This document shows, piece after piece, positions 1 to 64,000 of a DNA stretch of 64,000 nt; position 1 is the stretch's first letter, and each line of letters begins with the position of its first letter. The notes under the pieces are model-generated. The model saw only the letters and a list, made by a program, of their open reading frames with translations, had not been told where the DNA came from and made no database searches. The stretch is from Alphaproteobacteria bacterium (GTDB taxonomy: Bacteria > Pseudomonadota > Alphaproteobacteria > Rhodobacterales > Rhodobacteraceae). A program made the translations under genes and the position numbers. Where the stretch lies: NCBI GenBank assembly GCA_030427405.1, contig JAUHXK010000009.1, positions 124,001-188,000 on the forward strand, written 5' to 3'.

Positions 1-916
1 GCGTTGCGGAAAACTCTGAAAACACGTCGTCGGTCAGGGCAGGGTCAATTCCATCCCCGCTGCGGCCACTGGCGGAATGCAGAACCTGGAATAGTTGCGG
101 CACCGACAGGACGATGAAATCGGCGCCCCGTTCGGTCGTGAACTGCTTGGCCCGCAGGATGATGTCCTTGGTCGTGTCGGCCTGTTTCAGCAGTTCTTGC
201 GACGCGGGCGCGGTGAAGAACGCCTTTCTTGGGGTCAGAAGGTACAGGCGCGTATAGGCCGCATCCGTGGCCATGATGATCCGTTTCAGCAGGGTAAGGG
301 AATGCAGATGCGATTTTTTCCCGACGCCGGATTTCACAACCGCCCGAGCATCGCCATGGGCATTGTCCTGACCATTTTCGGTTTCGATGGGCCGGTTTGC
401 AAACAGGTCGTTGGGAAGAAAGGTCAGCACCACAATGTCGGGCTGATAGGTTTCGAATAGCGTTTCCAGGTACAATGCCTGTTGCGAAGTGTCATAGCCG
501 GGAACGCCGGCGTTGATGATTTCGACGTTCTGGTCCTCGTTCTCATAGCGTTTTGCCAGAACTTCCGGCCAGATGTTTTCGAAATGGTTGGCGGCGCCGA
601 AGACAAATGAATCCCCCAACAACAAAACTTTGACGGCGTCCGGGGACGGCAGCAGGGTATCGTCCAGCGCCGCGCTTCTGAAGCCGCGGGCGTTCACGAT
701 ATATTCGACCTCGAATTCCGGCGCAGACAGGACCGCGCGGGTTTTGGGCCGGTTCACATGTCCGGTCACCGGGTTTTTAAGCGCCAGCGTTTCGCCAACA
801 TAATAGGTCGTGTCGACCGATTGCGGTAAAAACAGCCGGACGGAAATCTCGATCACTGCAAGTAGCGAAATTGTAACGGCAAGAACCAATGCGGCGTTTT
901 TTAGAAATTTGTTCAC
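1..916 (-). CDS. SGNH/GDSL-hydrolase-like secreted or membrane-anchored protein (partial, runs off window start)
   Basis: Translated by eye from the minus strand: GTG start MNKFLKNAALVLAVTISLLAVIEISVRLF (signal/TM), then KVLLLGDSFVFGAANHFENIWPEVLAKR (GDS block I) and LPNDLFANRP; open to the window edge, so absent from the ORF track. Confidence 0.75.
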   Translation of the reverse strand, partial: MNKFLKNAALVLAVTISLLAVIEISVRLFLPQSVDTTYYVGETLALKNPVTGHVNRPKTRAVLSAPEFEVEYIVNARGFRSAALDDTLLPSPDAVKVLLLGDSFVFGAANHFENIWPEVLAKRYENEDQNVEIINAGVPGYDTSQQALYLETLFETYQPDIVVLTFLPNDLFANRPIETENGQDNAHGDARAVVKSGVGKKSHLHSLTLLKRIIMATDAAYTRLYLLTPRKAFFTAPASQELLKQADTTKDIILRAKQFTTERGADFIVLSVPQLFQVLHSASGRSGDGIDPALTDDVFSEFSAT

Positions 917-1094
917 GAAAACTATAACCCTTTACATCGAACACCGCACCGAAGCGCCACGGGAAAACCCGCAAAATCCGTGCCAAAACAATGGCTAGCG
1001 ATATTCGATATCCCCCTCGGGATCGAGTTTAGGGGTACCGTATTTTTCAAGTCAAGCGACGGGTTGAAACCTGTCTGCCCGAAAACCCGGTGGA

Positions 1095-1127
1095 CGGAAC
1101 GCCCCGTGCGATCGACAGGGCGTTCCG
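1095..1127 (-). terminator. Stem-loop downstream of livK (10-bp perfect stem CGGAACGCCC/GGGCGTTCCG, no T-run)
   Basis: Inverted repeat just 3' of the livK stop codon. Confidence 0.5.
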
Positions 1128-1131
1128 AATC

Positions 1132-2292
1132 TTATTCTTCGTACACCATTTTCCAGGCCCCGTTTTCGACTACGTTCACATAGACCGAATCCGCGCCCTG
1201 GTGATCATCGGCGCTGAATGTCATGTGGTTTCCGACCAAATCGTCCTGGTAATCCAGTGTCTCCATTGCGGCGATAAAGCTTTCTTGGGTCAGGTCTGGG
1301 CCGGCGGCCTCTAGTGCGCGGACCATCAGCTCGGCAGCCGCATACCCCAGCATCGAGAACCCGACCGGGTCTTCGCCTGTGGCGGCCTTGTATTCTTCGA
1401 TAAAGGCGGCTGGTGCGGGTTCTTCGGCGCGGGCCCACAGGTCTTGCCAGGATGCCGCGGCATAGAACCCTTCGGTCACGCCACCGGGCACCTGCGCCAC
1501 CACGGTCAGAAAGCTGGCCGAGGTGCCCAGGAACTTCATGTCCTCAAGCCCCATTTTCTTGGCTGTCCCCACAACGGTGATGACCTGGCGAACGCCAAGC
1601 GCCATGGTAACGATATCGCAGCCCTCTTCCTTGAGCTTGCTGAGTGATCCGACGAAATCGGTCTCATCGGGTTTATGCGTCGTTTCGGCCGCAAAGGTGA
1701 TCCCCGCGGCCTCGGCCCCGGCGTGGCTGCCTTCCAGGATCTCTTTGCCGAAATCGGTGGGCAGGTACATCGTGCATACGTTTTGCCCGCCAAAGGTCTC
1801 GGCTAGGTACTTCACGCCGACCAGCGACTGGTCGTAATAGCTGCTGAATGAAGTGAACTTGTTGGTCACCGGCTCTTGCAGCATTTGCCGGGCGGCGGAC
1901 AGGGGGGCCACGTTGGGAATGCCCTTGGGGTCCAACAGTTTGAACCCGGCCAGGTTCATCGGCGTGCCCAGCGATTGCAGCATGGCAAAAACCTTGTCGC
2001 GGTTCAGCAGCTTGTTGTAGCCCTGCATCGCCCGCGGCATCTGGTAACCGTTATCCTCGACCACATAGCGGATCTGGCGGCCATGGACGCCGCCATTGGC
2101 GTTTACGCGGTCAAAAAAGACGTTGGCGCCCTTGGTTGCGGGAACCCCGACAGCCGCGAAAATACCACTCAGGTCGTTGACGGAACCGATGACGATTTCG
2201 TCATCCGATACGCCCTGCACATCGGCCAGTGCCACGGTTGCCGTTGCTGTCATCGCGGCAGCTGTCGCCATCCGCTTGAACACGTTCCTCAT
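1132..2292 (-). CDS. ABC transporter substrate-binding protein, branched-chain amino acid (LivK/HAAT) type
   Basis: Signal peptide, then DDEIVIGSVNDLSGIFAAVGVPATKGANVFFDRVNANGGVHGRQI, typical of periplasmic-binding-protein type 1 (Peripla_BP_6). Confidence 0.92.
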   Translation of the reverse strand: MRNVFKRMATAAAMTATATVALADVQGVSDDEIVIGSVNDLSGIFAAVGVPATKGANVFFDRVNANGGVHGRQIRYVVEDNGYQMPRAMQGYNKLLNRDKVFAMLQSLGTPMNLAGFKLLDPKGIPNVAPLSAARQMLQEPVTNKFTSFSSYYDQSLVGVKYLAETFGGQNVCTMYLPTDFGKEILEGSHAGAEAAGITFAAETTHKPDETDFVGSLSKLKEEGCDIVTMALGVRQVITVVGTAKKMGLEDMKFLGTSASFLTVVAQVPGGVTEGFYAAASWQDLWARAEEPAPAAFIEEYKAATGEDPVGFSMLGYAAAELMVRALEAAGPDLTQESFIAAMETLDYQDDLVGNHMTFSADDHQGADSVYVNVVENGAWKMVYEE

Positions 2293-2323
2293 GAGTTCTC
2301 CTCCCTTGGGTGTTTCCCTTTGA

Positions 2324-4210
2324 TTATGTGTACATGTCTTCGATCAGATGCGCGTGTTTCTTTTCCACAAAGCCGCGTTTCAGCTTCATGGTGGCGGTCA
2401 GTTCATCATCCTCGGCGGTCAGCAACACGTCAATCAGGCGGAAATCCTTGATCTGTTCGACGCGGGCAAATTCCTTGTTTACCGCCGCGACCTCTTGGCT
2501 GATCAACTCGCGGATCTGCGGTGCCGCGCAAAGCGAGGCGAAGTTCGAGAACGGGATCTTGCGGTCCTGGGCCAGCTTTTCCACATTTTCCTGGTCGATC
2601 ATGATCAGAGCGGTCAAAAACTTGCGACGATCCCCGATGATGACGGCGTCAGAGATATAGTGGCTGAACTTCAATCGGCTTTCGATTTCCGCAGGGGTGA
2701 TGTTCTTGCCGCCTGCGGTGATAATGATGTCCTTGAGCCGCCCGGTGATCGACACGAACCCGTCTTCGTCCAGGTGGCCCATGTCCCCGGTGCGCAACCA
2801 GCCGTCTGCCGTAAAGGTCTCTGCGGTTTTGGCGTTGTTGCGCCAATAACCCTGGAACACATTCAACCCTTTGATCTGGATTTCTCCGTCCTCTGCAATG
2901 CGCAGATCATTGCCGATGACGGGCTGGCCAATCGTGCCGATCCTGTTGATTTCGGGCGTGTTGAGTGACGCAATCCCCGCGGTTTCGGTCATGCCGAACC
3001 CTTCGACCAGCGGGACGCCGATGGCCCAGTACCACCTGAGCAGCTCGCCCGAGATCGGCGCCGCGCCAGTGCCGCCCCGGCGCAGCCGGTCCATGCCCAG
3101 CATCCGGCGCAGGTTGCGCAGGACCAGCCTGTCCCACAACCAGAACCGCGCCGCGACACCTGCCGGAACCGGTTCGCCGCGATGAATGTACTCGGCCCGC
3201 GCCATCCCCGCCTTTAGCGCCAGACCAAAAGCAGCCCGACCGGCGGGCGTAGCCTCTTGCGCCATAATCAAGACCTGCGAATAGATCTTTTCCCAGACGC
3301 GCGGCACGGCGGTAAAGGTGGTTGGCGAAACCTCTTGCAGGTTGGCGAAAACCGTTTCGGGGCTTTCTGCGAAATTGACGGTGCATTTGCCCGCCAGCGG
3401 GAAATAAATCGACACGTCGCGTTCAAGGATATGGCAAAGGGGCAGGAAACAAAGCTGTTCGTCCGTCTCAAGCGTCGGCAGGGCGCGGGCACCGGATTCG
3501 ATGGCGGCCAGGATGTTTTCGTTACTCAGCATCGCGCCCTTGGGTTGTCCGGTCGTGCCGGATGTATAGATCAGCAGAGCCGTATCCTGGGGCGAAGTCT
3601 TTTCTATTTCGGCTTCGAACAGGTCAGGGTCCCGGGCTTCGGCCTGCTGCCCCAGCGCGTAGAGGTCCGCGATCATCATGCAACGCGGATGGTTCAGGTC
3701 ATGCAGCCCCTCGTCATCCAGAATGATGACCTTCTGCAGCGACGGAAGCGCGTCTTCGACCTCCAGGAACTTGTCCAGCTGTTCTTCGTTCTCGACGATC
3801 AGAAAGCGGCTGTCGCTGTCGGTGACAAGATATTGCAACTGGCTGGCGGAATCGGTGGTGTAGACACCGGAGGTGATCCCGCCGACACATTGGATGCCAA
3901 GGTCGAACCACGCCCATTCCTTGCGGTCTTCGGACAGGATCGAAACAACCTCACCCCGGTTCAGGCCAAGCTGGCGCAACGCAAGGCCGATCCACTTGGC
4001 GTGCTGCCAGTAATCTGCCCATGAAAACGACTTCCATATCCCGAAATCCTTTTCGCGATGCGCGGTCCGCTGTCCCAGGTCGGCGCACCGTTTTTGAAAC
4101 AGCTGGCCGATTGTCATACACCCATCAACCCGCAGCGGCCGCTGACCCGGCGTCGCGTTGAACTGAACGCCGTTGATCGTGATTTGCGGGGGCAGGGGGC
4201 TTGCGTCCAT
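2324..4210 (-). CDS. AMP-dependent synthetase / long-chain acyl-CoA synthetase-like ligase
   Basis: LLIYTSGTTGQPKGAMLS P-loop, GFGMTETAG, GWLRTGDMG, IIITAGGKNITPAEIE; SD GGAGGT before ATG at 4210 (ORF track start 4243 is an alternative). Confidence 0.9.
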   Translation of the reverse strand: MDASPLPPQITINGVQFNATPGQRPLRVDGCMTIGQLFQKRCADLGQRTAHREKDFGIWKSFSWADYWQHAKWIGLALRQLGLNRGEVVSILSEDRKEWAWFDLGIQCVGGITSGVYTTDSASQLQYLVTDSDSRFLIVENEEQLDKFLEVEDALPSLQKVIILDDEGLHDLNHPRCMMIADLYALGQQAEARDPDLFEAEIEKTSPQDTALLIYTSGTTGQPKGAMLSNENILAAIESGARALPTLETDEQLCFLPLCHILERDVSIYFPLAGKCTVNFAESPETVFANLQEVSPTTFTAVPRVWEKIYSQVLIMAQEATPAGRAAFGLALKAGMARAEYIHRGEPVPAGVAARFWLWDRLVLRNLRRMLGMDRLRRGGTGAAPISGELLRWYWAIGVPLVEGFGMTETAGIASLNTPEINRIGTIGQPVIGNDLRIAEDGEIQIKGLNVFQGYWRNNAKTAETFTADGWLRTGDMGHLDEDGFVSITGRLKDIIITAGGKNITPAEIESRLKFSHYISDAVIIGDRRKFLTALIMIDQENVEKLAQDRKIPFSNFASLCAAPQIRELISQEVAAVNKEFARVEQIKDFRLIDVLLTAEDDELTATMKLKRGFVEKKHAHLIEDMYT

Positions 4211-4215
4211 CTGGG

Positions 4216-4989
4216 TCACCTCCACGTCTTTTTGCGTTTCCACCGGCGGTTTTCACGCGCGCCTTCTTCCTTGACGCCAAGATAGAAGTTCTGGATGTCT
4301 TCGGATTGCATCAGGTCGCTGGCTTCTCCGTCCATGACGATGCGGCCGATTTCCATGACATAGCCGTGATGGGCAAGCTCCAGCGCCGCGTTTGCATTTT
4401 GCTCGACCAGCATCATCGTCATGTTCTGTTCTTCATTGAGCCGCTTGAGAATGCCAAAGATTTCCTGAACCAGCAGCGGCGACAAACCCAGCGAGGGTTC
4501 ATCCAGCAGCATGATCTTTGGGTTGGCCATCAGCCCCCGGCCAATGGCCAGCATTTGCTGTTGCCCACCCGACAGGGTGCCCGCTTCTTGGTTGCGCCGT
4601 TCCTTCAGAACCGGGAAATAGCTGAAGACCAGCTCGCGGTCGTGGTCGAATTGGGCCTTGTCGGTCAGGGTATACGCACCCAGGCTGAGGTTTTCGTCGA
4701 CGGTCATCAGGGGAAACACCTCGCGCCCCTCGGGCACGTGGACGATGCCGCGCTGGACAACCTTATGCGGTTCCGAGCCCTGTATCTGCGCCCCGTCAAA
4801 TGTGATGGTGCCCTTTTCCGGGTCCATCACCCCCGAGACGGTTTTCATAAGCGTCGTCTTGCCCGCACCATTGGCGCCAAGGATTGAAACGATCTGACCG
4901 GGGTGCACATCCAGCGACACACCACGAATAGCCATGATTGGGCCGTAGAAGCTTTCGATATTGCGGATTTTCAGGATCGGCTCGCTCAT
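4216..4989 (-). CDS. livF: ABC transporter ATP-binding protein, LivF type
   Basis: GANGAGKTTLMKTVSG Walker A, LSGGQQQMLAIGRGLM signature, LLDEPSLGLSP Walker B. Confidence 0.92.
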   Translation of the reverse strand: MSEPILKIRNIESFYGPIMAIRGVSLDVHPGQIVSILGANGAGKTTLMKTVSGVMDPEKGTITFDGAQIQGSEPHKVVQRGIVHVPEGREVFPLMTVDENLSLGAYTLTDKAQFDHDRELVFSYFPVLKERRNQEAGTLSGGQQQMLAIGRGLMANPKIMLLDEPSLGLSPLLVQEIFGILKRLNEEQNMTMMLVEQNANAALELAHHGYVMEIGRIVMDGEASDLMQSEDIQNFYLGVKEEGARENRRWKRKKTWR

Positions 4990-5750
4990 GAGGCTTTCCC
5001 CAGATACGCCTCGACAACAGCGGGGTGCGATTGCACCTGCGCGGGGCTGCCCAATGCCAGCATCGCGCCATCCGCCATGGCCAGTACCCTGTCCGAGACA
5101 CCGGACACCAGGCCCATATCGTGTTCCACCATCAGCACCGTGATGCCCATTTGGCGGCGAATATCGTCGATCCACCAGCGCATGTCGGTGGTTTCCTCGA
5201 CCGACAGGCCCGACGCGGGTTCGTCAAGCAACAGCAGCTTGGGGTCAGTGGCCAGGGCGCGGGCCACCTCGACAACCTTGCGAACACCGTATGGCAGGCC
5301 CGAGATCAGCTTGTCGCGAAAGGCCTGCAAGTCCAGAAAGTCGATGATTTCTTCGACCTTCTCGCGGTTCTCGATCTCTTGGCGGCGCGCGGACGGGGCA
5401 AATAGCAACTCGGAAACCAGGTTGGTGCGGCGGTGCCGATGGCGGCCAACCAGCAGGTTTTGAAGAACGGTCGCATGCTCGAACAGCTCGATATTCTGGA
5501 ATGTGCGCGCCACGCCAAAGGCGGCCACCCCAGACGGTTTCACCTTCAGCAGGTCGTGACCGTCGAACCGGATCGCGCCAGCATGGGGCGTGTAGAACCG
5601 CGAGATCAGGTTGAACACGGTCGACTTGCCCGCCCCGTTGGGGCCGACAATGGCAAAGACTTCGCCTTCGTGAACCTCGAACGAAAGATCATTGACCGCC
5701 GTCAGGCCTCCGAATTTCAGCGTGACGTTTTCAAAGGCAAGCAAGCTCAT
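4986..5750 (-). CDS. livG: ABC transporter ATP-binding protein, LivG type
   Basis: MSLLAFENVTLKFGGLTAVNDLSF, GPNGAGKSTVFNLISRFY, LLLLDEPASGLS; stop overlaps livF start. Confidence 0.92.
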   Translation of the reverse strand: MSLLAFENVTLKFGGLTAVNDLSFEVHEGEVFAIVGPNGAGKSTVFNLISRFYTPHAGAIRFDGHDLLKVKPSGVAAFGVARTFQNIELFEHATVLQNLLVGRHRHRRTNLVSELLFAPSARRQEIENREKVEEIIDFLDLQAFRDKLISGLPYGVRKVVEVARALATDPKLLLLDEPASGLSVEETTDMRWWIDDIRRQMGITVLMVEHDMGLVSGVSDRVLAMADGAMLALGSPAQVQSHPAVVEAYLGKAS

Positions 5751-6844
5751 CTCAGGCGCTCCGTCCGCAGATAAGATTTCTGCCGTTTGAACATGTCCTT
5801 GCGATAAAATGGGAACAGTTCGAACCATGTCCGGATCTTCAGCCAGCGTCCGTACAGGCCCATCGGCTCGAACAGGATGAAGGCGATCAGGATCATTCCG
5901 AATATGCCGAATTCCAACCCCGGAATGGCCACGGTGCTGCCTCCGAATGCGGCGCCGACATATTCCTTGGCGATCGACAGGAACTGAGGCAGAAACCCGA
6001 TGACGATCGCGCCAAGAAACGCGCCGTGGATCGACCCCAGCCCGCCGATGACGATCATCATCAGCAGTTGGATGGATATGACGACGCTGAAGGTTTCGTT
6101 GTTGAAGGCCCCTGCATAAAGGCCCATCAGCGCACCGGCCCAACCGGTGACGGCACAGGACAGCGCGAACGAGATCATCTTGGTGCGGGCAATGTCCACG
6201 CCCATCGCCTGTGCCGAGACCTCGGAATCGCGCACTGCGATAAAGCTGCGGCCCAGTGGCGCGCGCAGCAGGTTGATATAGCCCAGCGTCACCAAAATGG
6301 CGGCGCCCAGCACCAGCCAAAAAAACTGTTCCGGCGTGGCCCAGCGGTCGACTAGATGGCCAAAGATTTCAACGCCGCCCATGTATTTGCCAGCAACACC
6401 GCCGGTCAGCGGTTCGGCCAGCACGATGATGTCATCCATCAAAATCGAAAGCGCCAGCGTAAAAATGGCCAGATAGATGCCGTGCAGGCGCAAGGCGGGA
6501 ATGGCGACGGTCACACCGGCAATGCCTGTCAGGACCCCGCTCAGGGGGAAGGCCACCAGGAACGGCACGCCATTTTCGATCAGGATGACATTGGCATAGC
6601 AGCCAAAGGCCAGAAACGCGGCGTGGCCCAGGCTGGCCTGGCCGGTATGCCCGGTTAGGATCATCAGGCCCAGCCCGGCGATGGCCCAGATCAGGACGTT
6701 GGTCAATTCGCCCAGATAGAACGCATCCAGCCACCACGGTGCCGCCGCAACGAGGGCGATCAGAGCCAGGTACAGACACAGCTGATACCTGTCCTTCCAT
6801 GGCCGAATATCCTGCATGTAGTTGGTTTTGAAAACTATTCGCAT
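5747..6844 (-). CDS. livM: Branched-chain amino acid-type ABC transporter permease, LivM type
   Basis: Polytopic; LGLMILTGHTGQASLGHAAFLAFG and IGGLGSIHGAFLGAIVIGFLPQ motifs. Confidence 0.9.
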   Translation of the reverse strand: MRIVFKTNYMQDIRPWKDRYQLCLYLALIALVAAAPWWLDAFYLGELTNVLIWAIAGLGLMILTGHTGQASLGHAAFLAFGCYANVILIENGVPFLVAFPLSGVLTGIAGVTVAIPALRLHGIYLAIFTLALSILMDDIIVLAEPLTGGVAGKYMGGVEIFGHLVDRWATPEQFFWLVLGAAILVTLGYINLLRAPLGRSFIAVRDSEVSAQAMGVDIARTKMISFALSCAVTGWAGALMGLYAGAFNNETFSVVISIQLLMMIVIGGLGSIHGAFLGAIVIGFLPQFLSIAKEYVGAAFGGSTVAIPGLEFGIFGMILIAFILFEPMGLYGRWLKIRTWFELFPFYRKDMFKRQKSYLRTERLR

Positions 6845-6849
6845 GGAAA

Positions 6850-7725
6850 TCAGACCTTCTTGACCCGTACCTGGCTAAACAGCCCGTGGGGCCGGAAAAT
6901 CAGCACCGCCAGCAACAGCGCATACGGGGCGATCTGGCTGTATCCGGCGGCGATGTACCGGCTGGCAAAGGGTTCGATGACGCCAACGATCAACCCTCCG
7001 GCCAGGGCGCCGGGCAGGCTGCCAAAGCCGCCGATGACGGCCGCGGCAAAAGCCTTGATGCCCATCAGCCCCGTTGTGGGGTCAACCGATCCCTTGGCCG
7101 CAAAAAGGATACCGGCAATTCCGGCCACCACGCCTGCCAGTGCCCAGATGAACCCCTGAACCCGTTTGACGGGTATTCCCATGTAATAGGCCGCCAGTTG
7201 GTTCTGCGATGCGCCCTGCATCGCCAGGCCAAGCTTGGTGCGGCTGAAGAAAACATACAGCCCCCAGGTCAGCAGGACCGTCACCACGATGACGGCAACA
7301 TCCTCCATCCCCAGAACCAGCCCGCCAAGACGGACTTCCTTACCGGCCAGAGGGCTTTGCAGGGTCTGCGGCTCGTGGCCCCAAATCAGCCCGGCGGCAA
7401 AACGGATCACGAACCCCAGGGCGATGGTCAGGATCACGACGGCAGTCTGGCTTTCTCCGAACAGGCGACGGATGATCAGCCGGTCAACGAGATAGCCAAG
7501 CGCCCCCATGATCCCCAGCGACACCGGCAGCGCAATCCAGAAGGGCAGGCCCATATATTCGGTGTTCGTCAGCCCGATGGTGACAAAGGCCCCCAGCATC
7601 ATGAAATCGCCCTGGGCAAAATTCACCGCCTCTGTGGCCTTGTAGATCAGAACGAACCCCAGGGCGATCAGGCCATAGACACAGCCATTCGCCAGCCCGC
7701 TGATCAGCAGCTGCGCATTGTCCAA
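6850..7725 (-). CDS. livH: Branched-chain amino acid-type ABC transporter permease, LivH type
   Basis: LISGLANGCVYGLIALGFVLIYKATEAVNFAQGDFMMLGAF; IGGFGSLPGALAGGLIVGVIE. Confidence 0.92.
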   Translation of the reverse strand: MDNAQLLISGLANGCVYGLIALGFVLIYKATEAVNFAQGDFMMLGAFVTIGLTNTEYMGLPFWIALPVSLGIMGALGYLVDRLIIRRLFGESQTAVVILTIALGFVIRFAAGLIWGHEPQTLQSPLAGKEVRLGGLVLGMEDVAVIVVTVLLTWGLYVFFSRTKLGLAMQGASQNQLAAYYMGIPVKRVQGFIWALAGVVAGIAGILFAAKGSVDPTTGLMGIKAFAAAVIGGFGSLPGALAGGLIVGVIEPFASRYIAAGYSQIAPYALLLAVLIFRPHGLFSQVRVKKV

Positions 7726-7797
7726 ACTGTCCTCCCTATACCGGTTGCGCCGGTATTGTTCCCAACGGGCCTTCGATTTGCCCGCCGTTTGGACCTA

Positions 7798-8826
7798 CTA
7801 TGGCGTGATAATGACTTTGCCGTCACTCTTTTTTAGTGCATCGGCAAGATTTGGCACCACATCTGTAAGCGTAAGCCGTTCAGAAACATCCGTTTTCCAA
7901 CGGCCGTCGGCGAACCGGGCCTGAACTTCGGCAACGACGCCCATCTGGTCTTCGGGAGCAGTCGACATCATCCATTGAGTCAGCCAGAACCCTTCGATGC
8001 GCTTGTTCATAAAAATCAACTGGCCCATCTGGGTCAACTTGGGCAACTCGGTGCTGAGCTTGCCATAGCATACCCAGCGCGCACCGTTGGGCATGTTGCA
8101 AAAGACCTGTTCGCATTGCTGATCGGCGACAGCATCCAGGAAGACCCGCGGTTTGAGGTCGGCGCTGATGGCGGCGAATCTTTCGGTCATTTCGGCATCA
8201 CCGGTTACCAGAACCTCGGCCGCGCCCGCATCGCGGATCATATCGGCAGCTTCGGCGCGCCGGATCAGGGCGATGGGCTTCAACCCCAGATCGCGCCCCA
8301 GGCTGCACATCAGCTTGCCCAGCTGGCTGGTTGCCGCAGACACGACAAACGAGTCGCCCGCCTTGCGCGCGATATCGACCATGGCCATAGCGGTCATCGG
8401 GTTGACGATCTGCGCGGCACCATCCTCGTCCGAGATATCGGGGCGCAGCGGGATACACATCTGGGCCTGGGTTACCACATATTCCGCCCAGGCGCCGGAC
8501 CCGGCGGCGACAAAGGCGACCCGCAGGCCTTGCAAGGCTTCGGCTCCCGGTCCGGTTGCGATCACGTCGCCGCATCCTTCGAACCCGGCAGGGCTGCCTT
8601 TGACGCGCGGCTGGCCATACTCGCCTTTAATGAAATGAATATCCGACGGGTTGACCGAGGCCGCGCGCAGCTTGATCAGGACCTGACCCGCGCCCGGCGC
8701 CGAAACCGGCAAGGTCGCGTTTTCCAGCCAATCTGCGGCATCCGCGATCACCGGGCCGGTTGCGGTCCCCGAATACCCGTCATGGGACTGAATGACGGCA
8801 AACATCGAGCTGGGCAGGTCGGACAT
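7798..8826 (-). CDS. MDR-family (quinone oxidoreductase/alcohol dehydrogenase-like) NAD(P)-binding oxidoreductase
   Basis: LIKLRAASVNPSDIHFIKGEYG, GFEGCGDVIATG; chosen start MSDLPSSMFAVIQ. Confidence 0.82.
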   Translation of the reverse strand: MSDLPSSMFAVIQSHDGYSGTATGPVIADAADWLENATLPVSAPGAGQVLIKLRAASVNPSDIHFIKGEYGQPRVKGSPAGFEGCGDVIATGPGAEALQGLRVAFVAAGSGAWAEYVVTQAQMCIPLRPDISDEDGAAQIVNPMTAMAMVDIARKAGDSFVVSAATSQLGKLMCSLGRDLGLKPIALIRRAEAADMIRDAGAAEVLVTGDAEMTERFAAISADLKPRVFLDAVADQQCEQVFCNMPNGARWVCYGKLSTELPKLTQMGQLIFMNKRIEGFWLTQWMMSTAPEDQMGVVAEVQARFADGRWKTDVSERLTLTDVVPNLADALKKSDGKVIITP

Positions 8827-8914
8827 GTGAAATTTCCTTGTTTTGAACGGGTTGGCGTCCGGATTTCGCGTGTTCTTCGCAGCGGTCTTTGACGTGTCAA
8901 ACCGGGCAGGCAGC

Positions 8915-8957
8915 AAAAAGGGGCGCTGTTGGCCCAAGCCAAACAAAAGCGCCCCTT
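8915..8957 (-). terminator. Rho-independent terminator for the Ala-rich protein gene
   Basis: AAGGGGCGC...GCGCCCCTT stem followed on the minus strand by TTTTT. Confidence 0.7.
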
Positions 8958-9046
8958 GCCGTCAATTCATCTGTCACCTGACGTGACGGAAAACCCCCTG
9001 TGTCTGCGGTATGCGGGGCCCGCCCAAACGGCAGGCCCGACCGGTA

Positions 9047-9568
9047 TCATTGCTGGGTCAGCAACGCCTGCAGCTCTTGCAGCTTTTCGGCAATCGTTTC
9101 GGGCGAGGCCTTGATTTCTTCAAGGATCGCAAGGGCCTGATCCTTGAGCCCCTGGGCCAGATCACTGTCCTGAACCGATGCGACCATCTTGTCAAAATCG
9201 AACTGTTCGGCGCTCAGCATGCCGTCCTGGACCCAGGAATTGAACAGCTCCTGTCCCTGACCGGCGAGCGCGGCAACCTGTTCGCCCGCCTGGTCGGCCA
9301 GGTCGGACGCGGCCTCACCGGCCTGCTGGGCGGTTTCGGTTGCCTGATCCGCCAGGTCCGAGGCCGCTTGTCCGGCTTGTTCGGTGGCGTCTGTCAGGGC
9401 ATCGCTGGCGGCATCCTGCGCGGCCGAGGCTGCTTCGCTTGCGGCTTCTCCTGCCTCTTCAGCGGCGGATTGAAGCTGTTCGACGGGCGTTTGTTCCGGT
9501 TTGGCCAGAAAGAAATAAGCACCGGCACCAATAGCTGCGATGATGACGATATATATAAGGCGGGACAT
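9047..9568 (-). CDS. N-terminally membrane-anchored Ala-rich amphipathic-helix repeat protein
   Basis: MSRLIYIVIIAAIGAGAYFFLAKP TM anchor, then repeats such as AGQAASDLADQATETAQQAGEAASDLADQAGEQ. Confidence 0.75.
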   Translation of the reverse strand: MSRLIYIVIIAAIGAGAYFFLAKPEQTPVEQLQSAAEEAGEAASEAASAAQDAASDALTDATEQAGQAASDLADQATETAQQAGEAASDLADQAGEQVAALAGQGQELFNSWVQDGMLSAEQFDFDKMVASVQDSDLAQGLKDQALAILEEIKASPETIAEKLQELQALLTQQ

Positions 9569-9779
9569 GATGATCTCCTTTGAACTATGCGCCGCAGAGA
9601 TGCTGAAAAACTACCTGGGATCAAAGGGGAAAACCCGGAAATATTCGGCATGGTGCGGGGATAGGCCGTGCTGCGCTGATCGGGCGTGTCGGCGGTGGCG
9701 ATAACACGCCGCATGCACCGGTCGTGCGCCAGAAATCTGTTGCGTTGGGAAACTGTGCCTGGACCCCGATTTGGGGTAG

Positions 9780-9869
9780 TGGCGGAGAGACAGGGATTCG
9801 AACCCTGGGTGGGCTTGCACCCACAACGGTTTTCGAGACCGCCCCGTTCGACCACTCCGGCACCTCTCC
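9780..9869 (-). tRNA. tRNA-Ser (anticodon CGA), CCA encoded
   Basis: Minus strand GGAGAGGTGCCGGAGTGGTCGAACGGGGCGGTCTCGAAAACCGTTGTGGGTGCAAGCCCACCCAGGGTTCGAATCCCTGTCTCTCCGCCA; long variable arm, GTTCGAATC T-loop. Confidence 0.97.
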
Positions 9870-9992
9870 GCGGGGGTCTGTGAGGGGGGGATTTAGTTGC
9901 GAAACCCGGACGGTGCAAGCGGAAAATTCCCGAAAATCGCCAAGTCGGGTTTTTCCGTTGCCTGCATTGCGAAATTGCCTAGGTTGATAGGC

Positions 9993-10835
9993 ATGAAACA
10001 CTTGTTGCGCTGTTGTTCTGTGGCCTTCCTGGTCCCGCTTGTTGTCATTGCCACCCTGGCCCAACCTTTGGCTGCGGCAAACAGGGACCGGATCGAGGCA
10101 TTTCTGACCACGACCGGTTTCGATGTAGCGCTTGAAAGCATCGCGCTGGCATCCGCCTCGGCGCCGGGCATGCTAGGGCTTGATCCCGACGGATTCGGCG
10201 CGGATTGGACGCGCCTGACCCAAGAGGTGTTCGACACCGGCGAAATGCATGAGACCGCGGTCACGATCCTGGAGCAGACGCTCAGCGATCAGGCCTTGAC
10301 CCATGCGGTCGAGTTTTATGCCACTGATCTGGGTCAAAGGCTGGTTGCAGCAGAAAACGCATCGCACCTGGTCGAGGATGACGAGGCCAAGCAACTTGAG
10401 GGTCAGAAAATCGTTTCGGACCTGATCCAGGAGGGGTCGCACCGGGTTGAAAGCCTCAAGCGGATGAACCGGGCCATCGATGCAAGCGGAACTGCAGTGC
10501 GGGCGCTTCAGGAAATTCAGGTGCGGTTTCTTCTGGCGGCCAGTGCCTCGGGGGTGATTGATCTGCAATTGGGCGGCGACGAATTGCGACAGATGATGAA
10601 GGCCAATGAACCCGAGATGCGGCGGTCTTTGCAACTGTCGTCGCTGGCCGGCGCGGCCTATACGTATCAGACGTTTTCAGATGCGGATGTAGATGAATAT
10701 GCCGATGCGCTCGAAGCGCCGCTGATGCAGGAAGTCTATGAGCTGCTCAACGCGATCCAATACGAGATCATGGCCATGCGGTTCGAGGTTCTGGCCGCCC
10801 GTATGGCCGAGCTGCGCCCGGCGCAAGACATCTGA
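9993..10835 (+). CDS. DUF2059-like exported protein
   Basis: Signal peptide; AVEFYATDLGQRLVAAENASH; paralogous to the next gene. Confidence 0.75.
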   Translation: MKHLLRCCSVAFLVPLVVIATLAQPLAAANRDRIEAFLTTTGFDVALESIALASASAPGMLGLDPDGFGADWTRLTQEVFDTGEMHETAVTILEQTLSDQALTHAVEFYATDLGQRLVAAENASHLVEDDEAKQLEGQKIVSDLIQEGSHRVESLKRMNRAIDASGTAVRALQEIQVRFLLAASASGVIDLQLGGDELRQMMKANEPEMRRSLQLSSLAGAAYTYQTFSDADVDEYADALEAPLMQEVYELLNAIQYEIMAMRFEVLAARMAELRPAQDI

Positions 10836-11644
10836 TGCAGCGGTTTTTGGTTCTGTTCGTGGCCATTGTGGGCCTGTGTATGCCAGCCAGCGCCAACGAA
10901 CTGGTCGACAGGCTGACGGGCGCCATGCGCCTTGACGAGGTGGTCGAGGTGTTGCGCGAAGAAGGCGTCAGTAGCGGGAAAAAGCTGGATGAAGGGTTTC
11001 TGGGCGGCGCGGGCGGCGCCTTTTTTCAAGCCCAGATCGAAGACATCTATGACCCGGTCTGGATGACGGGCCAGATCTCTGAAAGCCTGTCAGGTATGCT
11101 GACCGAGCAGCAGTTGGAGCAGGCCGCCACCTTTTTCGAAAGCGACCTGGGGCAGGTGATCGTCTCGCTCGAAAACTCGGCCCGCCGCGCGATGATGGAC
11201 GAGGCGGTTACCCAGATGGCGCAGGCGGCCTTGCGGGATGCGGATCGCGATGGCGGACGTTTTCTGCTGATCGAAGAATATATCGAGGTCAATGATCTGA
11301 TCGCGCGCAATGTGCAAAGTACGATTACCTCGGATTACAGTTTCTTCCGCGGAATGGCCAACGGGCAGGGCACCCCACCTGACGAAGGGCACTTGCTGGC
11401 CGAATTGCTGGCCCACAAGGACGAGGTCGAACGCGACACGCGCGATTGGCTGTTCTCGTTTCTTATGCTGGCCTACCAACCGCTTGACGAGGCCCAGATC
11501 AGGGGCAATATCGCCTTTTCCCGAACCGATACCGGGCGGGCGCTGAATGACGCCATTTTCGACGGTATCGACAAGATGTATAACGAGATCTCGTACCAGT
11601 TGGGAATAACCGTCGGTCAGGTTCTGGGGGCCTCCGAACTTTGA
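10835..11644 (+). CDS. DUF2059-like exported protein (tandem paralog)
   Basis: Signal peptide; SGMLTEQQLEQAATFFESDLGQVIVSLENSARR; start overlaps previous stop. Confidence 0.75.
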   Translation: MQRFLVLFVAIVGLCMPASANELVDRLTGAMRLDEVVEVLREEGVSSGKKLDEGFLGGAGGAFFQAQIEDIYDPVWMTGQISESLSGMLTEQQLEQAATFFESDLGQVIVSLENSARRAMMDEAVTQMAQAALRDADRDGGRFLLIEEYIEVNDLIARNVQSTITSDYSFFRGMANGQGTPPDEGHLLAELLAHKDEVERDTRDWLFSFLMLAYQPLDEAQIRGNIAFSRTDTGRALNDAIFDGIDKMYNEISYQLGITVGQVLGASEL

Positions 11645-11863
11645 CCTCGGAATATGGTTGACTTTCCATCCGATTGACCTGATAAGCGCGCATCCCGGCC
11701 GGGCTTTCCGCGCCGGGTATCGTTATTATTGACCTTGGGCCTATGGTCCCCGGGTCGTCACACAGCCCGAAAAGGGCGCGCTGTTCGAGGTGGCTTTCAA
11801 GGAACTTGAGGCCGAAACGCCCGAAAGGGGACCACAGAACGCGGGAATGAAAAGGAAAGACGC

Positions 11864-12508
11864 ATGTTTGCGGTCCTCAAGACTGGCGGCAAGCAGTACA
11901 AGGTTCAGGCGGGCGATGTGCTCCGTGTTGAAAAGCTGGCTGCCGACGCAGGTGAAAAAGTTCAATTCAACGATGTTCTGATGCTGGGCGGCGACGCTCC
12001 GGTTGTTGGTGCACCGTTCGTCGAAGGTGCTGGCGTACAGGCCGAAGTGATCGAACAGATCAAAGGTGACAAGGTCATCAAGTTCGTCAAACGCCGTCGT
12101 AAGCACAGCTCGAAGCGTACCGTTGGTCACCGTCAAAAGCTGACCCTGGTCAAGATCACCGACATCCTGTCGTCGGGCGCTGACAAGTCGGGCATCAAGG
12201 CTGCAACCGGTTCGGTTTCTGCATCAGCTGTCGAAGCTGCTGCTCCGAAAAAGGCGCCGGCCAAGAAAGCCGCTGCGAAAAAGGCCGAGGCACCCGCTGC
12301 CGACGCTGGCGCGGACGATCTGAAAAAACTGTCCGGTGTTGGCCCGGCACTTGAGAAAAAGCTTCTTGAGGCTGGTATCACCACCTTTGCACAAATCGCG
12401 GCATGGACGGAAGCAGACGTTGCTGCTATGGACGAGAAACTGTCGTTCAAAGGCCGGATCGAGCGTGAAGGCTGGATCGAACAGGCCAAAGAACTGGCTA
12501 AAGGCTAA
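11864..12508 (+). CDS. rplU: 50S ribosomal protein L21 with Ala/Lys-rich linker and C-terminal helix-hairpin-helix-like domain
   Basis: [25 protein letters not shown]...[24 protein letters not shown] (L21) + [66 protein letters not shown]. Confidence 0.96.
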
Positions 12509-12519
12509 GGAGAGAGAGA

Positions 12520-12789
12520 ATGGCACATAAAAAAGCTGGCGGTTCCTCCCGTAACGGTCGCGACTCAGCTGGTCGCCGCCTTGGCGTGAAACTGTATGGT
12601 GGCCAGGCGGCCATCGCAGGCAACATCATCGTACGTCAGCGCGGCACCAAGTTCTGGCCGGGCGAAGGCGTGGGCATGGGCAAGGATCACACCATCTTTG
12701 CAACCACCGATGGCGCCGTGAAGTTCCACAAGGGACTGAAGAACCGCACCTTTATTTCGGTCCTGCCAGTGGCGGAGGCCGCAGAGTAA
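12520..12789 (+). CDS. rpmA: 50S ribosomal protein L27
   Basis: [61 protein letters not shown]. Confidence 0.98.
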
Positions 12790-12819
12790 GCCGAAACCCA
12801 TAAGGTTTGAAAATTCATG

Positions 12820-12849
12820 GGGGACCGGCAGAAAATGCCGGTCCCCTTT
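12820..12849 (+). terminator. Rho-independent terminator after rpmA
   Basis: GGGGACCGGCA-gaaaa-TGCCGGTCCCC-TTT. Confidence 0.8.
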
Positions 12850-12882
12850 GTCGTTTTAACACTGTTTTGATCGTATGCCCTG

Positions 12883-13041
12883 ATGACTGACACAGCACGC
12901 ATTTTCCCGGTTTTCGCCTTTGGCGAACCCGCGCGCGCGGTTGAAGATCGGCGGGTGCGAAAATATCTGGTGTACGGGGTAATTGGTTTTGCTGTTGCTG
13001 TCGTAAATTTCGTGTTGTTCGGAGGAGGAACGCACTCATGA
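12883..13041 (+). CDS. Candidate 52-aa small single-pass membrane protein (below ORF-track cutoff)
   Basis: Translated by eye: MTDTARIFPVFAFGEPARAVEDRRVRKYLVYGVIGFAVAVVNFVLFGGGTHS*; stop overlaps the downstream GNAT ATG (ATGA). Confidence 0.55.
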   Translation: MTDTARIFPVFAFGEPARAVEDRRVRKYLVYGVIGFAVAVVNFVLFGGGTHS

Positions 13042-13574
13042 AACTTGAGACGATAATCAATCAGCCGGTCATCGAAACCGAGCGGTTCGATCTGCGCCCT
13101 GTGCGCCGTTCGGATATGGGTCTCATCGAACATTATGCAGGCGACGAGCGCGTGGCGCGCATGACGACGACCATTCCGCATCCGTTGCCGCCGGGCTCGA
13201 CCGAGGCTTTCGTGGCGCGTGCGATGGCAGAGGACCGGGACGAAGACGTCTGGGCGTTGGATGCCACCAAGGATGGCGGTCCGGAGCTGATCGGGCTGAT
13301 TTCCCTGCAACGGCTGGATCGCAACCAGTCCGAGGTCGGGTACTGGGTTGCGCCCCTTTACTGGAATACAGGCGTTGCCTCGCTTGCCGTCGAAGCGCTG
13401 GTCATGGCCAATCCGCTGGACAACGCGGCAATGTTTGCCAGCGTGTTTCAGGACAATCCGGCCTCTGCGCGGGTACTGACCCATTGCGGGTTCCAGTATC
13501 TGGGCGATGCCGAAAGCTATTCGGTGGCGCGCGACGCAAACGTGCCCACCTGGACATATACAAAGAAACTCTGA
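13038..13574 (+). CDS. GNAT-family N-acetyltransferase (RimJ/RimL-like)
   Basis: ETERFDLRPVRRSDMGLIEHYAGDERVARMT; VFQDNPASARVLTHCGFQYLGDAESYSVARDANVPTWTY; strong SD GGAGGAGG. Confidence 0.88.
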   Translation: MKLETIINQPVIETERFDLRPVRRSDMGLIEHYAGDERVARMTTTIPHPLPPGSTEAFVARAMAEDRDEDVWALDATKDGGPELIGLISLQRLDRNQSEVGYWVAPLYWNTGVASLAVEALVMANPLDNAAMFASVFQDNPASARVLTHCGFQYLGDAESYSVARDANVPTWTYTKKL

Positions 13575-13602
13575 CTTGTGGCCGATGGGGCCTTTGCAGT
13601 AG

Positions 13603-15740
<2,138 letters not shown>

Positions 15741-15791
15741 CATGGCAAAATTTCGCGGCGCAACAGACGGATGACGAGAAAGGCTCATGAG

Positions 15792-17054
15792 ATGAAAGAT
15801 TTTGACAACATCCCCGCGCTGATGGCCGATCTGGGGCAACGGGCCCGGGCAGCGTCACGCGAACTGGCCTATGCCAGTGCCGAGCGCAAGCACGCAGCCC
15901 TGATTGCGGCGGCAGACGCGGTTTGGGCCAATCGCGCCGATATCATCGAGGCCAACAAGAAAGACCTGGAATTTGGCCGCGAAAAGGGGCTGAGCCCGGC
16001 GATGATGGATCGTCTGATGTTGGATGAAAGCCGCATTCAGGGCATGGTCGACGGGCTGCGCGCCGTCGCCGAACAGGCCGATCCCGTGGGCGAGGTACTC
16101 AGCGAATGGGATATGGCGTCCGGTCTGCATATCCAGCGTGTGCGCACGCCCCTGGGCGTGATTGGCGTGATCTATGAAAGCCGCCCCAACGTGACAGCCG
16201 ATGCAGGCGCGTTGTGCCTGAAATCCGGCAATGCAGTAATTTTGCGGGGCGGGTCCGAGGGGCTGCATTCCTCGGTGGCCATTCACGCCTGCCTTGTTCA
16301 GGGGTTGAAGGCCGCGAACCTGCCCGAGGATGCCATCCAGCTTGTGCCGACCCGCGACCGGGCCGCGGTGCAGGAATTGTTGACCATGACGGATTGCGTG
16401 GACGTGATCGTGCCCCGCGGCGGCAAGGGGCTGGTCGGGCTGGTGCAACGCGAAGCCCGCGTGCCGGTCTTTGCGCATCTGGAGGGGATCGTTCACATCT
16501 ACGTCGACAAGGACGCCGACCCGCGCAAGACGCTTGACGTTGTGCTGAACGCCAAGACGCGGCGAACCGGAATTTGCGGTGCGGCCGAATGCCTATTGGT
16601 TCATCAGGACGTGGCCGAGACATTGGGCCGCGACGTGGTTGCCGCCTTGCTGGCGAGTGGCGTCGAGGTGCATGCCGCCGGAGCCTTGGCCATTGACGGG
16701 ACGGTTGCCGCCACCGATGACGATTGGGGCAAAGAGTTTCTGGACAGCGTGATCGCCGCAAAACCGGTTGCCGATATTGACGCGGCAATCGCGCATATCC
16801 GCAGTTTCGGGTCCAACCACACCGATTGCATCATGACCGAGGACAGCGCCGCAGCAGCGCGATTCTTTCAGCGACTCGACAGCGCCATCCTGATGCACAA
16901 CGCCTCGACCCAGTTTGCGGATGGGGGCGAGTTCGGGATGGGGGCCGAGATTGGCATCGCAACTGGCAAGATGCATGCGCGGGGCCCGGTTGGGGCCGCG
17001 CAATTGACCAGCTTCAAGTACCTGGTGACGGGTGACGGGGCCACGCGGGCCTGA
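15792..17054 (+). CDS. proA: Glutamate-5-semialdehyde dehydrogenase
   Basis: [59 protein letters not shown]. Confidence 0.97.
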
Positions 17055-17066
17055 CCGGGCGCGCCG

Positions 17067-17663
17067 TCACAGCCGCAAGGCGATGCGGGTTGTCGCTGTT
17101 TCCAGCGTGATCCGCCGACCTTGTGCGCGGGCCGTTTCGGCCAACAGCGCGAATTGCACCTGCGCCGGGGTCAGGCCTGTTTCGAACCGGCCAGTTTGCA
17201 ACCCTTTCCAAAGTGCGCTGTCGATGCTCAGCCGATCCGCTGAACCGGTCAAATCAAGCTTGCCGTCCTGTGATGCGATCTGAACATCGCCACCCAGGGG
17301 CATCGCGCTTTCACAGCACATGGTGGCCAGGAAAGCCAGTTTGACCAAGCTGCGCGGCACTGCGTCGGACGGGGCCCAGTGAACCCGAACCCGGCCCGCA
17401 TTCTGAATATCGCTCAGCAATTGGGAAATTTCCGTTCTTCCTAGCGGATGATCGCTGGCGGCGCCAAAGGCGACACGGAAAAACCGGATACGCGCGCCGG
17501 CGCTGGCCACGCTGCCGGTGATCAGGTCCATCTCGGGGCCGCGGGCTGATCCGACCATATCCAGCAGCTCCAATCCGTTCGTCACAGCCCCGATGGGGCT
17601 GATCAGATCGTGACAGATCCGGGAACCGACCAGCTCGGCCAGGTTGACGTCCGATGCGCCCAT
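17067..17663 (-). CDS. chpT: ChpT-like histidine phosphotransferase (CckA-ChpT-CtrA phosphorelay)
   Basis: VNLAELVGSRICHDLISPIGAVTNGLELLDMVG H-box and degenerate ATPase-like domain; SD GGAGG before ATG at 17663. Confidence 0.85.
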   Translation of the reverse strand: MGASDVNLAELVGSRICHDLISPIGAVTNGLELLDMVGSARGPEMDLITGSVASAGARIRFFRVAFGAASDHPLGRTEISQLLSDIQNAGRVRVHWAPSDAVPRSLVKLAFLATMCCESAMPLGGDVQIASQDGKLDLTGSADRLSIDSALWKGLQTGRFETGLTPAQVQFALLAETARAQGRRITLETATTRIALRL

Positions 17664-17709
17664 GCGTACCTCCTGCTGCATCTGCCTTTTGCCGGACCGG
17701 AGTCACCGC

Positions 17710-17892
17710 ATGACAGACCTGAATGCCATACTTGCACCGGGCATGTTTGTCCGCCACCCGGATTTCCCCGATTGGGGCGTTGGACAGGTTCAGTCCAACA
17801 TCGCAGGCAAGATCACCGTAAACTTTCGCGAGCAGGGGAAAGTGGTAATCGACGGGACACGCATCGCCCTGATGCCTGTCTTTGATCTGTGA
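17710..17892 (+). CDS. DUF3553-like small protein
   Basis: MTDLNAILAPGMFVRHPDFPDWGVGQVQSNIAGKITVNFREQGKVVIDGTRIALMPVFDL. Confidence 0.8.
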   Translation: MTDLNAILAPGMFVRHPDFPDWGVGQVQSNIAGKITVNFREQGKVVIDGTRIALMPVFDL

Positions 17893-17990
17893 AACTGGTT
17901 TAGGAAAGGTTAACGCCCCGGCTTTCCCGCGCATGTTGCCATCGGCCCGCCAACTGCGGTATCAGCGCGAAAACAAGAACGGAACGCTCA

Positions 17991-18746
17991 ATGCCGGACG
18001 CAGGCCCTTCCTTTACAGTCAAACTGGCCGAAACCGACGAAGAACTGCGCGCGGCCCAGCGGCTGCGTTATGACGTGTTCGTGCGCGAACTGGGCGGCGG
18101 CGGCGAGATGGTCGATCACCAGGCCGGGTTGGAGCGGGACAGGTTCGACCCCTATTTCGACCACATGCTGGCAATCGACGACGGGACCGGCGCGGTCGTT
18201 GGTGTCTACAGGCTTTTGCCGGGCGCGCGCGCCGCGCAGGTCGGGCAGTTCTATTCCGAGGATGAATATGACCTGACGGTGCTGAAACAAGGCGGCCGCA
18301 AGTTACTGGAGCTTGGGCGTTCGTGCCTGCATCCCGACTATCGCGGCGGTATGGCGATGTACCACCTGTGGAACGGGCTTGCGGCCTATGTTGCGGAACA
18401 CCAGGTCGAGGTTCTGTTTGGCGTTGCCAGCTTTCACGGGACGGACCCGCAAGAACTGGCGCAGCCTCTGTCCATGTTGCATCACAACCATCTGGCGCCA
18501 CCCGACCTCAGGGTGCGGGCCCAGGCCGATGCCTTTCAACCCATGGACCTGGTTGCGGAAGCCGACCTTGATCGTCGGGCGGCCATGGTTCAGGTGCCCG
18601 CCTTGATAAAGGCGTATCTGAGGCTGGGGGGCTTTGTGGGCGAGGGGGCGTTCGTCGATCGCGCGTTCAACACAACCGACGTTTGCCTGATCCTTGACAC
18701 GGCGCGCATGAATGACCGCCAAAAACGCATCTACGGCGGGGCGTGA
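17991..18746 (+). CDS. olsB: L-ornithine N-alpha-acyltransferase (OlsB, GNAT fold)
   Basis: AQRLRYDVFVRELGG; VVGVYRLLPGARA; LELGRSCLHPDYRGG; adjacent PlsC-family OlsA. Confidence 0.88.
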   Translation: MPDAGPSFTVKLAETDEELRAAQRLRYDVFVRELGGGGEMVDHQAGLERDRFDPYFDHMLAIDDGTGAVVGVYRLLPGARAAQVGQFYSEDEYDLTVLKQGGRKLLELGRSCLHPDYRGGMAMYHLWNGLAAYVAEHQVEVLFGVASFHGTDPQELAQPLSMLHHNHLAPPDLRVRAQADAFQPMDLVAEADLDRRAAMVQVPALIKAYLRLGGFVGEGAFVDRAFNTTDVCLILDTARMNDRQKRIYGGA

Positions 18747-18750
18747 CACG

Positions 18751-19587
18751 GTGAACGACCCGCTTTGGAACAGCGAAGATGCACCCGATCCCATCATATT
18801 GGGCCCGCTGGAATGGGTGTTGGTTCTGATACGCGGCCTGCCGCTGGCCGCCTTGGTGTTCGGCGGTCTGGCCGTGTTGCTGGTGCTTCGGCTGGTCGAA
18901 CGGCCGCTTTTTGGTCTACGCCGTCCGATTACGCCATTCGTCACGCAATTTGTATGCCGCAACGCGTTCCGAATCCTCGGGATGGGGTTTCGGGTGTCGG
19001 GCAGATTGATGCGCGAATCCGGCGCGGTGGTGGCCAACCACACGTCGTGGCTGGATATATTCGCGCTGAACGCGCGCAAGCGGATCTATTTCGTGTCCAA
19101 GGCCGAGGTCGCCAACTGGCCCGGCATCGGCTGGCTTGCGCGGGCCACAGGCACAGTCTTTATCGAACGCGACCGCAAAAAGGCGCAGGAACAGACACGG
19201 GTTTTTCAAGAGCGTTTGAGGGCGGGCCATAAACTGCTGTTTTTTCCCGAGGGAACCTCGACCGACGGGTTGCGGGTTTTGCCTTTTAAAACAACACTGT
19301 TTGCGGCGTTCTTCGCAGACGAATTGCGCAATTTCATGTATGTTCAGCCGGTTTCGGTTGTGTTCCACGCACCCAAAGGGCAACCGGACAGGTTCTATGG
19401 CTGGTGGGGAGACATGGAATTCGGGCCGCATCTTCTCAAGACGCTTGGCGCGCGCAGGCAGGGGGCGGTCGAGCTGATCTATCATGAGCCTGCCAAGGTC
19501 AGCGACTTTGAAAACCGCAAGGCGCTGGCGGCGCATTGCGAGGCGGCGGTGCGCCATGCGCACAGCTTGGCGCGGCTTGAAAAATAG
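18751..19587 (+). CDS. olsA: Lyso-ornithine lipid O-acyltransferase / PlsC family
   Basis: VVANHTSWLDIFALNA (NHxxxxD motif), FFPEGTSTDGLRVLPFK; directly downstream of olsB. Confidence 0.87.
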   Translation: MNDPLWNSEDAPDPIILGPLEWVLVLIRGLPLAALVFGGLAVLLVLRLVERPLFGLRRPITPFVTQFVCRNAFRILGMGFRVSGRLMRESGAVVANHTSWLDIFALNARKRIYFVSKAEVANWPGIGWLARATGTVFIERDRKKAQEQTRVFQERLRAGHKLLFFPEGTSTDGLRVLPFKTTLFAAFFADELRNFMYVQPVSVVFHAPKGQPDRFYGWWGDMEFGPHLLKTLGARRQGAVELIYHEPAKVSDFENRKALAAHCEAAVRHAHSLARLEK

Positions 19588-19753
19588 GGGCATTTGGCCC
19601 TTGCGCTGACGCACGTCCTGCCGTATACGCGCGCCATTCAAACCCGCAGGCGGGGTTTGGCCTTTTTGAGGGAGACATCCTCATCAATGCCGCCGGTTGG
19701 AGCATCCGCTTCTTTCACCCCCGCCCAGGCGTAAACCGGAAAAGGAAAATAGC

Positions 19754-20545
19754 ATGGCTCTTCCCGAGTTCACCATGCGTCAGCTTCTGGAAGCTGGCGT
19801 TCACTTTGGTCACCAGACACAGCGTTGGAATCCCCGCATGGGCCCGTTCATCTACGGCTCGCGCAATGGCATCCACATCATGGACCTGACCCAGACTGTT
19901 CCGATGCTGGACCAGGCTCTGCAGGCCGTTCGTGACACCGTCGCCAAAGGCGGCCGCGTGCTGTTCGTAGGTACCAAGCGTCAGGCAGCTCAGCCCATCG
20001 CCGAAGCCGCTGAAAAGTCAGCTCAGTACTACATGAACCACCGCTGGCTGGGCGGCACGCTGACCAACTGGAAAACCGTTTCCCAGTCGATCAACCGTCT
20101 GAACCAGATCGACGAAGCCATGGAAACCGGTGCCGAGGGCCTGACCAAGAAAGAGCGTCTGGGCATGGAGCGTGACCAGGCCAAGCTGCAGGCATCCCTG
20201 GGCGGTATCCGCGAGATGGGCGGCGTTCCTGACCTGCTGTTCGTCATCGACGTCAAGAAAGAATCCCTGGCAATCGCCGAAGCGAACAAGCTGGGCATCC
20301 CGGTTGTGGCTGTTGTCGACACCAACTGCTCGCCCGATGGTGTTGATTACATCATCCCCGGCAACGATGACGCAGCACGTGCAATCGCTCTGTACTGTGA
20401 TCTGGCCGCCCGCGCCGCTCTGGACGGCATGACCGCTCAGATGGGTGCAGCAGGCGTTGATCTGGGTGCCTTCGAAGAAGCACCGGTTGAAGAAGCCGTT
20501 GCCGAGGAAGCCCCTGCAGAAGCAGACGCTTCGGCCGAAGCGTAA
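19754..20545 (+). CDS. rpsB: 30S ribosomal protein S2
   Basis: [41 protein letters not shown]; followed by tsf. Confidence 0.98.
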
Positions 20546-20570
20546 GCTGCCCGTCACGTTATTGACATGT

Positions 20571-20591
20571 GGGGCAGGGTAGACCTGCCCC
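20571..20591 (+). promoter_or_regulatory. Intercistronic stem-loop between rpsB and tsf
   Basis: GGGGCAGG-gtaga-CCTGCCCC, no T-run. Confidence 0.6.
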
Positions 20592-20621
20592 AATTCCGTT
20601 TGAATTGAGGAGAGCCAAGAG

Positions 20622-21497
20622 ATGGCAATCACAGCAGCAATGGTGAAAGAACTGCGCGACCAGACCGGCGCAGGCATGATGGACGCGAAAAAAGCGCTGA
20701 CTGAAACCGGCGGCAACATGGACGAAGCCGTTGACTGGCTGCGCACCAAGGGTCTGGCCAAGGCGGCCAAGAAATCGGGCCGTACCGCGGCCGAAGGTCT
20801 GGTTGCTGTTCACGTCAATGGCGGCAACGGTGTTGCGGTCGAAGTGAACTCGGAAACCGACTTTGTTGCAAAGAACGCCGAGTTCCAGGAAATGGTTGGC
20901 AAGATCGCCTATGCTGCTGAAGGTGTCGCGGATGTTGACGCGCTGCTGGCGGCGGACCTGGGCGGCAAATCCGTGTCGGACACGCTGACCGACAAGATTG
21001 CCACCATCGGTGAAAACATGTCGGTACGCCGTATGGCCAAACTGTCGGGCGACACGGTTGTGTCCTACGTCCACAACGCGGCGACCAACGGCATGGGCAA
21101 GATCGGTGTTCTGGTTGCTCTGACAGGTGGCGACGAAGCCATCGGCAAGCAGATCGCGATGCACATCGCCGCGGTAAACCCTGCCGCCCTGTCCGAAGCG
21201 GACATGGACCCCGCGATTGTCGAAAAGGAAAAGCAGGTTCAGATGGACATCGCCCGCGAATCCGGCAAGCCGGAGCAGGTGATCGAAAAGATGATCATCG
21301 GCCGTATGAAGAAATTCGTGGCTGAGTCGACGCTCCTGAACCAGCAATTCGTCGTTAACCCTGACCTGACCGTCGAAGCCGCCGCCAAGGAAGCGGGCGC
21401 AACCGTCACCGGCTTTGTCCGCATGGAAGTCGGCGAAGGTATCGTCGTGGAAAAAGAAGACTTCGCCGCCGAAGTTGCCAAGGCTGCTCAGGGCTAA
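20622..21497 (+). CDS. tsf: Elongation factor Ts
   Basis: [61 protein letters not shown]. Confidence 0.98.
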
Positions 21498-21536
21498 GTC
21501 AATCGTCACGGCCCTGGCCGACGATACAGAAAAATC

Positions 21537-21569
21537 AACCGGTTGCGCGCCTGCGCAGCCGGTTTTTTT
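21537..21569 (+). terminator. Rho-independent terminator after tsf
   Basis: AACCGGTTGCGCGCCTGCGCAGCCGGTTTTTTT. Confidence 0.88.
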
Positions 21570-21931
21570 CATGCTCAACGGCGATGGATGCCCGGCCCGT
21601 TTGGGGCCGCATACCGCGCCAATTTCGACGGGCGATGGACGAAGTCACCAAAGGGGTGCGGGGAGAAAAGGTGGGGATTGAGGGGCCCCGCATGATGGGG
21701 ATGGTCGAGGCCCCTCAAAAATTCCAACAAAAGGTACGCGGACGAATATGCGCCCCAGTGTCAGAGCGACCGGAGAGCCCTGAAATCACAAAGATCCGAC
21801 CAAATGTTCCTTTGGCAAAAGCCACCACTCACGGAACGTTGCGATTGTGCAATTTTTTGGCGAGATTCGAAAAGTCATGGATTCCTTACCTTAGGTAAAC
21901 TTTGCCGTTTGGAGCCGGCTGTTTTCCCGGT

Positions 21932-22684
21932 TCAGGCTTCCATCACGAACATCTGGTTTTGCAACGAGGCCTTCAATACGGCCTGGGCCGTGGTTTCGAC
22001 CGAAAGGGCCTCGCGGGCGAGGCGCAGATGCTTTTCAACGGTGGCCGAGGTCAGGCCCATCAACAGGGCGATATCCTGCGTGGTCTTTCCGTCACCGACC
22101 CATTCCAGTGCCTCGCGCTGACGTTTTGTCAGCGCCCTGTTGGGGGCGTTATAGGGCAGGGTGAGGATCTTGAGATGCGCCATGTTATTCATCAACAGGA
22201 TGTCATGCCCGTGTTTCGCCCAGACGGCGTCGACCTCGTCCTGGGTCAGTTCACGGGCAGCCAGCGATATGGCCCCTTTTGAGCGCAACGAGACAGAGTT
22301 GAAGCTGACGGTATATCCGGCAGTGATGTTCTTGGACGCATTGAAATCAACGACCCGGCGTTCTTCGGGGGTCATCGCACCGTCAGCCTTCAGATCGTTG
22401 ATCATGCGCCAGCTGGCTGCGCCTTCGTTCTGAAGGGCCCATTTCAACATGGGCGCATGAAAGTACAGCCCGCCGGCAAGGAACCCGTCCAGGTATTCCT
22501 TGCAGTGGTTGGACAGGATCACGAAATCCTCGGGGTCACCCAGGGATGTCTTTGTTCGGTATTGCGTGTACCCATACAGCAGACGATCAAAGCCAAAGCC
22601 CCCCATCTGCCGGCAATGGGCGTCCCACAACTCTTCCAGCGTCTTGGCATAGCTGACAAAGTTCAGGTACTCGCCAAGGGTCAT
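21932..22684 (-). CDS. LuxR-family regulator with N-terminal autoinducer-binding-like domain (LuxR solo)
   Basis: C-terminal ALTKRQREALEWVGDGKTTQDIALLMGLTSATVEKHLRLAREAL HTH; N-terminal FGFDRLLYGYT-type Autoind_bind region. Confidence 0.88.
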   Translation of the reverse strand: MTLGEYLNFVSYAKTLEELWDAHCRQMGGFGFDRLLYGYTQYRTKTSLGDPEDFVILSNHCKEYLDGFLAGGLYFHAPMLKWALQNEGAASWRMINDLKADGAMTPEERRVVDFNASKNITAGYTVSFNSVSLRSKGAISLAARELTQDEVDAVWAKHGHDILLMNNMAHLKILTLPYNAPNRALTKRQREALEWVGDGKTTQDIALLMGLTSATVEKHLRLAREALSVETTAQAVLKASLQNQMFVMEA

Positions 22685-23130
22685 CCGGCGACCCCATCAC
22701 CAAGATGGACCGCCAGCGCGTCCAGCGCCATGACATAGCCTTGTGCGCCGAAACCGCATATCTGCCCAAGCGCCACGGGGGCGATGAAAGATTTGTGCCG
22801 GAAAGCCTCGCGCGCGTGAATGTTGGACAGATGCACCTCGACCGCGGGGACCTGGGCGGACGAGATCGCATCCATCAGCGCCACGGATGTGTGAGTAAAT
22901 GCCCCGGCATTCAGTACGATACCGGCCTGTTTTCCCCTGGCGTCATGGATCGCGTCGATCAGGACGCCTTCGTGGTTGGATTGCGCGCAGGTGACCGTCA
23001 GACCGACGCTTTGACCATGCGCCACGCACAGGTCTTGGATCATTTTCAATGTGGTATGGCCATAGACCTCGGGTTGCCGTGTGCCCAGCAGGTTGAGGTT
23101 CGGGCCATTCAGTACCAGAATATTGTGCAT
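22681..23130 (-). CDS. aroQ: Type II 3-dehydroquinate dehydratase
   Basis: ILVLNGPNLNLLGTRQPEVYG; SNHEGVLIDAIHDA; NAGAFTHTSVALMDAI; VEVHLSNIHAREAFRHKSF. Confidence 0.97.
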   Translation of the reverse strand: MHNILVLNGPNLNLLGTRQPEVYGHTTLKMIQDLCVAHGQSVGLTVTCAQSNHEGVLIDAIHDARGKQAGIVLNAGAFTHTSVALMDAISSAQVPAVEVHLSNIHAREAFRHKSFIAPVALGQICGFGAQGYVMALDALAVHLGDGVAG

Positions 23131-23269
23131 TTTCTCAATGTCCCCATTGATGCTTGATAAACGCGAAATGGTGGGCATGTCCACCGGGCCGCGCGCTTAT
23201 GACGCGAATGGTTCGGTGGCGTCATTCGGTGGCGTCCTTTGGCGGGGCATGGCGGCGGTTCGGATTGCC

Positions 23270-24271
23270 TCAACCATCCCCCATGGTCACGACGACTTTG
23301 CCAAGTACCGTCCGGTCACCCAAAAGGGTCAGGGCCTGCGCCGCCTGCGGCAGGTCAAAGCGTTGGGAAATGCGCGGCTTGATCTGACCTTTGCCGTAAA
23401 GGTCAAACAGGTCCTTCATGTTGGAGGCATGCCCCGCGGGATCACGAAAAACGGATGCGCCCCAAAACACGCCAACAACCTGGCACCCTTTGAGAAGCGG
23501 CAGGTTGAGCGGGATTTTTGGTATCCCGGCCGGGAACCCGACCACCAGAAAGCGGCCGTTCCAGGCCATGCTGCGCAGGGCAGGTTCGGCATAGTCCCCT
23601 CCAACCGCGTCATAGACAACATCGACCCCGTCGCCGCCTGCCAGCGCCTTGATCTGAGCAGACAATTCTTTTTGCGCCTCGTGTGTCATATCGCGCGCAT
23701 AGACGATTGTTTCATCTGCCCCGACGGATTTGCAGAACGCGGCCTTGTCGGTCGAGGAGACGGCGGCGATGACCCGCGCGCCCATGGCCTTGCCCAGCTC
23801 GATCGCGGCCGACCCGACCCCGCCTGCCGCCCCAAGCACCAGAAGTGTTTCGCCTGCTCGCAGCGCGGCCCGGTCTTTCAGCGCGTGATAGGATGTCCCG
23901 TAGGTGAAAACAAAGCACGCGGCATCGTCATAGGGCATGCTGGCCGGAAACGGGATCGCGGCCTGTGCCTTGATGTTCAGATGCGTGGAAAACCCCCCGT
24001 AACCGGTTAAGGCCAGCACCCTGTCTCCGACGGCAAAGCCCGAAGTATCCGGCCCCAGCGCGATGACATCGCCCGATATCTCGCCCCCGGGCGCAAATGG
24101 GCGCGGCGGTTTTATCTGGTACAGGTCATTGATCATCAGGGTATCGGGGAAATTGACACCGGCGGCGCGCACCCGAACCAGGATTTCTCGGCTTTTGGGG
24201 GTGGGATCGGGCAGGGTGGTCAGTTCCAGTGTTTCCGGTCCACCCGGCGCGACGCTCAGTAACGCTTGCAT
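23270..24271 (-). CDS. NADPH:quinone oxidoreductase-like MDR protein
   Basis: VRVRAAGVNFPDTLMINDLYQIKPPRPFAPGGEISGDV; LLVLGAAGGVGSAAIELGKAMGARVIA. Confidence 0.92.
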   Translation of the reverse strand: MQALLSVAPGGPETLELTTLPDPTPKSREILVRVRAAGVNFPDTLMINDLYQIKPPRPFAPGGEISGDVIALGPDTSGFAVGDRVLALTGYGGFSTHLNIKAQAAIPFPASMPYDDAACFVFTYGTSYHALKDRAALRAGETLLVLGAAGGVGSAAIELGKAMGARVIAAVSSTDKAAFCKSVGADETIVYARDMTHEAQKELSAQIKALAGGDGVDVVYDAVGGDYAEPALRSMAWNGRFLVVGFPAGIPKIPLNLPLLKGCQVVGVFWGASVFRDPAGHASNMKDLFDLYGKGQIKPRISQRFDLPQAAQALTLLGDRTVLGKVVVTMGDG

Positions 24272-24447
24272 TCGGCCCTCTGTTCGCAACCATTGTCGGA
24301 ACAGGCACGATGAAGCACAGGCCGTTATTGTCAAGGAAATAGCAAAATGCAACGTTGCGATGCGAAACAGGCGGTCGGTCCCAAACGGGCCGAAACCCGG
24401 GATCGGGGGGCTGCGTTGCAAGCGTCGCATTTATCAAAGGGAACGAT

Positions 24448-25266
24448 ATGACACCGGAACTCTTATTCTCGGTCCAGGGCAAAACGGCGCTGGTCACAGG
24501 CGGCGCAACCGGGATCGGGCGTATGGCCGCCGAGGCGCTGGTGCGCGGGGGCGCACGGGTGTTGATCGCATCCCGCAAGGGCGACGCCTGCGAGGCCGTC
24601 GCGGCGGAACTGAACGCCTTGGATGCGCCAGGTTCGGCCGAAGGTTTCGCCGGGGATATCGGCAGCCAGGAGGGCATCGATGCGCTGGTATCCGAGGTCA
24701 ACAGCCGCGTGCAAAACCTTGATATTTTGATGAATAATGCCGGTGTGTCCTGGGGTGCGCCAATGGGGCAATTCCCCTATGACGCCTGGGATAAGGTCAT
24801 GTCCGTAAACGTTGCGGGGATTTTTGACCTGACGCAGAAATTGCTGCCATTGCTGATGAAGGCCGGATCGGACCAGGATCCGGCGCGCGTTGTGAATGTG
24901 GCGTCGGTCATGGGCGAAGTGCCGATGGGCGATGGCGCCTACAGCTACTCGGCCTCAAAGGCGGCGGTTATTCACCTGACGAAAATCCTGGCCAAAGAGC
25001 TTGCGCCGTTCAGGGTGACGGTAAACGCCATCGCGCCGGGACCCTTCGTGTCGCGCATGACGGCCTTTGCCACGGCCGATGCGGACAAGCGCGAGAAAGT
25101 CGGAAAGTCAGTACCGCTGGGGCGCGTTGGCCGCCCCGAAGATATCGGTGGCTGTCTGCTGTTTCTGTGCGGCCCCGGCGGCGGTTATGTAACCGGCGCG
25201 GTCATTCCCGTATCAGGTGGCATCAATGTGGTTACGGGCGGCAACATCTTTGCCGACGCCCTATAG
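24448..25266 (+). CDS. SDR-family oxidoreductase
   Basis: KTALVTGGATGIGRMAAEALVRGGARV; NNAGVSWG; YSYSASKAAV. Confidence 0.93.
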   Translation: MTPELLFSVQGKTALVTGGATGIGRMAAEALVRGGARVLIASRKGDACEAVAAELNALDAPGSAEGFAGDIGSQEGIDALVSEVNSRVQNLDILMNNAGVSWGAPMGQFPYDAWDKVMSVNVAGIFDLTQKLLPLLMKAGSDQDPARVVNVASVMGEVPMGDGAYSYSASKAAVIHLTKILAKELAPFRVTVNAIAPGPFVSRMTAFATADADKREKVGKSVPLGRVGRPEDIGGCLLFLCGPGGGYVTGAVIPVSGGINVVTGGNIFADAL

Positions 25267-25298
25267 AGCGCGGGATCGCAACAACGGAGGCCACGCAC

Positions 25299-26327
25299 AT
25301 GCCTGCTGATCTGGACAATCTGGACCTGGCTTCGGTCGATGCCTACCTTGAACGGAACCTGCCCGGGTATCAGGGACCGTTGACCGCCACCAAGTTTACC
25401 GGCGGCCAGTCAAACCCGACTTACGAGTTGCAAACCCCTGGCCGGACCTATGTTCTGCGCCGCAAACCACCCGGCGTATTGCTGAAATCGGCGCATGCCG
25501 TGGATCGCGAATTTCGCGTTCAGCGCGCCTTGAGCAACAGCAAAGTTCCGGTGCCGGAAATGTACCTGCTTTGCGAAGATGACGCCGTCATCGGATCGGC
25601 CTTCTACGTGATGGAACGGTTGGAGGGGCGCGGCTTTTTCGAACCGACGATGCCGGGCGAAACAAAAGAAACGCGCAAGGCCGTTCTGGACGAAATGAAC
25701 CGGGTTCTGGCCGATCTGCACGACGTGGATATCAACGCTGTCGGTCTGTCTGATTTCGGGCCTCAGGGCAATTATTTCGAACGTCAGGTCACGCGCTGGA
25801 CAAAACAATACCGCGCCTCTGAAACCGAAACGATCGCTGATATGGACGATCTGATAACCCGATTGCAGGCGTCGATCCCGGCGGATGACGGGCAAAGAAC
25901 GCTGGTGCATGGGGATTTCAGGATCGACAATCTGATGTTCGAACGGGGTGGCAGCAGGTGCATCGGTGTTCTGGATTGGGAATTGTCGACCATCGGTCAC
26001 CCTTTTGCCGACCTTGCGGCTGTGATCATGCAATGGCAGATGCCGCCCGGAAAGGACGGGCGTGGTTTGGCCGGTGTTGACCGCGATGAGCTGGGTCTGC
26101 CGTCGGATGCCGCGTTTATAGAAAGCTATTGCAGGCGTCGCGGTTTGCCGGGGATCGAGAATTTCGGGTTCTATCTGGCGTTCAACTTTTTCCGCATGGC
26201 CGGAATTCTGCAAGGCGTTTACAAACGTTCGCTTGACGGCAATGCCTCGGACCCTGACCGGGCGCGAATACTGGGCTCTTACGTGCCGGGGTTTGCCAAG
26301 TTCGGGTTGTCTGCGCTGGATCAATAG
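25299..26327 (+). CDS. APH-type phosphotransferase, ACAD10/11-kinase-like
   Basis: TKFTGGQSNPTYEL; YVLRRKPPGVLLKSAHAVDREFRVQRAL; LVHGDFRIDNLMFE; GVLDWELSTIGHPFADLA. Confidence 0.88.
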   Translation: MPADLDNLDLASVDAYLERNLPGYQGPLTATKFTGGQSNPTYELQTPGRTYVLRRKPPGVLLKSAHAVDREFRVQRALSNSKVPVPEMYLLCEDDAVIGSAFYVMERLEGRGFFEPTMPGETKETRKAVLDEMNRVLADLHDVDINAVGLSDFGPQGNYFERQVTRWTKQYRASETETIADMDDLITRLQASIPADDGQRTLVHGDFRIDNLMFERGGSRCIGVLDWELSTIGHPFADLAAVIMQWQMPPGKDGRGLAGVDRDELGLPSDAAFIESYCRRRGLPGIENFGFYLAFNFFRMAGILQGVYKRSLDGNASDPDRARILGSYVPGFAKFGLSALDQ

Positions 26328-26556
26328 CACGCGCCGCAAGAGGCCGTGCGGGACTGCGTCGCAATCAAGGGGAAATTTTCAAGGTCTTCGTCATTTTGGC
26401 GTCGCGCGGATTGCGCCCCGGCAACGCAGGCTGGCAACCGCGCAGATCGGACCTGAACGCTGCTCAATCAGAAAACCGCCATTTTTGACTGTCGTTTGCC
26501 GCAGCGAAACGGCATGATTGGCCGAATGGACAAGACAACAGGAATTTGAGCCTGAA

Positions 26557-27774
26557 ATGGGATTTGATGAGAAACGCCTGAGCCGCATTCCCCGATGGAT
26601 GCAGGGCTATGTCGATCAAAGAAAATACCCCGGCTGCGCGGTGCTGATTTCCCACAAAGGGCAAGACGTATTGTTTCATGCCTGCGGTCTTCGTAGTGTC
26701 GAAAAGAACCTGCCGTTTCAGCGCGATACCGTGACCCGGATCTATTCGATGACCAAGCCGGTAACCAGTGTTGCGCTGATGATGCTGGTCGAGCGCGGAA
26801 TGTTCCACTTGGACGCCCCGGTTTCAGATTTCTTGCCCGAATTCAAAGATATGCAGGCGCTGGTTGATGGGGCCATACGGATTGACCAGACCGAAGATGC
26901 CGCAACTCCGACCCTGCACCAATTGCTGACGCATACAAGCGGTCTCAGCTATCCCTTCAACCCGGGCGTCCTGCCGCAAGCGATGGATGATCTGGACTTG
27001 ATTTTCAAACCGGATCAAGGACTTCTGTCCGACAATGTTGTCAAGCTCAGCAGCTTGCCCTTGGGCTTTCAGCCCGGCACGCGCTGGGAATACTCGGTCG
27101 GAATTGACGTGATCGGGCGCGTGGTCGAAGTTGCTTCGGGGCAACCGCTGGACCAGTTCTTTGCCGATCATATACTGGGCCCACTGGGCATGTCAGAAAC
27201 CGGATTTTCGGTGGCGCCCGATGCGCTGGACCGGTTTGCATCGCTTTATACGCCGCTGGCCGGGGACGCGATGGCATTGAACACGGCCCAGTCGGGCGGC
27301 GACACATTGCGCCTGGTTGATCAGGCCGGGCATTCGCCCTTTGAAGCCACCACGACCTTTTCCGGCGGCGGTGGTCTTGTCAGTACCATCGACGATTACA
27401 TGCGATTTGCTGAAATGCTTCGAAATCGGGGCAAGGCGGGGCAGGGCAGGTTGCTAAGCCCCAAGACCTTGGATTTCATGCTGTCCAACCACTTGCCGGG
27501 CGACATCGCATCAATGGGACCACAGAGTTTCGCCGAACAGCCAATGGATGGCATGGGCTTTGGTATTGGCGGCGCCGTGGTTCTGGACCCGGGCAGGGCC
27601 CGCACACCGGGGTCGGTCGGCGATTTCAGCTGGGGCGGTATGGCGTCGACCTTTTTCTGGATCGACCGCAAAAATGATCTGAGCGTGGTCTTCTATACCC
27701 AGCTTTCACCGTCCAGTTCGTACCCGTCCCGGTCGGAACTCAAGGCGCTTGTCCATGGCGCGCTGATTGATTGA
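26557..27774 (+). CDS. Serine hydrolase, beta-lactamase/esterase (class C-like) family
   Basis: IYSMTKPVTSVALMMLVERG (SxxK), WEYSVGIDVIGRVVE (YxV/N), FSWGGMASTFFWID. Confidence 0.88.
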   Translation: MGFDEKRLSRIPRWMQGYVDQRKYPGCAVLISHKGQDVLFHACGLRSVEKNLPFQRDTVTRIYSMTKPVTSVALMMLVERGMFHLDAPVSDFLPEFKDMQALVDGAIRIDQTEDAATPTLHQLLTHTSGLSYPFNPGVLPQAMDDLDLIFKPDQGLLSDNVVKLSSLPLGFQPGTRWEYSVGIDVIGRVVEVASGQPLDQFFADHILGPLGMSETGFSVAPDALDRFASLYTPLAGDAMALNTAQSGGDTLRLVDQAGHSPFEATTTFSGGGGLVSTIDDYMRFAEMLRNRGKAGQGRLLSPKTLDFMLSNHLPGDIASMGPQSFAEQPMDGMGFGIGGAVVLDPGRARTPGSVGDFSWGGMASTFFWIDRKNDLSVVFYTQLSPSSSYPSRSELKALVHGALID

Positions 27775-27826
27775 TCGCCGGGCGGCTGATACGCGCAACC
27801 TGGCATCCAAAACCGGAGATTCGCAC

Positions 27827-28696
27827 ATGACCGAGGCCGAACGTGTCCTGCTGGACCTGTTGAATATCGAACGGCTGGAAGTGGACCTGTTTCGCGGAAC
27901 CGGATCCGGCGGCGAAACGCCCATGCGGATATTCGGCGGGCAGGTGATCGCGCAGGCGCTTGCCGCAGCGTACCGCACCGTGGATGACCGCCTGTGTCAT
28001 TCGCTGCACGCCTATTTCATCCGCCCCGGCGACCCGGATATTCCCGTTATTTATCAAGTTGATCGGGCGCGAGATGGAAGCTCGTTCACGACCCGGCGCG
28101 TTGTGGCCATTCAGCATGGCAAACAAATCCTGAACATGTCGGCATCTTTCCACATCAAGGACGACGGCTGGGACCATCAGCACCCGATGCCGGATGTTCT
28201 GGCCCCTGAATTTCATGCCTCGCGGGATGATTTGCGCGCCAAATACATGTCCCGCGTTCCCGAAAGCCTGCGCGCCGAGTTGATGCGCGAACGCCCCATC
28301 GAAGTGACCGAGGTCGAACCGCTTGACCTGTTTCAGCCTGAGAAATCAAGCGATACCAACCACTTGTGGTTCCGTATGAATGCCGCGAACGAGGCCGATA
28401 CCATCACCCAACACCTGTTGCTGGCCTATGCGTCAGACATGGGGTTGTTAAGCTCGGGGATGCGGCCGCATGGCCTAAGCTGGTTCACCGGAGAGATCAA
28501 CGGCGCAAGCCTGGATCACGCGATGTGGTTCCACGCACCGGTCCAGTTTCAGAACTGGCATCTTTATTCCATGGATGCACCATGGACCGGGCAGGGGCGC
28601 AGTTTCAATCGTGGCTCGATTTATTCGCAAGACGGCGTTCTTGTCGCATCGGTCGCGCAAGAGGGTCTGTTGCGGCGTGCGCGAAAGCCGGGTTAA
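27827..28696 (+). CDS. tesB: Acyl-CoA thioesterase II (TesB family)
   Basis: DLFRGTGSGGETPMRIFGGQVIAQALAAAYRTV; HSLHAYFIRPGDPDIPVIYQVDRARDGSSFTTRRVVAIQHGK. Confidence 0.92.
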   Translation: MTEAERVLLDLLNIERLEVDLFRGTGSGGETPMRIFGGQVIAQALAAAYRTVDDRLCHSLHAYFIRPGDPDIPVIYQVDRARDGSSFTTRRVVAIQHGKQILNMSASFHIKDDGWDHQHPMPDVLAPEFHASRDDLRAKYMSRVPESLRAELMRERPIEVTEVEPLDLFQPEKSSDTNHLWFRMNAANEADTITQHLLLAYASDMGLLSSGMRPHGLSWFTGEINGASLDHAMWFHAPVQFQNWHLYSMDAPWTGQGRSFNRGSIYSQDGVLVASVAQEGLLRRARKPG

Positions 28697-29460
28697 TCCG
28701 CGTCGGAAAACCGTTGATGCAACATGTTCATTCCGGCGATCCAGCGGTCGTAATCTTCTGATTTCGAACGGATATAATCCTGAACATGCGCGTGAGGCAG
28801 GATCAGGAATTGTTCTTTGCGCAATGCCTGAACGCAGGTCTCGGCGACGTCTTTGGGTTCAAGTATGCCGTCCAGGGACGCCACTGAAAACTCGTGACCT
28901 TTCATCATCTCGGATCGCACGGCCTGCGGGCACAGAACGGAAACCTTGATGCCACGATGGCCATAGGTCAAAGCCAGCCATTCGGCAAATCCGACGGATG
29001 CGTGTTTGGTGACACCATACGGTGCGGCACCGGGCTGGTTCAGCAAACCCGCAGCCGATGCGGTGATCAGGATGTAGCCGTGGCCGCGCGTCAACATGCG
29101 CGGCACCAGATGCCGCGCCGTCCAGACCTGGGACATCACATTGGTTTTCCAGGTCCGGTCCCAGTCTTCGTCAGAAGTTTCCGGGCCGCCCAGCGTCAGG
29201 ATGCCCGCATTCGCACAGAACAGATCAATCGGTGCGATCTGATCTTCGACATGGGCAATCAGTGCCTGAATGTCGCTTTCCCTGGAAACGTCGCATTCGA
29301 ACGCATGTCCGCCCAAATGCCGCGCCAAATCCTGCGCGCCCTGGACATCGATATCGGCACAGACGATCCGCGCGCCTTGGTCTGCGAAACCTTCGGCCAG
29401 ACCTTTTCCGATACCCGATGCAGCACCGGTAACGACAACCGTCTTTCCATTGAGGTCCAT
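28693..29460 (-). CDS. SDR-family oxidoreductase
   Basis: KTVVVTGAASGIGKGLAEGFADQGARIVCADID; YGVTKHASVGFAEWLA. Confidence 0.92.
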   Translation of the reverse strand: MDLNGKTVVVTGAASGIGKGLAEGFADQGARIVCADIDVQGAQDLARHLGGHAFECDVSRESDIQALIAHVEDQIAPIDLFCANAGILTLGGPETSDEDWDRTWKTNVMSQVWTARHLVPRMLTRGHGYILITASAAGLLNQPGAAPYGVTKHASVGFAEWLALTYGHRGIKVSVLCPQAVRSEMMKGHEFSVASLDGILEPKDVAETCVQALRKEQFLILPHAHVQDYIRSKSEDYDRWIAGMNMLHQRFSDAD

Positions 29461-29589
29461 AGGGCGCGCTCCTTGGCTGCGTTTAAAGACCAGCGTAACA
29501 TCTTGAAAACACGCCGTCAGCCCGTATTCGCCTGCATCTGCTAACGTTGCTCTTTACCATAATACCGATTACGCGACCAATGGATGACC

Positions 29590-30819
29590 CTAGTAGAATG
29601 CCTGCAACCCGGTCTGCGCACGACCAAGGATCAACGCGTGAACGTCATGTGTCCCCTCATATGTGTTCACGGTCTCAAGGTTGACCATATGGCGCACCAC
29701 GTTGAATTCCAGTGAAATTCCGTTGCCACCGTGCATGTCACGCGCCATCCGCGCGATATCCAGCGCCTTGCCGCAATTGTTTCGTTTGATGATCGAGATC
29801 ATCTCGGGCGCGGCCTGTGCCTGATCCATCAACCGGCCGACGCGCAAACTGGCTTGCAAGCCCAATGAGATCTCGGTCTGCATGTCGGCAAGCTTGCGTT
29901 GGAACAATTGCGTCTGCGCCAACGGCCGGTTGAACTGTTTCCGGTCCAGACCGTATTGATGCGCGGCATGCCAGCAGGCTTCGGCTGCGCCCATGGCACC
30001 CCAGCTGATCCCGTATCTTGCGCGGTTCAGGCACCCGAACGGTCCTTTCAACCCCTGAACATGTGGCAACAACGCGCCCTCGTCCACCTCGACGCCGTCC
30101 ATCACGATCTCGCCGGTGATCGAAGCACGCAGGCTCAACTTGTTCTGAATTTTCGGTGCGCTGAGGCCCTTCATGCCTTTGGCTAGGATGAAGCCGCGGA
30201 TCTTGCCATCGTGGGCGTCGGACTTGGCCCAGACAACAAATACATCTGCAATCGGCGCGTTCGAAATCCACATCTTGGTGCCGGTGATGCGATAGCCGCC
30301 GTCGATCTTTTCGGCGCGCGTTTTCATACCCGCCGGGTCCGAGCCTGCATCCGGTTCTGTCAGGCCAAAGCAGCCGATATATGCGCCACTGGCAAGTTTG
30401 GGCAGGTATTTTTGGCGCTGCTCTTCACTTCCGTAGGCATAGATCGGGTACATGACCAGCGAACTCTGGACGGACATCATCGAGCGATAGCCGGAATCGA
30501 CCCGCTCGACCTCGCGCGCGACAAGACCATAGGTGACATAGCCTGCGCCGATGCCTCCGTATTCTTCGGGGATGGTGGTGCCCAACAAACCCATTTCGCC
30601 CATTTCACGGAAGATATCGGGGTCGGTTTCCTCGCTCTGGAACGCCTGGGTCACACGCGGTTGCAGTTTTTCCTGCGCATAGGCCCGGGCGCTGTCCGCG
30701 ATCAGCCGTTCTTCCTCGGTCAGTTGGTCGGCAATCCGGAACGGGTCCTGCCATGTGAATGTGCCAAGATCGGGCGCATCCTTGTCGCGCAGGGCAGGTC
30801 GTGTATCGGCGGCGGTCAT
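29590..30819 (-). CDS. gcdH: Acyl-CoA dehydrogenase, glutaryl-CoA dehydrogenase-like
   Basis: [97 protein letters not shown]. Confidence 0.9.
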
Positions 30820-30881
30820 AATAGTCCTCCTGTCAGGGGTTGCGTGCACCCTACCCTGCGGTTTGGGCAAAAAACAGCAAG

Positions 30882-30894
30882 ACATTGGCAATGT
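30882..30894. promoter_or_regulatory. Candidate LysR operator between gcdH and the divergent LysR gene
   Basis: Perfect 6-bp inverted repeat ACATTG-G-CAATGT. Confidence 0.5.
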
Positions 30895-30914
30895 TTCATG
30901 AGTAAAGGGAATAG

Positions 30915-31826
30915 ATGAACCATTCTCGCCGCCTATATCCGTCAATCGCCTCGCTTAGGGCGCTCGAAGCATTGGACCGTCTCGGTTCGGCCTCGGCCGT
31001 GGCCGAGGAACTTGCGCTGACCCAAAGCGCGGTCAGCCGACAATTGCAGACGCTTGAAGCGCAATTGGGTGTTTCGCTGGTCAGCCGGGAAAGAAAGCGC
31101 CTGTCGCTGACGCCCGTTGCGCGCACATATGTTGCTGATATTCGGCAAGGGTTGAACCTGATCGCGCAAGCCTCGTTGAAGCTGCATGTCGCACCTGCTG
31201 GCGGGACCCTGAACCTTGCCATATTGCCGACATTCGGGATGCGCTGGCTGGTACCCCGACTGCCTGACTTTGCGCGCCGCCACCCCGAGATCACGATCAA
31301 CATGGCAACCCGTCTTCGCCCTTTCAACTTCGAGGCGGAACCCTTTGACGCCGCGTTGCATTTTGGCGAAACTGACTGGCCTGGAACGGACCGGTTGTTG
31401 TTGCGTCTTGAACGTGTCGTGCCCGTTTGCGCGCCGCAACTTTTGGCGGCGGCGTCGGTGAACAGCCCGCAGGATCTGCTGCGGATGCCGCTGTTGCATA
31501 TCCAGACCAGACCGCGGGCATGGCAGGACTGGTTCCGGCAGGTGGGTGTTCAGCATGCGGGACCCCTGCCCGGCACGGTGTATGATCAGTTCACGACGAT
31601 CAACCAGGCCGCGTTGCACGGACTGGGTGCGGCGTTGCTGCCCAATTACCTGATCGAACAAGACCTTGCGACGGGTGACCTGGTCCCCCTGTTTCCCGAC
31701 ACGACCGAGACAATGGGCGCCTATTACCTGGTCTGGCCCAAGACGAAATCGGATGACGCAAATCTACGCGAGTTTCGTCATTGGCTCGGGTCGCAGGCGC
31801 AGGTCGAAGAAACCTTGCCCAGATAG
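30915..31826 (+). CDS. LysR-family regulator (GcvA-like), divergent from gcdH
   Basis: [57 protein letters not shown]. Confidence 0.93.
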
Positions 31827-31846
31827 GCCTGCAATCTGCGCCAAGG

Positions 31847-32536
31847 TTACCCCAGCGCATACCCCGCGCCGCGCACTGTCCGAACCGGATCGTTGCCGCC
31901 ATGCTGCGTCAGGGCTTTGCGCAACCGTCCGATATGCACGTCCACGGTTCGCGTATCGACATAGATATCGCGACCCCAGACCCTGTCCAAAAGCTGCTCT
32001 CGGCTCCAGACCCGGCCAGGTTTTTCCATGAATGTGCTCAGCAGCCTGAACTCGGTCGGGCCGAGTTTCAGTGGTTTGCTGTCGCGGCTGACCTTGTGGG
32101 TTTCTGAATCCAGGATGATGTCATCGAATTCCAGCCTGAGCCCAACCGTCGCCGGACGTACGCGGCGCAACTGCGTGCGGACGCGCGCCATCAGTTCAAC
32201 CACCGAATAGGGTTTGACCACATAGTCATCGGCGCCGGTTTCCAGGCCCCGAACCTTGTCCACCTCTTCCGACCGGGCCGATAGCATGATGATCGGAATG
32301 GTTCGGGTGTCTGGCCGCATTTTAAGGCGCCGGCAGACCTCGATCCCGCTAAGGTTGGGCATCATCCAGTCAAGGACGATGATGTCGGGGCTGTCTTCAT
32401 CGACCAGCAACAGCGCTTCGTCGCCGTTGCCGGCCTTGGATACCCGAAACCCTTCGGCTTCGAGGTTGTAGGCCAGCACTTCGCGTTGGGCCAGTTCATC
32501 CTCGACCACCAGTACGGTTGGTTGATCCGCGGACAT
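31847..32536 (-). CDS. phoB: Phosphate regulon response regulator
   Basis: VLVVEDELAQREVLAYNLEAEGF; VLDWMMPNLSGIEVCRRLK; OmpR-type wHTH KLGPTEFRLLSTFMEKPGRVWSREQLLDRVWG; after pstB-phoU. Confidence 0.97.
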   Translation of the reverse strand: MSADQPTVLVVEDELAQREVLAYNLEAEGFRVSKAGNGDEALLLVDEDSPDIIVLDWMMPNLSGIEVCRRLKMRPDTRTIPIIMLSARSEEVDKVRGLETGADDYVVKPYSVVELMARVRTQLRRVRPATVGLRLEFDDIILDSETHKVSRDSKPLKLGPTEFRLLSTFMEKPGRVWSREQLLDRVWGRDIYVDTRTVDVHIGRLRKALTQHGGNDPVRTVRGAGYALG

Positions 32537-32547
32537 GAAACGATCTC

Positions 32548-33249
32548 CTAAACGGTCTGTGACGTCGTATCGGCCTTGGTGCGCGTCTCAGTCGGACGTT
32601 CGCCGGTAACAAGATACACCACCTGTTCCGCAATAGAGGTCACGTGGTCGCCCATGCGTTCGATATTCTTGGCGATGAAATGCAAATGCATGCACGAGGA
32701 TATGTTGCGCGGATCCTCGGCCATAAAGGTCAGAAGTTCGCGGAACAGCCCATTATACATCTGGTCCACTTCGGCGTCGCGTTCGATGACGTCGGCGGCA
32801 AGTTCGGCGTCACGCTGGATATAGGCATCCAGTGCGTCACGCAGCATACGCTCCACTTCACGCGCCATGCGCCGCAGGGCCGCGGCGCTGCCGTCGATAT
32901 GGGAGACTTCTACCAGAACCGAGGTCCGTTTGGCGATATTCTTGGAATAATCCCCGATGCGTTCCAGGTTGCCTGAAACTTTCATCACCGACAGAACCAA
33001 TCGCAGGTCACCAGCCGTGGGCGCGCGCAGCGCAATCACGCGGGCGGCTTCTTCGTTGATCAACTCTTCGAGTGTATCAATGGCGGCGTCGCCCTTGCGG
33101 ACTTGGTCGGCCAACTCTTCGTCCCGCTCTTCCAACGAGCGCGCGGCGCCCATGATCGAGGCTTCGACTAGCCCGCCCATTTTCATGATATGGGCCTGGA
33201 TGGCCTCGAGATCGCGGTCGAACGCGGATGCAATATGTTGTTCGCTCAT
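32548..33249 (-). CDS. phoU: Phosphate signalling protein PhoU
   Basis: Two PhoU repeats (ERIGDYSKNIAKR, ERMGDHVTSIAEQVVYLVTGE). Confidence 0.96.
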   Translation of the reverse strand: MSEQHIASAFDRDLEAIQAHIMKMGGLVEASIMGAARSLEERDEELADQVRKGDAAIDTLEELINEEAARVIALRAPTAGDLRLVLSVMKVSGNLERIGDYSKNIAKRTSVLVEVSHIDGSAAALRRMAREVERMLRDALDAYIQRDAELAADVIERDAEVDQMYNGLFRELLTFMAEDPRNISSCMHLHFIAKNIERMGDHVTSIAEQVVYLVTGERPTETRTKADTTSQTV

Positions 33250-33265
33250 ATCTGAATACCTGCTC

Positions 33266-34063
33266 TCAGCCGATCCGGCCGGTAATGTAGCTTTCCGTGC
33301 GCGGATCAACGGGGTTCGTGAAAATCTGTCCGGTTTCGCCAAACTCGACCAGGTTGCCCAGGTGGAAAAACGCGGTTTTCTGGCTGACGCGGGCCGCCTG
33401 CTGCATCGAGTGCGTCACGATCACGACCGAATACTGGCTGCGCAATTCGTCGATCAGTTCCTCGACTTGCGCGGTGGCAATCGGGTCCAGCGCCGAGCAG
33501 GGTTCGTCCATCAGCAGAACCTCGGGTTCAGTCGCAACGGCACGGGCGATGCACAGACGCTGCTGCTGACCACCCGACAGACCGGTGCCCGGGGCATCCA
33601 GACGGTCTTTGACCTCGTTCCAGATCGCGCCCCGACGCAGGGATTTTTCGACGATCTCGTCCAGCTCGGCCTTGTTCTTGGCCAGGCCGTGAATGCGCGG
33701 CCCATAGGCCACGTTGTCATAGATCGACTTGGGAAACGGGTTCGGCTTCTGGAACACCATCCCGACCTTTGCGCGCAGCTGCACCGGGTCGACGCGCTTG
33801 TCATAGATGTCTTCACCGTCCAGCCGGAACGAGCCTTCGACGCGGGCGACATCAATCGTGTCGTTCATTCGGTTCAGGCAGCGCAGGAATGTCGACTTGC
33901 CGCAACCTGATGGGCCGATAAAGGCGGTGACGGTTTTGTCTTCGATGTCGACATTCACATCTTTGATAGCGTGAGTGTCTCCGTAGTAGACTTGGCAGTC
34001 ACGGCACTCCAGCTTGATTTCGTTCGTGTCCACTTCTCTCTCCACTCGCGACATGTCGTTCAT
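33266..34063 (-). CDS. pstB: Phosphate ABC transporter ATP-binding protein
   Basis: [60 protein letters not shown]. Confidence 0.98.
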
Positions 34064-34078
34064 TGTTCAGGCCCCTTT

Positions 34079-35410
34079 TTACCAGCGGCGTTCAAAGCGG
34101 CGGCGCAGGATGATAGCGATTATATTCATCGACAGCAGGAAAATCAGAAGAATGATAATCCCGCCCCATGCCTTTTCATAAAACCCGACATCCGCCCGCG
34201 CAGCCCAGGTATAGATCTGGGCCGGCATGGCCGAGTTGGGCTCGGTAAACCCGGCAAGAAAACCGTCAGGGTATCCACGGGCCACGAACCCGACCATCCC
34301 GATCAGCAGCAGTGGCGCGGTCTCGCCAAGTGCCTGCGCCAGTCCGATGATGGTACCGGTCAGGATGCCGGGGGCCGCCAGCGGCAGCACATGGTGGAAT
34401 ACCGCCTGCATCTTCGAGGCCCCTACCCCAAGCGCCGCATCGCGGATCGACGGCGGAACCGCCTTGAGCGATGCGCGGGTCGAGATGATGATCGTCGGCA
34501 GGGTCATCAGGGTCAGCACCAGCCCCCCGACCAGGGGTGCCGATTGCGGCAGGTGCATGAACTGGATGAACACGGCCAGACCCAGGATACCGAAGACGAT
34601 CGACGGAACAGCGGCCAGGTTCGAAATGTTCACCTCGATCAGGTCGGTAAACCGGTTCTGCGGCGCGAATTCTTCCAGATAGATCGACGCGGCCACACCA
34701 ATGGGCAGCGACAGGCCAAGGACAACCAGCATCATGAAGAATGATCCCACGACCGAGGCACCAATCCCGGCACCGCCCGGATTGTCCACGCCAGAATCCG
34801 CCCCGGTGATAAAGGGCCAGTTGAACGCCTGTTTGACGATCCCGGCCTCTTCCAGTGCATCAACAAGGTCCAGGTCGCTTTTCTGCAGGAACCGGCTGTC
34901 CTGCATGGTATCACGGGACACGCGGCCTTTGAAATACCCGTCCACCCGGCTTGACGCGGTCAGGTCAAACGCGACCGGTTCGCCGATCTTGTCGGGATTG
35001 TCGCTGTAGAATGTGCGGATGGTTCCGCCGACTTTGCCCAAAAGACGCTCGATGGCGGCCTCGTCGACCGCGACATTCAATCCGCGCTCATCCAGCTCGG
35101 ATTTCAGGGCGGCAATGAACAGGTTCGAATAGGCCTTGGTCTTGAACAACTCGCCTTCGGCTTCGGTGCGCTGCGCCTCGGTCAGGGTGAAATCGACACT
35201 TATGACCGTGCGTTTGAAGGCGGGTATCCCTTCGGACAGGATGGATGTGAACAGAACCACCAGAAAGAACAGGCCTGTTGCAATGGCCGCAATCCCATAG
35301 GCGCGGAACCGTTTTTCGGCATTGGCCCGTTTGCGCGTGTGCGCGTCCGTGGCCGTCAGCGAAACAGAGTGGCGGCCCGTTTCGGGGGTCTGCATGCTTG
35401 CGTCGGTCAT
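34079..35410 (-). CDS. pstA: Phosphate ABC transporter permease PstA with large N-terminal periplasmic insertion (DUF3333-like)
   Basis: PstA core GVAASIYLEEFAPQNRFTDLIEVNISNLAAVPSIVFGILGLAVF plus ~150-aa non-membrane insertion after TM1. Confidence 0.95.
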   Translation of the reverse strand: MTDASMQTPETGRHSVSLTATDAHTRKRANAEKRFRAYGIAAIATGLFFLVVLFTSILSEGIPAFKRTVISVDFTLTEAQRTEAEGELFKTKAYSNLFIAALKSELDERGLNVAVDEAAIERLLGKVGGTIRTFYSDNPDKIGEPVAFDLTASSRVDGYFKGRVSRDTMQDSRFLQKSDLDLVDALEEAGIVKQAFNWPFITGADSGVDNPGGAGIGASVVGSFFMMLVVLGLSLPIGVAASIYLEEFAPQNRFTDLIEVNISNLAAVPSIVFGILGLAVFIQFMHLPQSAPLVGGLVLTLMTLPTIIISTRASLKAVPPSIRDAALGVGASKMQAVFHHVLPLAAPGILTGTIIGLAQALGETAPLLLIGMVGFVARGYPDGFLAGFTEPNSAMPAQIYTWAARADVGFYEKAWGGIIILLIFLLSMNIIAIILRRRFERRW

Positions 35411-36879
35411 TCGTACTGCTCCCGGTACTTGCGCACGATGTAGAGGGCAAAGATATTGAGCCCCAGTGTCAGGATGAACAGGGTCATCCCCAGGGCAAAG
35501 GCCACCAGCGCCTCGGGCGAGGCAAAATCCGCGTCCCCGGTCAACTGGCTGACGATTTTGGCCGTGACGGTGGTCATGGCTTCGAATGGGTTAAGGCTCA
35601 GGCGGGCGGCTGCGCCAGCGCCGAGAACCACGATCATGGTTTCCCCGATGGCCCGCGACGCGGCCAGAAGGATGGCGCCGACAATCCCCGGCAACGCGGC
35701 CGGAAGAACGACCTGGCGGATGGTTTCGGATTGCGTGGCACCCAGACCGTAAGACCCATCCCGCATGGCCTGCGGAACAGCGTTGATGATGTCGTCCGAC
35801 AGCGACGAGACAAACGGGATCAGCATGATCCCCATCACCAGACCCGCGGTCATGACCGCCGTGCCCGCTTTCATCCAGCCCAGCCCGTCATCGCCAAAGA
35901 CGCTCAGCAAAAGGGGCCCGACGGTCAGCAGCGCAAACAAGCCGTAGACGATGGTCGGGATACCGGCCAGCACCTCAAGCAGAGGTTTGGCAAAGGCGCG
36001 GACCTTTGGAGAGGCGTATTCGCTCAGGTAGATCGCCGCGAAAAGGCCGATTGGCACAGCGACCAACAGCGCCACGAGCGAGATGTAGAAGGTGCCCCAC
36101 AGCAAGGGCAGGATGCCCAAAGATGACGACCCGCCGCGCCCCGAAAAACTGGGCGCCCAGGTTTTGCCAAAAAAGAAATCCGTTGCCGGGTACAGCTTGA
36201 AGAATTCCCAGGTGTTGAACACCAGCGAAAGAACGATCCCGACCGTTGTCAAAATCGCGATGGATGCAGCGCCCAGCAACAGAATGCGGATACCCTGCTC
36301 GACCACGTTGCGCGCACGGTATTCCGAATGCGTCTGAAACAGGCTGAACACCGCGCCGGCGATCGCCACCACGATCACCGCTATGGACATGATCTTGTAA
36401 CCGGAGGCCGTCATAACCCGGTATCCCTGCGCGGCGCGCAGAACCGGTTGCGTGATCTCGGATGTCACGACCTGACCCGCATCCTTCAGGCGCTGGGTCA
36501 TGTCCGCTGCATCGGCCTGGGCGTCGCGGGCCTCGGTTTCGGCGATCTGTCCCTGCGCCACGGCATTGTCCAGCCCGTCGGCGGTGCGGCGGACTTCGGC
36601 CATGACCAGGCTGTGGGACGACCCTTCCTTGATGGCGGTGTCAGGGATCATCCCGGAAATCTGGGAATTTACGTAAAGCGGCTGCGCCAACAGCCAGATA
36701 ATCAACAGACCAAAGGCCGGTACGACCGTCTTCAGCGCGACATTTGCCCCATAGAATGTGGGCAAGGAATGCAGGTTTCGGCTGTCGCCCCCCGCGCTCT
36801 GAAGCGCGCGCGACCGCCCGAGTACATACCCGACGGCGGCGATTGCAATGACGATCAGGAAAAGCCAAAGGATTGGCAT
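35407..36879 (-). CDS. pstC: Phosphate ABC transporter permease PstC (extended)
   Basis: LFAAIYLSEYASPKVRAFAKPLLEVLAGIPTIVYGLFALLTVGPLL; overlaps pstA start; extended N-terminal half. Confidence 0.95.
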   Translation of the reverse strand: MPILWLFLIVIAIAAVGYVLGRSRALQSAGGDSRNLHSLPTFYGANVALKTVVPAFGLLIIWLLAQPLYVNSQISGMIPDTAIKEGSSHSLVMAEVRRTADGLDNAVAQGQIAETEARDAQADAADMTQRLKDAGQVVTSEITQPVLRAAQGYRVMTASGYKIMSIAVIVVAIAGAVFSLFQTHSEYRARNVVEQGIRILLLGAASIAILTTVGIVLSLVFNTWEFFKLYPATDFFFGKTWAPSFSGRGGSSSLGILPLLWGTFYISLVALLVAVPIGLFAAIYLSEYASPKVRAFAKPLLEVLAGIPTIVYGLFALLTVGPLLLSVFGDDGLGWMKAGTAVMTAGLVMGIMLIPFVSSLSDDIINAVPQAMRDGSYGLGATQSETIRQVVLPAALPGIVGAILLAASRAIGETMIVVLGAGAAARLSLNPFEAMTTVTAKIVSQLTGDADFASPEALVAFALGMTLFILTLGLNIFALYIVRKYREQYE

Positions 36880-36922
36880 GACACCCTCTCAGGTCTGGTT
36901 TTGGGAAAAATTCGGGGCGCTG

Positions 36923-36949
36923 AGAGGGCGGCGGGTCGCGCCGCCCTCT
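36923..36949 (-). promoter_or_regulatory. Intercistronic stem-loop between pstS and pstC
   Basis: Perfect 11-bp stem AGAGGGCGGCG/CGCCGCCCTCT, no T-run. Confidence 0.65.
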
Positions 36950-36973
36950 GGGCTGTTCAAACCAAAGGCGGAC

Positions 36974-38014
36974 TTAGCTGTCCGAACCCAGGGTTACTTC
37001 GTTGGCAATCGCATCCTGGGTCGCGGCCAGTTCAGGGTCGGCAACCAGGCCATAGTTGGCCAGCGGGCCCGAACCACCTGCGATCTCGTCAGCGGTGAAG
37101 AACTGAGCGTATTCTTTCAGGCCGGGGATCACGCCGATATGCGCTTTCTTGACATAGAAGAACAGCGGGCGCGAAACAGGGTATTCACCCGACGCGATGG
37201 TCTCGGTCGAAGGCGATACGCCGCCCATGGTGGCGACTTTCAGCTTGTCGGTGTTGTTCTCATAGAACGCCAGGCCGAACACGCCGATGCCGTTGGGGTT
37301 GGTGTCGATGCGCGCCAGGGTCTCGGTATAGTCACCGTCGATATCCACCGACTTGCCATCAGTGCGGACGTCCAGGCAGGCATCTTCGGCGTCATCTTCG
37401 CTCATGCCACCGGCAACCATGGCTTCCATTGCGCCGGTCGCTTCGCAGCCTTCCAGCAGAACCTTGTCTTCGAACACTTCACGGGTGCCGTGCTTGGTGC
37501 CGGGGATGAACATGGCGATTTCCACGTCGGGCAGGTCGGCGTTGAATTCGGCCCAGCTGTTGAAGCTGTTGTCGACCAGAGCGCCGTCTTTCATGACTTT
37601 CGAGCCGATTGCGTTATAGATGTCGGCAGGCTGGAACGCGGTGAAGGCCGGGCCGGACTGCTGGCTTGCAAAGACGATGCCGTCATAACCGATGCGCACT
37701 TCCATGATGTCGGTGACACCGTTTTCGGCGCAGGCTTTGATTTCTTTTTCGCGGATGGCGCGCGATGCGTTTGCAACGTCGATGGTGTTTTCGCCAACGC
37801 CTTCACAGAAACGCTTGAGGCCAGCCGAGGAACCGCCCGATTCAACAACCGGTGTCGGGAAATCGGTGTTTTCGCCGAACAGTTCGGCAACGATCGAAGC
37901 GTAGGGCAGCACGGTCGACGAACCAGCAACCTGGACGTTGTCGCGCGCAGCGGCTGCGGTGGCCGATACGGCAGCAATGGCAATGGCAGAAGCCGACAGT
38001 TTCACAAAGGACAT
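36974..38014 (-). CDS. pstS: Phosphate-binding periplasmic protein PstS
   Basis: VAGSSTVLPYASIVAELFGENTDFPTPVVESGGSSAGLKRFCEGVGENTIDVANASR. Confidence 0.96.
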   Translation of the reverse strand: MSFVKLSASAIAIAAVSATAAAARDNVQVAGSSTVLPYASIVAELFGENTDFPTPVVESGGSSAGLKRFCEGVGENTIDVANASRAIREKEIKACAENGVTDIMEVRIGYDGIVFASQQSGPAFTAFQPADIYNAIGSKVMKDGALVDNSFNSWAEFNADLPDVEIAMFIPGTKHGTREVFEDKVLLEGCEATGAMEAMVAGGMSEDDAEDACLDVRTDGKSVDIDGDYTETLARIDTNPNGIGVFGLAFYENNTDKLKVATMGGVSPSTETIASGEYPVSRPLFFYVKKAHIGVIPGLKEYAQFFTADEIAGGSGPLANYGLVADPELAATQDAIANEVTLGSDS

Positions 38015-38098
38015 TTCAGTCTCCTTGGTAGAGAAGTGTTCATGATCACCCCCATGATGATCCTGGCCGAACCCCTAGGGGCCTTGGGCAAAGCTTTT

Positions 38099-38127
38099 GT
38101 GACACCAACGTAACAGTTTTATGACAA
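38099..38127 (-). promoter_or_regulatory. Triple Pho-box direct repeat upstream of pstS
   Basis: Minus strand TTGTCAT-AAAA-CTGTTAC-GTTG-GTGTCAC: three 7-mers with 11-bp period. Confidence 0.75.
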
Positions 38128-38200
38128 GGAACGTCTTTTTGGGTTTTTACCTCAGGTCAGTCGCATCCAACCGCGTGAGGTCTCAGGGCGATAGCGCCCG

Positions 38201-39259
38201 TCAATTCCCGGCCTGGCGCGGCAGGATGACGGTAAACACCGTGCCCTTGCCCAAGTCGCTTTCGACCCGCAGGCGGCCCCGGTGACGGTTGACGATGTGC
38301 TTGACGATGGCCAACCCCAGACCGGTGCCCCCCAATTGCCGCGAGCGGTGGCTGTCGGCGCGGTAGAATCTTTCGGTCAGGCGCGGCAGGTGCTGGGGGT
38401 CTATGCCCGGCCCCTTGTCGACCACCTGAATGCGCGCCGCCGGGCCACGCATGGCGGCATCACGGTCTGATATGGTGACGCGAATATCGACGCTGCCACC
38501 GCTGCCGCCATATTTGATCCCATTCTCGACAAGGTTGGTAAAAACCTGTCGCAGCTGATCGCTGTCGCCTTTCACCAGTACCGGCTCATCAGGCGCCTTC
38601 AGGCCAAGCTCGACCTTGGCGCCTTCAGCCAACGGGCGCAGGGAATCCAGTGTTGAGGCCAGCAGGCCTTTCAGGTCCAGGTCATTTTTGGGACGTATAC
38701 GTTCCTGGCTTTCGACCCGGTTCAGCGACAGCAGGTCGCCCACCAGCCGGTTCATGCGGCTGGCTTCTTCGTCCATGATCTGCAAGAACCTGTCGCGCGC
38801 CCCCGGATCGTCACGCGCCGGGCCACGCAGGGTTTCGATGAACCCCATCAACGCGGTCAGCGGAGTTCGCAACTCGTGGCTGACATTGGTCACAAAGTCC
38901 CGACGCATCTGGCTGGCCTGTTCCATATGCGTGATATCCTGAAAGATCGCCAGAACCGCCCCGCCCGAGGCTGCGCCAACGCCGTTCATGTATCGGCACT
39001 TGAATTCGAATGTGGTGTCCTGTGCACCGTCATTGGCAAGGTGGCGTGTTGTTGCGGGACCCTTGGTGCGCAGGCTTTGCTCCAACGCTTCGATGACCTG
39101 GGGTTGCCGCAGGATCGTCGCGAAATGGCGGCCAGTGATGTTTTGGCCCAAAAGGGTCTTGGCATCCGTATTCGTCGCAATGATCCGTTCGGTCTGGTCC
39201 ACAACCAGGGCCGGCATCGGGATGGCCGACACGAATTCGGCAAGCAACTCTTTGGACAT
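38201..39259 (-). CDS. phoR: PhoR-like sensor histidine kinase lacking transmembrane segments
   Basis: PAS FVSAIPMPALVVDQTERIIATN, H-box FVTNVSHELRTPLTALMGFIETL, HATPase_c GGTGLGLAIVKHIV; upstream of pstS. Confidence 0.93.
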   Translation of the reverse strand: MSKELLAEFVSAIPMPALVVDQTERIIATNTDAKTLLGQNITGRHFATILRQPQVIEALEQSLRTKGPATTRHLANDGAQDTTFEFKCRYMNGVGAASGGAVLAIFQDITHMEQASQMRRDFVTNVSHELRTPLTALMGFIETLRGPARDDPGARDRFLQIMDEEASRMNRLVGDLLSLNRVESQERIRPKNDLDLKGLLASTLDSLRPLAEGAKVELGLKAPDEPVLVKGDSDQLRQVFTNLVENGIKYGGSGGSVDIRVTISDRDAAMRGPAARIQVVDKGPGIDPQHLPRLTERFYRADSHRSRQLGGTGLGLAIVKHIVNRHRGRLRVESDLGKGTVFTVILPRQAGN

Positions 39260-39266
39260 GGTTGGG

Positions 39267-39809
39267 CTATCGCGCGTCTGTTTCAAAAGGAACCGGTACC
39301 AGGCTGTCCCGGAATCGGCGCATGTTCTCCTGATAATGTAACGCGCTCATTTCAATCCGCTGAACGGCGGCGTCATCAAGTGTGCGCACGACCTTGCCCG
39401 GCGCCCCCATGACCAGCGAATTGTCCGGTATTTCCTTGCCCTCGGTAATCAACGCCCCCGCACCGATCAGGCAGTTCCGCCCGATTTTTGCGCCGTTCAG
39501 CACGATCGCCCCCATGCCGATCAGGCTGTTGTCGCCAATCGTACAGCCATGCAGCATCACTTTGTGGCCGATGGTACAGTTGCGGCCGATGGTCAACGGA
39601 AAGCCCGCGTCGATATGCATGACGCAGTTCTCCTGGACATTGCTGCCCTGCCCGACCCGTATCTCTTCGTGATCGGCGCGGATGGTGCAGCCAAACCAGA
39701 CCGAGGCGCCCTGTTCCAGCACCACCTTGCCCACCAGATTTGCATCCGGGGCGACCCAGGTATCGGCGTGAATTTGCGGCACATGCGGCCCCAATGCGTA
39801 AACGGTCAT
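39267..39809 (-). CDS. Gamma-carbonic-anhydrase-like hexapeptide-repeat protein
   Basis: [88 protein letters not shown]. Confidence 0.93.
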
Positions 39810-40447
39810 GACATTGCCTCGAATTCGCTTTGCAGGGTGCGGACATGGTTTTGCAGCTTGGGCTGCTGAATTCTGCGCATGCGCTCAGCGCTGACGATCG
39901 TCCTCAGCTTTTCTTCGGTTGAATCCAGATCATCATTGACCAGAACATAGTCATAATACCCCCAGTGGCTGATCTCGTCCCAGCTTTTCAGCATGCGGCG
40001 CGCGATCACGTCTTCGGAATCCTGGCCGCGTGTTTCAAGACGGCGGCGCAGTTCGCGAATGGACGGCGGAAGGATAAAGATCGACAGCGCGTGCTTGCCC
40101 AGTTCGGAATTGCGGATCTGAACCTCGCCCTGCCAATCCACGTCGAACAGTACATCCCGCCCGGCCTCGATGGATTGGCGCACTGGCCCTGCGGGTGATC
40201 CGTAGAAGTTCCCGAACACATGCGCATGTTCCAGCATCTGACCTGAGGCAACCTGCTGTTTGAAACTTTCCTCGCTCAGAAAGTAATACTCACGCCCATG
40301 TTCTTCGCCGTCGCGGGGCGCGCGGGTCGTGGCCGAAACCGAAAACTCCAGCGCGGGGTCCCAGGACATGAGCCGACGCGCCAGCGTGGATTTCCCCGCG
40401 CCCGATGGCGACGACAGGATGATTAAAAGACCTCGGCGATCCGTCAT
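39806..40447 (-). CDS. gmk: Guanylate kinase
   Basis: [47 protein letters not shown]. Confidence 0.97.
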
Positions 40448-40464
40448 GTCATGTGTCCTTGTAT

Positions 40465-41355
40465 TTATTCGACATTCTGCACTTGCTCGCGCAATTGGTC
40501 TATCACCGCCTTCAACTCCAGGCCAACAGCCGTCAGGTCCGAGTTCTGGGACTTGGAGCACAATGTGTTGGCTTCGCGGTTGAACTCCTGCATCAGGAAG
40601 TCCAGCTTTCGACCCACGGCGCCGTCCTGGTTCAGCAAGGTGCGGGCCGCGGCGACATGGGCCGACAGCCTGTCGATCTCTTCGGTAATATCGGATTTGA
40701 CCGCGATCAGCGCCAGTTCCTGTGCAACCCGGTCCGGGTCGGCACCCTGGCTGTTATCCAGCACCAGTTTCAGGTTTTCCCGCAGCGCGTCGGCCATTGC
40801 GGCCTTGCGCTTTTCGGCCAGGTCGGCTGCGGAGGTGGTCAGCTGTTCAATTGTGTCCAACTGTGCGTTCAGGATGGTGGCCAATGCCGTGCCCTCGGAT
40901 TGGCGCATGTCCAGGAACGCCGCCAGCAGCCCCGAAAACGCGGATGTCAGATGCGCCACAAGCGGTGCCGGGTCATCGCTGTCGGTTCCGGCTTCCATGA
41001 CCCCCTTCAGCGAAAGCAGATCCGACGCCCGGGATTGCACCAGCGACACCCCGCGTTCGGCGGCCAGCGCCTCGGTGCGGGCAAGCGCATTCAGAATCGT
41101 GGCGACAGCGGTTTCGTCCAGGGCAAAATCGGCGGTCGTGTCGTCGCGGCTCAGACGCAGGGACAGGGTCACGTTGCCGCGCCGTACCTGCTTGGACAAC
41201 TCTGCCCTCAGCGCCGCCTCAAGGCCGGTCAGCCAGTCCGGCACCCGAACCCGCATGTCCAGGCCCTTGCCGTTGACACTGCGCAGTTCCCAGCTCCAGC
41301 TATGAGCGCCAAAGCTTCCCTTGCCCGAGGCAAACCCGGTCATGGATCTGATCAT
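40465..41355 (-). CDS. yicC: YicC/YloC-family endoribonuclease-like protein
   Basis: [13 protein letters not shown]...[21 protein letters not shown]-terminal [44 protein letters not shown]. Confidence 0.95.
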
Positions 41356-41453
41356 ACCTGCCCTTTCCTGCGTGTATCGCCCGTTTGGCGCACCTAATGC
41401 CATCCCCGGCCCCAGAGCAAGAGTTTGCTGAGTTTGCCCCTGATCGGCCCGGG

Positions 41454-41468
41454 TTAACCATTCGTTAA
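41454..41468. promoter_or_regulatory. CtrA-box consensus TTAA-N7-TTAA upstream of PAS-domain gene
   Basis: TTAACCATTCGTTAA, exact match to TTAA-N7-TTAA, ~60 bp before the start codon. Confidence 0.6.
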
Positions 41469-41528
41469 AGAATTGATCCAAAATTGAATCAACCCGTGCC
41501 AGACTGATCATCACAAGGCGGGTCATCC

Positions 41529-42266
41529 ATGACCCTGCCAGATGTGGAACATTTTAGGAAAATGTCAGACGATCGGCGCAGGGGGTTAAAGATGAAAACT
41601 ATCTTCGGGAACATTTCCGGGACCAAACTTGGAAAGATCGTTGCAATGGACCGCTTTGACAGTGGGCGCACAGTAACACCCATCCGTCAGGCCGAGGCCT
41701 ATTGGACCGCCCTGCTGGGCCAGGATGGCGTGCCTGCGCGGTCTCAAATCGACCCGCGCGGCCTGGAGAACATTCTTGAATACACCTTCATCCTGGAACG
41801 GATCGCGCCTGGTCTGGCCCGGTTCCGCCTGGCTGGCAGCCACCTGAACAAGATCGCAGGGATGGAGGTTCGGGGCATGCCGCTGACCTCGTTTTTCGAG
41901 CCTAGCGCGCGTTCGGATGCCGTGGACGTTCTGGAACAGGTATTTGCCGGCCCGTCGATTGCGGAACTGGGCCTTGTTTCAGGCGGCAAGATTGGTCGGG
42001 CACGCCTGCAGGCGCGCATGATCCTGTTGCCGCTGAAAAGCGATCTGGGGGATGTCAGCCGGGTATTGGGCGTGATGGTCAGCGACGGTGCAATCGGCGT
42101 GACGCCGCGGCGCTTTGCCGTGTCGGACCAGAGTGTCAGGGCGGTATCGGACATACCGGCCCGAATTCGACCTGCACACAAGACACCGGCCGGGTTTGCC
42201 GAAGATCAGGACGGGTTCAAGCGCCCGGCCAATCACCTGCGCCTGGTCGCCTCGCGCGAGGAATGA
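41529..42266 (+). CDS. PAS-domain protein (PAS_5/PF07310-like)
   Basis: AEAYWTALLGQDGVPARSQIDPRGLENILEYTFILERIAPGLARFRLAGSHLNKIAGMEVRGMPL. Confidence 0.78.
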   Translation: MTLPDVEHFRKMSDDRRRGLKMKTIFGNISGTKLGKIVAMDRFDSGRTVTPIRQAEAYWTALLGQDGVPARSQIDPRGLENILEYTFILERIAPGLARFRLAGSHLNKIAGMEVRGMPLTSFFEPSARSDAVDVLEQVFAGPSIAELGLVSGGKIGRARLQARMILLPLKSDLGDVSRVLGVMVSDGAIGVTPRRFAVSDQSVRAVSDIPARIRPAHKTPAGFAEDQDGFKRPANHLRLVASREE

Positions 42267-42280
42267 TGGGGCAATGAAAA

Positions 42281-42310
42281 ACGGCGGGTACCTGACCCGC
42301 CGTTCGTTTT
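42281..42310. terminator. Bidirectional terminator between convergent genes
   Basis: ACGGCGGGT-acctg-ACCCGCCGT flanked by AAAA (5') and TTTT (3'). Confidence 0.8.
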
Positions 42311-42324
42311 GGTGATTGCGCCTG

Positions 42325-43695
42325 TCAGCTGGCCGCGCGTTTCTTGCCGTTGCGGCGCAGGTTGGTCAGCTCTTCGGCGACCAAAAAGGCCAGTTCCAGC
42401 GATTGCGTGGCATTCAGGCGCGGGTCACAGGCCGTGTGGTAGCGGTCCGACAGGTCCTCTTCGGTCACGGCACGGACACCGCCGGTGCATTCGGTCACGT
42501 CCTGTCCGGTCATCTCGAAATGAACGCCGCCCGGGATTGTGCCTTCGGCTTCATGCACGCCAAAGAAGTCGCGGACCTCGCGCAGGACGGAATCAAACGG
42601 GCGCGTCTTGTAGCCGGTGGCCGATTTGATCGTATTGCCATGCATCGGATCGCAAACCCAAGTCACGGTTGCGCCTTCCTCTTTCACGGCCTGGATAAGC
42701 CGCGGCAGATGCTCGCCCGCCTTGCCCGCACCAAAGCGGGCGATCAGGGTCAGCCGCCCCTCTTCGTTGTCGGGGTTCAGCTTGGACATCAGAACCTTCA
42801 GGTCTTCGGCTGTTGTCGTCGGTCCGCATTTCAGGCCAATCGGGTTGAGCACGCCGCTGCAGAATTCAACATGCGCACCATCCGGCTGCCGGGTGCGGTC
42901 GCCGATCCAGATCATGTGCCCGGACCCTGCCAGCCAGTTGCCCGAGGTCGAATCCATCCGCGTCAGCGCTTCTTCGTATTCCAGCAGCAGGCCTTCGTGG
43001 CTTGTGTAGAATTCGACGGTCGAGAATTCATGCGTGGTGTTTCCGGTTATTCCGGCGGCGCCCATGAAATCGATCGTGTCCTGAATCCGGTCTGCGATTT
43101 CCGAGTATTTCTGCACATCCTGTTCACCGGTGAACCCCAGCGTCCAGGAATGCACCCGGCTCATGTCCGCGAAACCGCCCGTGGAAAAGGCGCGCAGCAG
43201 GTTAAGCGTGGCCGCGGCCTGCGTATAGGCCTGCAGCATCTTGGCCGGATTCGGTATCCGTGCCTCGGGGGTGAAGGCCAGTTCGTTGATGATGTCACCG
43301 CGATAGCTGGGCAATTCCACGCCATTGACGACCTCGGTCGGTGCGCTGCGCGGTTTGGCAAACTGTCCGGCCATACGCCCGACCTTGATCACCGGAACCT
43401 TGGCGCCATAGGTCAGGACCATGGCCATTTGCAGCATGACCTGGAACGTATCCCGGATCGCGTCAGCGCTGAATTGTTCAAAGCTTTCAGCACAATCCCC
43501 ACCTTGCAGCAGGAAGGCTTCGCCGCGACCGGCAGCGCCCAGATGCTGTTTCAGCCGCCGCGCCTCGCCTGCAAAAACCAGCGGGGGATACTGCGAAAGC
43601 TGTGCCTCGACTTTGGCCAGCGCGGCCGCGTCGGTATAGTCGGGCATTTGAACTCGGGGCTTGTTGCGCCAGTTCGTTTTTTGCCACTCGGTCAT
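42325..43695 (-). CDS. aroG: Class II 3-deoxy-7-phosphoheptulonate (DAHP) synthase
   Basis: [62 protein letters not shown]-type and [10 protein letters not shown] motifs. Confidence 0.96.
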
Positions 43696-43864
43696 AGCTT
43701 TGATCTCCGCTGAGTTATTTCAGGCCGTCTCTATACAAAATGCAGGTCCGGGTGGCCATATCCCATTTACGCCTCTTGACGACGCAAACAAGCTTTGAGC
43801 AATGTGGCGGGCAAATCCGCCGCGTGCTGGGAAGTGCGGTTTCGGAAATCAAGGACAGTTCGCC

Positions 43865-44869
43865 ATGCAAGAGCAACGCCAAGTTGTCCCAGTGGACGGC
43901 AGCGACGCAAAGCCGCTGAATTTCGTTTTCGTCCTGCTGGAAAGGTTCTCGCTGTTGTCCTTTGCTTCGGCGTTGGACAGCTTGCGTATCGCAAACAGGA
44001 TGGCTGATCGGCCAATCTATTCCTGGACATTGGCGGGCGAGGATGGCGAGGTCGTCACCTGCTCGGCGGGCACCACGTTCAAATTGGACACCGACCTGGG
44101 TGAGTTGCAGCGTGACGAAGTGATCATCGTCTGCGGCGGCGTCGATGTGCAGGCGGCGACAACCAAGAAGGTGCTGAACTGGCTGCGCCGCGAGGCCCGC
44201 AAGGGCGTCAAGATCGGTGGCTTGTGCACGGCGGCCTATACCCTGGCCAAGGCCGGTTTGCTGGAAGGCAAACGTGCCACGATTCACTGGGAGAACGCAG
44301 ACAGTTTTTCCGAAGAATTTGAAAATGTCGAACTGACGAAATCCGTGTTCCAGATAGACGGAAACCGGATGACAACGGCGGGCGGCACCTCGTCCATTGA
44401 CCTGATGCTGAAGATGATCGCGCAGGATTTTGGCGAAGATCTCGCCAATGCGGTGGCGGATCAGATGATCTATTCCTCGATCCGGACCGACCAAGACACG
44501 CAGCGCCTGTCTACGCCCACCCGCATCGGTGTCCGCCACCCCAAGCTGAGCCAGGTCATCCTGATGATGGAAAAGAACATCGAGGAGCCGATCTCGCCCT
44601 CGATCCTGGCCAAGGATGTCGGCATGTCGACCCGTCAACTGGAACGCCTGTTCCGCCGGTACCTGAGCCGATCGCCCAAGCGGTATTACATGGAATTGCG
44701 CCTGCACAAGGCGCGCAACCTGCTGATGCAAACCGATATGAGCGTCATCAACGTGGCCCTTGCTTGCGGGTTTGCCTCGCCCAGCCATTTCTCGAAATGC
44801 TACCGGGCGCATTACAACACCACCCCCTACCGGGAACGCGGGGCGCAGGCCGGACGGTTGTCCGTCTAA
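43865..44869 (+). CDS. GlxA-family AraC-type transcriptional regulator with DJ-1/PfpI-like domain
   Basis: N-terminal class I glutaminase-like fold (GGLCTAAYTLAKAGLLEGKRATIHWE); C-terminal AraC HTH (SPSHFSKCYRAHYNTTPYRER). Confidence 0.93.
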   Translation: MQEQRQVVPVDGSDAKPLNFVFVLLERFSLLSFASALDSLRIANRMADRPIYSWTLAGEDGEVVTCSAGTTFKLDTDLGELQRDEVIIVCGGVDVQAATTKKVLNWLRREARKGVKIGGLCTAAYTLAKAGLLEGKRATIHWENADSFSEEFENVELTKSVFQIDGNRMTTAGGTSSIDLMLKMIAQDFGEDLANAVADQMIYSSIRTDQDTQRLSTPTRIGVRHPKLSQVILMMEKNIEEPISPSILAKDVGMSTRQLERLFRRYLSRSPKRYYMELRLHKARNLLMQTDMSVINVALACGFASPSHFSKCYRAHYNTTPYRERGAQAGRLSV

Positions 44870-44890
44870 GCGCCCGCAATCGGGGGCAGG

Positions 44891-45430
44891 TCACAGGTTT
44901 TTGGTGAAAAAGTGAAGATGCGGCCGCAACATCGGCTGATCCAGATAGGTTGTCGTCCTGATCGGTTCGTTCAATTCAATGAAACCAAGCTTGGGGTACA
45001 GGGATCGCATTTCGACATTTGGGGTCAGCGTATCGGCAATCAGCCGCGTTAACCCGATGTCGCGGGCGGCCTGTTCCCGCGCCTCGATCAGTGCGCGCCC
45101 GGTGCCAGTACCGCGCGCCTGTTCGGTGACGAACACCCGTTTCAACTCGCCAGTCTGCTGATCGAACCGTTTCATCATCCCACACCCGACAATCTTGCCC
45201 CCGCTGTCTCGGGCGACGACAAGACAGCCGTTTGGCGGCAGGTAGTCGTTTGTGTTGGCCCAGAATTCGTCCAGCGCGCTTTGGGGGGCGGCGGGGTCAA
45301 TCTTGAACCCCATGTCCTGCATCCTGCTGACGATCAACCGGTAATACTGCGTGAGGATCGCGTTCAGTTCCCGCCTTGGCGGGATAGTTTCGCATAGTTC
45401 GATTTCATAGTCGCACATCCCAAAATCCAC
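44891..45430 (-). CDS. GNAT-family N-acetyltransferase
   Basis: GELKRVFVTEQARGTGTGRALIEAREQAARDIGLTRLIADT. Confidence 0.9.
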   Translation of the reverse strand: MDFGMCDYEIELCETIPPRRELNAILTQYYRLIVSRMQDMGFKIDPAAPQSALDEFWANTNDYLPPNGCLVVARDSGGKIVGCGMMKRFDQQTGELKRVFVTEQARGTGTGRALIEAREQAARDIGLTRLIADTLTPNVEMRSLYPKLGFIELNEPIRTTTYLDQPMLRPHLHFFTKNL

Positions 45431-45444
45431 CCTGCCTTCGAAGG

Positions 45445-46542
45445 CTATTTCAAGGGCACCATCCTGTAAACGGCACCCTGCCCGACCGACAGGAACCAGA
45501 TCGCGCCGTCCGGCCCTTCGACAATATCGCGGACGCGTTCCGTTTCGGGCCCTTTGATCTGTTCAACCTCGCGCAGCGGATTGCCTGCAAGTCGTGAGAT
45601 ATAATCAAACTTGAGCGAACCGACAAAGATGTCGCCTTTCCATTCGGGCCAGAGTTTCCCCGAATAGACCAGCAAACCGGACGGTGCGATTGAGGGGTCC
45701 CAATAATGTGCAGGCTGTTCCATCCCCGGCTTCGCGGTCCCCTCGCCGATCTTTTCGCCGGAATAATGCGTCCCGTACGAGATTGTAGGCCACCCGTAAT
45801 TGGCACCGGGCCGCACGCGGTTGACCTCGTCCCCGCCGCGGGCGCCATGTTCCGACACCCATAGCTGCCCCTGCGCATCCAAGGCCGCGCCCTGCGGATT
45901 GCGGTGGCCATAAGACCAGATTTCGGGCCGCGCGCCGTCCCGGCCCACAAAGGGATTATCGGGGGGCACTGCGCCATCGCGCCGAATCCGGACCACCGTG
46001 CCCAGGTGGGTGGACAGGTCTTGGGCCGCGGGCCGGTCACCGCGTTCACCTACTGTTACAAACAGCGTCCCGTCGGCACGTTCGACAACCCGAGATCCGA
46101 AATGCCTGCCCCCGGTTCCACCGGGGCGTGCCTCGAACAGGATGCGGGTATCTGTCAGTCGTCCGCCGTTGCGCGACAATCGCGCAACGGCCAGCGCTGT
46201 GCCTGCCCCGCCCTTTTGTGGCTTGGCAAAGGTCAGAAATACTTCGCGGCTTTGCGCAAAATCCCGTGCGATCGTCACGTCCAGCAATCCGCCCTGCCCC
46301 GTGGTCGCGACCTTGGGCACACCTGATACCGAACGCGTGCGCCCTTGGTCGACATATATCAGCGTCCCGCTACGCTCGGTCACCAGGAAGGCACCATTGG
46401 GCAGGATGCCGATTGCCCAGGGCGTATCCAGGTTTGCCGCCATCTTTTCCACATTCACAGGTCCCAAAGACGTCTGCACCTGTTCAGACATCGCGCCCGC
46501 TGCGGCGCAGAGGAAGACCAACGTAAGGTAAAGGGTTTTCAT
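45445..46542 (-). CDS. PQQ-dependent soluble aldose/sugar dehydrogenase (YliI-like)
   Basis: LDTPWAIGILPNGAFLVTERSGTLIYVD; YGHRNPQGAALDAQGQLWVSEHGARGGDEVNRVRPGANYGWPTISYG. Confidence 0.93.
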   Translation of the reverse strand: MKTLYLTLVFLCAAAGAMSEQVQTSLGPVNVEKMAANLDTPWAIGILPNGAFLVTERSGTLIYVDQGRTRSVSGVPKVATTGQGGLLDVTIARDFAQSREVFLTFAKPQKGGAGTALAVARLSRNGGRLTDTRILFEARPGGTGGRHFGSRVVERADGTLFVTVGERGDRPAAQDLSTHLGTVVRIRRDGAVPPDNPFVGRDGARPEIWSYGHRNPQGAALDAQGQLWVSEHGARGGDEVNRVRPGANYGWPTISYGTHYSGEKIGEGTAKPGMEQPAHYWDPSIAPSGLLVYSGKLWPEWKGDIFVGSLKFDYISRLAGNPLREVEQIKGPETERVRDIVEGPDGAIWFLSVGQGAVYRMVPLK

Positions 46543-46708
46543 TACACCGCGCTCCTATCCCGGCCTGACCGCCAACAAAGGCGCCAAGCCACTGGGATTA
46601 AATAGGATTGTATCTCCAAAAGGCACGGTTTCTTTGGACTTTTCTTTTTTGAATTGCTTGCCTAGGGTCTAGGGCAGAACGAATACGTTCCAAACAGGGA
46701 GTTACCAA

Positions 46709-47890
46709 ATGAAAAAGCTGCTTACTGCAACTGCAGCAACCGCTCTGATGGCGGGCACCGCAATGGCCGATGATGTATCGCTGGGTGTTCTGTTCGGGTT
46801 TACCGGTCCGATTGAATCGCTGGCCCCGGCCATGGGAGCCGGCGCCGAGCTGGCCATGGCCGAAGTCACCGAGTCCGGCAAACTGCTGGACGGTGCCGCT
46901 GTGACCGCGTCACGGGCCGACACCGGCTGTATCGACAACGGTCTGGCGACCTCGAACGGTGAACGCATGATCGCCGACGGCGTGGCTGGCATCATCGGGG
47001 GCGATTGCTCGGGTGTGACCGGTGCGATCCTGCAAAACGTCGCCATCCCCAATGGCATGGTCATGATCTCGCCGTCGGCAACCTCGCCCGGCCTGTCGAC
47101 CATGGAAGATAACGGCCTGTTCTTCCGCACCGCCCCGTCGGATGCGCGCGAAGGCCAGGTGATGGCCGATATCCTGAAAGACCGTGGCATCAGTTCGATC
47201 GCGCTGACCTATACCAACAACGACTATGGCAAGGGCCTGGCGGACGCGATCCAGTCCTCGTTCGAGGCAGCCGGTGGCGAAGTGACCATCGTGGCCGCGC
47301 ATGAAGACGGCAAGGCGGACTACTCGGCCGAAGTGGGCGCGCTGGCCTCGGCCGGTGGCGACATTCTGGTCGTTGCGGGCTATCTGGACCAGGGCGGTCT
47401 GGGCATCATCCAATCGTCGCTGGACAGCGGTGCGTTTGACACATTCGGTCTGCCCGGCGGCATGATCGGTGACTCGCTGCCCGCAAATGTCGGCCCCGAC
47501 CTGAACGGCTCGTTCGGTCAGATTGCTGGTTCGGGCGGTGAAGGCGCTGAAAAGTACTTTGCCATGGCCGAAGCCGCGGGTTTTGACGGTTCGTCGCCCT
47601 ATTCGCCCGAATCCTATGATGCGGCTGCGCTGTTCATGCTGGCAATGCAGGCCGCAGGTTCGACCAACCCGGCCGAATATGGCGCAAAGATCATGGATGT
47701 TGCCAACGAACCGGGCGAGAAGATCTATCCCGGTGAACTGGCCAAAGGTCTGGAACTGCTGGCTGCGGGTCAGGACATTGACTATGTCGGTGCATCCGGT
47801 GTTGAGCTGATCGGCCCCGGCGAAAGCGCGGGATCCTACCGCGAGATCGAAGTCACCGACGGCGAAAACAAGACCGTCAACTTCCGTTGA
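46709..47890 (+). CDS. ABC transporter substrate-binding protein, branched-chain amino acid-type
   Basis: Signal peptide; DDVSLGVLFGFTGPIESLAPAMGAGAELAMAEV; first gene of a Liv operon. Confidence 0.92.
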   Translation: MKKLLTATAATALMAGTAMADDVSLGVLFGFTGPIESLAPAMGAGAELAMAEVTESGKLLDGAAVTASRADTGCIDNGLATSNGERMIADGVAGIIGGDCSGVTGAILQNVAIPNGMVMISPSATSPGLSTMEDNGLFFRTAPSDAREGQVMADILKDRGISSIALTYTNNDYGKGLADAIQSSFEAAGGEVTIVAAHEDGKADYSAEVGALASAGGDILVVAGYLDQGGLGIIQSSLDSGAFDTFGLPGGMIGDSLPANVGPDLNGSFGQIAGSGGEGAEKYFAMAEAAGFDGSSPYSPESYDAAALFMLAMQAAGSTNPAEYGAKIMDVANEPGEKIYPGELAKGLELLAAGQDIDYVGASGVELIGPGESAGSYREIEVTDGENKTVNFR

Positions 47891-47917
47891 TCAGGACTGA
47901 ACGGTCATAAAAACAAG

Positions 47918-47948
47918 CAGCCCGGGCCTTGTGTCCGGGCTGTTTCAA
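47918..47948 (+). terminator. Weak terminator/attenuator stem-loop between substrate-binding protein and livG
   Basis: CAGCCCGG-gccttgtgt-CCGGGCTG followed by TTTC. Confidence 0.6.
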
Positions 47949-48016
47949 TGACAAAAGGCCGCACCTTTCACACAGGGATGGGGCAACAACGCCGAAAACG
48001 GCGGCTAGGGGATAAG

Positions 48017-48805
48017 ATGATCGTCGTCGAAGACGTGCATAAGCATTTCGGCGGGTTTCATGCGGTGGATGGGGCATCGCTGGAAATCCAAAAAGGCTCA
48101 ATCACCGGCCTGATCGGGCCGAACGGAGCCGGAAAAACCACTCTTTTCAACGTGATCGCGGGCGTTCTTCCTCCGACGTCGGGCCGTGTCTCCATGGATG
48201 GCGAAGACATCACCGGCCTGCCCCCGCACGAGCTGTTTCACAAGGGCCTGCTGCGCACCTTTCAGATCGCGCATGAGTTCTCGTCGATGTCCTGCCGCGA
48301 GAACCTGATGATGGTGCCGGGCGCACAATCAGGTGAATCGCTGTGGAACACCTGGTTCGGGCGCAAACGGATCGCCAACGAAGAACGCGCCCTGCGCGCC
48401 AAGGCCGATGAGGTGCTGGAGTTTCTGACCATCGAACACCTGGCCGACCACAAGGCCGGTCAGGTCTCGGGCGGGCAGAAAAAACTGCTGGAGCTTGGCC
48501 GCACCATGATGGTCGACGCCAAGATCGTGTTCCTGGATGAGGTTGGCGCAGGTGTGAATCGGACCCTGCTGATGACCATTGCCGACACCATCCTGCGCCT
48601 GAACAAGGAACGCGGATATACTTTCGTGGTCATCGAGCATGACATGGATTTCATCGGCAAGATCTGCGACCCGGTCATCTGTATGGCCGAGGGCAAGGTA
48701 CTGGCCGAGGGCACGCTGGACGAGATCAAAGCCAATGAACACGTGATCGAGGCCTATCTGGGCACCGGCCTGAAAAACAAGGACAAGCTGGAGGCCGGGG
48801 CGTGA
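48017..48805 (+). CDS. livG: ABC transporter ATP-binding protein, LivG type
   Basis: MIVVEDVHKHFGGFHAVDGASLEI; GPNGAGKTTLFNVIAG; SGGQKKLLELGRTMM. Confidence 0.93.
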   Translation: MIVVEDVHKHFGGFHAVDGASLEIQKGSITGLIGPNGAGKTTLFNVIAGVLPPTSGRVSMDGEDITGLPPHELFHKGLLRTFQIAHEFSSMSCRENLMMVPGAQSGESLWNTWFGRKRIANEERALRAKADEVLEFLTIEHLADHKAGQVSGGQKKLLELGRTMMVDAKIVFLDEVGAGVNRTLLMTIADTILRLNKERGYTFVVIEHDMDFIGKICDPVICMAEGKVLAEGTLDEIKANEHVIEAYLGTGLKNKDKLEAGA

Positions 48806-49632
48806 GCGACAATCCATATCACGACGACAAAGGCAACAAGGACCGCTCGATCGCCAATACACATGGCGCCGGAACCATGACACCCGCGCATCGCAAAAGC
48901 GGTGAAACCCACAAGGTCGAAGGCGGCCCCTTTTTGATTGGCGACACCATGACGGGGGGGTACGGCAAGGGGCCGGACATCCTGCATGACTGCACGATCG
49001 CAGTCGACAAGGGCGAAATCGCCGTGATCGTCGGCCCGAACGGGGCAGGAAAATCCACCGCGATGAAGGCCGTGTTCGGGATGCTGGACGTCCGCGCGGG
49101 CGCGGTGCGGCTGGATGGCGAAGACATCACAAACCTGACCCCGCAAGACCGGGTTCAGCGGGGCATGGGCTTTGTGCCTCAGACGTCGAACATTTTCACG
49201 TCAATGACGGTGGAAGAGAACCTCGAAATGGGTGCATTCATCCGCCGCGACGATTTCAGCCAGACGATGGAGCAGGTCTATGACCTGTTCCCTATTCTGC
49301 GCGACAAGCGCAACCAAGCGGCCGGAGAGCTGTCGGGCGGCCAGCGCCAGCAGGTCGCCGTGGGCCGCGCACTGATGACCCAGCCCAAGGTGCTGATGCT
49401 GGACGAACCCACCGCTGGTGTCTCGCCCATCGTGATGGACGAGCTTTTCGACCGGATCATCGAGGTCTCGCGCACCGGTCTGCCGATCCTGATGGTCGAA
49501 CAGAATGCCCGTCAGGCGCTGGAGATCGCGGACAAGGGATATGTGCTGGTTCAGGGGCGGAATGCCTATACCGGCACGGGCAAGGAACTGCTGGCCGATC
49601 CCGAGGTTCGTAAGAGTTTCTTGGGGGGGTGA
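48802..49632 (+). CDS. livF: ABC transporter ATP-binding protein, LivF type, with ~50-aa N-terminal extension
   Basis: GPNGAGKSTAMKAVFGML; LSGGQRQQVAVGRALM; LMLDEPTAGVSP. Confidence 0.93.
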   Translation: MSDNPYHDDKGNKDRSIANTHGAGTMTPAHRKSGETHKVEGGPFLIGDTMTGGYGKGPDILHDCTIAVDKGEIAVIVGPNGAGKSTAMKAVFGMLDVRAGAVRLDGEDITNLTPQDRVQRGMGFVPQTSNIFTSMTVEENLEMGAFIRRDDFSQTMEQVYDLFPILRDKRNQAAGELSGGQRQQVAVGRALMTQPKVLMLDEPTAGVSPIVMDELFDRIIEVSRTGLPILMVEQNARQALEIADKGYVLVQGRNAYTGTGKELLADPEVRKSFLGG

Positions 49633-49717
49633 GGCCAGTGATTGCAATGCTTGTATTTCCTCTCTGTGCATCGAAACCAAAAAGCCAAACGAACTTGGAA
49701 AATGAGGTAACGAACTA

Positions 49718-50728
49718 ATGGACTTCCTCAACGCCCTTGTGGCGCTCTCCAACTTCGTTCTTGTTCCCGCAATCGCCTATGGCAGCCAGTTGGCGCTGGG
49801 CGCTCTGGGGGTGACACTGATCTATGGCATCCTGCGGTTCTCGAACTTTGCCCATGGCGATACGATGGCCTTTGGCGCGATGATCGCCGTGCTGGTCACG
49901 TGGGGCCTGCAGGCCGCCGGGGTCAGTTTCGGGCCGTTGCCGACGGCTCTGCTTGCCCTGCCCTTCGCCATTCTGGGCTGCATCGTTCTGGTGTTGATTA
50001 CTGACCGACTGGTCTATCGCTTTTACCGCGAACAAAAGGCCAAGCCGGTCATTCTGGTGATCGTGTCGATGGGCGTGATGTTCATCATGAACGGTCTGGT
50101 GCGGTTCATCATCGGGCCGGATGATCAAAGGTTCTCGGACGGGGCGCGTTTCATTGTCTCGGCGCGGGATTTCAAAGCTATGACCGGGCTGCGCGAAGGT
50201 TTGGCGATCAAAACCTCTCAGGGCATTACCGTGATCGTGGCCGTTGTCGCCGTGGCGCTGTTGTTCTGGTTCCTGAACAAGACCCGCACCGGCAAGTCGA
50301 TGCGCGCCTATTCAGACAATGAGGATCTGGCGCTGCTGTCCGGCATCAACCCCGAGCGTGTGGTGATGATCACATGGATCATCGTCGCGGCCCTGGCGAC
50401 AACGGCGGGCGTCCTTTACGGGCTCGACAAAAGCTTCAAGCCCTTCGTTTATTTCCAGCTTCTGCTGCCAATCTTTGCCTCGGCCATCGTTGGCGGGCTT
50501 GGCAGCCCTCTGGGGGCCATTGCGGGCGGGTTCATAATCGCCTTTTCCGAGGTGACCATCACCTATGCCTGGAAGAAAGTGCTGACCTACCTGGCGCCAG
50601 AAGGTCTGGAGCCGTCGGGATTGGTGCAGTTCCTTTCCACCGACTACAAGTTCGCGGTCAGCTTCGTGATCCTGCTGATTGTTCTTCTGTTTAAGCCCAC
50701 CGGCCTGTTCAAAGGGAAAGCGGTATGA
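49718..50728 (+). CDS. livH: ABC transporter permease, LivH type
   Basis: GSQLALGALGVTLIYGILRFSNFAHGDTMAFGAM; IVGGLGSPLGAIAGGFIIAFSE. Confidence 0.93.
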   Translation: MDFLNALVALSNFVLVPAIAYGSQLALGALGVTLIYGILRFSNFAHGDTMAFGAMIAVLVTWGLQAAGVSFGPLPTALLALPFAILGCIVLVLITDRLVYRFYREQKAKPVILVIVSMGVMFIMNGLVRFIIGPDDQRFSDGARFIVSARDFKAMTGLREGLAIKTSQGITVIVAVVAVALLFWFLNKTRTGKSMRAYSDNEDLALLSGINPERVVMITWIIVAALATTAGVLYGLDKSFKPFVYFQLLLPIFASAIVGGLGSPLGAIAGGFIIAFSEVTITYAWKKVLTYLAPEGLEPSGLVQFLSTDYKFAVSFVILLIVLLFKPTGLFKGKAV

Positions 50729-52038
50729 CCGAGCCCGTCAAAAACACTCTGCTTTTCGCCATTGTCGGCGGCCTGATCCTGTTGACCGGTTTCACGCAAA
50801 GCTGGAACACGGCAATCCTGATCCTGAACATGGGGCTGATCTCGGCCATCATGGCCATCGGGGTGAACCTGCAATGGGGCTTTGCCGGACTTTTCAACGT
50901 CGGCGTCATGGGTTTCGTGGCGCTGGGCGGTCTGGCGGTCGTGCTGGTTTCGACGCCGCCGACACCTGGTGCGTGGTCCGCCGGGGGCTATGGCATTGTC
51001 CTGGCGCTGTTGCTGGGGGCTGCAACCGTGGTCGCCGCAGTTCTGGTTGCGACCCGCATGCCAAAAGGCCGGGCTCAGACCCTGGCCATCATTGCGATCC
51101 TGATCGTCGGGTTCTTTGTCTACCGCGCGGTGTTTGATCCCAGCATTGCAGCGGTCGAGGCCATCGATCCCGCAATTGCCGGGAATATCGGCGGTCTGAA
51201 CCTGCCGGTGTTGCTGGCCTGGCCTGCCGGTGGATTGCTTGCCGCCGGGGCCGCATGGCTGATCGGCAAGACCGCCTTGGGGCTGCGCTCGGACTATCTG
51301 GCGATTGCCACGCTGGGGATCGCTGAAATCATCATCGCGGTCATGAAGAACGAAGATTGGCTGGCCCGTGGCGTCAAGAATGTCTACGGAATCCCGCGCC
51401 CCGCACCCGTAGTGGGTTACGAGGTCGACCTGCAACAGGATCCCGGATTTATCGCCCGCGCCGACTGGCTTGGCCTGGACCCGGTCACCGCTTCGACCCT
51501 GTCCGTCAAACTTGGCTATTCGCTGTTGTTCATGGTCGTATTGCTGGCCCTGCTATGGATGGCCCAAATGGCCTTGCGCAGCCCCTGGGGCCGCATGATG
51601 CGCGCCATTCGCGACAATGAGGTCGCGGCCGAGGCAATGGGCAAGGATGTCACTCGCCGCCACCTGCAAATCTTTGTGCTGGGATCAGCCATCTGCGGCA
51701 TTGCAGGGGCGATGATGACCACACTGGACGGACAGCTGACCCCCAGCGCCTATCAACCGCTGCGCTTTACCTTTCTGGTCTGGGTGATGGTGATCGTCGG
51801 CGGGTCAGGCAACAATTTCGGCGCCGTGCTGGGCGCGTTTCTGATCTGGTTCCTGTGGGTTCAGGTCGAACCCATCGGGCTGTGGCTGATGAACCTGATC
51901 ACGACCGGCATGCCGGATGGCAGCGCGCTGAAATCCCACCTGATAGACAGCGCGGCCCATATGCGTCTGTTTACCATGGGATTGATTCTGCTGCTTGTTC
52001 TCAGATTCAGCCCAAGGGGTCTGATCCCCGAGAAATAG
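50725..52038 (+). CDS. livM: ABC transporter permease, LivM type (extended)
   Basis: MAIGVNLQWGFAGLFNVGVMGFVALGGLAVV; LRSDYLAIATLGIAEII; IVGGSGNNFGAVLGAF; overlaps livH stop. Confidence 0.92.
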   Translation: MTEPVKNTLLFAIVGGLILLTGFTQSWNTAILILNMGLISAIMAIGVNLQWGFAGLFNVGVMGFVALGGLAVVLVSTPPTPGAWSAGGYGIVLALLLGAATVVAAVLVATRMPKGRAQTLAIIAILIVGFFVYRAVFDPSIAAVEAIDPAIAGNIGGLNLPVLLAWPAGGLLAAGAAWLIGKTALGLRSDYLAIATLGIAEIIIAVMKNEDWLARGVKNVYGIPRPAPVVGYEVDLQQDPGFIARADWLGLDPVTASTLSVKLGYSLLFMVVLLALLWMAQMALRSPWGRMMRAIRDNEVAAEAMGKDVTRRHLQIFVLGSAICGIAGAMMTTLDGQLTPSAYQPLRFTFLVWVMVIVGGSGNNFGAVLGAFLIWFLWVQVEPIGLWLMNLITTGMPDGSALKSHLIDSAAHMRLFTMGLILLLVLRFSPRGLIPEK

Positions 52039-52114
52039 TTCTCGTTTCATTCACATTGGCGAGATAACGCCGCGTAACAGGACAGGTTTCTTGATTGGCG
52101 CGCGTAAATTTCTT

Positions 52115-52158
52115 ATGCCGGTACACCACTGCATGTTTCAGCGGTGGAGTACCGGCAT
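52115..52158. repeat. Imperfect 44-bp palindrome / strong hairpin of unknown role
   Basis: ATGCCGGTAC-a-CCACTG...CAGCGGTGG-a-GTACCGGCAT, no T-run. Confidence 0.7.
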
Positions 52159-52225
52159 TCACTCACACCACTTGCCGATCTGTAACGATCAATTCTGTTG
52201 ACACCAAAAAGAGAACAATTTCGTG

Positions 52226-52480
52226 ATGAAAACCCCCCTGATCAAAACCGCCGGGCTTCTGCCCGTTCTGGCGATGCTGACCGCTTGCATCCCGACCCCC
52301 GAGGAACTGGAAACCACACCAGTCAAGGTTCAGACGCCCAAGGGCGTGGTGACCTGTCAGCTTTATCGTCCCGACCGGATTTCGTGGGACCGGGCAATTG
52401 ATTTCCCTGCGACAAAGATGTCGGTCCCCGAGGCGGACGCCTATTGCAAACAGGAAGGCCAGCGCCGGCTGAACCGCTAG
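52226..52480 (+). CDS. Small lipoprotein
   Basis: MKTPLIKTAGLLPVLAMLTAC lipobox, 84 aa; no clear family. Confidence 0.7.
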   Translation: MKTPLIKTAGLLPVLAMLTACIPTPEELETTPVKVQTPKGVVTCQLYRPDRISWDRAIDFPATKMSVPEADAYCKQEGQRRLNR

Positions 52481-52536
52481 GCGCATTGACGCCCGGCTTG
52501 GGGCCACCGACCCCGCCGGGCGTCGGCTGACGCTAT

Positions 52537-54084
52537 CTATCTGGCGCGAAACAGGCCGCCCAGAATTCCGCGCACGATCCGCCGACCGGTGGTGCCTTTC
52601 AGTTCCTTGATGACGGCCTGGCTCATGGCGCTGGCAAAACTGTCGGTCTTCCGCGTTTTTCGCGCAGTGGATCGCCCGACCCTGCTGCCGCTGTACCTGC
52701 GCGCCGAAGCGAATTCACGCTGCATCGGCGATTGCTGTTCCACGACCTCTTCTGCCTCGGCGGCCTCGGCCTCGCGCGCGGCCTGTTCGGCCCTTGCCTG
52801 CAAGATCTCATAAGCCGATTTGCGGTCAACGGCAGTGTCATATTTTCCAGCCATCGGCGAGCGGACCATAATCGCCGTGCGTTCGGCATCGGTAATCGGC
52901 CCCAATTGCGATGCGGGCGGGCGGATCAAGGTGCGTTCAACCACTCCGGGCACGCCCTTTTTCTGCAGCATCGAGGTGACGGCCTCACCGACGCCGACCT
53001 CGCGAATGGCGGCCTCGGTATCGAATTCGGGGTTCTCACGATAGGTTTCCGCAGCCAGCCGCAAATTCTTGCGATCCCGTGCCGTGAAGGCACGCAGCGC
53101 GTGCTGGACCCTGTTCCCCAATTGCCCAAGGATGTCTTCGGGAATATCCGCCGGGTTCTGGGTGATGAAATACACACCCACCCCCTTGGACCGGATCAGC
53201 CGGGCAACCTGTTCCACCTTATCCACCAACACCTTGGGCGCGTCTTCGAACAACAGATGCGCCTCGTCAAAAAAGAAAACCAGCTTTGGTTTCTCGGGGT
53301 CACCAACCTCGGGCAGTTCTTCGAACAATTCGCTCAGCAGCCACAGAAGGAAGGTCGCGTACAGTCGCGGCGCCCCCATCAGTTTGTCCGACGCAAGGAT
53401 GTTGACCATCCCCTGCCCAGCCGCATCGGTGCGCATCAGGTCGGACAGGGCCAGCGCCGGTTCGCCAAACAAGCTGTTGCCGCCCTGATTTTCCAGGACC
53501 AGCAACCTGCGTTGAATGGCCCCGATCGACGCGGTGGACACGTTCCCATAGCGCAGAGACAGTTTCGATCTGTTTTCACCGATCCAGACCAGCAGGGATT
53601 GCAGGTCCTTGAGGTCCAAAAGCGGCAAGCCCTCTTCGTCCGCAACACGGAACGCGATGTTCAGGATGCCTTCCTGGGCTTCGCTCAGTTCAAGAAGGCG
53701 CGACAACAGTAAAGGGCCCATCTCGGTCACAGTTGTTCTTACCGGGTGACCCTGGTTGCCGAACAGGTCCCAAAACGTCACCGGACAGGCCCCGTAGGCA
53801 TAGTCGGACAGGCCGATTCGTCCGGCCCGTTCCATAAAGGCCGAATGCAGCTTGTGGGTATCGCTGCCCGACAGTGCAAGCCCGGACAAGTCGCCTTTGA
53901 CATCGGACAGGAACACCGGCACGCCGGCCTTGGAAAACCCTTCTGCCAGGATCTGCAACGTCACGGTCTTACCGGTTCCGGTCGCCCCTGCGATCAATCC
54001 GTGGCGGTTTGCGTATTTCAGCGCAAGCTCTTCGGGTTGCCCATACTCGGCACCTGCACCGCCAATAAAAATGCTGTCACTCAT
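52537..54084 (-). CDS. HerA-like / DUF853 (YjgR-type) ATPase
   Basis: [90 protein letters not shown]. Confidence 0.93.
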
Positions 54085-54159
54085 GTATTTTCTGTCCCGA
54101 TTAGCACCGATCTGAGGCCAGCATACAAACTTAACCTTTGACTGCGATAGTCAATTTAC

Positions 54160-54234
54160 CGCTTCCGCGTCGCTGCGTGGGGGTGGTTTACTTCCTCCCT
54201 GTCGACTGGCCGTGCCCTCGGGCACGGCTTTTTT
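54160..54234 (+). ncRNA. Candidate sRNA 1 (3' end defined by orphan terminator; 5' end approximate)
   Basis: Terminator GCCGTGCCC-TC-GGGCACGGC-TTTTTT at 54209-54234 with no plus-strand CDS within ~1.7 kb upstream; contains CUUCCUCCC (anti-SD-like). Confidence 0.45.
54209..54234 (+). terminator. Orphan rho-independent terminator
   Basis: 9-bp GC-rich stem + T6. Confidence 0.85.
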
Positions 54235-54330
54235 GCCGGATAATTGGAAACCGCCTGAATTTCCCCCGCGCGAACATTAAATTTTGACGTTAGCAGTTGA
54301 CCGACGTGATGCCCTTTCGTAACGTCTGCC

Positions 54331-54401
54331 CATAAATAAGTCGGCCAGTCCGACGGGGAGAAACATTACCGAAAGGGAGCCGTTCGTTCGGCTCCCTTTT
54401 T
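54331..54401 (+). ncRNA. Candidate sRNA 2 (5' end approximate)
   Basis: Possible -35 TTGACC (54297-54302), 17-bp spacer, weak -10 TAACGT (54320-54325); 3' terminator AGGGAGCCG-TTCGTT-CGGCTCCCT-TTTT; internal hairpin GTCGG-CCAGT-CCGAC. Confidence 0.45.
54374..54401 (+). terminator. Orphan rho-independent terminator
   Basis: AGGGAGCCG-TTCGTT-CGGCTCCCT-TTTT. Confidence 0.85.
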
Positions 54402-54555
54402 CCTTTTCTGAAGATGGGGTTGTGGCGGACTTTTTTCCCATCTTTTGTCGGCGGAAAATCGTATGAATGCGGTGCCGAATACAGCTTTGACCCTGACAGC
54501 GCGGGAACAGGGTGTTAGACCGGGGCAAAAGTCCGATCAGAACTATGAGGCACTT

Positions 54556-55161
54556 ATGATCAAGAAACTGACCCCTATCACCCTTGCGGCGGCCCTGCTC
54601 TGCGGCACCGCGGGGTTTGCGCAGGAAACCGAAGCCCAGCCGGAAGCAGAGGCGCAGCAATCCGGAGAGGTTCCGTCTGACCTGGACCTGGGTGAATCCG
54701 GCCCCCGCGTTGGTGAGCAATACATCAAGGAAACATCAGGCGACTGGGAGGTTTCGTGCATCAAGACCGAAACCGGCGAAGACCCCTGCGCCATGGTCCA
54801 GATCCTCAACGGCCAGCAAGGCGAGCCGATTGCCGAGATCACCGTGGGCAAGCTGCCCGAAGGTGGCGCGGCGGTGGCCTGGGCCAATGTGATCGTCCCG
54901 CTTGAAACCCTGTTGCAGGCGCAGCTTGCGGTGTCGATCGACGGCGCGCCGCGCAAGCTTTACAATTATCATCACTGCGTTCCGATCGGCTGCGTGGCAC
55001 AGCTTGGCCTGACGCAAGGCGATATTGACGCAATGAAGGGCGGCTCAAAGGCGGTTCTGTCGCTGGTGCCCGCACGCCTGCCCGACCAGATTTTGAACAT
55101 GGACATGTCGCTCAGTGGCTTTACCGCCGGGTTTGACGGTCTGGGCGTAAACGTCAACTAA
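54556..55161 (+). CDS. Invasion-associated locus B (IalB)-family exported protein
   Basis: Signal peptide; YIKETSGDWEVSCIKTETGEDPCAMVQILNGQQGEPIAEITV; YHHCVPIGCVAQLGLT. Confidence 0.88.
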   Translation: MIKKLTPITLAAALLCGTAGFAQETEAQPEAEAQQSGEVPSDLDLGESGPRVGEQYIKETSGDWEVSCIKTETGEDPCAMVQILNGQQGEPIAEITVGKLPEGGAAVAWANVIVPLETLLQAQLAVSIDGAPRKLYNYHHCVPIGCVAQLGLTQGDIDAMKGGSKAVLSLVPARLPDQILNMDMSLSGFTAGFDGLGVNVN

Positions 55162-55183
55162 GCTTACGAAACCCGAATGAATC

Positions 55184-55212
55184 GCCGCCGCGCACCCCGC
55201 GGCGGCTTTTTT
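55184..55212 (+). terminator. Rho-independent terminator after ialB
   Basis: GCCGCCGCG-cacc-CCGCGGCGGC-TTTTTT. Confidence 0.88.
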
Positions 55213-56419
55213 ATACCCGTTTCAGGGCCAGCACCGCGTTCAGACCCCCAAAGGCAAATGCATTGCTCAGCGCCACGTCAACACAGGCTTCGCGCGCCTC
55301 GTTTGGTACGACGTCCAGCGCGCATTCCGGATCGGGCTCCTGATAACCGATGGTCGGCGCGATTACCCCGTCACGCAGCGCCATGATACAGGCCAGCAAC
55401 TCAACCGCGCCGGTGCCGCCGATCAGGTGGCCATGCATGGACTTTGTGGACGAAATCATCAGCTCATCCGCGTGGGGCCCGAATACGTCTGCAACCGCCG
55501 CGCATTCGGTCTTGTCATTGGCGGCCGTGCCCGTTCCGTGGGCGTTGATATACCCGACATCGCTGGCGTTCAGCTTTGCGTCGGCCAACGCGCCGGAAAT
55601 GGCCCGCGCTGCGCCCTGTTTGCTGGGCATCACGATATCCGAGGCATCCGATGACATGGCAAAGCCCACGACCTCGCACAGAATATCCGCACCGCGCGCC
55701 CTTGCATGTTCGTAGTCTTCAAACACGAAAATCCCGGCGCCTTCGCCCTGCACCATGCCATTGCGGTTTGCACTGAACGGGCGGCAGGCGTCCTTGGACA
55801 TCACGCGCAACCCTTCCCACGCCTTGACGCCGCCAAAGCACAGCATGGATTCGGACCCGCCTGTAACCATTGCCGGTGCAGCCCCGCTGCGGACCAGCTG
55901 AAAGGCCTGAGCCATTGCGTGGTTGGACGACGCGCAGGCCGTCGAAACCGTAAAGCTGGGGCCCTTGAGGTTGTGTTCCATAGACACATGGCTTGCGGCC
56001 GCATTGTTCATCAGCTTGGGCACGACAAACGGGTGCACCCTGTTCTTGCCGTCTTCATAGACCGAGCGGTAATTGTCGTCCCAGGTGGATACGCCACCAC
56101 CGGCCGTGCCCAGCACCACGCCGGAACGCGCCGCAAGCTCGCCATGAAAAACCAGGCCGGACTGATCGATTGCCTCTTTTGCAGCGGTCAGCGTGAATTG
56201 GGTGAACCTGTCATACAGGGTCATCTGCTGACGGTTGAAACGTCCCTCGGCCTCGAATCCGCGAACCTGGCCGCCGATCTTAATTGCCAGCCGATCTACG
56301 TCACGAAACTCCAGCTCGGATATCCCGCACCGGCCTTCCCGCATGGCCTCCATCGTATCCGAAACCGAATGACCAAGCGAGTTGATGGTGCCGGCACCTG
56401 TAATGACAACGCGTTTCAT
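55211..56419 (-). CDS. Beta-ketoacyl-ACP synthase II-like (FabF-type, probably lipid A VLCFA cluster)
   Basis: VITGAGTINSLGHSVSDTMEAMREG; VSTACASSNHAMAQAF; INAHGTGTAANDKTE; STKSMHGHLIGGTGAVELL. Confidence 0.93.
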   Translation of the reverse strand: MKRVVITGAGTINSLGHSVSDTMEAMREGRCGISELEFRDVDRLAIKIGGQVRGFEAEGRFNRQQMTLYDRFTQFTLTAAKEAIDQSGLVFHGELAARSGVVLGTAGGGVSTWDDNYRSVYEDGKNRVHPFVVPKLMNNAAASHVSMEHNLKGPSFTVSTACASSNHAMAQAFQLVRSGAAPAMVTGGSESMLCFGGVKAWEGLRVMSKDACRPFSANRNGMVQGEGAGIFVFEDYEHARARGADILCEVVGFAMSSDASDIVMPSKQGAARAISGALADAKLNASDVGYINAHGTGTAANDKTECAAVADVFGPHADELMISSTKSMHGHLIGGTGAVELLACIMALRDGVIAPTIGYQEPDPECALDVVPNEAREACVDVALSNAFAFGGLNAVLALKRV

Positions 56420-56428
56420 AGTCGCTTG

Positions 56429-56686
56429 TCAGACCTTTTCCGATACGAGTTTTTCGATGCCCGCAATGATTGCGGCGACATTGGAAATGTCGAAATCGCT
56501 GGCCGTTGGTTCATTGGCATTGAACGGCACGGTGATGTCGAACTCTTCTTCGATGGCAAAGATGCTTTCTACCAGACCCAGGCTGTCGATACCAAGATCC
56601 TCCAGCGTGCTGTCGGGCGTCACATCCGAGGGTTCAAGCACGGCCTGTTCGGCAATGATTGCGATAACGCGGTCGCTGATGCTCAT
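56429..56686 (-). CDS. Acyl carrier protein, AcpXL-like
   Basis: LEDLGIDSLGLVESIFAIEEEFDITVPFN (4'-phosphopantetheine site DSL). Confidence 0.9.
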   Translation of the reverse strand: MSISDRVIAIIAEQAVLEPSDVTPDSTLEDLGIDSLGLVESIFAIEEEFDITVPFNANEPTASDFDISNVAAIIAGIEKLVSEKV

Positions 56687-56718
56687 GTCGGTCCCCTGGT
56701 TGACGAGTTGGGGATGAT

Positions 56719-57810
56719 TTAATCGCTCGGGGGCTGTTTGAAAACAGCCTTTTTAAGTGCCTCTACGTCGCGGGCAATACGCGGCAGGCGGCGCTGTGCC
56801 TTGTACATGTCGGTATGGCTTTCCATTTTGACGGCCGGATAGCCCATGATCACGCGTCCGGCGGGCACATTGGACAGGATTTTGGTCCCCCCGCCAGAGA
56901 TGGCCCCATCGCCGATGAAAATATTGTCGACGACACCGGTTTGGCCACCAAGAACAACATTGTTGCCGATCTCGACCGATCCGGAAACGCCGGTCTGTCC
57001 GCACAGCAGGCAATCGCGCCCGACGCGCGTGTTGTGTCCGACATGAACAAGGTTATCCAGTTTGGTGCCGCTTCCGATGACCGTATTGCGGATCGTCCCA
57101 TTGTCGATGGTGCAATTTGAACCAAGCTCGACGTCGTCGCCGATTTCGACGGCGCCAAGCGAATGGATGCGCAGCCAGCTTTGTGCCTTGGCGTCGCCCT
57201 TGTCGCCCATGGTCTTGCGCACATTCTCAACGTCCGAGACCTCGGGGGTGACAAAGCTGAACCCATCGCCGCCAATCCGCGCGCCGGGTTGGGCGATGAA
57301 ACGGTCTCCGATCCGGGCGCGGGCGCCGATGCTGACCATTTCGCGCAGCAGCGCGTTTTCGCCAAGGCTGGCATCCATGCCCACAACACAATGGGCACCC
57401 AGAACCGAGCCCGCGCCAATCCGGGCGCGCGGGCCGATCACGCAGAGCGGCCCGATCGAAACATCGTCGCCGATTTCGGCCGTCGGATCGACCACCGCAG
57501 AGGGATGCACCCCAGGTTCAACGCCCTGCCCCCGGTCCAGCATCGCAGTGATACCTGCCATCGCCATGCGCGGACGCGGTACGAAAATTGCGGCCTCCAA
57601 CCCAAGTTCCTTCCAGTCGGCGCCTTCCCAGACGACAGCCGCGCGGGCCGTACCCTGCGCCAAAGCCTGAGCATATTTTGGGGACATCGCCATGGCCAGG
57701 TCAGTTGGCCCGGCATCCCCCGGCTCGGCCGCGCGCAGGATTGTCAGGCCTGTGCTTCCTTCGGCCGACGCGCCCAAGGCGTCGGCAATCTGCTTTACGG
57801 TAAACTGCAT
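56719..57810 (-). CDS. lpxD: UDP-3-O-acylglucosamine N-acyltransferase
   Basis: Hexapeptide repeats; VDPTAEIGDDVSIGPLCVIGPRARIGAGSVLGAHCVVG; LDNLVHVGHNTRVGRDCLLCGQTGVSGSVEIGNNVVLGGQTGVVDNI. Confidence 0.95.
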   Translation of the reverse strand: MQFTVKQIADALGASAEGSTGLTILRAAEPGDAGPTDLAMAMSPKYAQALAQGTARAAVVWEGADWKELGLEAAIFVPRPRMAMAGITAMLDRGQGVEPGVHPSAVVDPTAEIGDDVSIGPLCVIGPRARIGAGSVLGAHCVVGMDASLGENALLREMVSIGARARIGDRFIAQPGARIGGDGFSFVTPEVSDVENVRKTMGDKGDAKAQSWLRIHSLGAVEIGDDVELGSNCTIDNGTIRNTVIGSGTKLDNLVHVGHNTRVGRDCLLCGQTGVSGSVEIGNNVVLGGQTGVVDNIFIGDGAISGGGTKILSNVPAGRVIMGYPAVKMESHTDMYKAQRRLPRIARDVEALKKAVFKQPPSD

Positions 57811-57846
57811 GTCGGGCTTCCTTGTCGCAGGACGTGGGCCCAGTGA

Positions 57847-59457
57847 TTACCCCTGAACGTCCGGCAGGGCCACCCCTGCCTTTTGCAGGGCGGCCCAAAT
57901 CTTGCGATCTCTTTCATAGACGTCGCGCCGGTATTGCACATCGCCCTTGGGGCCGACATATGCGGTCCGATAGATCAGGTGAACCGGAACCGGCTTGTCC
58001 AGTTCAACCTTGGTTTCCTTGCCCGAGTTCAGAACGCGGTGAAAGAACGCCTTTGGGTCTTCTTCCTGAAGGGCAAGCAACGCATAGGCAAACTCAAAGG
58101 GCTGAGCCAGGCGGATACAGCCGTGCGAAAAGGCGCGGACCTCGCGGGCAAACAGACTTTTCTGAGGCGTATCATGCAGATAGATGTTGTACTTGTTGGG
58201 GAACATGAACTTTACCAGCCCAAGCGCATTGCTTTTGCCCGGCGGCTGCCGCATCGCAAAGGGAAAGCTTCGCGCGCTGAACTGGCTGAAATCCACGGCG
58301 CCCCGGTTCACCTGACGGCCACGCCGGTCGGTGATCTCAAGATGCCGAACCGCGTTCGGGTTCGCGCGCAGTTTCGGAAGATATTCTTTGGTGATGATGG
58401 AACGCGGGACATACCAGCTGGGGTTGATGACCATATGTTCCATCTGGTCCGAAAACTCGGGGCTGCGGCGGTCATGGGTGTTCTTGCCGATCACGGCGCG
58501 GGTCTCGAATGTCACCTGGCCTTCGTCCACGATCTTGGCCGAGAAATCGGCCTGGTTGACCAGAACATGCCGCGCGCCGCGCTGGCGCGGCAACCACCGT
58601 TCGCGTTCCAGCGCGACCATGACCGATTTCAGACGGTCGCTGACGGGTCGGTTAATCTCGGCAATGGTTCCTTTTCCGGCCACACCATCGGGTTCCAGCC
58701 CGTGCCCCTGCTGAAAACTCTGGACCGCTGATTTCAATGCGTCATCATATGTGGGGCTGGCGGTCGGCGCCATATAACCCATGCGAACCAAGCGGTTACG
58801 CAGCTTTATGACACTTGGTCCGTTGTCGCCGAATTCCAGCTTGCTGGCCGGCACTGTCGGACCCCAACCGCCAGCGGCCATCAGGTTTTCCAATGCGAGC
58901 TTCTGCTTGAGCAGCGCGGTATATTGCAGGGACGCAGGCGCAAGGTCGCGGATATAGGCTCCATCGTCCGACGCAACCAGCGCGCCCAGGTGGTCAGAGG
59001 CAGTCTGACGCTCGACCTGGCGCACCAAACCTGCGTCAATGTCGGAGGGACGCAGGATGCCAGTCTGAACATCATCTGCATATTTCAGGAAAAGGCGGCT
59101 GAGTTCGGCCTCGACAAGACCCAGGTCGCGCACCGAACCGACCTGATCCATCTTATTCAAAATCGTCTGAACGTCATACCGGGCCTCGGGCAGACCATGT
59201 ACATTGGTTGCCGATAGCGCCGCAATCAGCGCGGCACGGCGCGCCGCATGCTGTTCGGTATCTCCGACCCAAACGGGTTGAAACGCCGTTTCGCGATAAA
59301 ATGCCGCCAGATTTGGAAGGGTCGCGACCTTTTCTGCCACCGCCATTTGAAACGCGGTGCTTGGCGCGGCCGGCGTTTCAGCCCGCGCAAGGCTGGCGGA
59401 AACGGCCAGGCATGCCGCGAGGATCAAACAGGTAGGCTTGGAAAAAACAGACGTCAT
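57847..59457 (-). CDS. L,D-transpeptidase, YcbB/LdtD-like, with peptidoglycan-binding domain
   Basis: LVRMGYMAPTASPTYDDALKSAVQSFQQGHGLEPDGVAGKGT; AFSHGCIRLAQPFEFAYALL (SHGCIRL active site). Confidence 0.94.
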   Translation of the reverse strand: MTSVFSKPTCLILAACLAVSASLARAETPAAPSTAFQMAVAEKVATLPNLAAFYRETAFQPVWVGDTEQHAARRAALIAALSATNVHGLPEARYDVQTILNKMDQVGSVRDLGLVEAELSRLFLKYADDVQTGILRPSDIDAGLVRQVERQTASDHLGALVASDDGAYIRDLAPASLQYTALLKQKLALENLMAAGGWGPTVPASKLEFGDNGPSVIKLRNRLVRMGYMAPTASPTYDDALKSAVQSFQQGHGLEPDGVAGKGTIAEINRPVSDRLKSVMVALERERWLPRQRGARHVLVNQADFSAKIVDEGQVTFETRAVIGKNTHDRRSPEFSDQMEHMVINPSWYVPRSIITKEYLPKLRANPNAVRHLEITDRRGRQVNRGAVDFSQFSARSFPFAMRQPPGKSNALGLVKFMFPNKYNIYLHDTPQKSLFAREVRAFSHGCIRLAQPFEFAYALLALQEEDPKAFFHRVLNSGKETKVELDKPVPVHLIYRTAYVGPKGDVQYRRDVYERDRKIWAALQKAGVALPDVQG

Positions 59458-59811
59458 GGGATGGCCTTGGCACTTCAATAACTTACAAAACAGCGCATTG
59501 CGCCGAACAAATATGGTTGGGACAACAGGGTCTTGTCCATTCACAATATCATCAGATCGCCGCATCTTTGGGGTCCTGATGCGCGTTTGCATCGCAGCGC
59601 CTGTCACCCGCCGGTTTGCGCGTTTTATAAGCCGCCCTGTGTCAATTGCGCAAAAAATTGCCGAAATTTCCCCCTTGAAAACATGAATACCAAAGACTTC
59701 TTGGCGCACGAATCCGTCTGTGCAATAAGTTCCGCATCTGGGATGGGAAAAAATTAAGACAGCGCGCGTAACATCGTGCGCAGGCAGGAACAGTACGGGA
59801 CGAAACAGAAA

Positions 59812-60381
59812 ATGACCAAGAGCAGTACATCGGGCATGACCCGGCGTGCCCTATTGGGCGCATTCGCCGCGACAGCAGTCGCAGCAGCACCGACTTATTC
59901 CAATGCAGCAGGGTTCCTTCGCGGGGGTGGCGATATTCGCCGTATTCGCATGTATTCGGGCCGCACCGGTGAACGGATCGACATGATCTATTGGGTGGAT
60001 GGCAAATACATCAAGGACGCCGTGAAGGAAGTGAACCACTTCATGCGCGACTGGCGCACGGATCAGTCCAAGTCCATGGACCTGCGCACGCTGGACATCA
60101 TGGCCGCATCGCACAACCTTCTGGACGTGAACGAACCCTACATGTTGCTTTCGGGTTACCGGTCGCCGAAGACCAACGCGATGCTGCGGTCCCGGTCGCG
60201 CGGTGTGGCGAAGAACTCGCTTCACATGAAAGGTCAGGCAGCCGATTTGCGCCTGTCGTCCCGCTCGGTCTCGCAAATGGCCAAGGCGGCGATGTCCTGC
60301 CGTGCAGGCGGTGTGGGGCAATACTACCGCTCCAACTTCGTCCACATGGATTGCGGCGTGGTCCGCAGTTGGCGCGGATAA
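59812..60381 (+). CDS. DUF882/YcbK-like peptidase M15-type protein with Tat signal
   Basis: TRRALLGAFAATAVAAAPTYSNA; LLSGYRSPKTNAML; SLHMKGQAADLRL; GGVGQYYRSNFVHMDCGVVRSW. Confidence 0.9.
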   Translation: MTKSSTSGMTRRALLGAFAATAVAAAPTYSNAAGFLRGGGDIRRIRMYSGRTGERIDMIYWVDGKYIKDAVKEVNHFMRDWRTDQSKSMDLRTLDIMAASHNLLDVNEPYMLLSGYRSPKTNAMLRSRSRGVAKNSLHMKGQAADLRLSSRSVSQMAKAAMSCRAGGVGQYYRSNFVHMDCGVVRSWRG

Positions 60382-60411
60382 GACCACTACAAACCGTTTC
60401 GTTATTTGTTC

Positions 60412-60447
60412 GAGCGCGCGCCCGTCCGGGGCGTTGGCGCTCTTTTT
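60412..60447 (+). terminator. Rho-independent terminator after the DUF882 gene
   Basis: GAGCGC...GCGCTC followed by TTTTT. Confidence 0.75.
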
Positions 60448-60564
60448 GTTTTGGGTTTGCAAAATAATCGCGTTCGACCCGCACACTTTTTGGGTGCACT
60501 TGGGCCGTGGCCCCAAAGGCGCAAATCTGCGCCCGTGCCTCTGAACTTGAACTGTTACGGAAAA

Positions 60565-60641
<77 letters not shown>

Positions 60642-60716
60642 CTGAGCCGTTAGCTAACCTTGTTCCGAACCGGGCGCAACTGGAAATCAGCGTTTTGACC
60701 CCGGTTCAGCGCGACG

Positions 60717-61937
60717 TTATGCAAACAGATCATGCGCCAGTTCCAATGCGTCGATCAGCGTATCGACCTCGGACCTGGTGTTATAAAGACCAAAGCTGGC
60801 GCGGCAGGTCGCCGTCACCCCAAGGAGGTCCATCAGCGGGCCTGCACAATGGTGCCCGGCGCGGACGGCGACACCTTTCTTGTCCAGAATCGTTGAAACG
60901 TCATGGGCGTGCCCTGCCCCATCAAGCGTAAAGCTGAAGATCGCCGCCTTGTTGGCGGTGGTGCCCTGAACCTGCAACCAGTTCAGGCCGGACAGCCGTT
61001 GCATCGCGTAATCCCGCAGGTCGGCCTCGTGATTGGCAATCTCGGCCATGCCCAGATCCATCATGTAATCCAGTGCCACCCCCAGACCGATGGTCTGGAC
61101 GATACCGGGGGTTCCGGCCTCGAACTTCATTGGCGGATCATTATAGATGACCTGATCCTTCGAGACCTCTTTGATCATGTCGCCGCCGCCGATAAAGGGG
61201 CGCATCTCGGCCATGCGTTCCGATTTGATAAAGATCGCGCCCGAACCGGACGGCCCATACAGCTTGTGCCCGGTGATGGCATAGAAATCGCACCCGATAT
61301 CCGGAACATCGACCGGCATGTGGACTGCGCCCTGGCTGCCATCGACCAGAACCGGAACGCCCTTGGCATGGGCGCCTTCGGTGATCGCCTTGACGTCAAC
61401 CACTGTGCCCAGAACGTTCGAACAATGGGTGACTGCCACCAGTTTGGTTCTCGGACTGATGGCATCGATTACGGCTTGCGGGTCCAGCGCCCCCTGGGCG
61501 TCGACATCAACCCATTTCAGAACAACGCCCTGCCGTTCCCTGAGGAAATGCCACGGCACGATATTGGCGTGGTGTTCCATCACGCTCAGCACGATCTCGT
61601 CGCCGGCCTGCAGGCGCGGCATAGCCCAGCCATAGGCGACCAGGTTGATCCCTTCGGTCGTGCCAGAGTTCAGGACAATTTCATCCTCATCCGCCACGCC
61701 CAGAAACCGCGCCACCGTGCCGCGCACGGATTCGTATTTCTCGGTCGCCAGGTTGGACAGGTAATGCAGCCCGCGATGGACGTTGGAATATTCCTGAGCA
61801 TAGGCCTGCGTCACCGCATCGATCACCACCTGCGGCTTTTGCGCGGATGCCCCGTTATCGAGATAGGTCAGCGGCTTGCCGTTCACCTCTCGCGACAGGA
61901 TAGGGAAATCATCGCGGATTTTCTGAACATCGTACAT
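60717..61937 (-). CDS. sufS: Cysteine desulfurase SufS
   Basis: YLDNGASAQKPQVVIDAVTQAYAQEYSNVHRGLHYLSN; ITGHKLYGPSGSGAIFIK; VRAGHHCAGPLMDLLGVTATCRASFGLYNT. Confidence 0.96.
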   Translation of the reverse strand: MYDVQKIRDDFPILSREVNGKPLTYLDNGASAQKPQVVIDAVTQAYAQEYSNVHRGLHYLSNLATEKYESVRGTVARFLGVADEDEIVLNSGTTEGINLVAYGWAMPRLQAGDEIVLSVMEHHANIVPWHFLRERQGVVLKWVDVDAQGALDPQAVIDAISPRTKLVAVTHCSNVLGTVVDVKAITEGAHAKGVPVLVDGSQGAVHMPVDVPDIGCDFYAITGHKLYGPSGSGAIFIKSERMAEMRPFIGGGDMIKEVSKDQVIYNDPPMKFEAGTPGIVQTIGLGVALDYMMDLGMAEIANHEADLRDYAMQRLSGLNWLQVQGTTANKAAIFSFTLDGAGHAHDVSTILDKKGVAVRAGHHCAGPLMDLLGVTATCRASFGLYNTRSEVDTLIDALELAHDLFA

Positions 61938-61950
61938 CTGCATCAATTCT

Positions 61951-62517
61951 CTATACGGGCCCAATCAGGGACAGTGCGAGGACAAAGGGGACGGCCACAA
62001 CACCAGACAGGAACATCACCAGAACCGATCGCCCCAGTGACCCGAAACGATGGGCCTGATCCAGGAAATGGGCGGTGATGTAAAGGCTTAACAGGATTGT
62101 GGCCAAGACCAGCGGAAAGGCAAGATCAGGCGCAATGATCATGATCAGCAGGCTCAGCAGTTGCGCCGCGACCTGCAGAAGTTGCAACCAGATGACAAGG
62201 ATCATGATGTCATCAAAGGACGCAGCACCGCCCAGGAAACGCCCGACATAGAAGAACGTCGCGATGCTCAGCATCAGGGCCGCCGCGGCAGTCGCCAGGT
62301 ATTGGGGCGCCGAAAGCACCAAGGTCTGCATGGCAGGGTCTTCGACCGGTATCAGCGTATCCGATGTCAGCTGAACCATGGTTGCAAGGATGATGGTCAG
62401 GAAAAACACCAGCCACAACACATCGCGGCCCGGATTGCGCGCCATCAGATGGCGGGCGGCCTCGGCCGGATCGCGCAGTGTCAGACCCGTCAGCTTTCCC
62501 AGATAGGCCGCGTTCAT
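61951..62517 (-). CDS. Yip1-family-like integral membrane protein
   Basis: ~5 TM segments; FLGGAASFDDIMILVIWLQLLQVAAQLLSLL. Confidence 0.72.
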   Translation of the reverse strand: MNAAYLGKLTGLTLRDPAEAARHLMARNPGRDVLWLVFFLTIILATMVQLTSDTLIPVEDPAMQTLVLSAPQYLATAAAALMLSIATFFYVGRFLGGAASFDDIMILVIWLQLLQVAAQLLSLLIMIIAPDLAFPLVLATILLSLYITAHFLDQAHRFGSLGRSVLVMFLSGVVAVPFVLALSLIGPV

Positions 62518-62999
62518 CCTGTTGCCCCCTGGGCCTGTCGGATGCCGGACGCCCAGAACCAGGCGAATACGGCGACCCAGGTCAGCCCCGCAAGCGTCAG
62601 TGCAGGTCCCGGACCGATGAACCCGGCAACCAGCCCGTTCAGCAAGACCAGTGGCGTCGAGGCCAGCAAGGCCCAGAACAACGCCAGCCGCGCGCCATAA
62701 GATGTGCCCTTGCCGCCAAAAAGCCTGGCGCCAAGATGCGTGATCCAGGCGACCAGGTACAATAGCAGCGGCAGGATGATGACCGATCCCAAAAGTGCGC
62801 CGCCCATCAACATGTTCAGGTCTTCACCGTCCAAATGCGCCTGCCGTGCAAGTCGGGGCAATTGCGCGATGAACCCGACGCCGCAAAACGCCATGACAAA
62901 GGCCAGCGCGCGATCTTCGCGCGGCCCCATATCCAACAGGCGCCGCACGACGCGGCCCGGTCCACGATACGTGGCCACGATATCGGCGGTCACAGGCAT
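62514..62999 (-). CDS. Yip1-family-like integral membrane protein (second, adjacent)
   Basis: Polytopic; RRLLDMGPREDRALAFVMAFCGVGFIAQLPRLARQAHL; translationally overlaps neighbours. Confidence 0.68.
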   Translation of the reverse strand: MPVTADIVATYRGPGRVVRRLLDMGPREDRALAFVMAFCGVGFIAQLPRLARQAHLDGEDLNMLMGGALLGSVIILPLLLYLVAWITHLGARLFGGKGTSYGARLALFWALLASTPLVLLNGLVAGFIGPGPALTLAGLTWVAVFAWFWASGIRQAQGATG

Positions 63000-64000
63000 T
63001 AGCTGCGCCGCGCCAGCCAGCCTTCCAGACGGGTCACGATATCCGACGCCAGCGACTGATCCTCGATCTCGTCCACGGCTTCGGCCAGGAAGGCCAGCGT
63101 CAGCATATTGGTCGCTTCCTTCACCGGAACCCCGCGCGAGCGCAGGTAGAACAAGGCGGTGTCGTCAATCGCACCCGAGGTTGACCCGTGCGAGCAGGCA
63201 ACGTCATCGGCATAGATCTCAAGCTCGGGCTTGGCGAGGAACTGGCTGTCGTCATCCAAAAGCAAGGACTGGCTGATCTGATAACCGTCGGTTTTTTGAG
63301 CGCCCGCCTTGACCAGGATTTTACCCTGGAACACCCCGGTCGCGCCGTTGCGCAGAACCTTCTTGAAGACCTGGCGGCTTTCGCAATTCACGGCGTCATG
63401 GGTGATGAAAACCGTGTCGTCGTGGTGAAAATCACCGTCCCCGACACAGGCACCGGCCACATGTGCCACGGCATCGTCGCCGGTCAACTCGACCACCTGC
63501 TCGTTGCGGGTCAGCACGCCGTTTACCGTCAGGGTAAAGGACTTATAGACCGAAGCGGCCCCAAGACGGGTAAACATATGGGTTGCGGCACGACGCTGGT
63601 GATCGCGGCCCTGGGCCCGAACGTGATGCAGGACGCCGCCATCGGCCACGTCAATTTCCATGCATTTGTTGAACCGCGATGCGGCCGGGCCGTTTTCCAG
63701 AATGGTGACCTCTGCCCCGCTTTCGACGCGGATGATGTGGTGCAACATCGCGTCCGATGTTTCCGAACCGTGGCGGTAGATCAAACTGATGGGCCGGCTT
63801 GGTTTGCCGGTGACATGAATTGCAACCCCATCACGCGCAAAGGCCGTATTCAACGCGGCCAAGGGGCGCTGAACCGGCTGCTGCCCGCGCGCTTCCAACA
63901 CGCCGTACAGTTCTTTGGCCCAGTGGATATCCTTGCAGCAAATGTCTTCGATCCGGTCGATCGTGACGCCTTCCATCGACAAATCGTCGGACGCATCCGC
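62999..64000 (-). CDS. sufD: Fe-S cluster assembly protein SufD (5' part runs off window end)
   Basis: LELYADDVACSHGSTSGAIDDTALFYLRSRGVPVKEATNMLTLAFLAEAVDEI; frame stays open through the window edge. Confidence 0.92.
   Translation of the reverse strand, partial: ADASDDLSMEGVTIDRIEDICCKDIHWAKELYGVLEARGQQPVQRPLAALNTAFARDGVAIHVTGKPSRPISLIYRHGSETSDAMLHHIIRVESGAEVTILENGPAASRFNKCMEIDVADGGVLHHVRAQGRDHQRRAATHMFTRLGAASVYKSFTLTVNGVLTRNEQVVELTGDDAVAHVAGACVGDGDFHHDDTVFITHDAVNCESRQVFKKVLRNGATGVFQGKILVKAGAQKTDGYQISQSLLLDDDSQFLAKPELEIYADDVACSHGSTSGAIDDTALFYLRSRGVPVKEATNMLTLAFLAEAVDEIEDQSLASDIVTRLEGWLARRS

Follow-up and report, generated by a model that had tools for sequence, protein, structure and literature searches.

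A conserved tandem pair of small RNA genes between herA and ialB in Rhodobacteraceae, one of which probably encodes a sponge of SorX/SorY-type small RNAs

The window (the whole stretch of 64,000 nucleotides that was analysed) contains a 471-bp gap between a gene for a HerA_C-type ATPase (herA; 52537 to 54084, minus strand; Pfam PF05872, E = 5e-223) and an ialB-like gene (54556 to 55161, plus strand; Pfam PF06776, E = 6.6e-33). Two plus-strand intrinsic terminators lie in this gap. Both were listed in the original prediction, which read them as the ends of a pair of unannotated small RNA (sRNA) genes upstream of ialB, and both were recovered by our terminator scan; no plus-strand gene precedes them, as had been remarked, herA being the minus-strand, divergent left neighbour. 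We call the two sRNA genes RNA 1 and RNA 2. The order herA-RNA region-ialB, with recognisable RNA regions, is found in 24 of the 24 sampled congeners. A herA homologue, which marks the conserved locus, borders the RNA pair in most of the loci fetched, and the right neighbour ialB is syntenic in the genus and the family. In Rhodobacter sphaeroides 2.4.1, the RNA pair is located on the minus strand at about 1,426.5-1,426.8 kb of chromosome 1, in the segments at about 1,426,527-1,426,599 and 1,426,673-1,426,758. On the ialB side, a conserved CTGACA...TTAGAC-like block is found 3' of RNA 2 (54493 to 54520), which is possibly ialB's own promoter, and a strong terminator with nine G-C pairs (55184 to 55206) follows immediately 3' of ialB, which thus looks monocistronic.

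Between herA and RNA 1 lies a putative divergent promoter/operator block (GCATACAAAcTTAACCTTTGacTGCGATAGT; 54121 to 54151), which is kept in the genus and is recognisable across the family, with the pattern CATACAAA-N-TTAACC-N4-TGC(C/G)A..GT. It looks like overlapping divergent promoters around a central TTAACC (a CtrA-like half-site or that of another regulator), with a candidate extended -10 element of RNA 1 on the plus strand (TGC-GATAGT, 54143 to 54151) and a candidate TATGCT-type -10 element of herA on the minus strand. The 17-bp palindrome TTGACTGCGATAGTCAA (54138 to 54154), to which attention had been drawn near the predicted 5' region of the first sRNA, is real, but its palindromy is lost even within the genus (for example in L003), and we rejected it as an operator since it is not conserved.

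A scan of 5 kb turned up 10 sites resembling terminators where 6.0 +/- 2.5 were expected, so that the number of terminators is not striking by itself. The two terminators of the gap stand above chance because their stems are conserved while the flanking DNA varies. The RNA 1 terminator (54208 to 54234, plus strand; stem 54208 to 54228, T-run 54229 to 54234) retains its stem in 23 of the 24 sampled congeners, being degraded in L025, and shows compensatory, two-sided changes in 6 of its 9 pairs in the family-wide alignment. The RNA 2 terminator (54371 to 54402, plus strand; stem 54371 to 54400, followed by a T-rich tail) retains its stem in all 24 congeners and shows such changes in 12 of its 12 pairs. 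Alignment of relatives, a check suggested with the original prediction, thus shows stems that are kept in the genus and covary across the family. This conservation and covariation support the pair of sRNA genes, the existence of which we regard as near certain: each is conserved and structured and has its own terminator, and the two show strong complementarity to each other. They may already have been detected, without a name, in some earlier RNA-seq work. Their transcription, any reliance on Hfq, which way the regulation runs and the physiological or inducing signal are inferred in what follows.

RNA 1 (54158 to 54234, plus strand) is predicted to be a SorX/alphaR8-like sRNA of about 77 nt, made of a 5' hairpin (54158 to 54187), a single-stranded linker and the terminator. 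Its predicted fold (-39.3 kcal/mol, z = -4.7) consists of two hairpins with UUUACUUCCUCCCUGUCGACU unpaired between them, and in homologues in the family, found in about 80 of the 89 fetched loci, a 5' hairpin is likewise predicted to precede the motif (mean z = -3.1 over 58 genera, mononucleotide shuffles). The anti-Shine-Dalgarno-like targeting segment CUCCCUGUCGACUGGCC (54195 to 54211, plus strand) is near-invariant in the genus and the family and forms the predicted duplex with RNA 2. A 5' hairpin, a single-stranded CUCCCUGU and a terminator hairpin, all present in the predicted fold, make up the architecture of SorX, and SorX (RF02784) is also the best Rfam match of RNA 1 (23.4 bits, E = 0.0024), below the gathering score of 46.6 bits. 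At gathering thresholds, the Rfam search recommended with the original prediction returned only tRNAs in the window, the SorX match being sub-threshold. Among the RNA 1 homologues scanned in other genera, scores reach 41.2 bits for SorX and 40.8 bits for the alphaR8 family suhB/MmgR (RF00519); the gathering score of the latter, 41, is attained nowhere in the genome of the window, nor at the best homologous locus (40.8 bits). The alphaR8 10-mer UUUCCUCCCU reads CUUCCUCCCU in RNA 1 of the window (9 of 10 positions), and some congeners carry UUUCCUCCCU itself. RNA 1 lies outside the 3' UTR of any OmpR-type regulator gene, the OmpR-linked SorX being a separate locus (L061). Thus, its fold, its sub-threshold match to SorX and the matches of its homologues to SorX and alphaR8 lead us to predict that RNA 1 works like a SorX/alphaR8 RNA, without filing it formally in either family, as it fits neither by curated thresholds. 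The best explanation is that it joins SorX and SorY as a third RNA of the SorX/alphaR8-type group. In two genomes (G057 and G048; loci L328 and L330, respectively), a different RNA-like element, which has a terminator and carries the CUCCC motif twice (AACTTCTCCCTTCATTGAGCCTCCC), lies upstream of herA, where it replaces RNA 1, and RNA 2 is absent; canonical alphaR8 matches are found elsewhere in these genomes.

The second gene, RNA 2 (54332 to 54402, plus strand), is delineated by a covariance model (R1), by its fold and by covariation; it is a predicted sponge sRNA of about 71 nt, in agreement with the size of about 70 nt expected originally, for which we propose the name anti-Sor RNA. Its promoter, TTGACC-N17-TAACGT (54297 to 54325, plus strand), was found as first described, with TTGACC at 54297 to 54302 and TAACGT at 54320 to 54325, and it is conserved family-wide as TTGAC(C/G)-N16-18-TA(A/G)CGT, with an invariant TTGAC and, in almost every one of 89 family loci, TA(A/G)-T. 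The position of the promoter places the start of RNA 2 at about 54332. Promoter and terminator of the predicted independent transcript are backed by sequence and conservation. From 5' to 3', RNA 2 consists of a 5-bp hairpin (GUCGG-CCAGU-CCGAC, 54340 to 54354, plus strand; paired in 100% of cells, with two-sided changes in two pairs), GGGGAGA, an A/U-rich linker and the terminator (fold z = -3.6). Across 25 congeners, 29 of its first 30 nt are invariant, as is the core GGCCAGUCCGACGGGGAG (54343 to 54360, plus strand), the reverse complement of the targeting segment of SorX, SorY and RNA 1, and the flanks drift. In 100 aligned matches, which were fitted to the model, standard pairs occupy 98.3% of pair cells and two-sided changes occur in 14 of 17 pairs, a result equalled by none of 500 shuffles, and shifting the pairs by one column cuts pairing to 58-64%.

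At the model threshold, R1 detected RNA 2 in 135 of 160 Rhodobacteraceae genomes; it was also found in 58 of 61 genomes of an order sample and in 54 of 58 genomes of one other genus. In a class-wide sample of 116 genomes, no match from outside the family rose above background, which lay at about 29 bits or below. In L316, L317, L314, L318 and L326, RNA 2 variants in which additional sequence separates the core from the terminator escape the covariance model. As several of the negatives are such diverged copies with longer linkers, these counts are lower bounds. In nearly every locus fetched, RNA 2 is flanked by herA and ialB, and RNA 1 usually precedes it. Among 4227 Rfam families, none matched RNA 2 in the window segment beyond chance level. 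RNA 2 represents a new RNA family. As an sRNA sponge, its probable function, it would fill a role already known, but with a new target group and in a new tandem arrangement with one target. We dropped an argument from co-occurrence with SorX: all seven SorX-negative genomes also lack an RNA 2 match, but six of the seven do not even have a herA homologue, so that the co-occurrence reflects lineage divergence.

One link had been missed in the original prediction, namely that the two RNAs are not independent, as the core of RNA 2 complements the targeting sequence of RNA 1. The near-invariant core, GGCCAGUCCGAC(G/A)GGGAG, has CUCCC(C/U)GUCGGACUGGCC as its reverse complement, and the RNA 2-RNA 1 duplex has 17 pairs and one bulge. 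In most genera (50 of 62), RNA 1 reads CUCCCUGUC-A-GACUGGCC, with one A.C mismatch against RNA 2; in Ruegeria it reads CUCCCUGUC-GACUGGCC, with one bulge. The genome of the window also carries a true SorX (71.5 bits), whose neighbour is an OmpR-type regulator gene, an arrangement also published for R. sphaeroides, together with a SorY-like RNA (58.4 bits against SorY), which adjoins a LysR-type gene. Both read CUCCCUGUUGGACU and form 14 uninterrupted pairs with RNA 2, two of them G-U, and the exact seed CCTCCCTGTNRGACT occurs in the 3.62-Mb genome in SorX and SorY only. RNA 2 is thus complementary to the targeting core shared by its sibling sRNAs of the same genome. When the 5' half of RNA 2 was compared with 6394 windows of the 64 kb, no partner except its own antisense was stronger than RNA 1. 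Predicted net binding energies to RNA 2 are -19.4 kcal/mol for SorX, -17.8 for SorY and -12.2 for RNA 1, and shuffled RNA 2 sequences bound equally well in 0 of 300, 0 of 300 and 7 of 300 cases, respectively. An additional SorX arrangement was seen in L059 (G062), where two tandem copies about 220 bp apart (1308 and 1531, minus strand) both have the CCTCCCTGTTGGACC seed.

Over 62 genera, 1094 of the 1116 RNA 1-RNA 2 pair cells (98%) are standard. Pairing within genomes beats re-pairing between them (7 of 2000 shuffles as good), and duplex energy likewise favours same-genome pairs (p = 5e-5), phylogeny being left in for both comparisons. Two-sided changes amount to 2 in 1116 cells, and when 18 variant pairs were inspected singly, four clearly compensated (L120, L143, L324, and L096) and most of the others only kept or weakened pairing. 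Covariation between RNA 1 and RNA 2 is therefore real but modest. In L326, GUCC of RNA 2 has become GUUC, opposite GAAC in its RNA 1. Part of the conservation of the RNA 2 core is due to its overlap with the cis hairpin, and SorX-RNA 2 pairing is not testable by covariation because SorX seeds hardly vary. Two observations bear on the choice of partner. At the site of the mismatch with RNA 1, the invariant C of RNA 2 has a G to pair with in both SorX and SorY, which suggests that these two are at least as important partners; moreover, RNA 2 is kept in some genomes in which RNA 1 is lost or degraded (for example L317, L319, and L025, a congener with an intact RNA 2), so that RNA 1 is not its only partner. 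The mismatch or bulge lies in the middle of the duplex between 54195 to 54211 and 54343 to 54360, and SorX and SorY pair without it; it perhaps serves to avoid cleavage by RNase III, or to rank the partners.

We conclude that RNA 2 is probably an sRNA sponge directed against SorX, SorY and RNA 1, encoded beside one of its target sRNAs. Under this model, the locus would encode two trans-acting small RNAs, RNA 2 being expressed from its own sigma-70-like promoter. RNA 1 would repress target mRNAs through its anti-Shine-Dalgarno-like single-stranded UUCCUCCCUGUcgACU, located between the two hairpins. The core of RNA 2 would mimic a Shine-Dalgarno-containing target and act as a decoy: its GGGGAG would imitate a Shine-Dalgarno sequence, with which the CCUCCC segment of these sRNAs naturally pairs, and pairing would continue through the hairpin loop. 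Contact would be made first by the CCAGU loop and the GGGGAG tail, after which the 5-bp hairpin would open, likely on Hfq. By pairing with the targeting segment common to the three sRNAs, RNA 2 would sequester or destabilise them, and we infer that it may lower their level or activity in vivo in an Hfq-dependent manner. We also think it likely, on balance, that RNA 2 is an undescribed sponge that acts throughout the Rhodobacteraceae as a global antagonist of SorX/SorY/alphaR8-type sRNAs, and that in roseobacters and Rhodobacter it sets the switch between photooxidative-stress or metabolic repression and derepression.

Other readings of the locus were considered. RNA 2 could itself target mRNAs, its CCAGU loop and GGGGAG pairing with C/U-rich mRNA sites and its complementarity to SorX and SorY being secondary. 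Most conserved sRNAs target mRNAs, the loop and tail of RNA 2 are exposed in the predicted fold, and seeds as short as these could find many targets. However, the complementary 15-mer pattern is matched at no other genomic site within one mismatch, and GGGGAG is Shine-Dalgarno-like, not anti-Shine-Dalgarno-like, so that we consider a primary role in mRNA targeting unlikely. The sponge CrfA, too, was first mistaken for an mRNA-pairing sRNA (PMC12559287). A mechanism in cis (attenuation or antitermination), with the RNA 1 and RNA 2 regions as parts of an ialB leader whose two complementary segments pair on the same transcript, would suit two segments that lie on the same strand, about 130 nt apart and just 5' of ialB, in conserved synteny. 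It is nevertheless disfavoured, and we hold it to be improbable, as RNA 2's own conserved promoter sits between the segments, both terminators are strong and covarying, RNA 2 persists where RNA 1 has been lost, and its complementarity is better to SorX and SorY, located elsewhere in the genome.

The original prediction had regarded RNA 1 as a cuckoo/CcsR-type sRNA and RNA 2 as unrelated to it. The motif on which this view was based, CUUCCUCCC, is indeed present at 54191 to 54199, and it is C/U-rich and anti-Shine-Dalgarno-like. Yet no CcsR-type Rfam family matches, the best matches being SorX, SorY and, for homologues, suhB/MmgR; RNA 1 is present in a single copy at the locus, with no plus-strand protein gene upstream from which it could be processed; and UUCCUCCCUGU lies in the single-stranded linker between hairpins, as in SorX, SorY and alphaR8 RNAs. 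As this view also leaves the complementarity between RNA 1 and RNA 2 unexplained, we give it very little credence. We deem it just as implausible that what has been conserved is a set of DNA-level elements, namely promoters and operators of herA and ialB, instead of RNAs. One probable example of such an element is the TTAACC block that separates herA from RNA 1, but the compensatory changes, seen in the RNA 2 hairpin and in both terminators, the T-runs and the correctly placed promoters are signatures of RNA.

If the sponge reading of RNA 2 is true, its presence throughout the family would make CrfA-like control of CCUCCC-type sRNAs a general feature of Alphaproteobacteria, and not a peculiarity of Caulobacter. 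Few stress sRNAs of Rhodobacter have been characterised; they include SorX and SorY, the latter with takP as a target. Rhodobacteraceae dominate many marine bacterial communities. We found no antagonist of SorX or SorY in the literature searched, a scope outside which lay the primary papers on SorX and SorY and supplementary sRNA lists. The sponge reading can be tested directly in R. sphaeroides 2.4.1 and Ruegeria pomeroyi, and a covariance model is ready for RNA 2 as a new RNA family.

Among known systems, SorX (RF02784), an sRNA of R. sphaeroides that targets a polyamine transporter mRNA, resembles RNA 1 in its 5' hairpin, single-stranded CCUCCCUGU..GACU and GGCC-type terminator. RNA 1 differs from it in reading UUCCUCCCUGUC(A)GACU where SorX has ACCUCCCUGUUGGACU, in its sub-gathering score and in its location outside a 3' UTR. 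Similarly, RNA 1 resembles alphaR8 RNAs (MmgR/suhB RF00519, SisA-D of Caulobacter) in having a core in the linker between hairpin and terminator, which in the window agrees with theirs at 9 of 10 positions, but RNA 1 of the window has no RF00519 match and is not located beside an N-formylglutamate amidohydrolase gene. With CcsR1-4 (cuckoo RNAs), RNA 1 has in common a C/U-rich anti-Shine-Dalgarno-like motif; however, the CcsR motif is CCUCCUCCC (as described in the original prediction), and the four homologous CcsR copies are co-transcribed with ccaF1, none of which applies to this locus. For RNA 2, the closest system is CrfA of Caulobacter crescentus, reported in 2025 as a sponge of the alphaR8 sRNAs SisA-D, which acts via their UUUCCUCCCU core, on the evidence of RIL-seq, structure probing and compensatory mutations (PMC12559287). 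RNA 2 is likened to CrfA by the mechanism described and not by sequence comparison: in CrfA, and by prediction in RNA 2, a G/A-rich element pairs with the CCUCCC core common to sibling sRNAs. CrfA pairs through its second stem-loop, whereas RNA 2 (about 71 nt) would do so through its first hairpin and the adjacent GGGGAG; in addition, RNA 2 is encoded beside one of the sibling sRNAs, and its predicted pairing reaches UUGGACU, which is specific to SorX and SorY.
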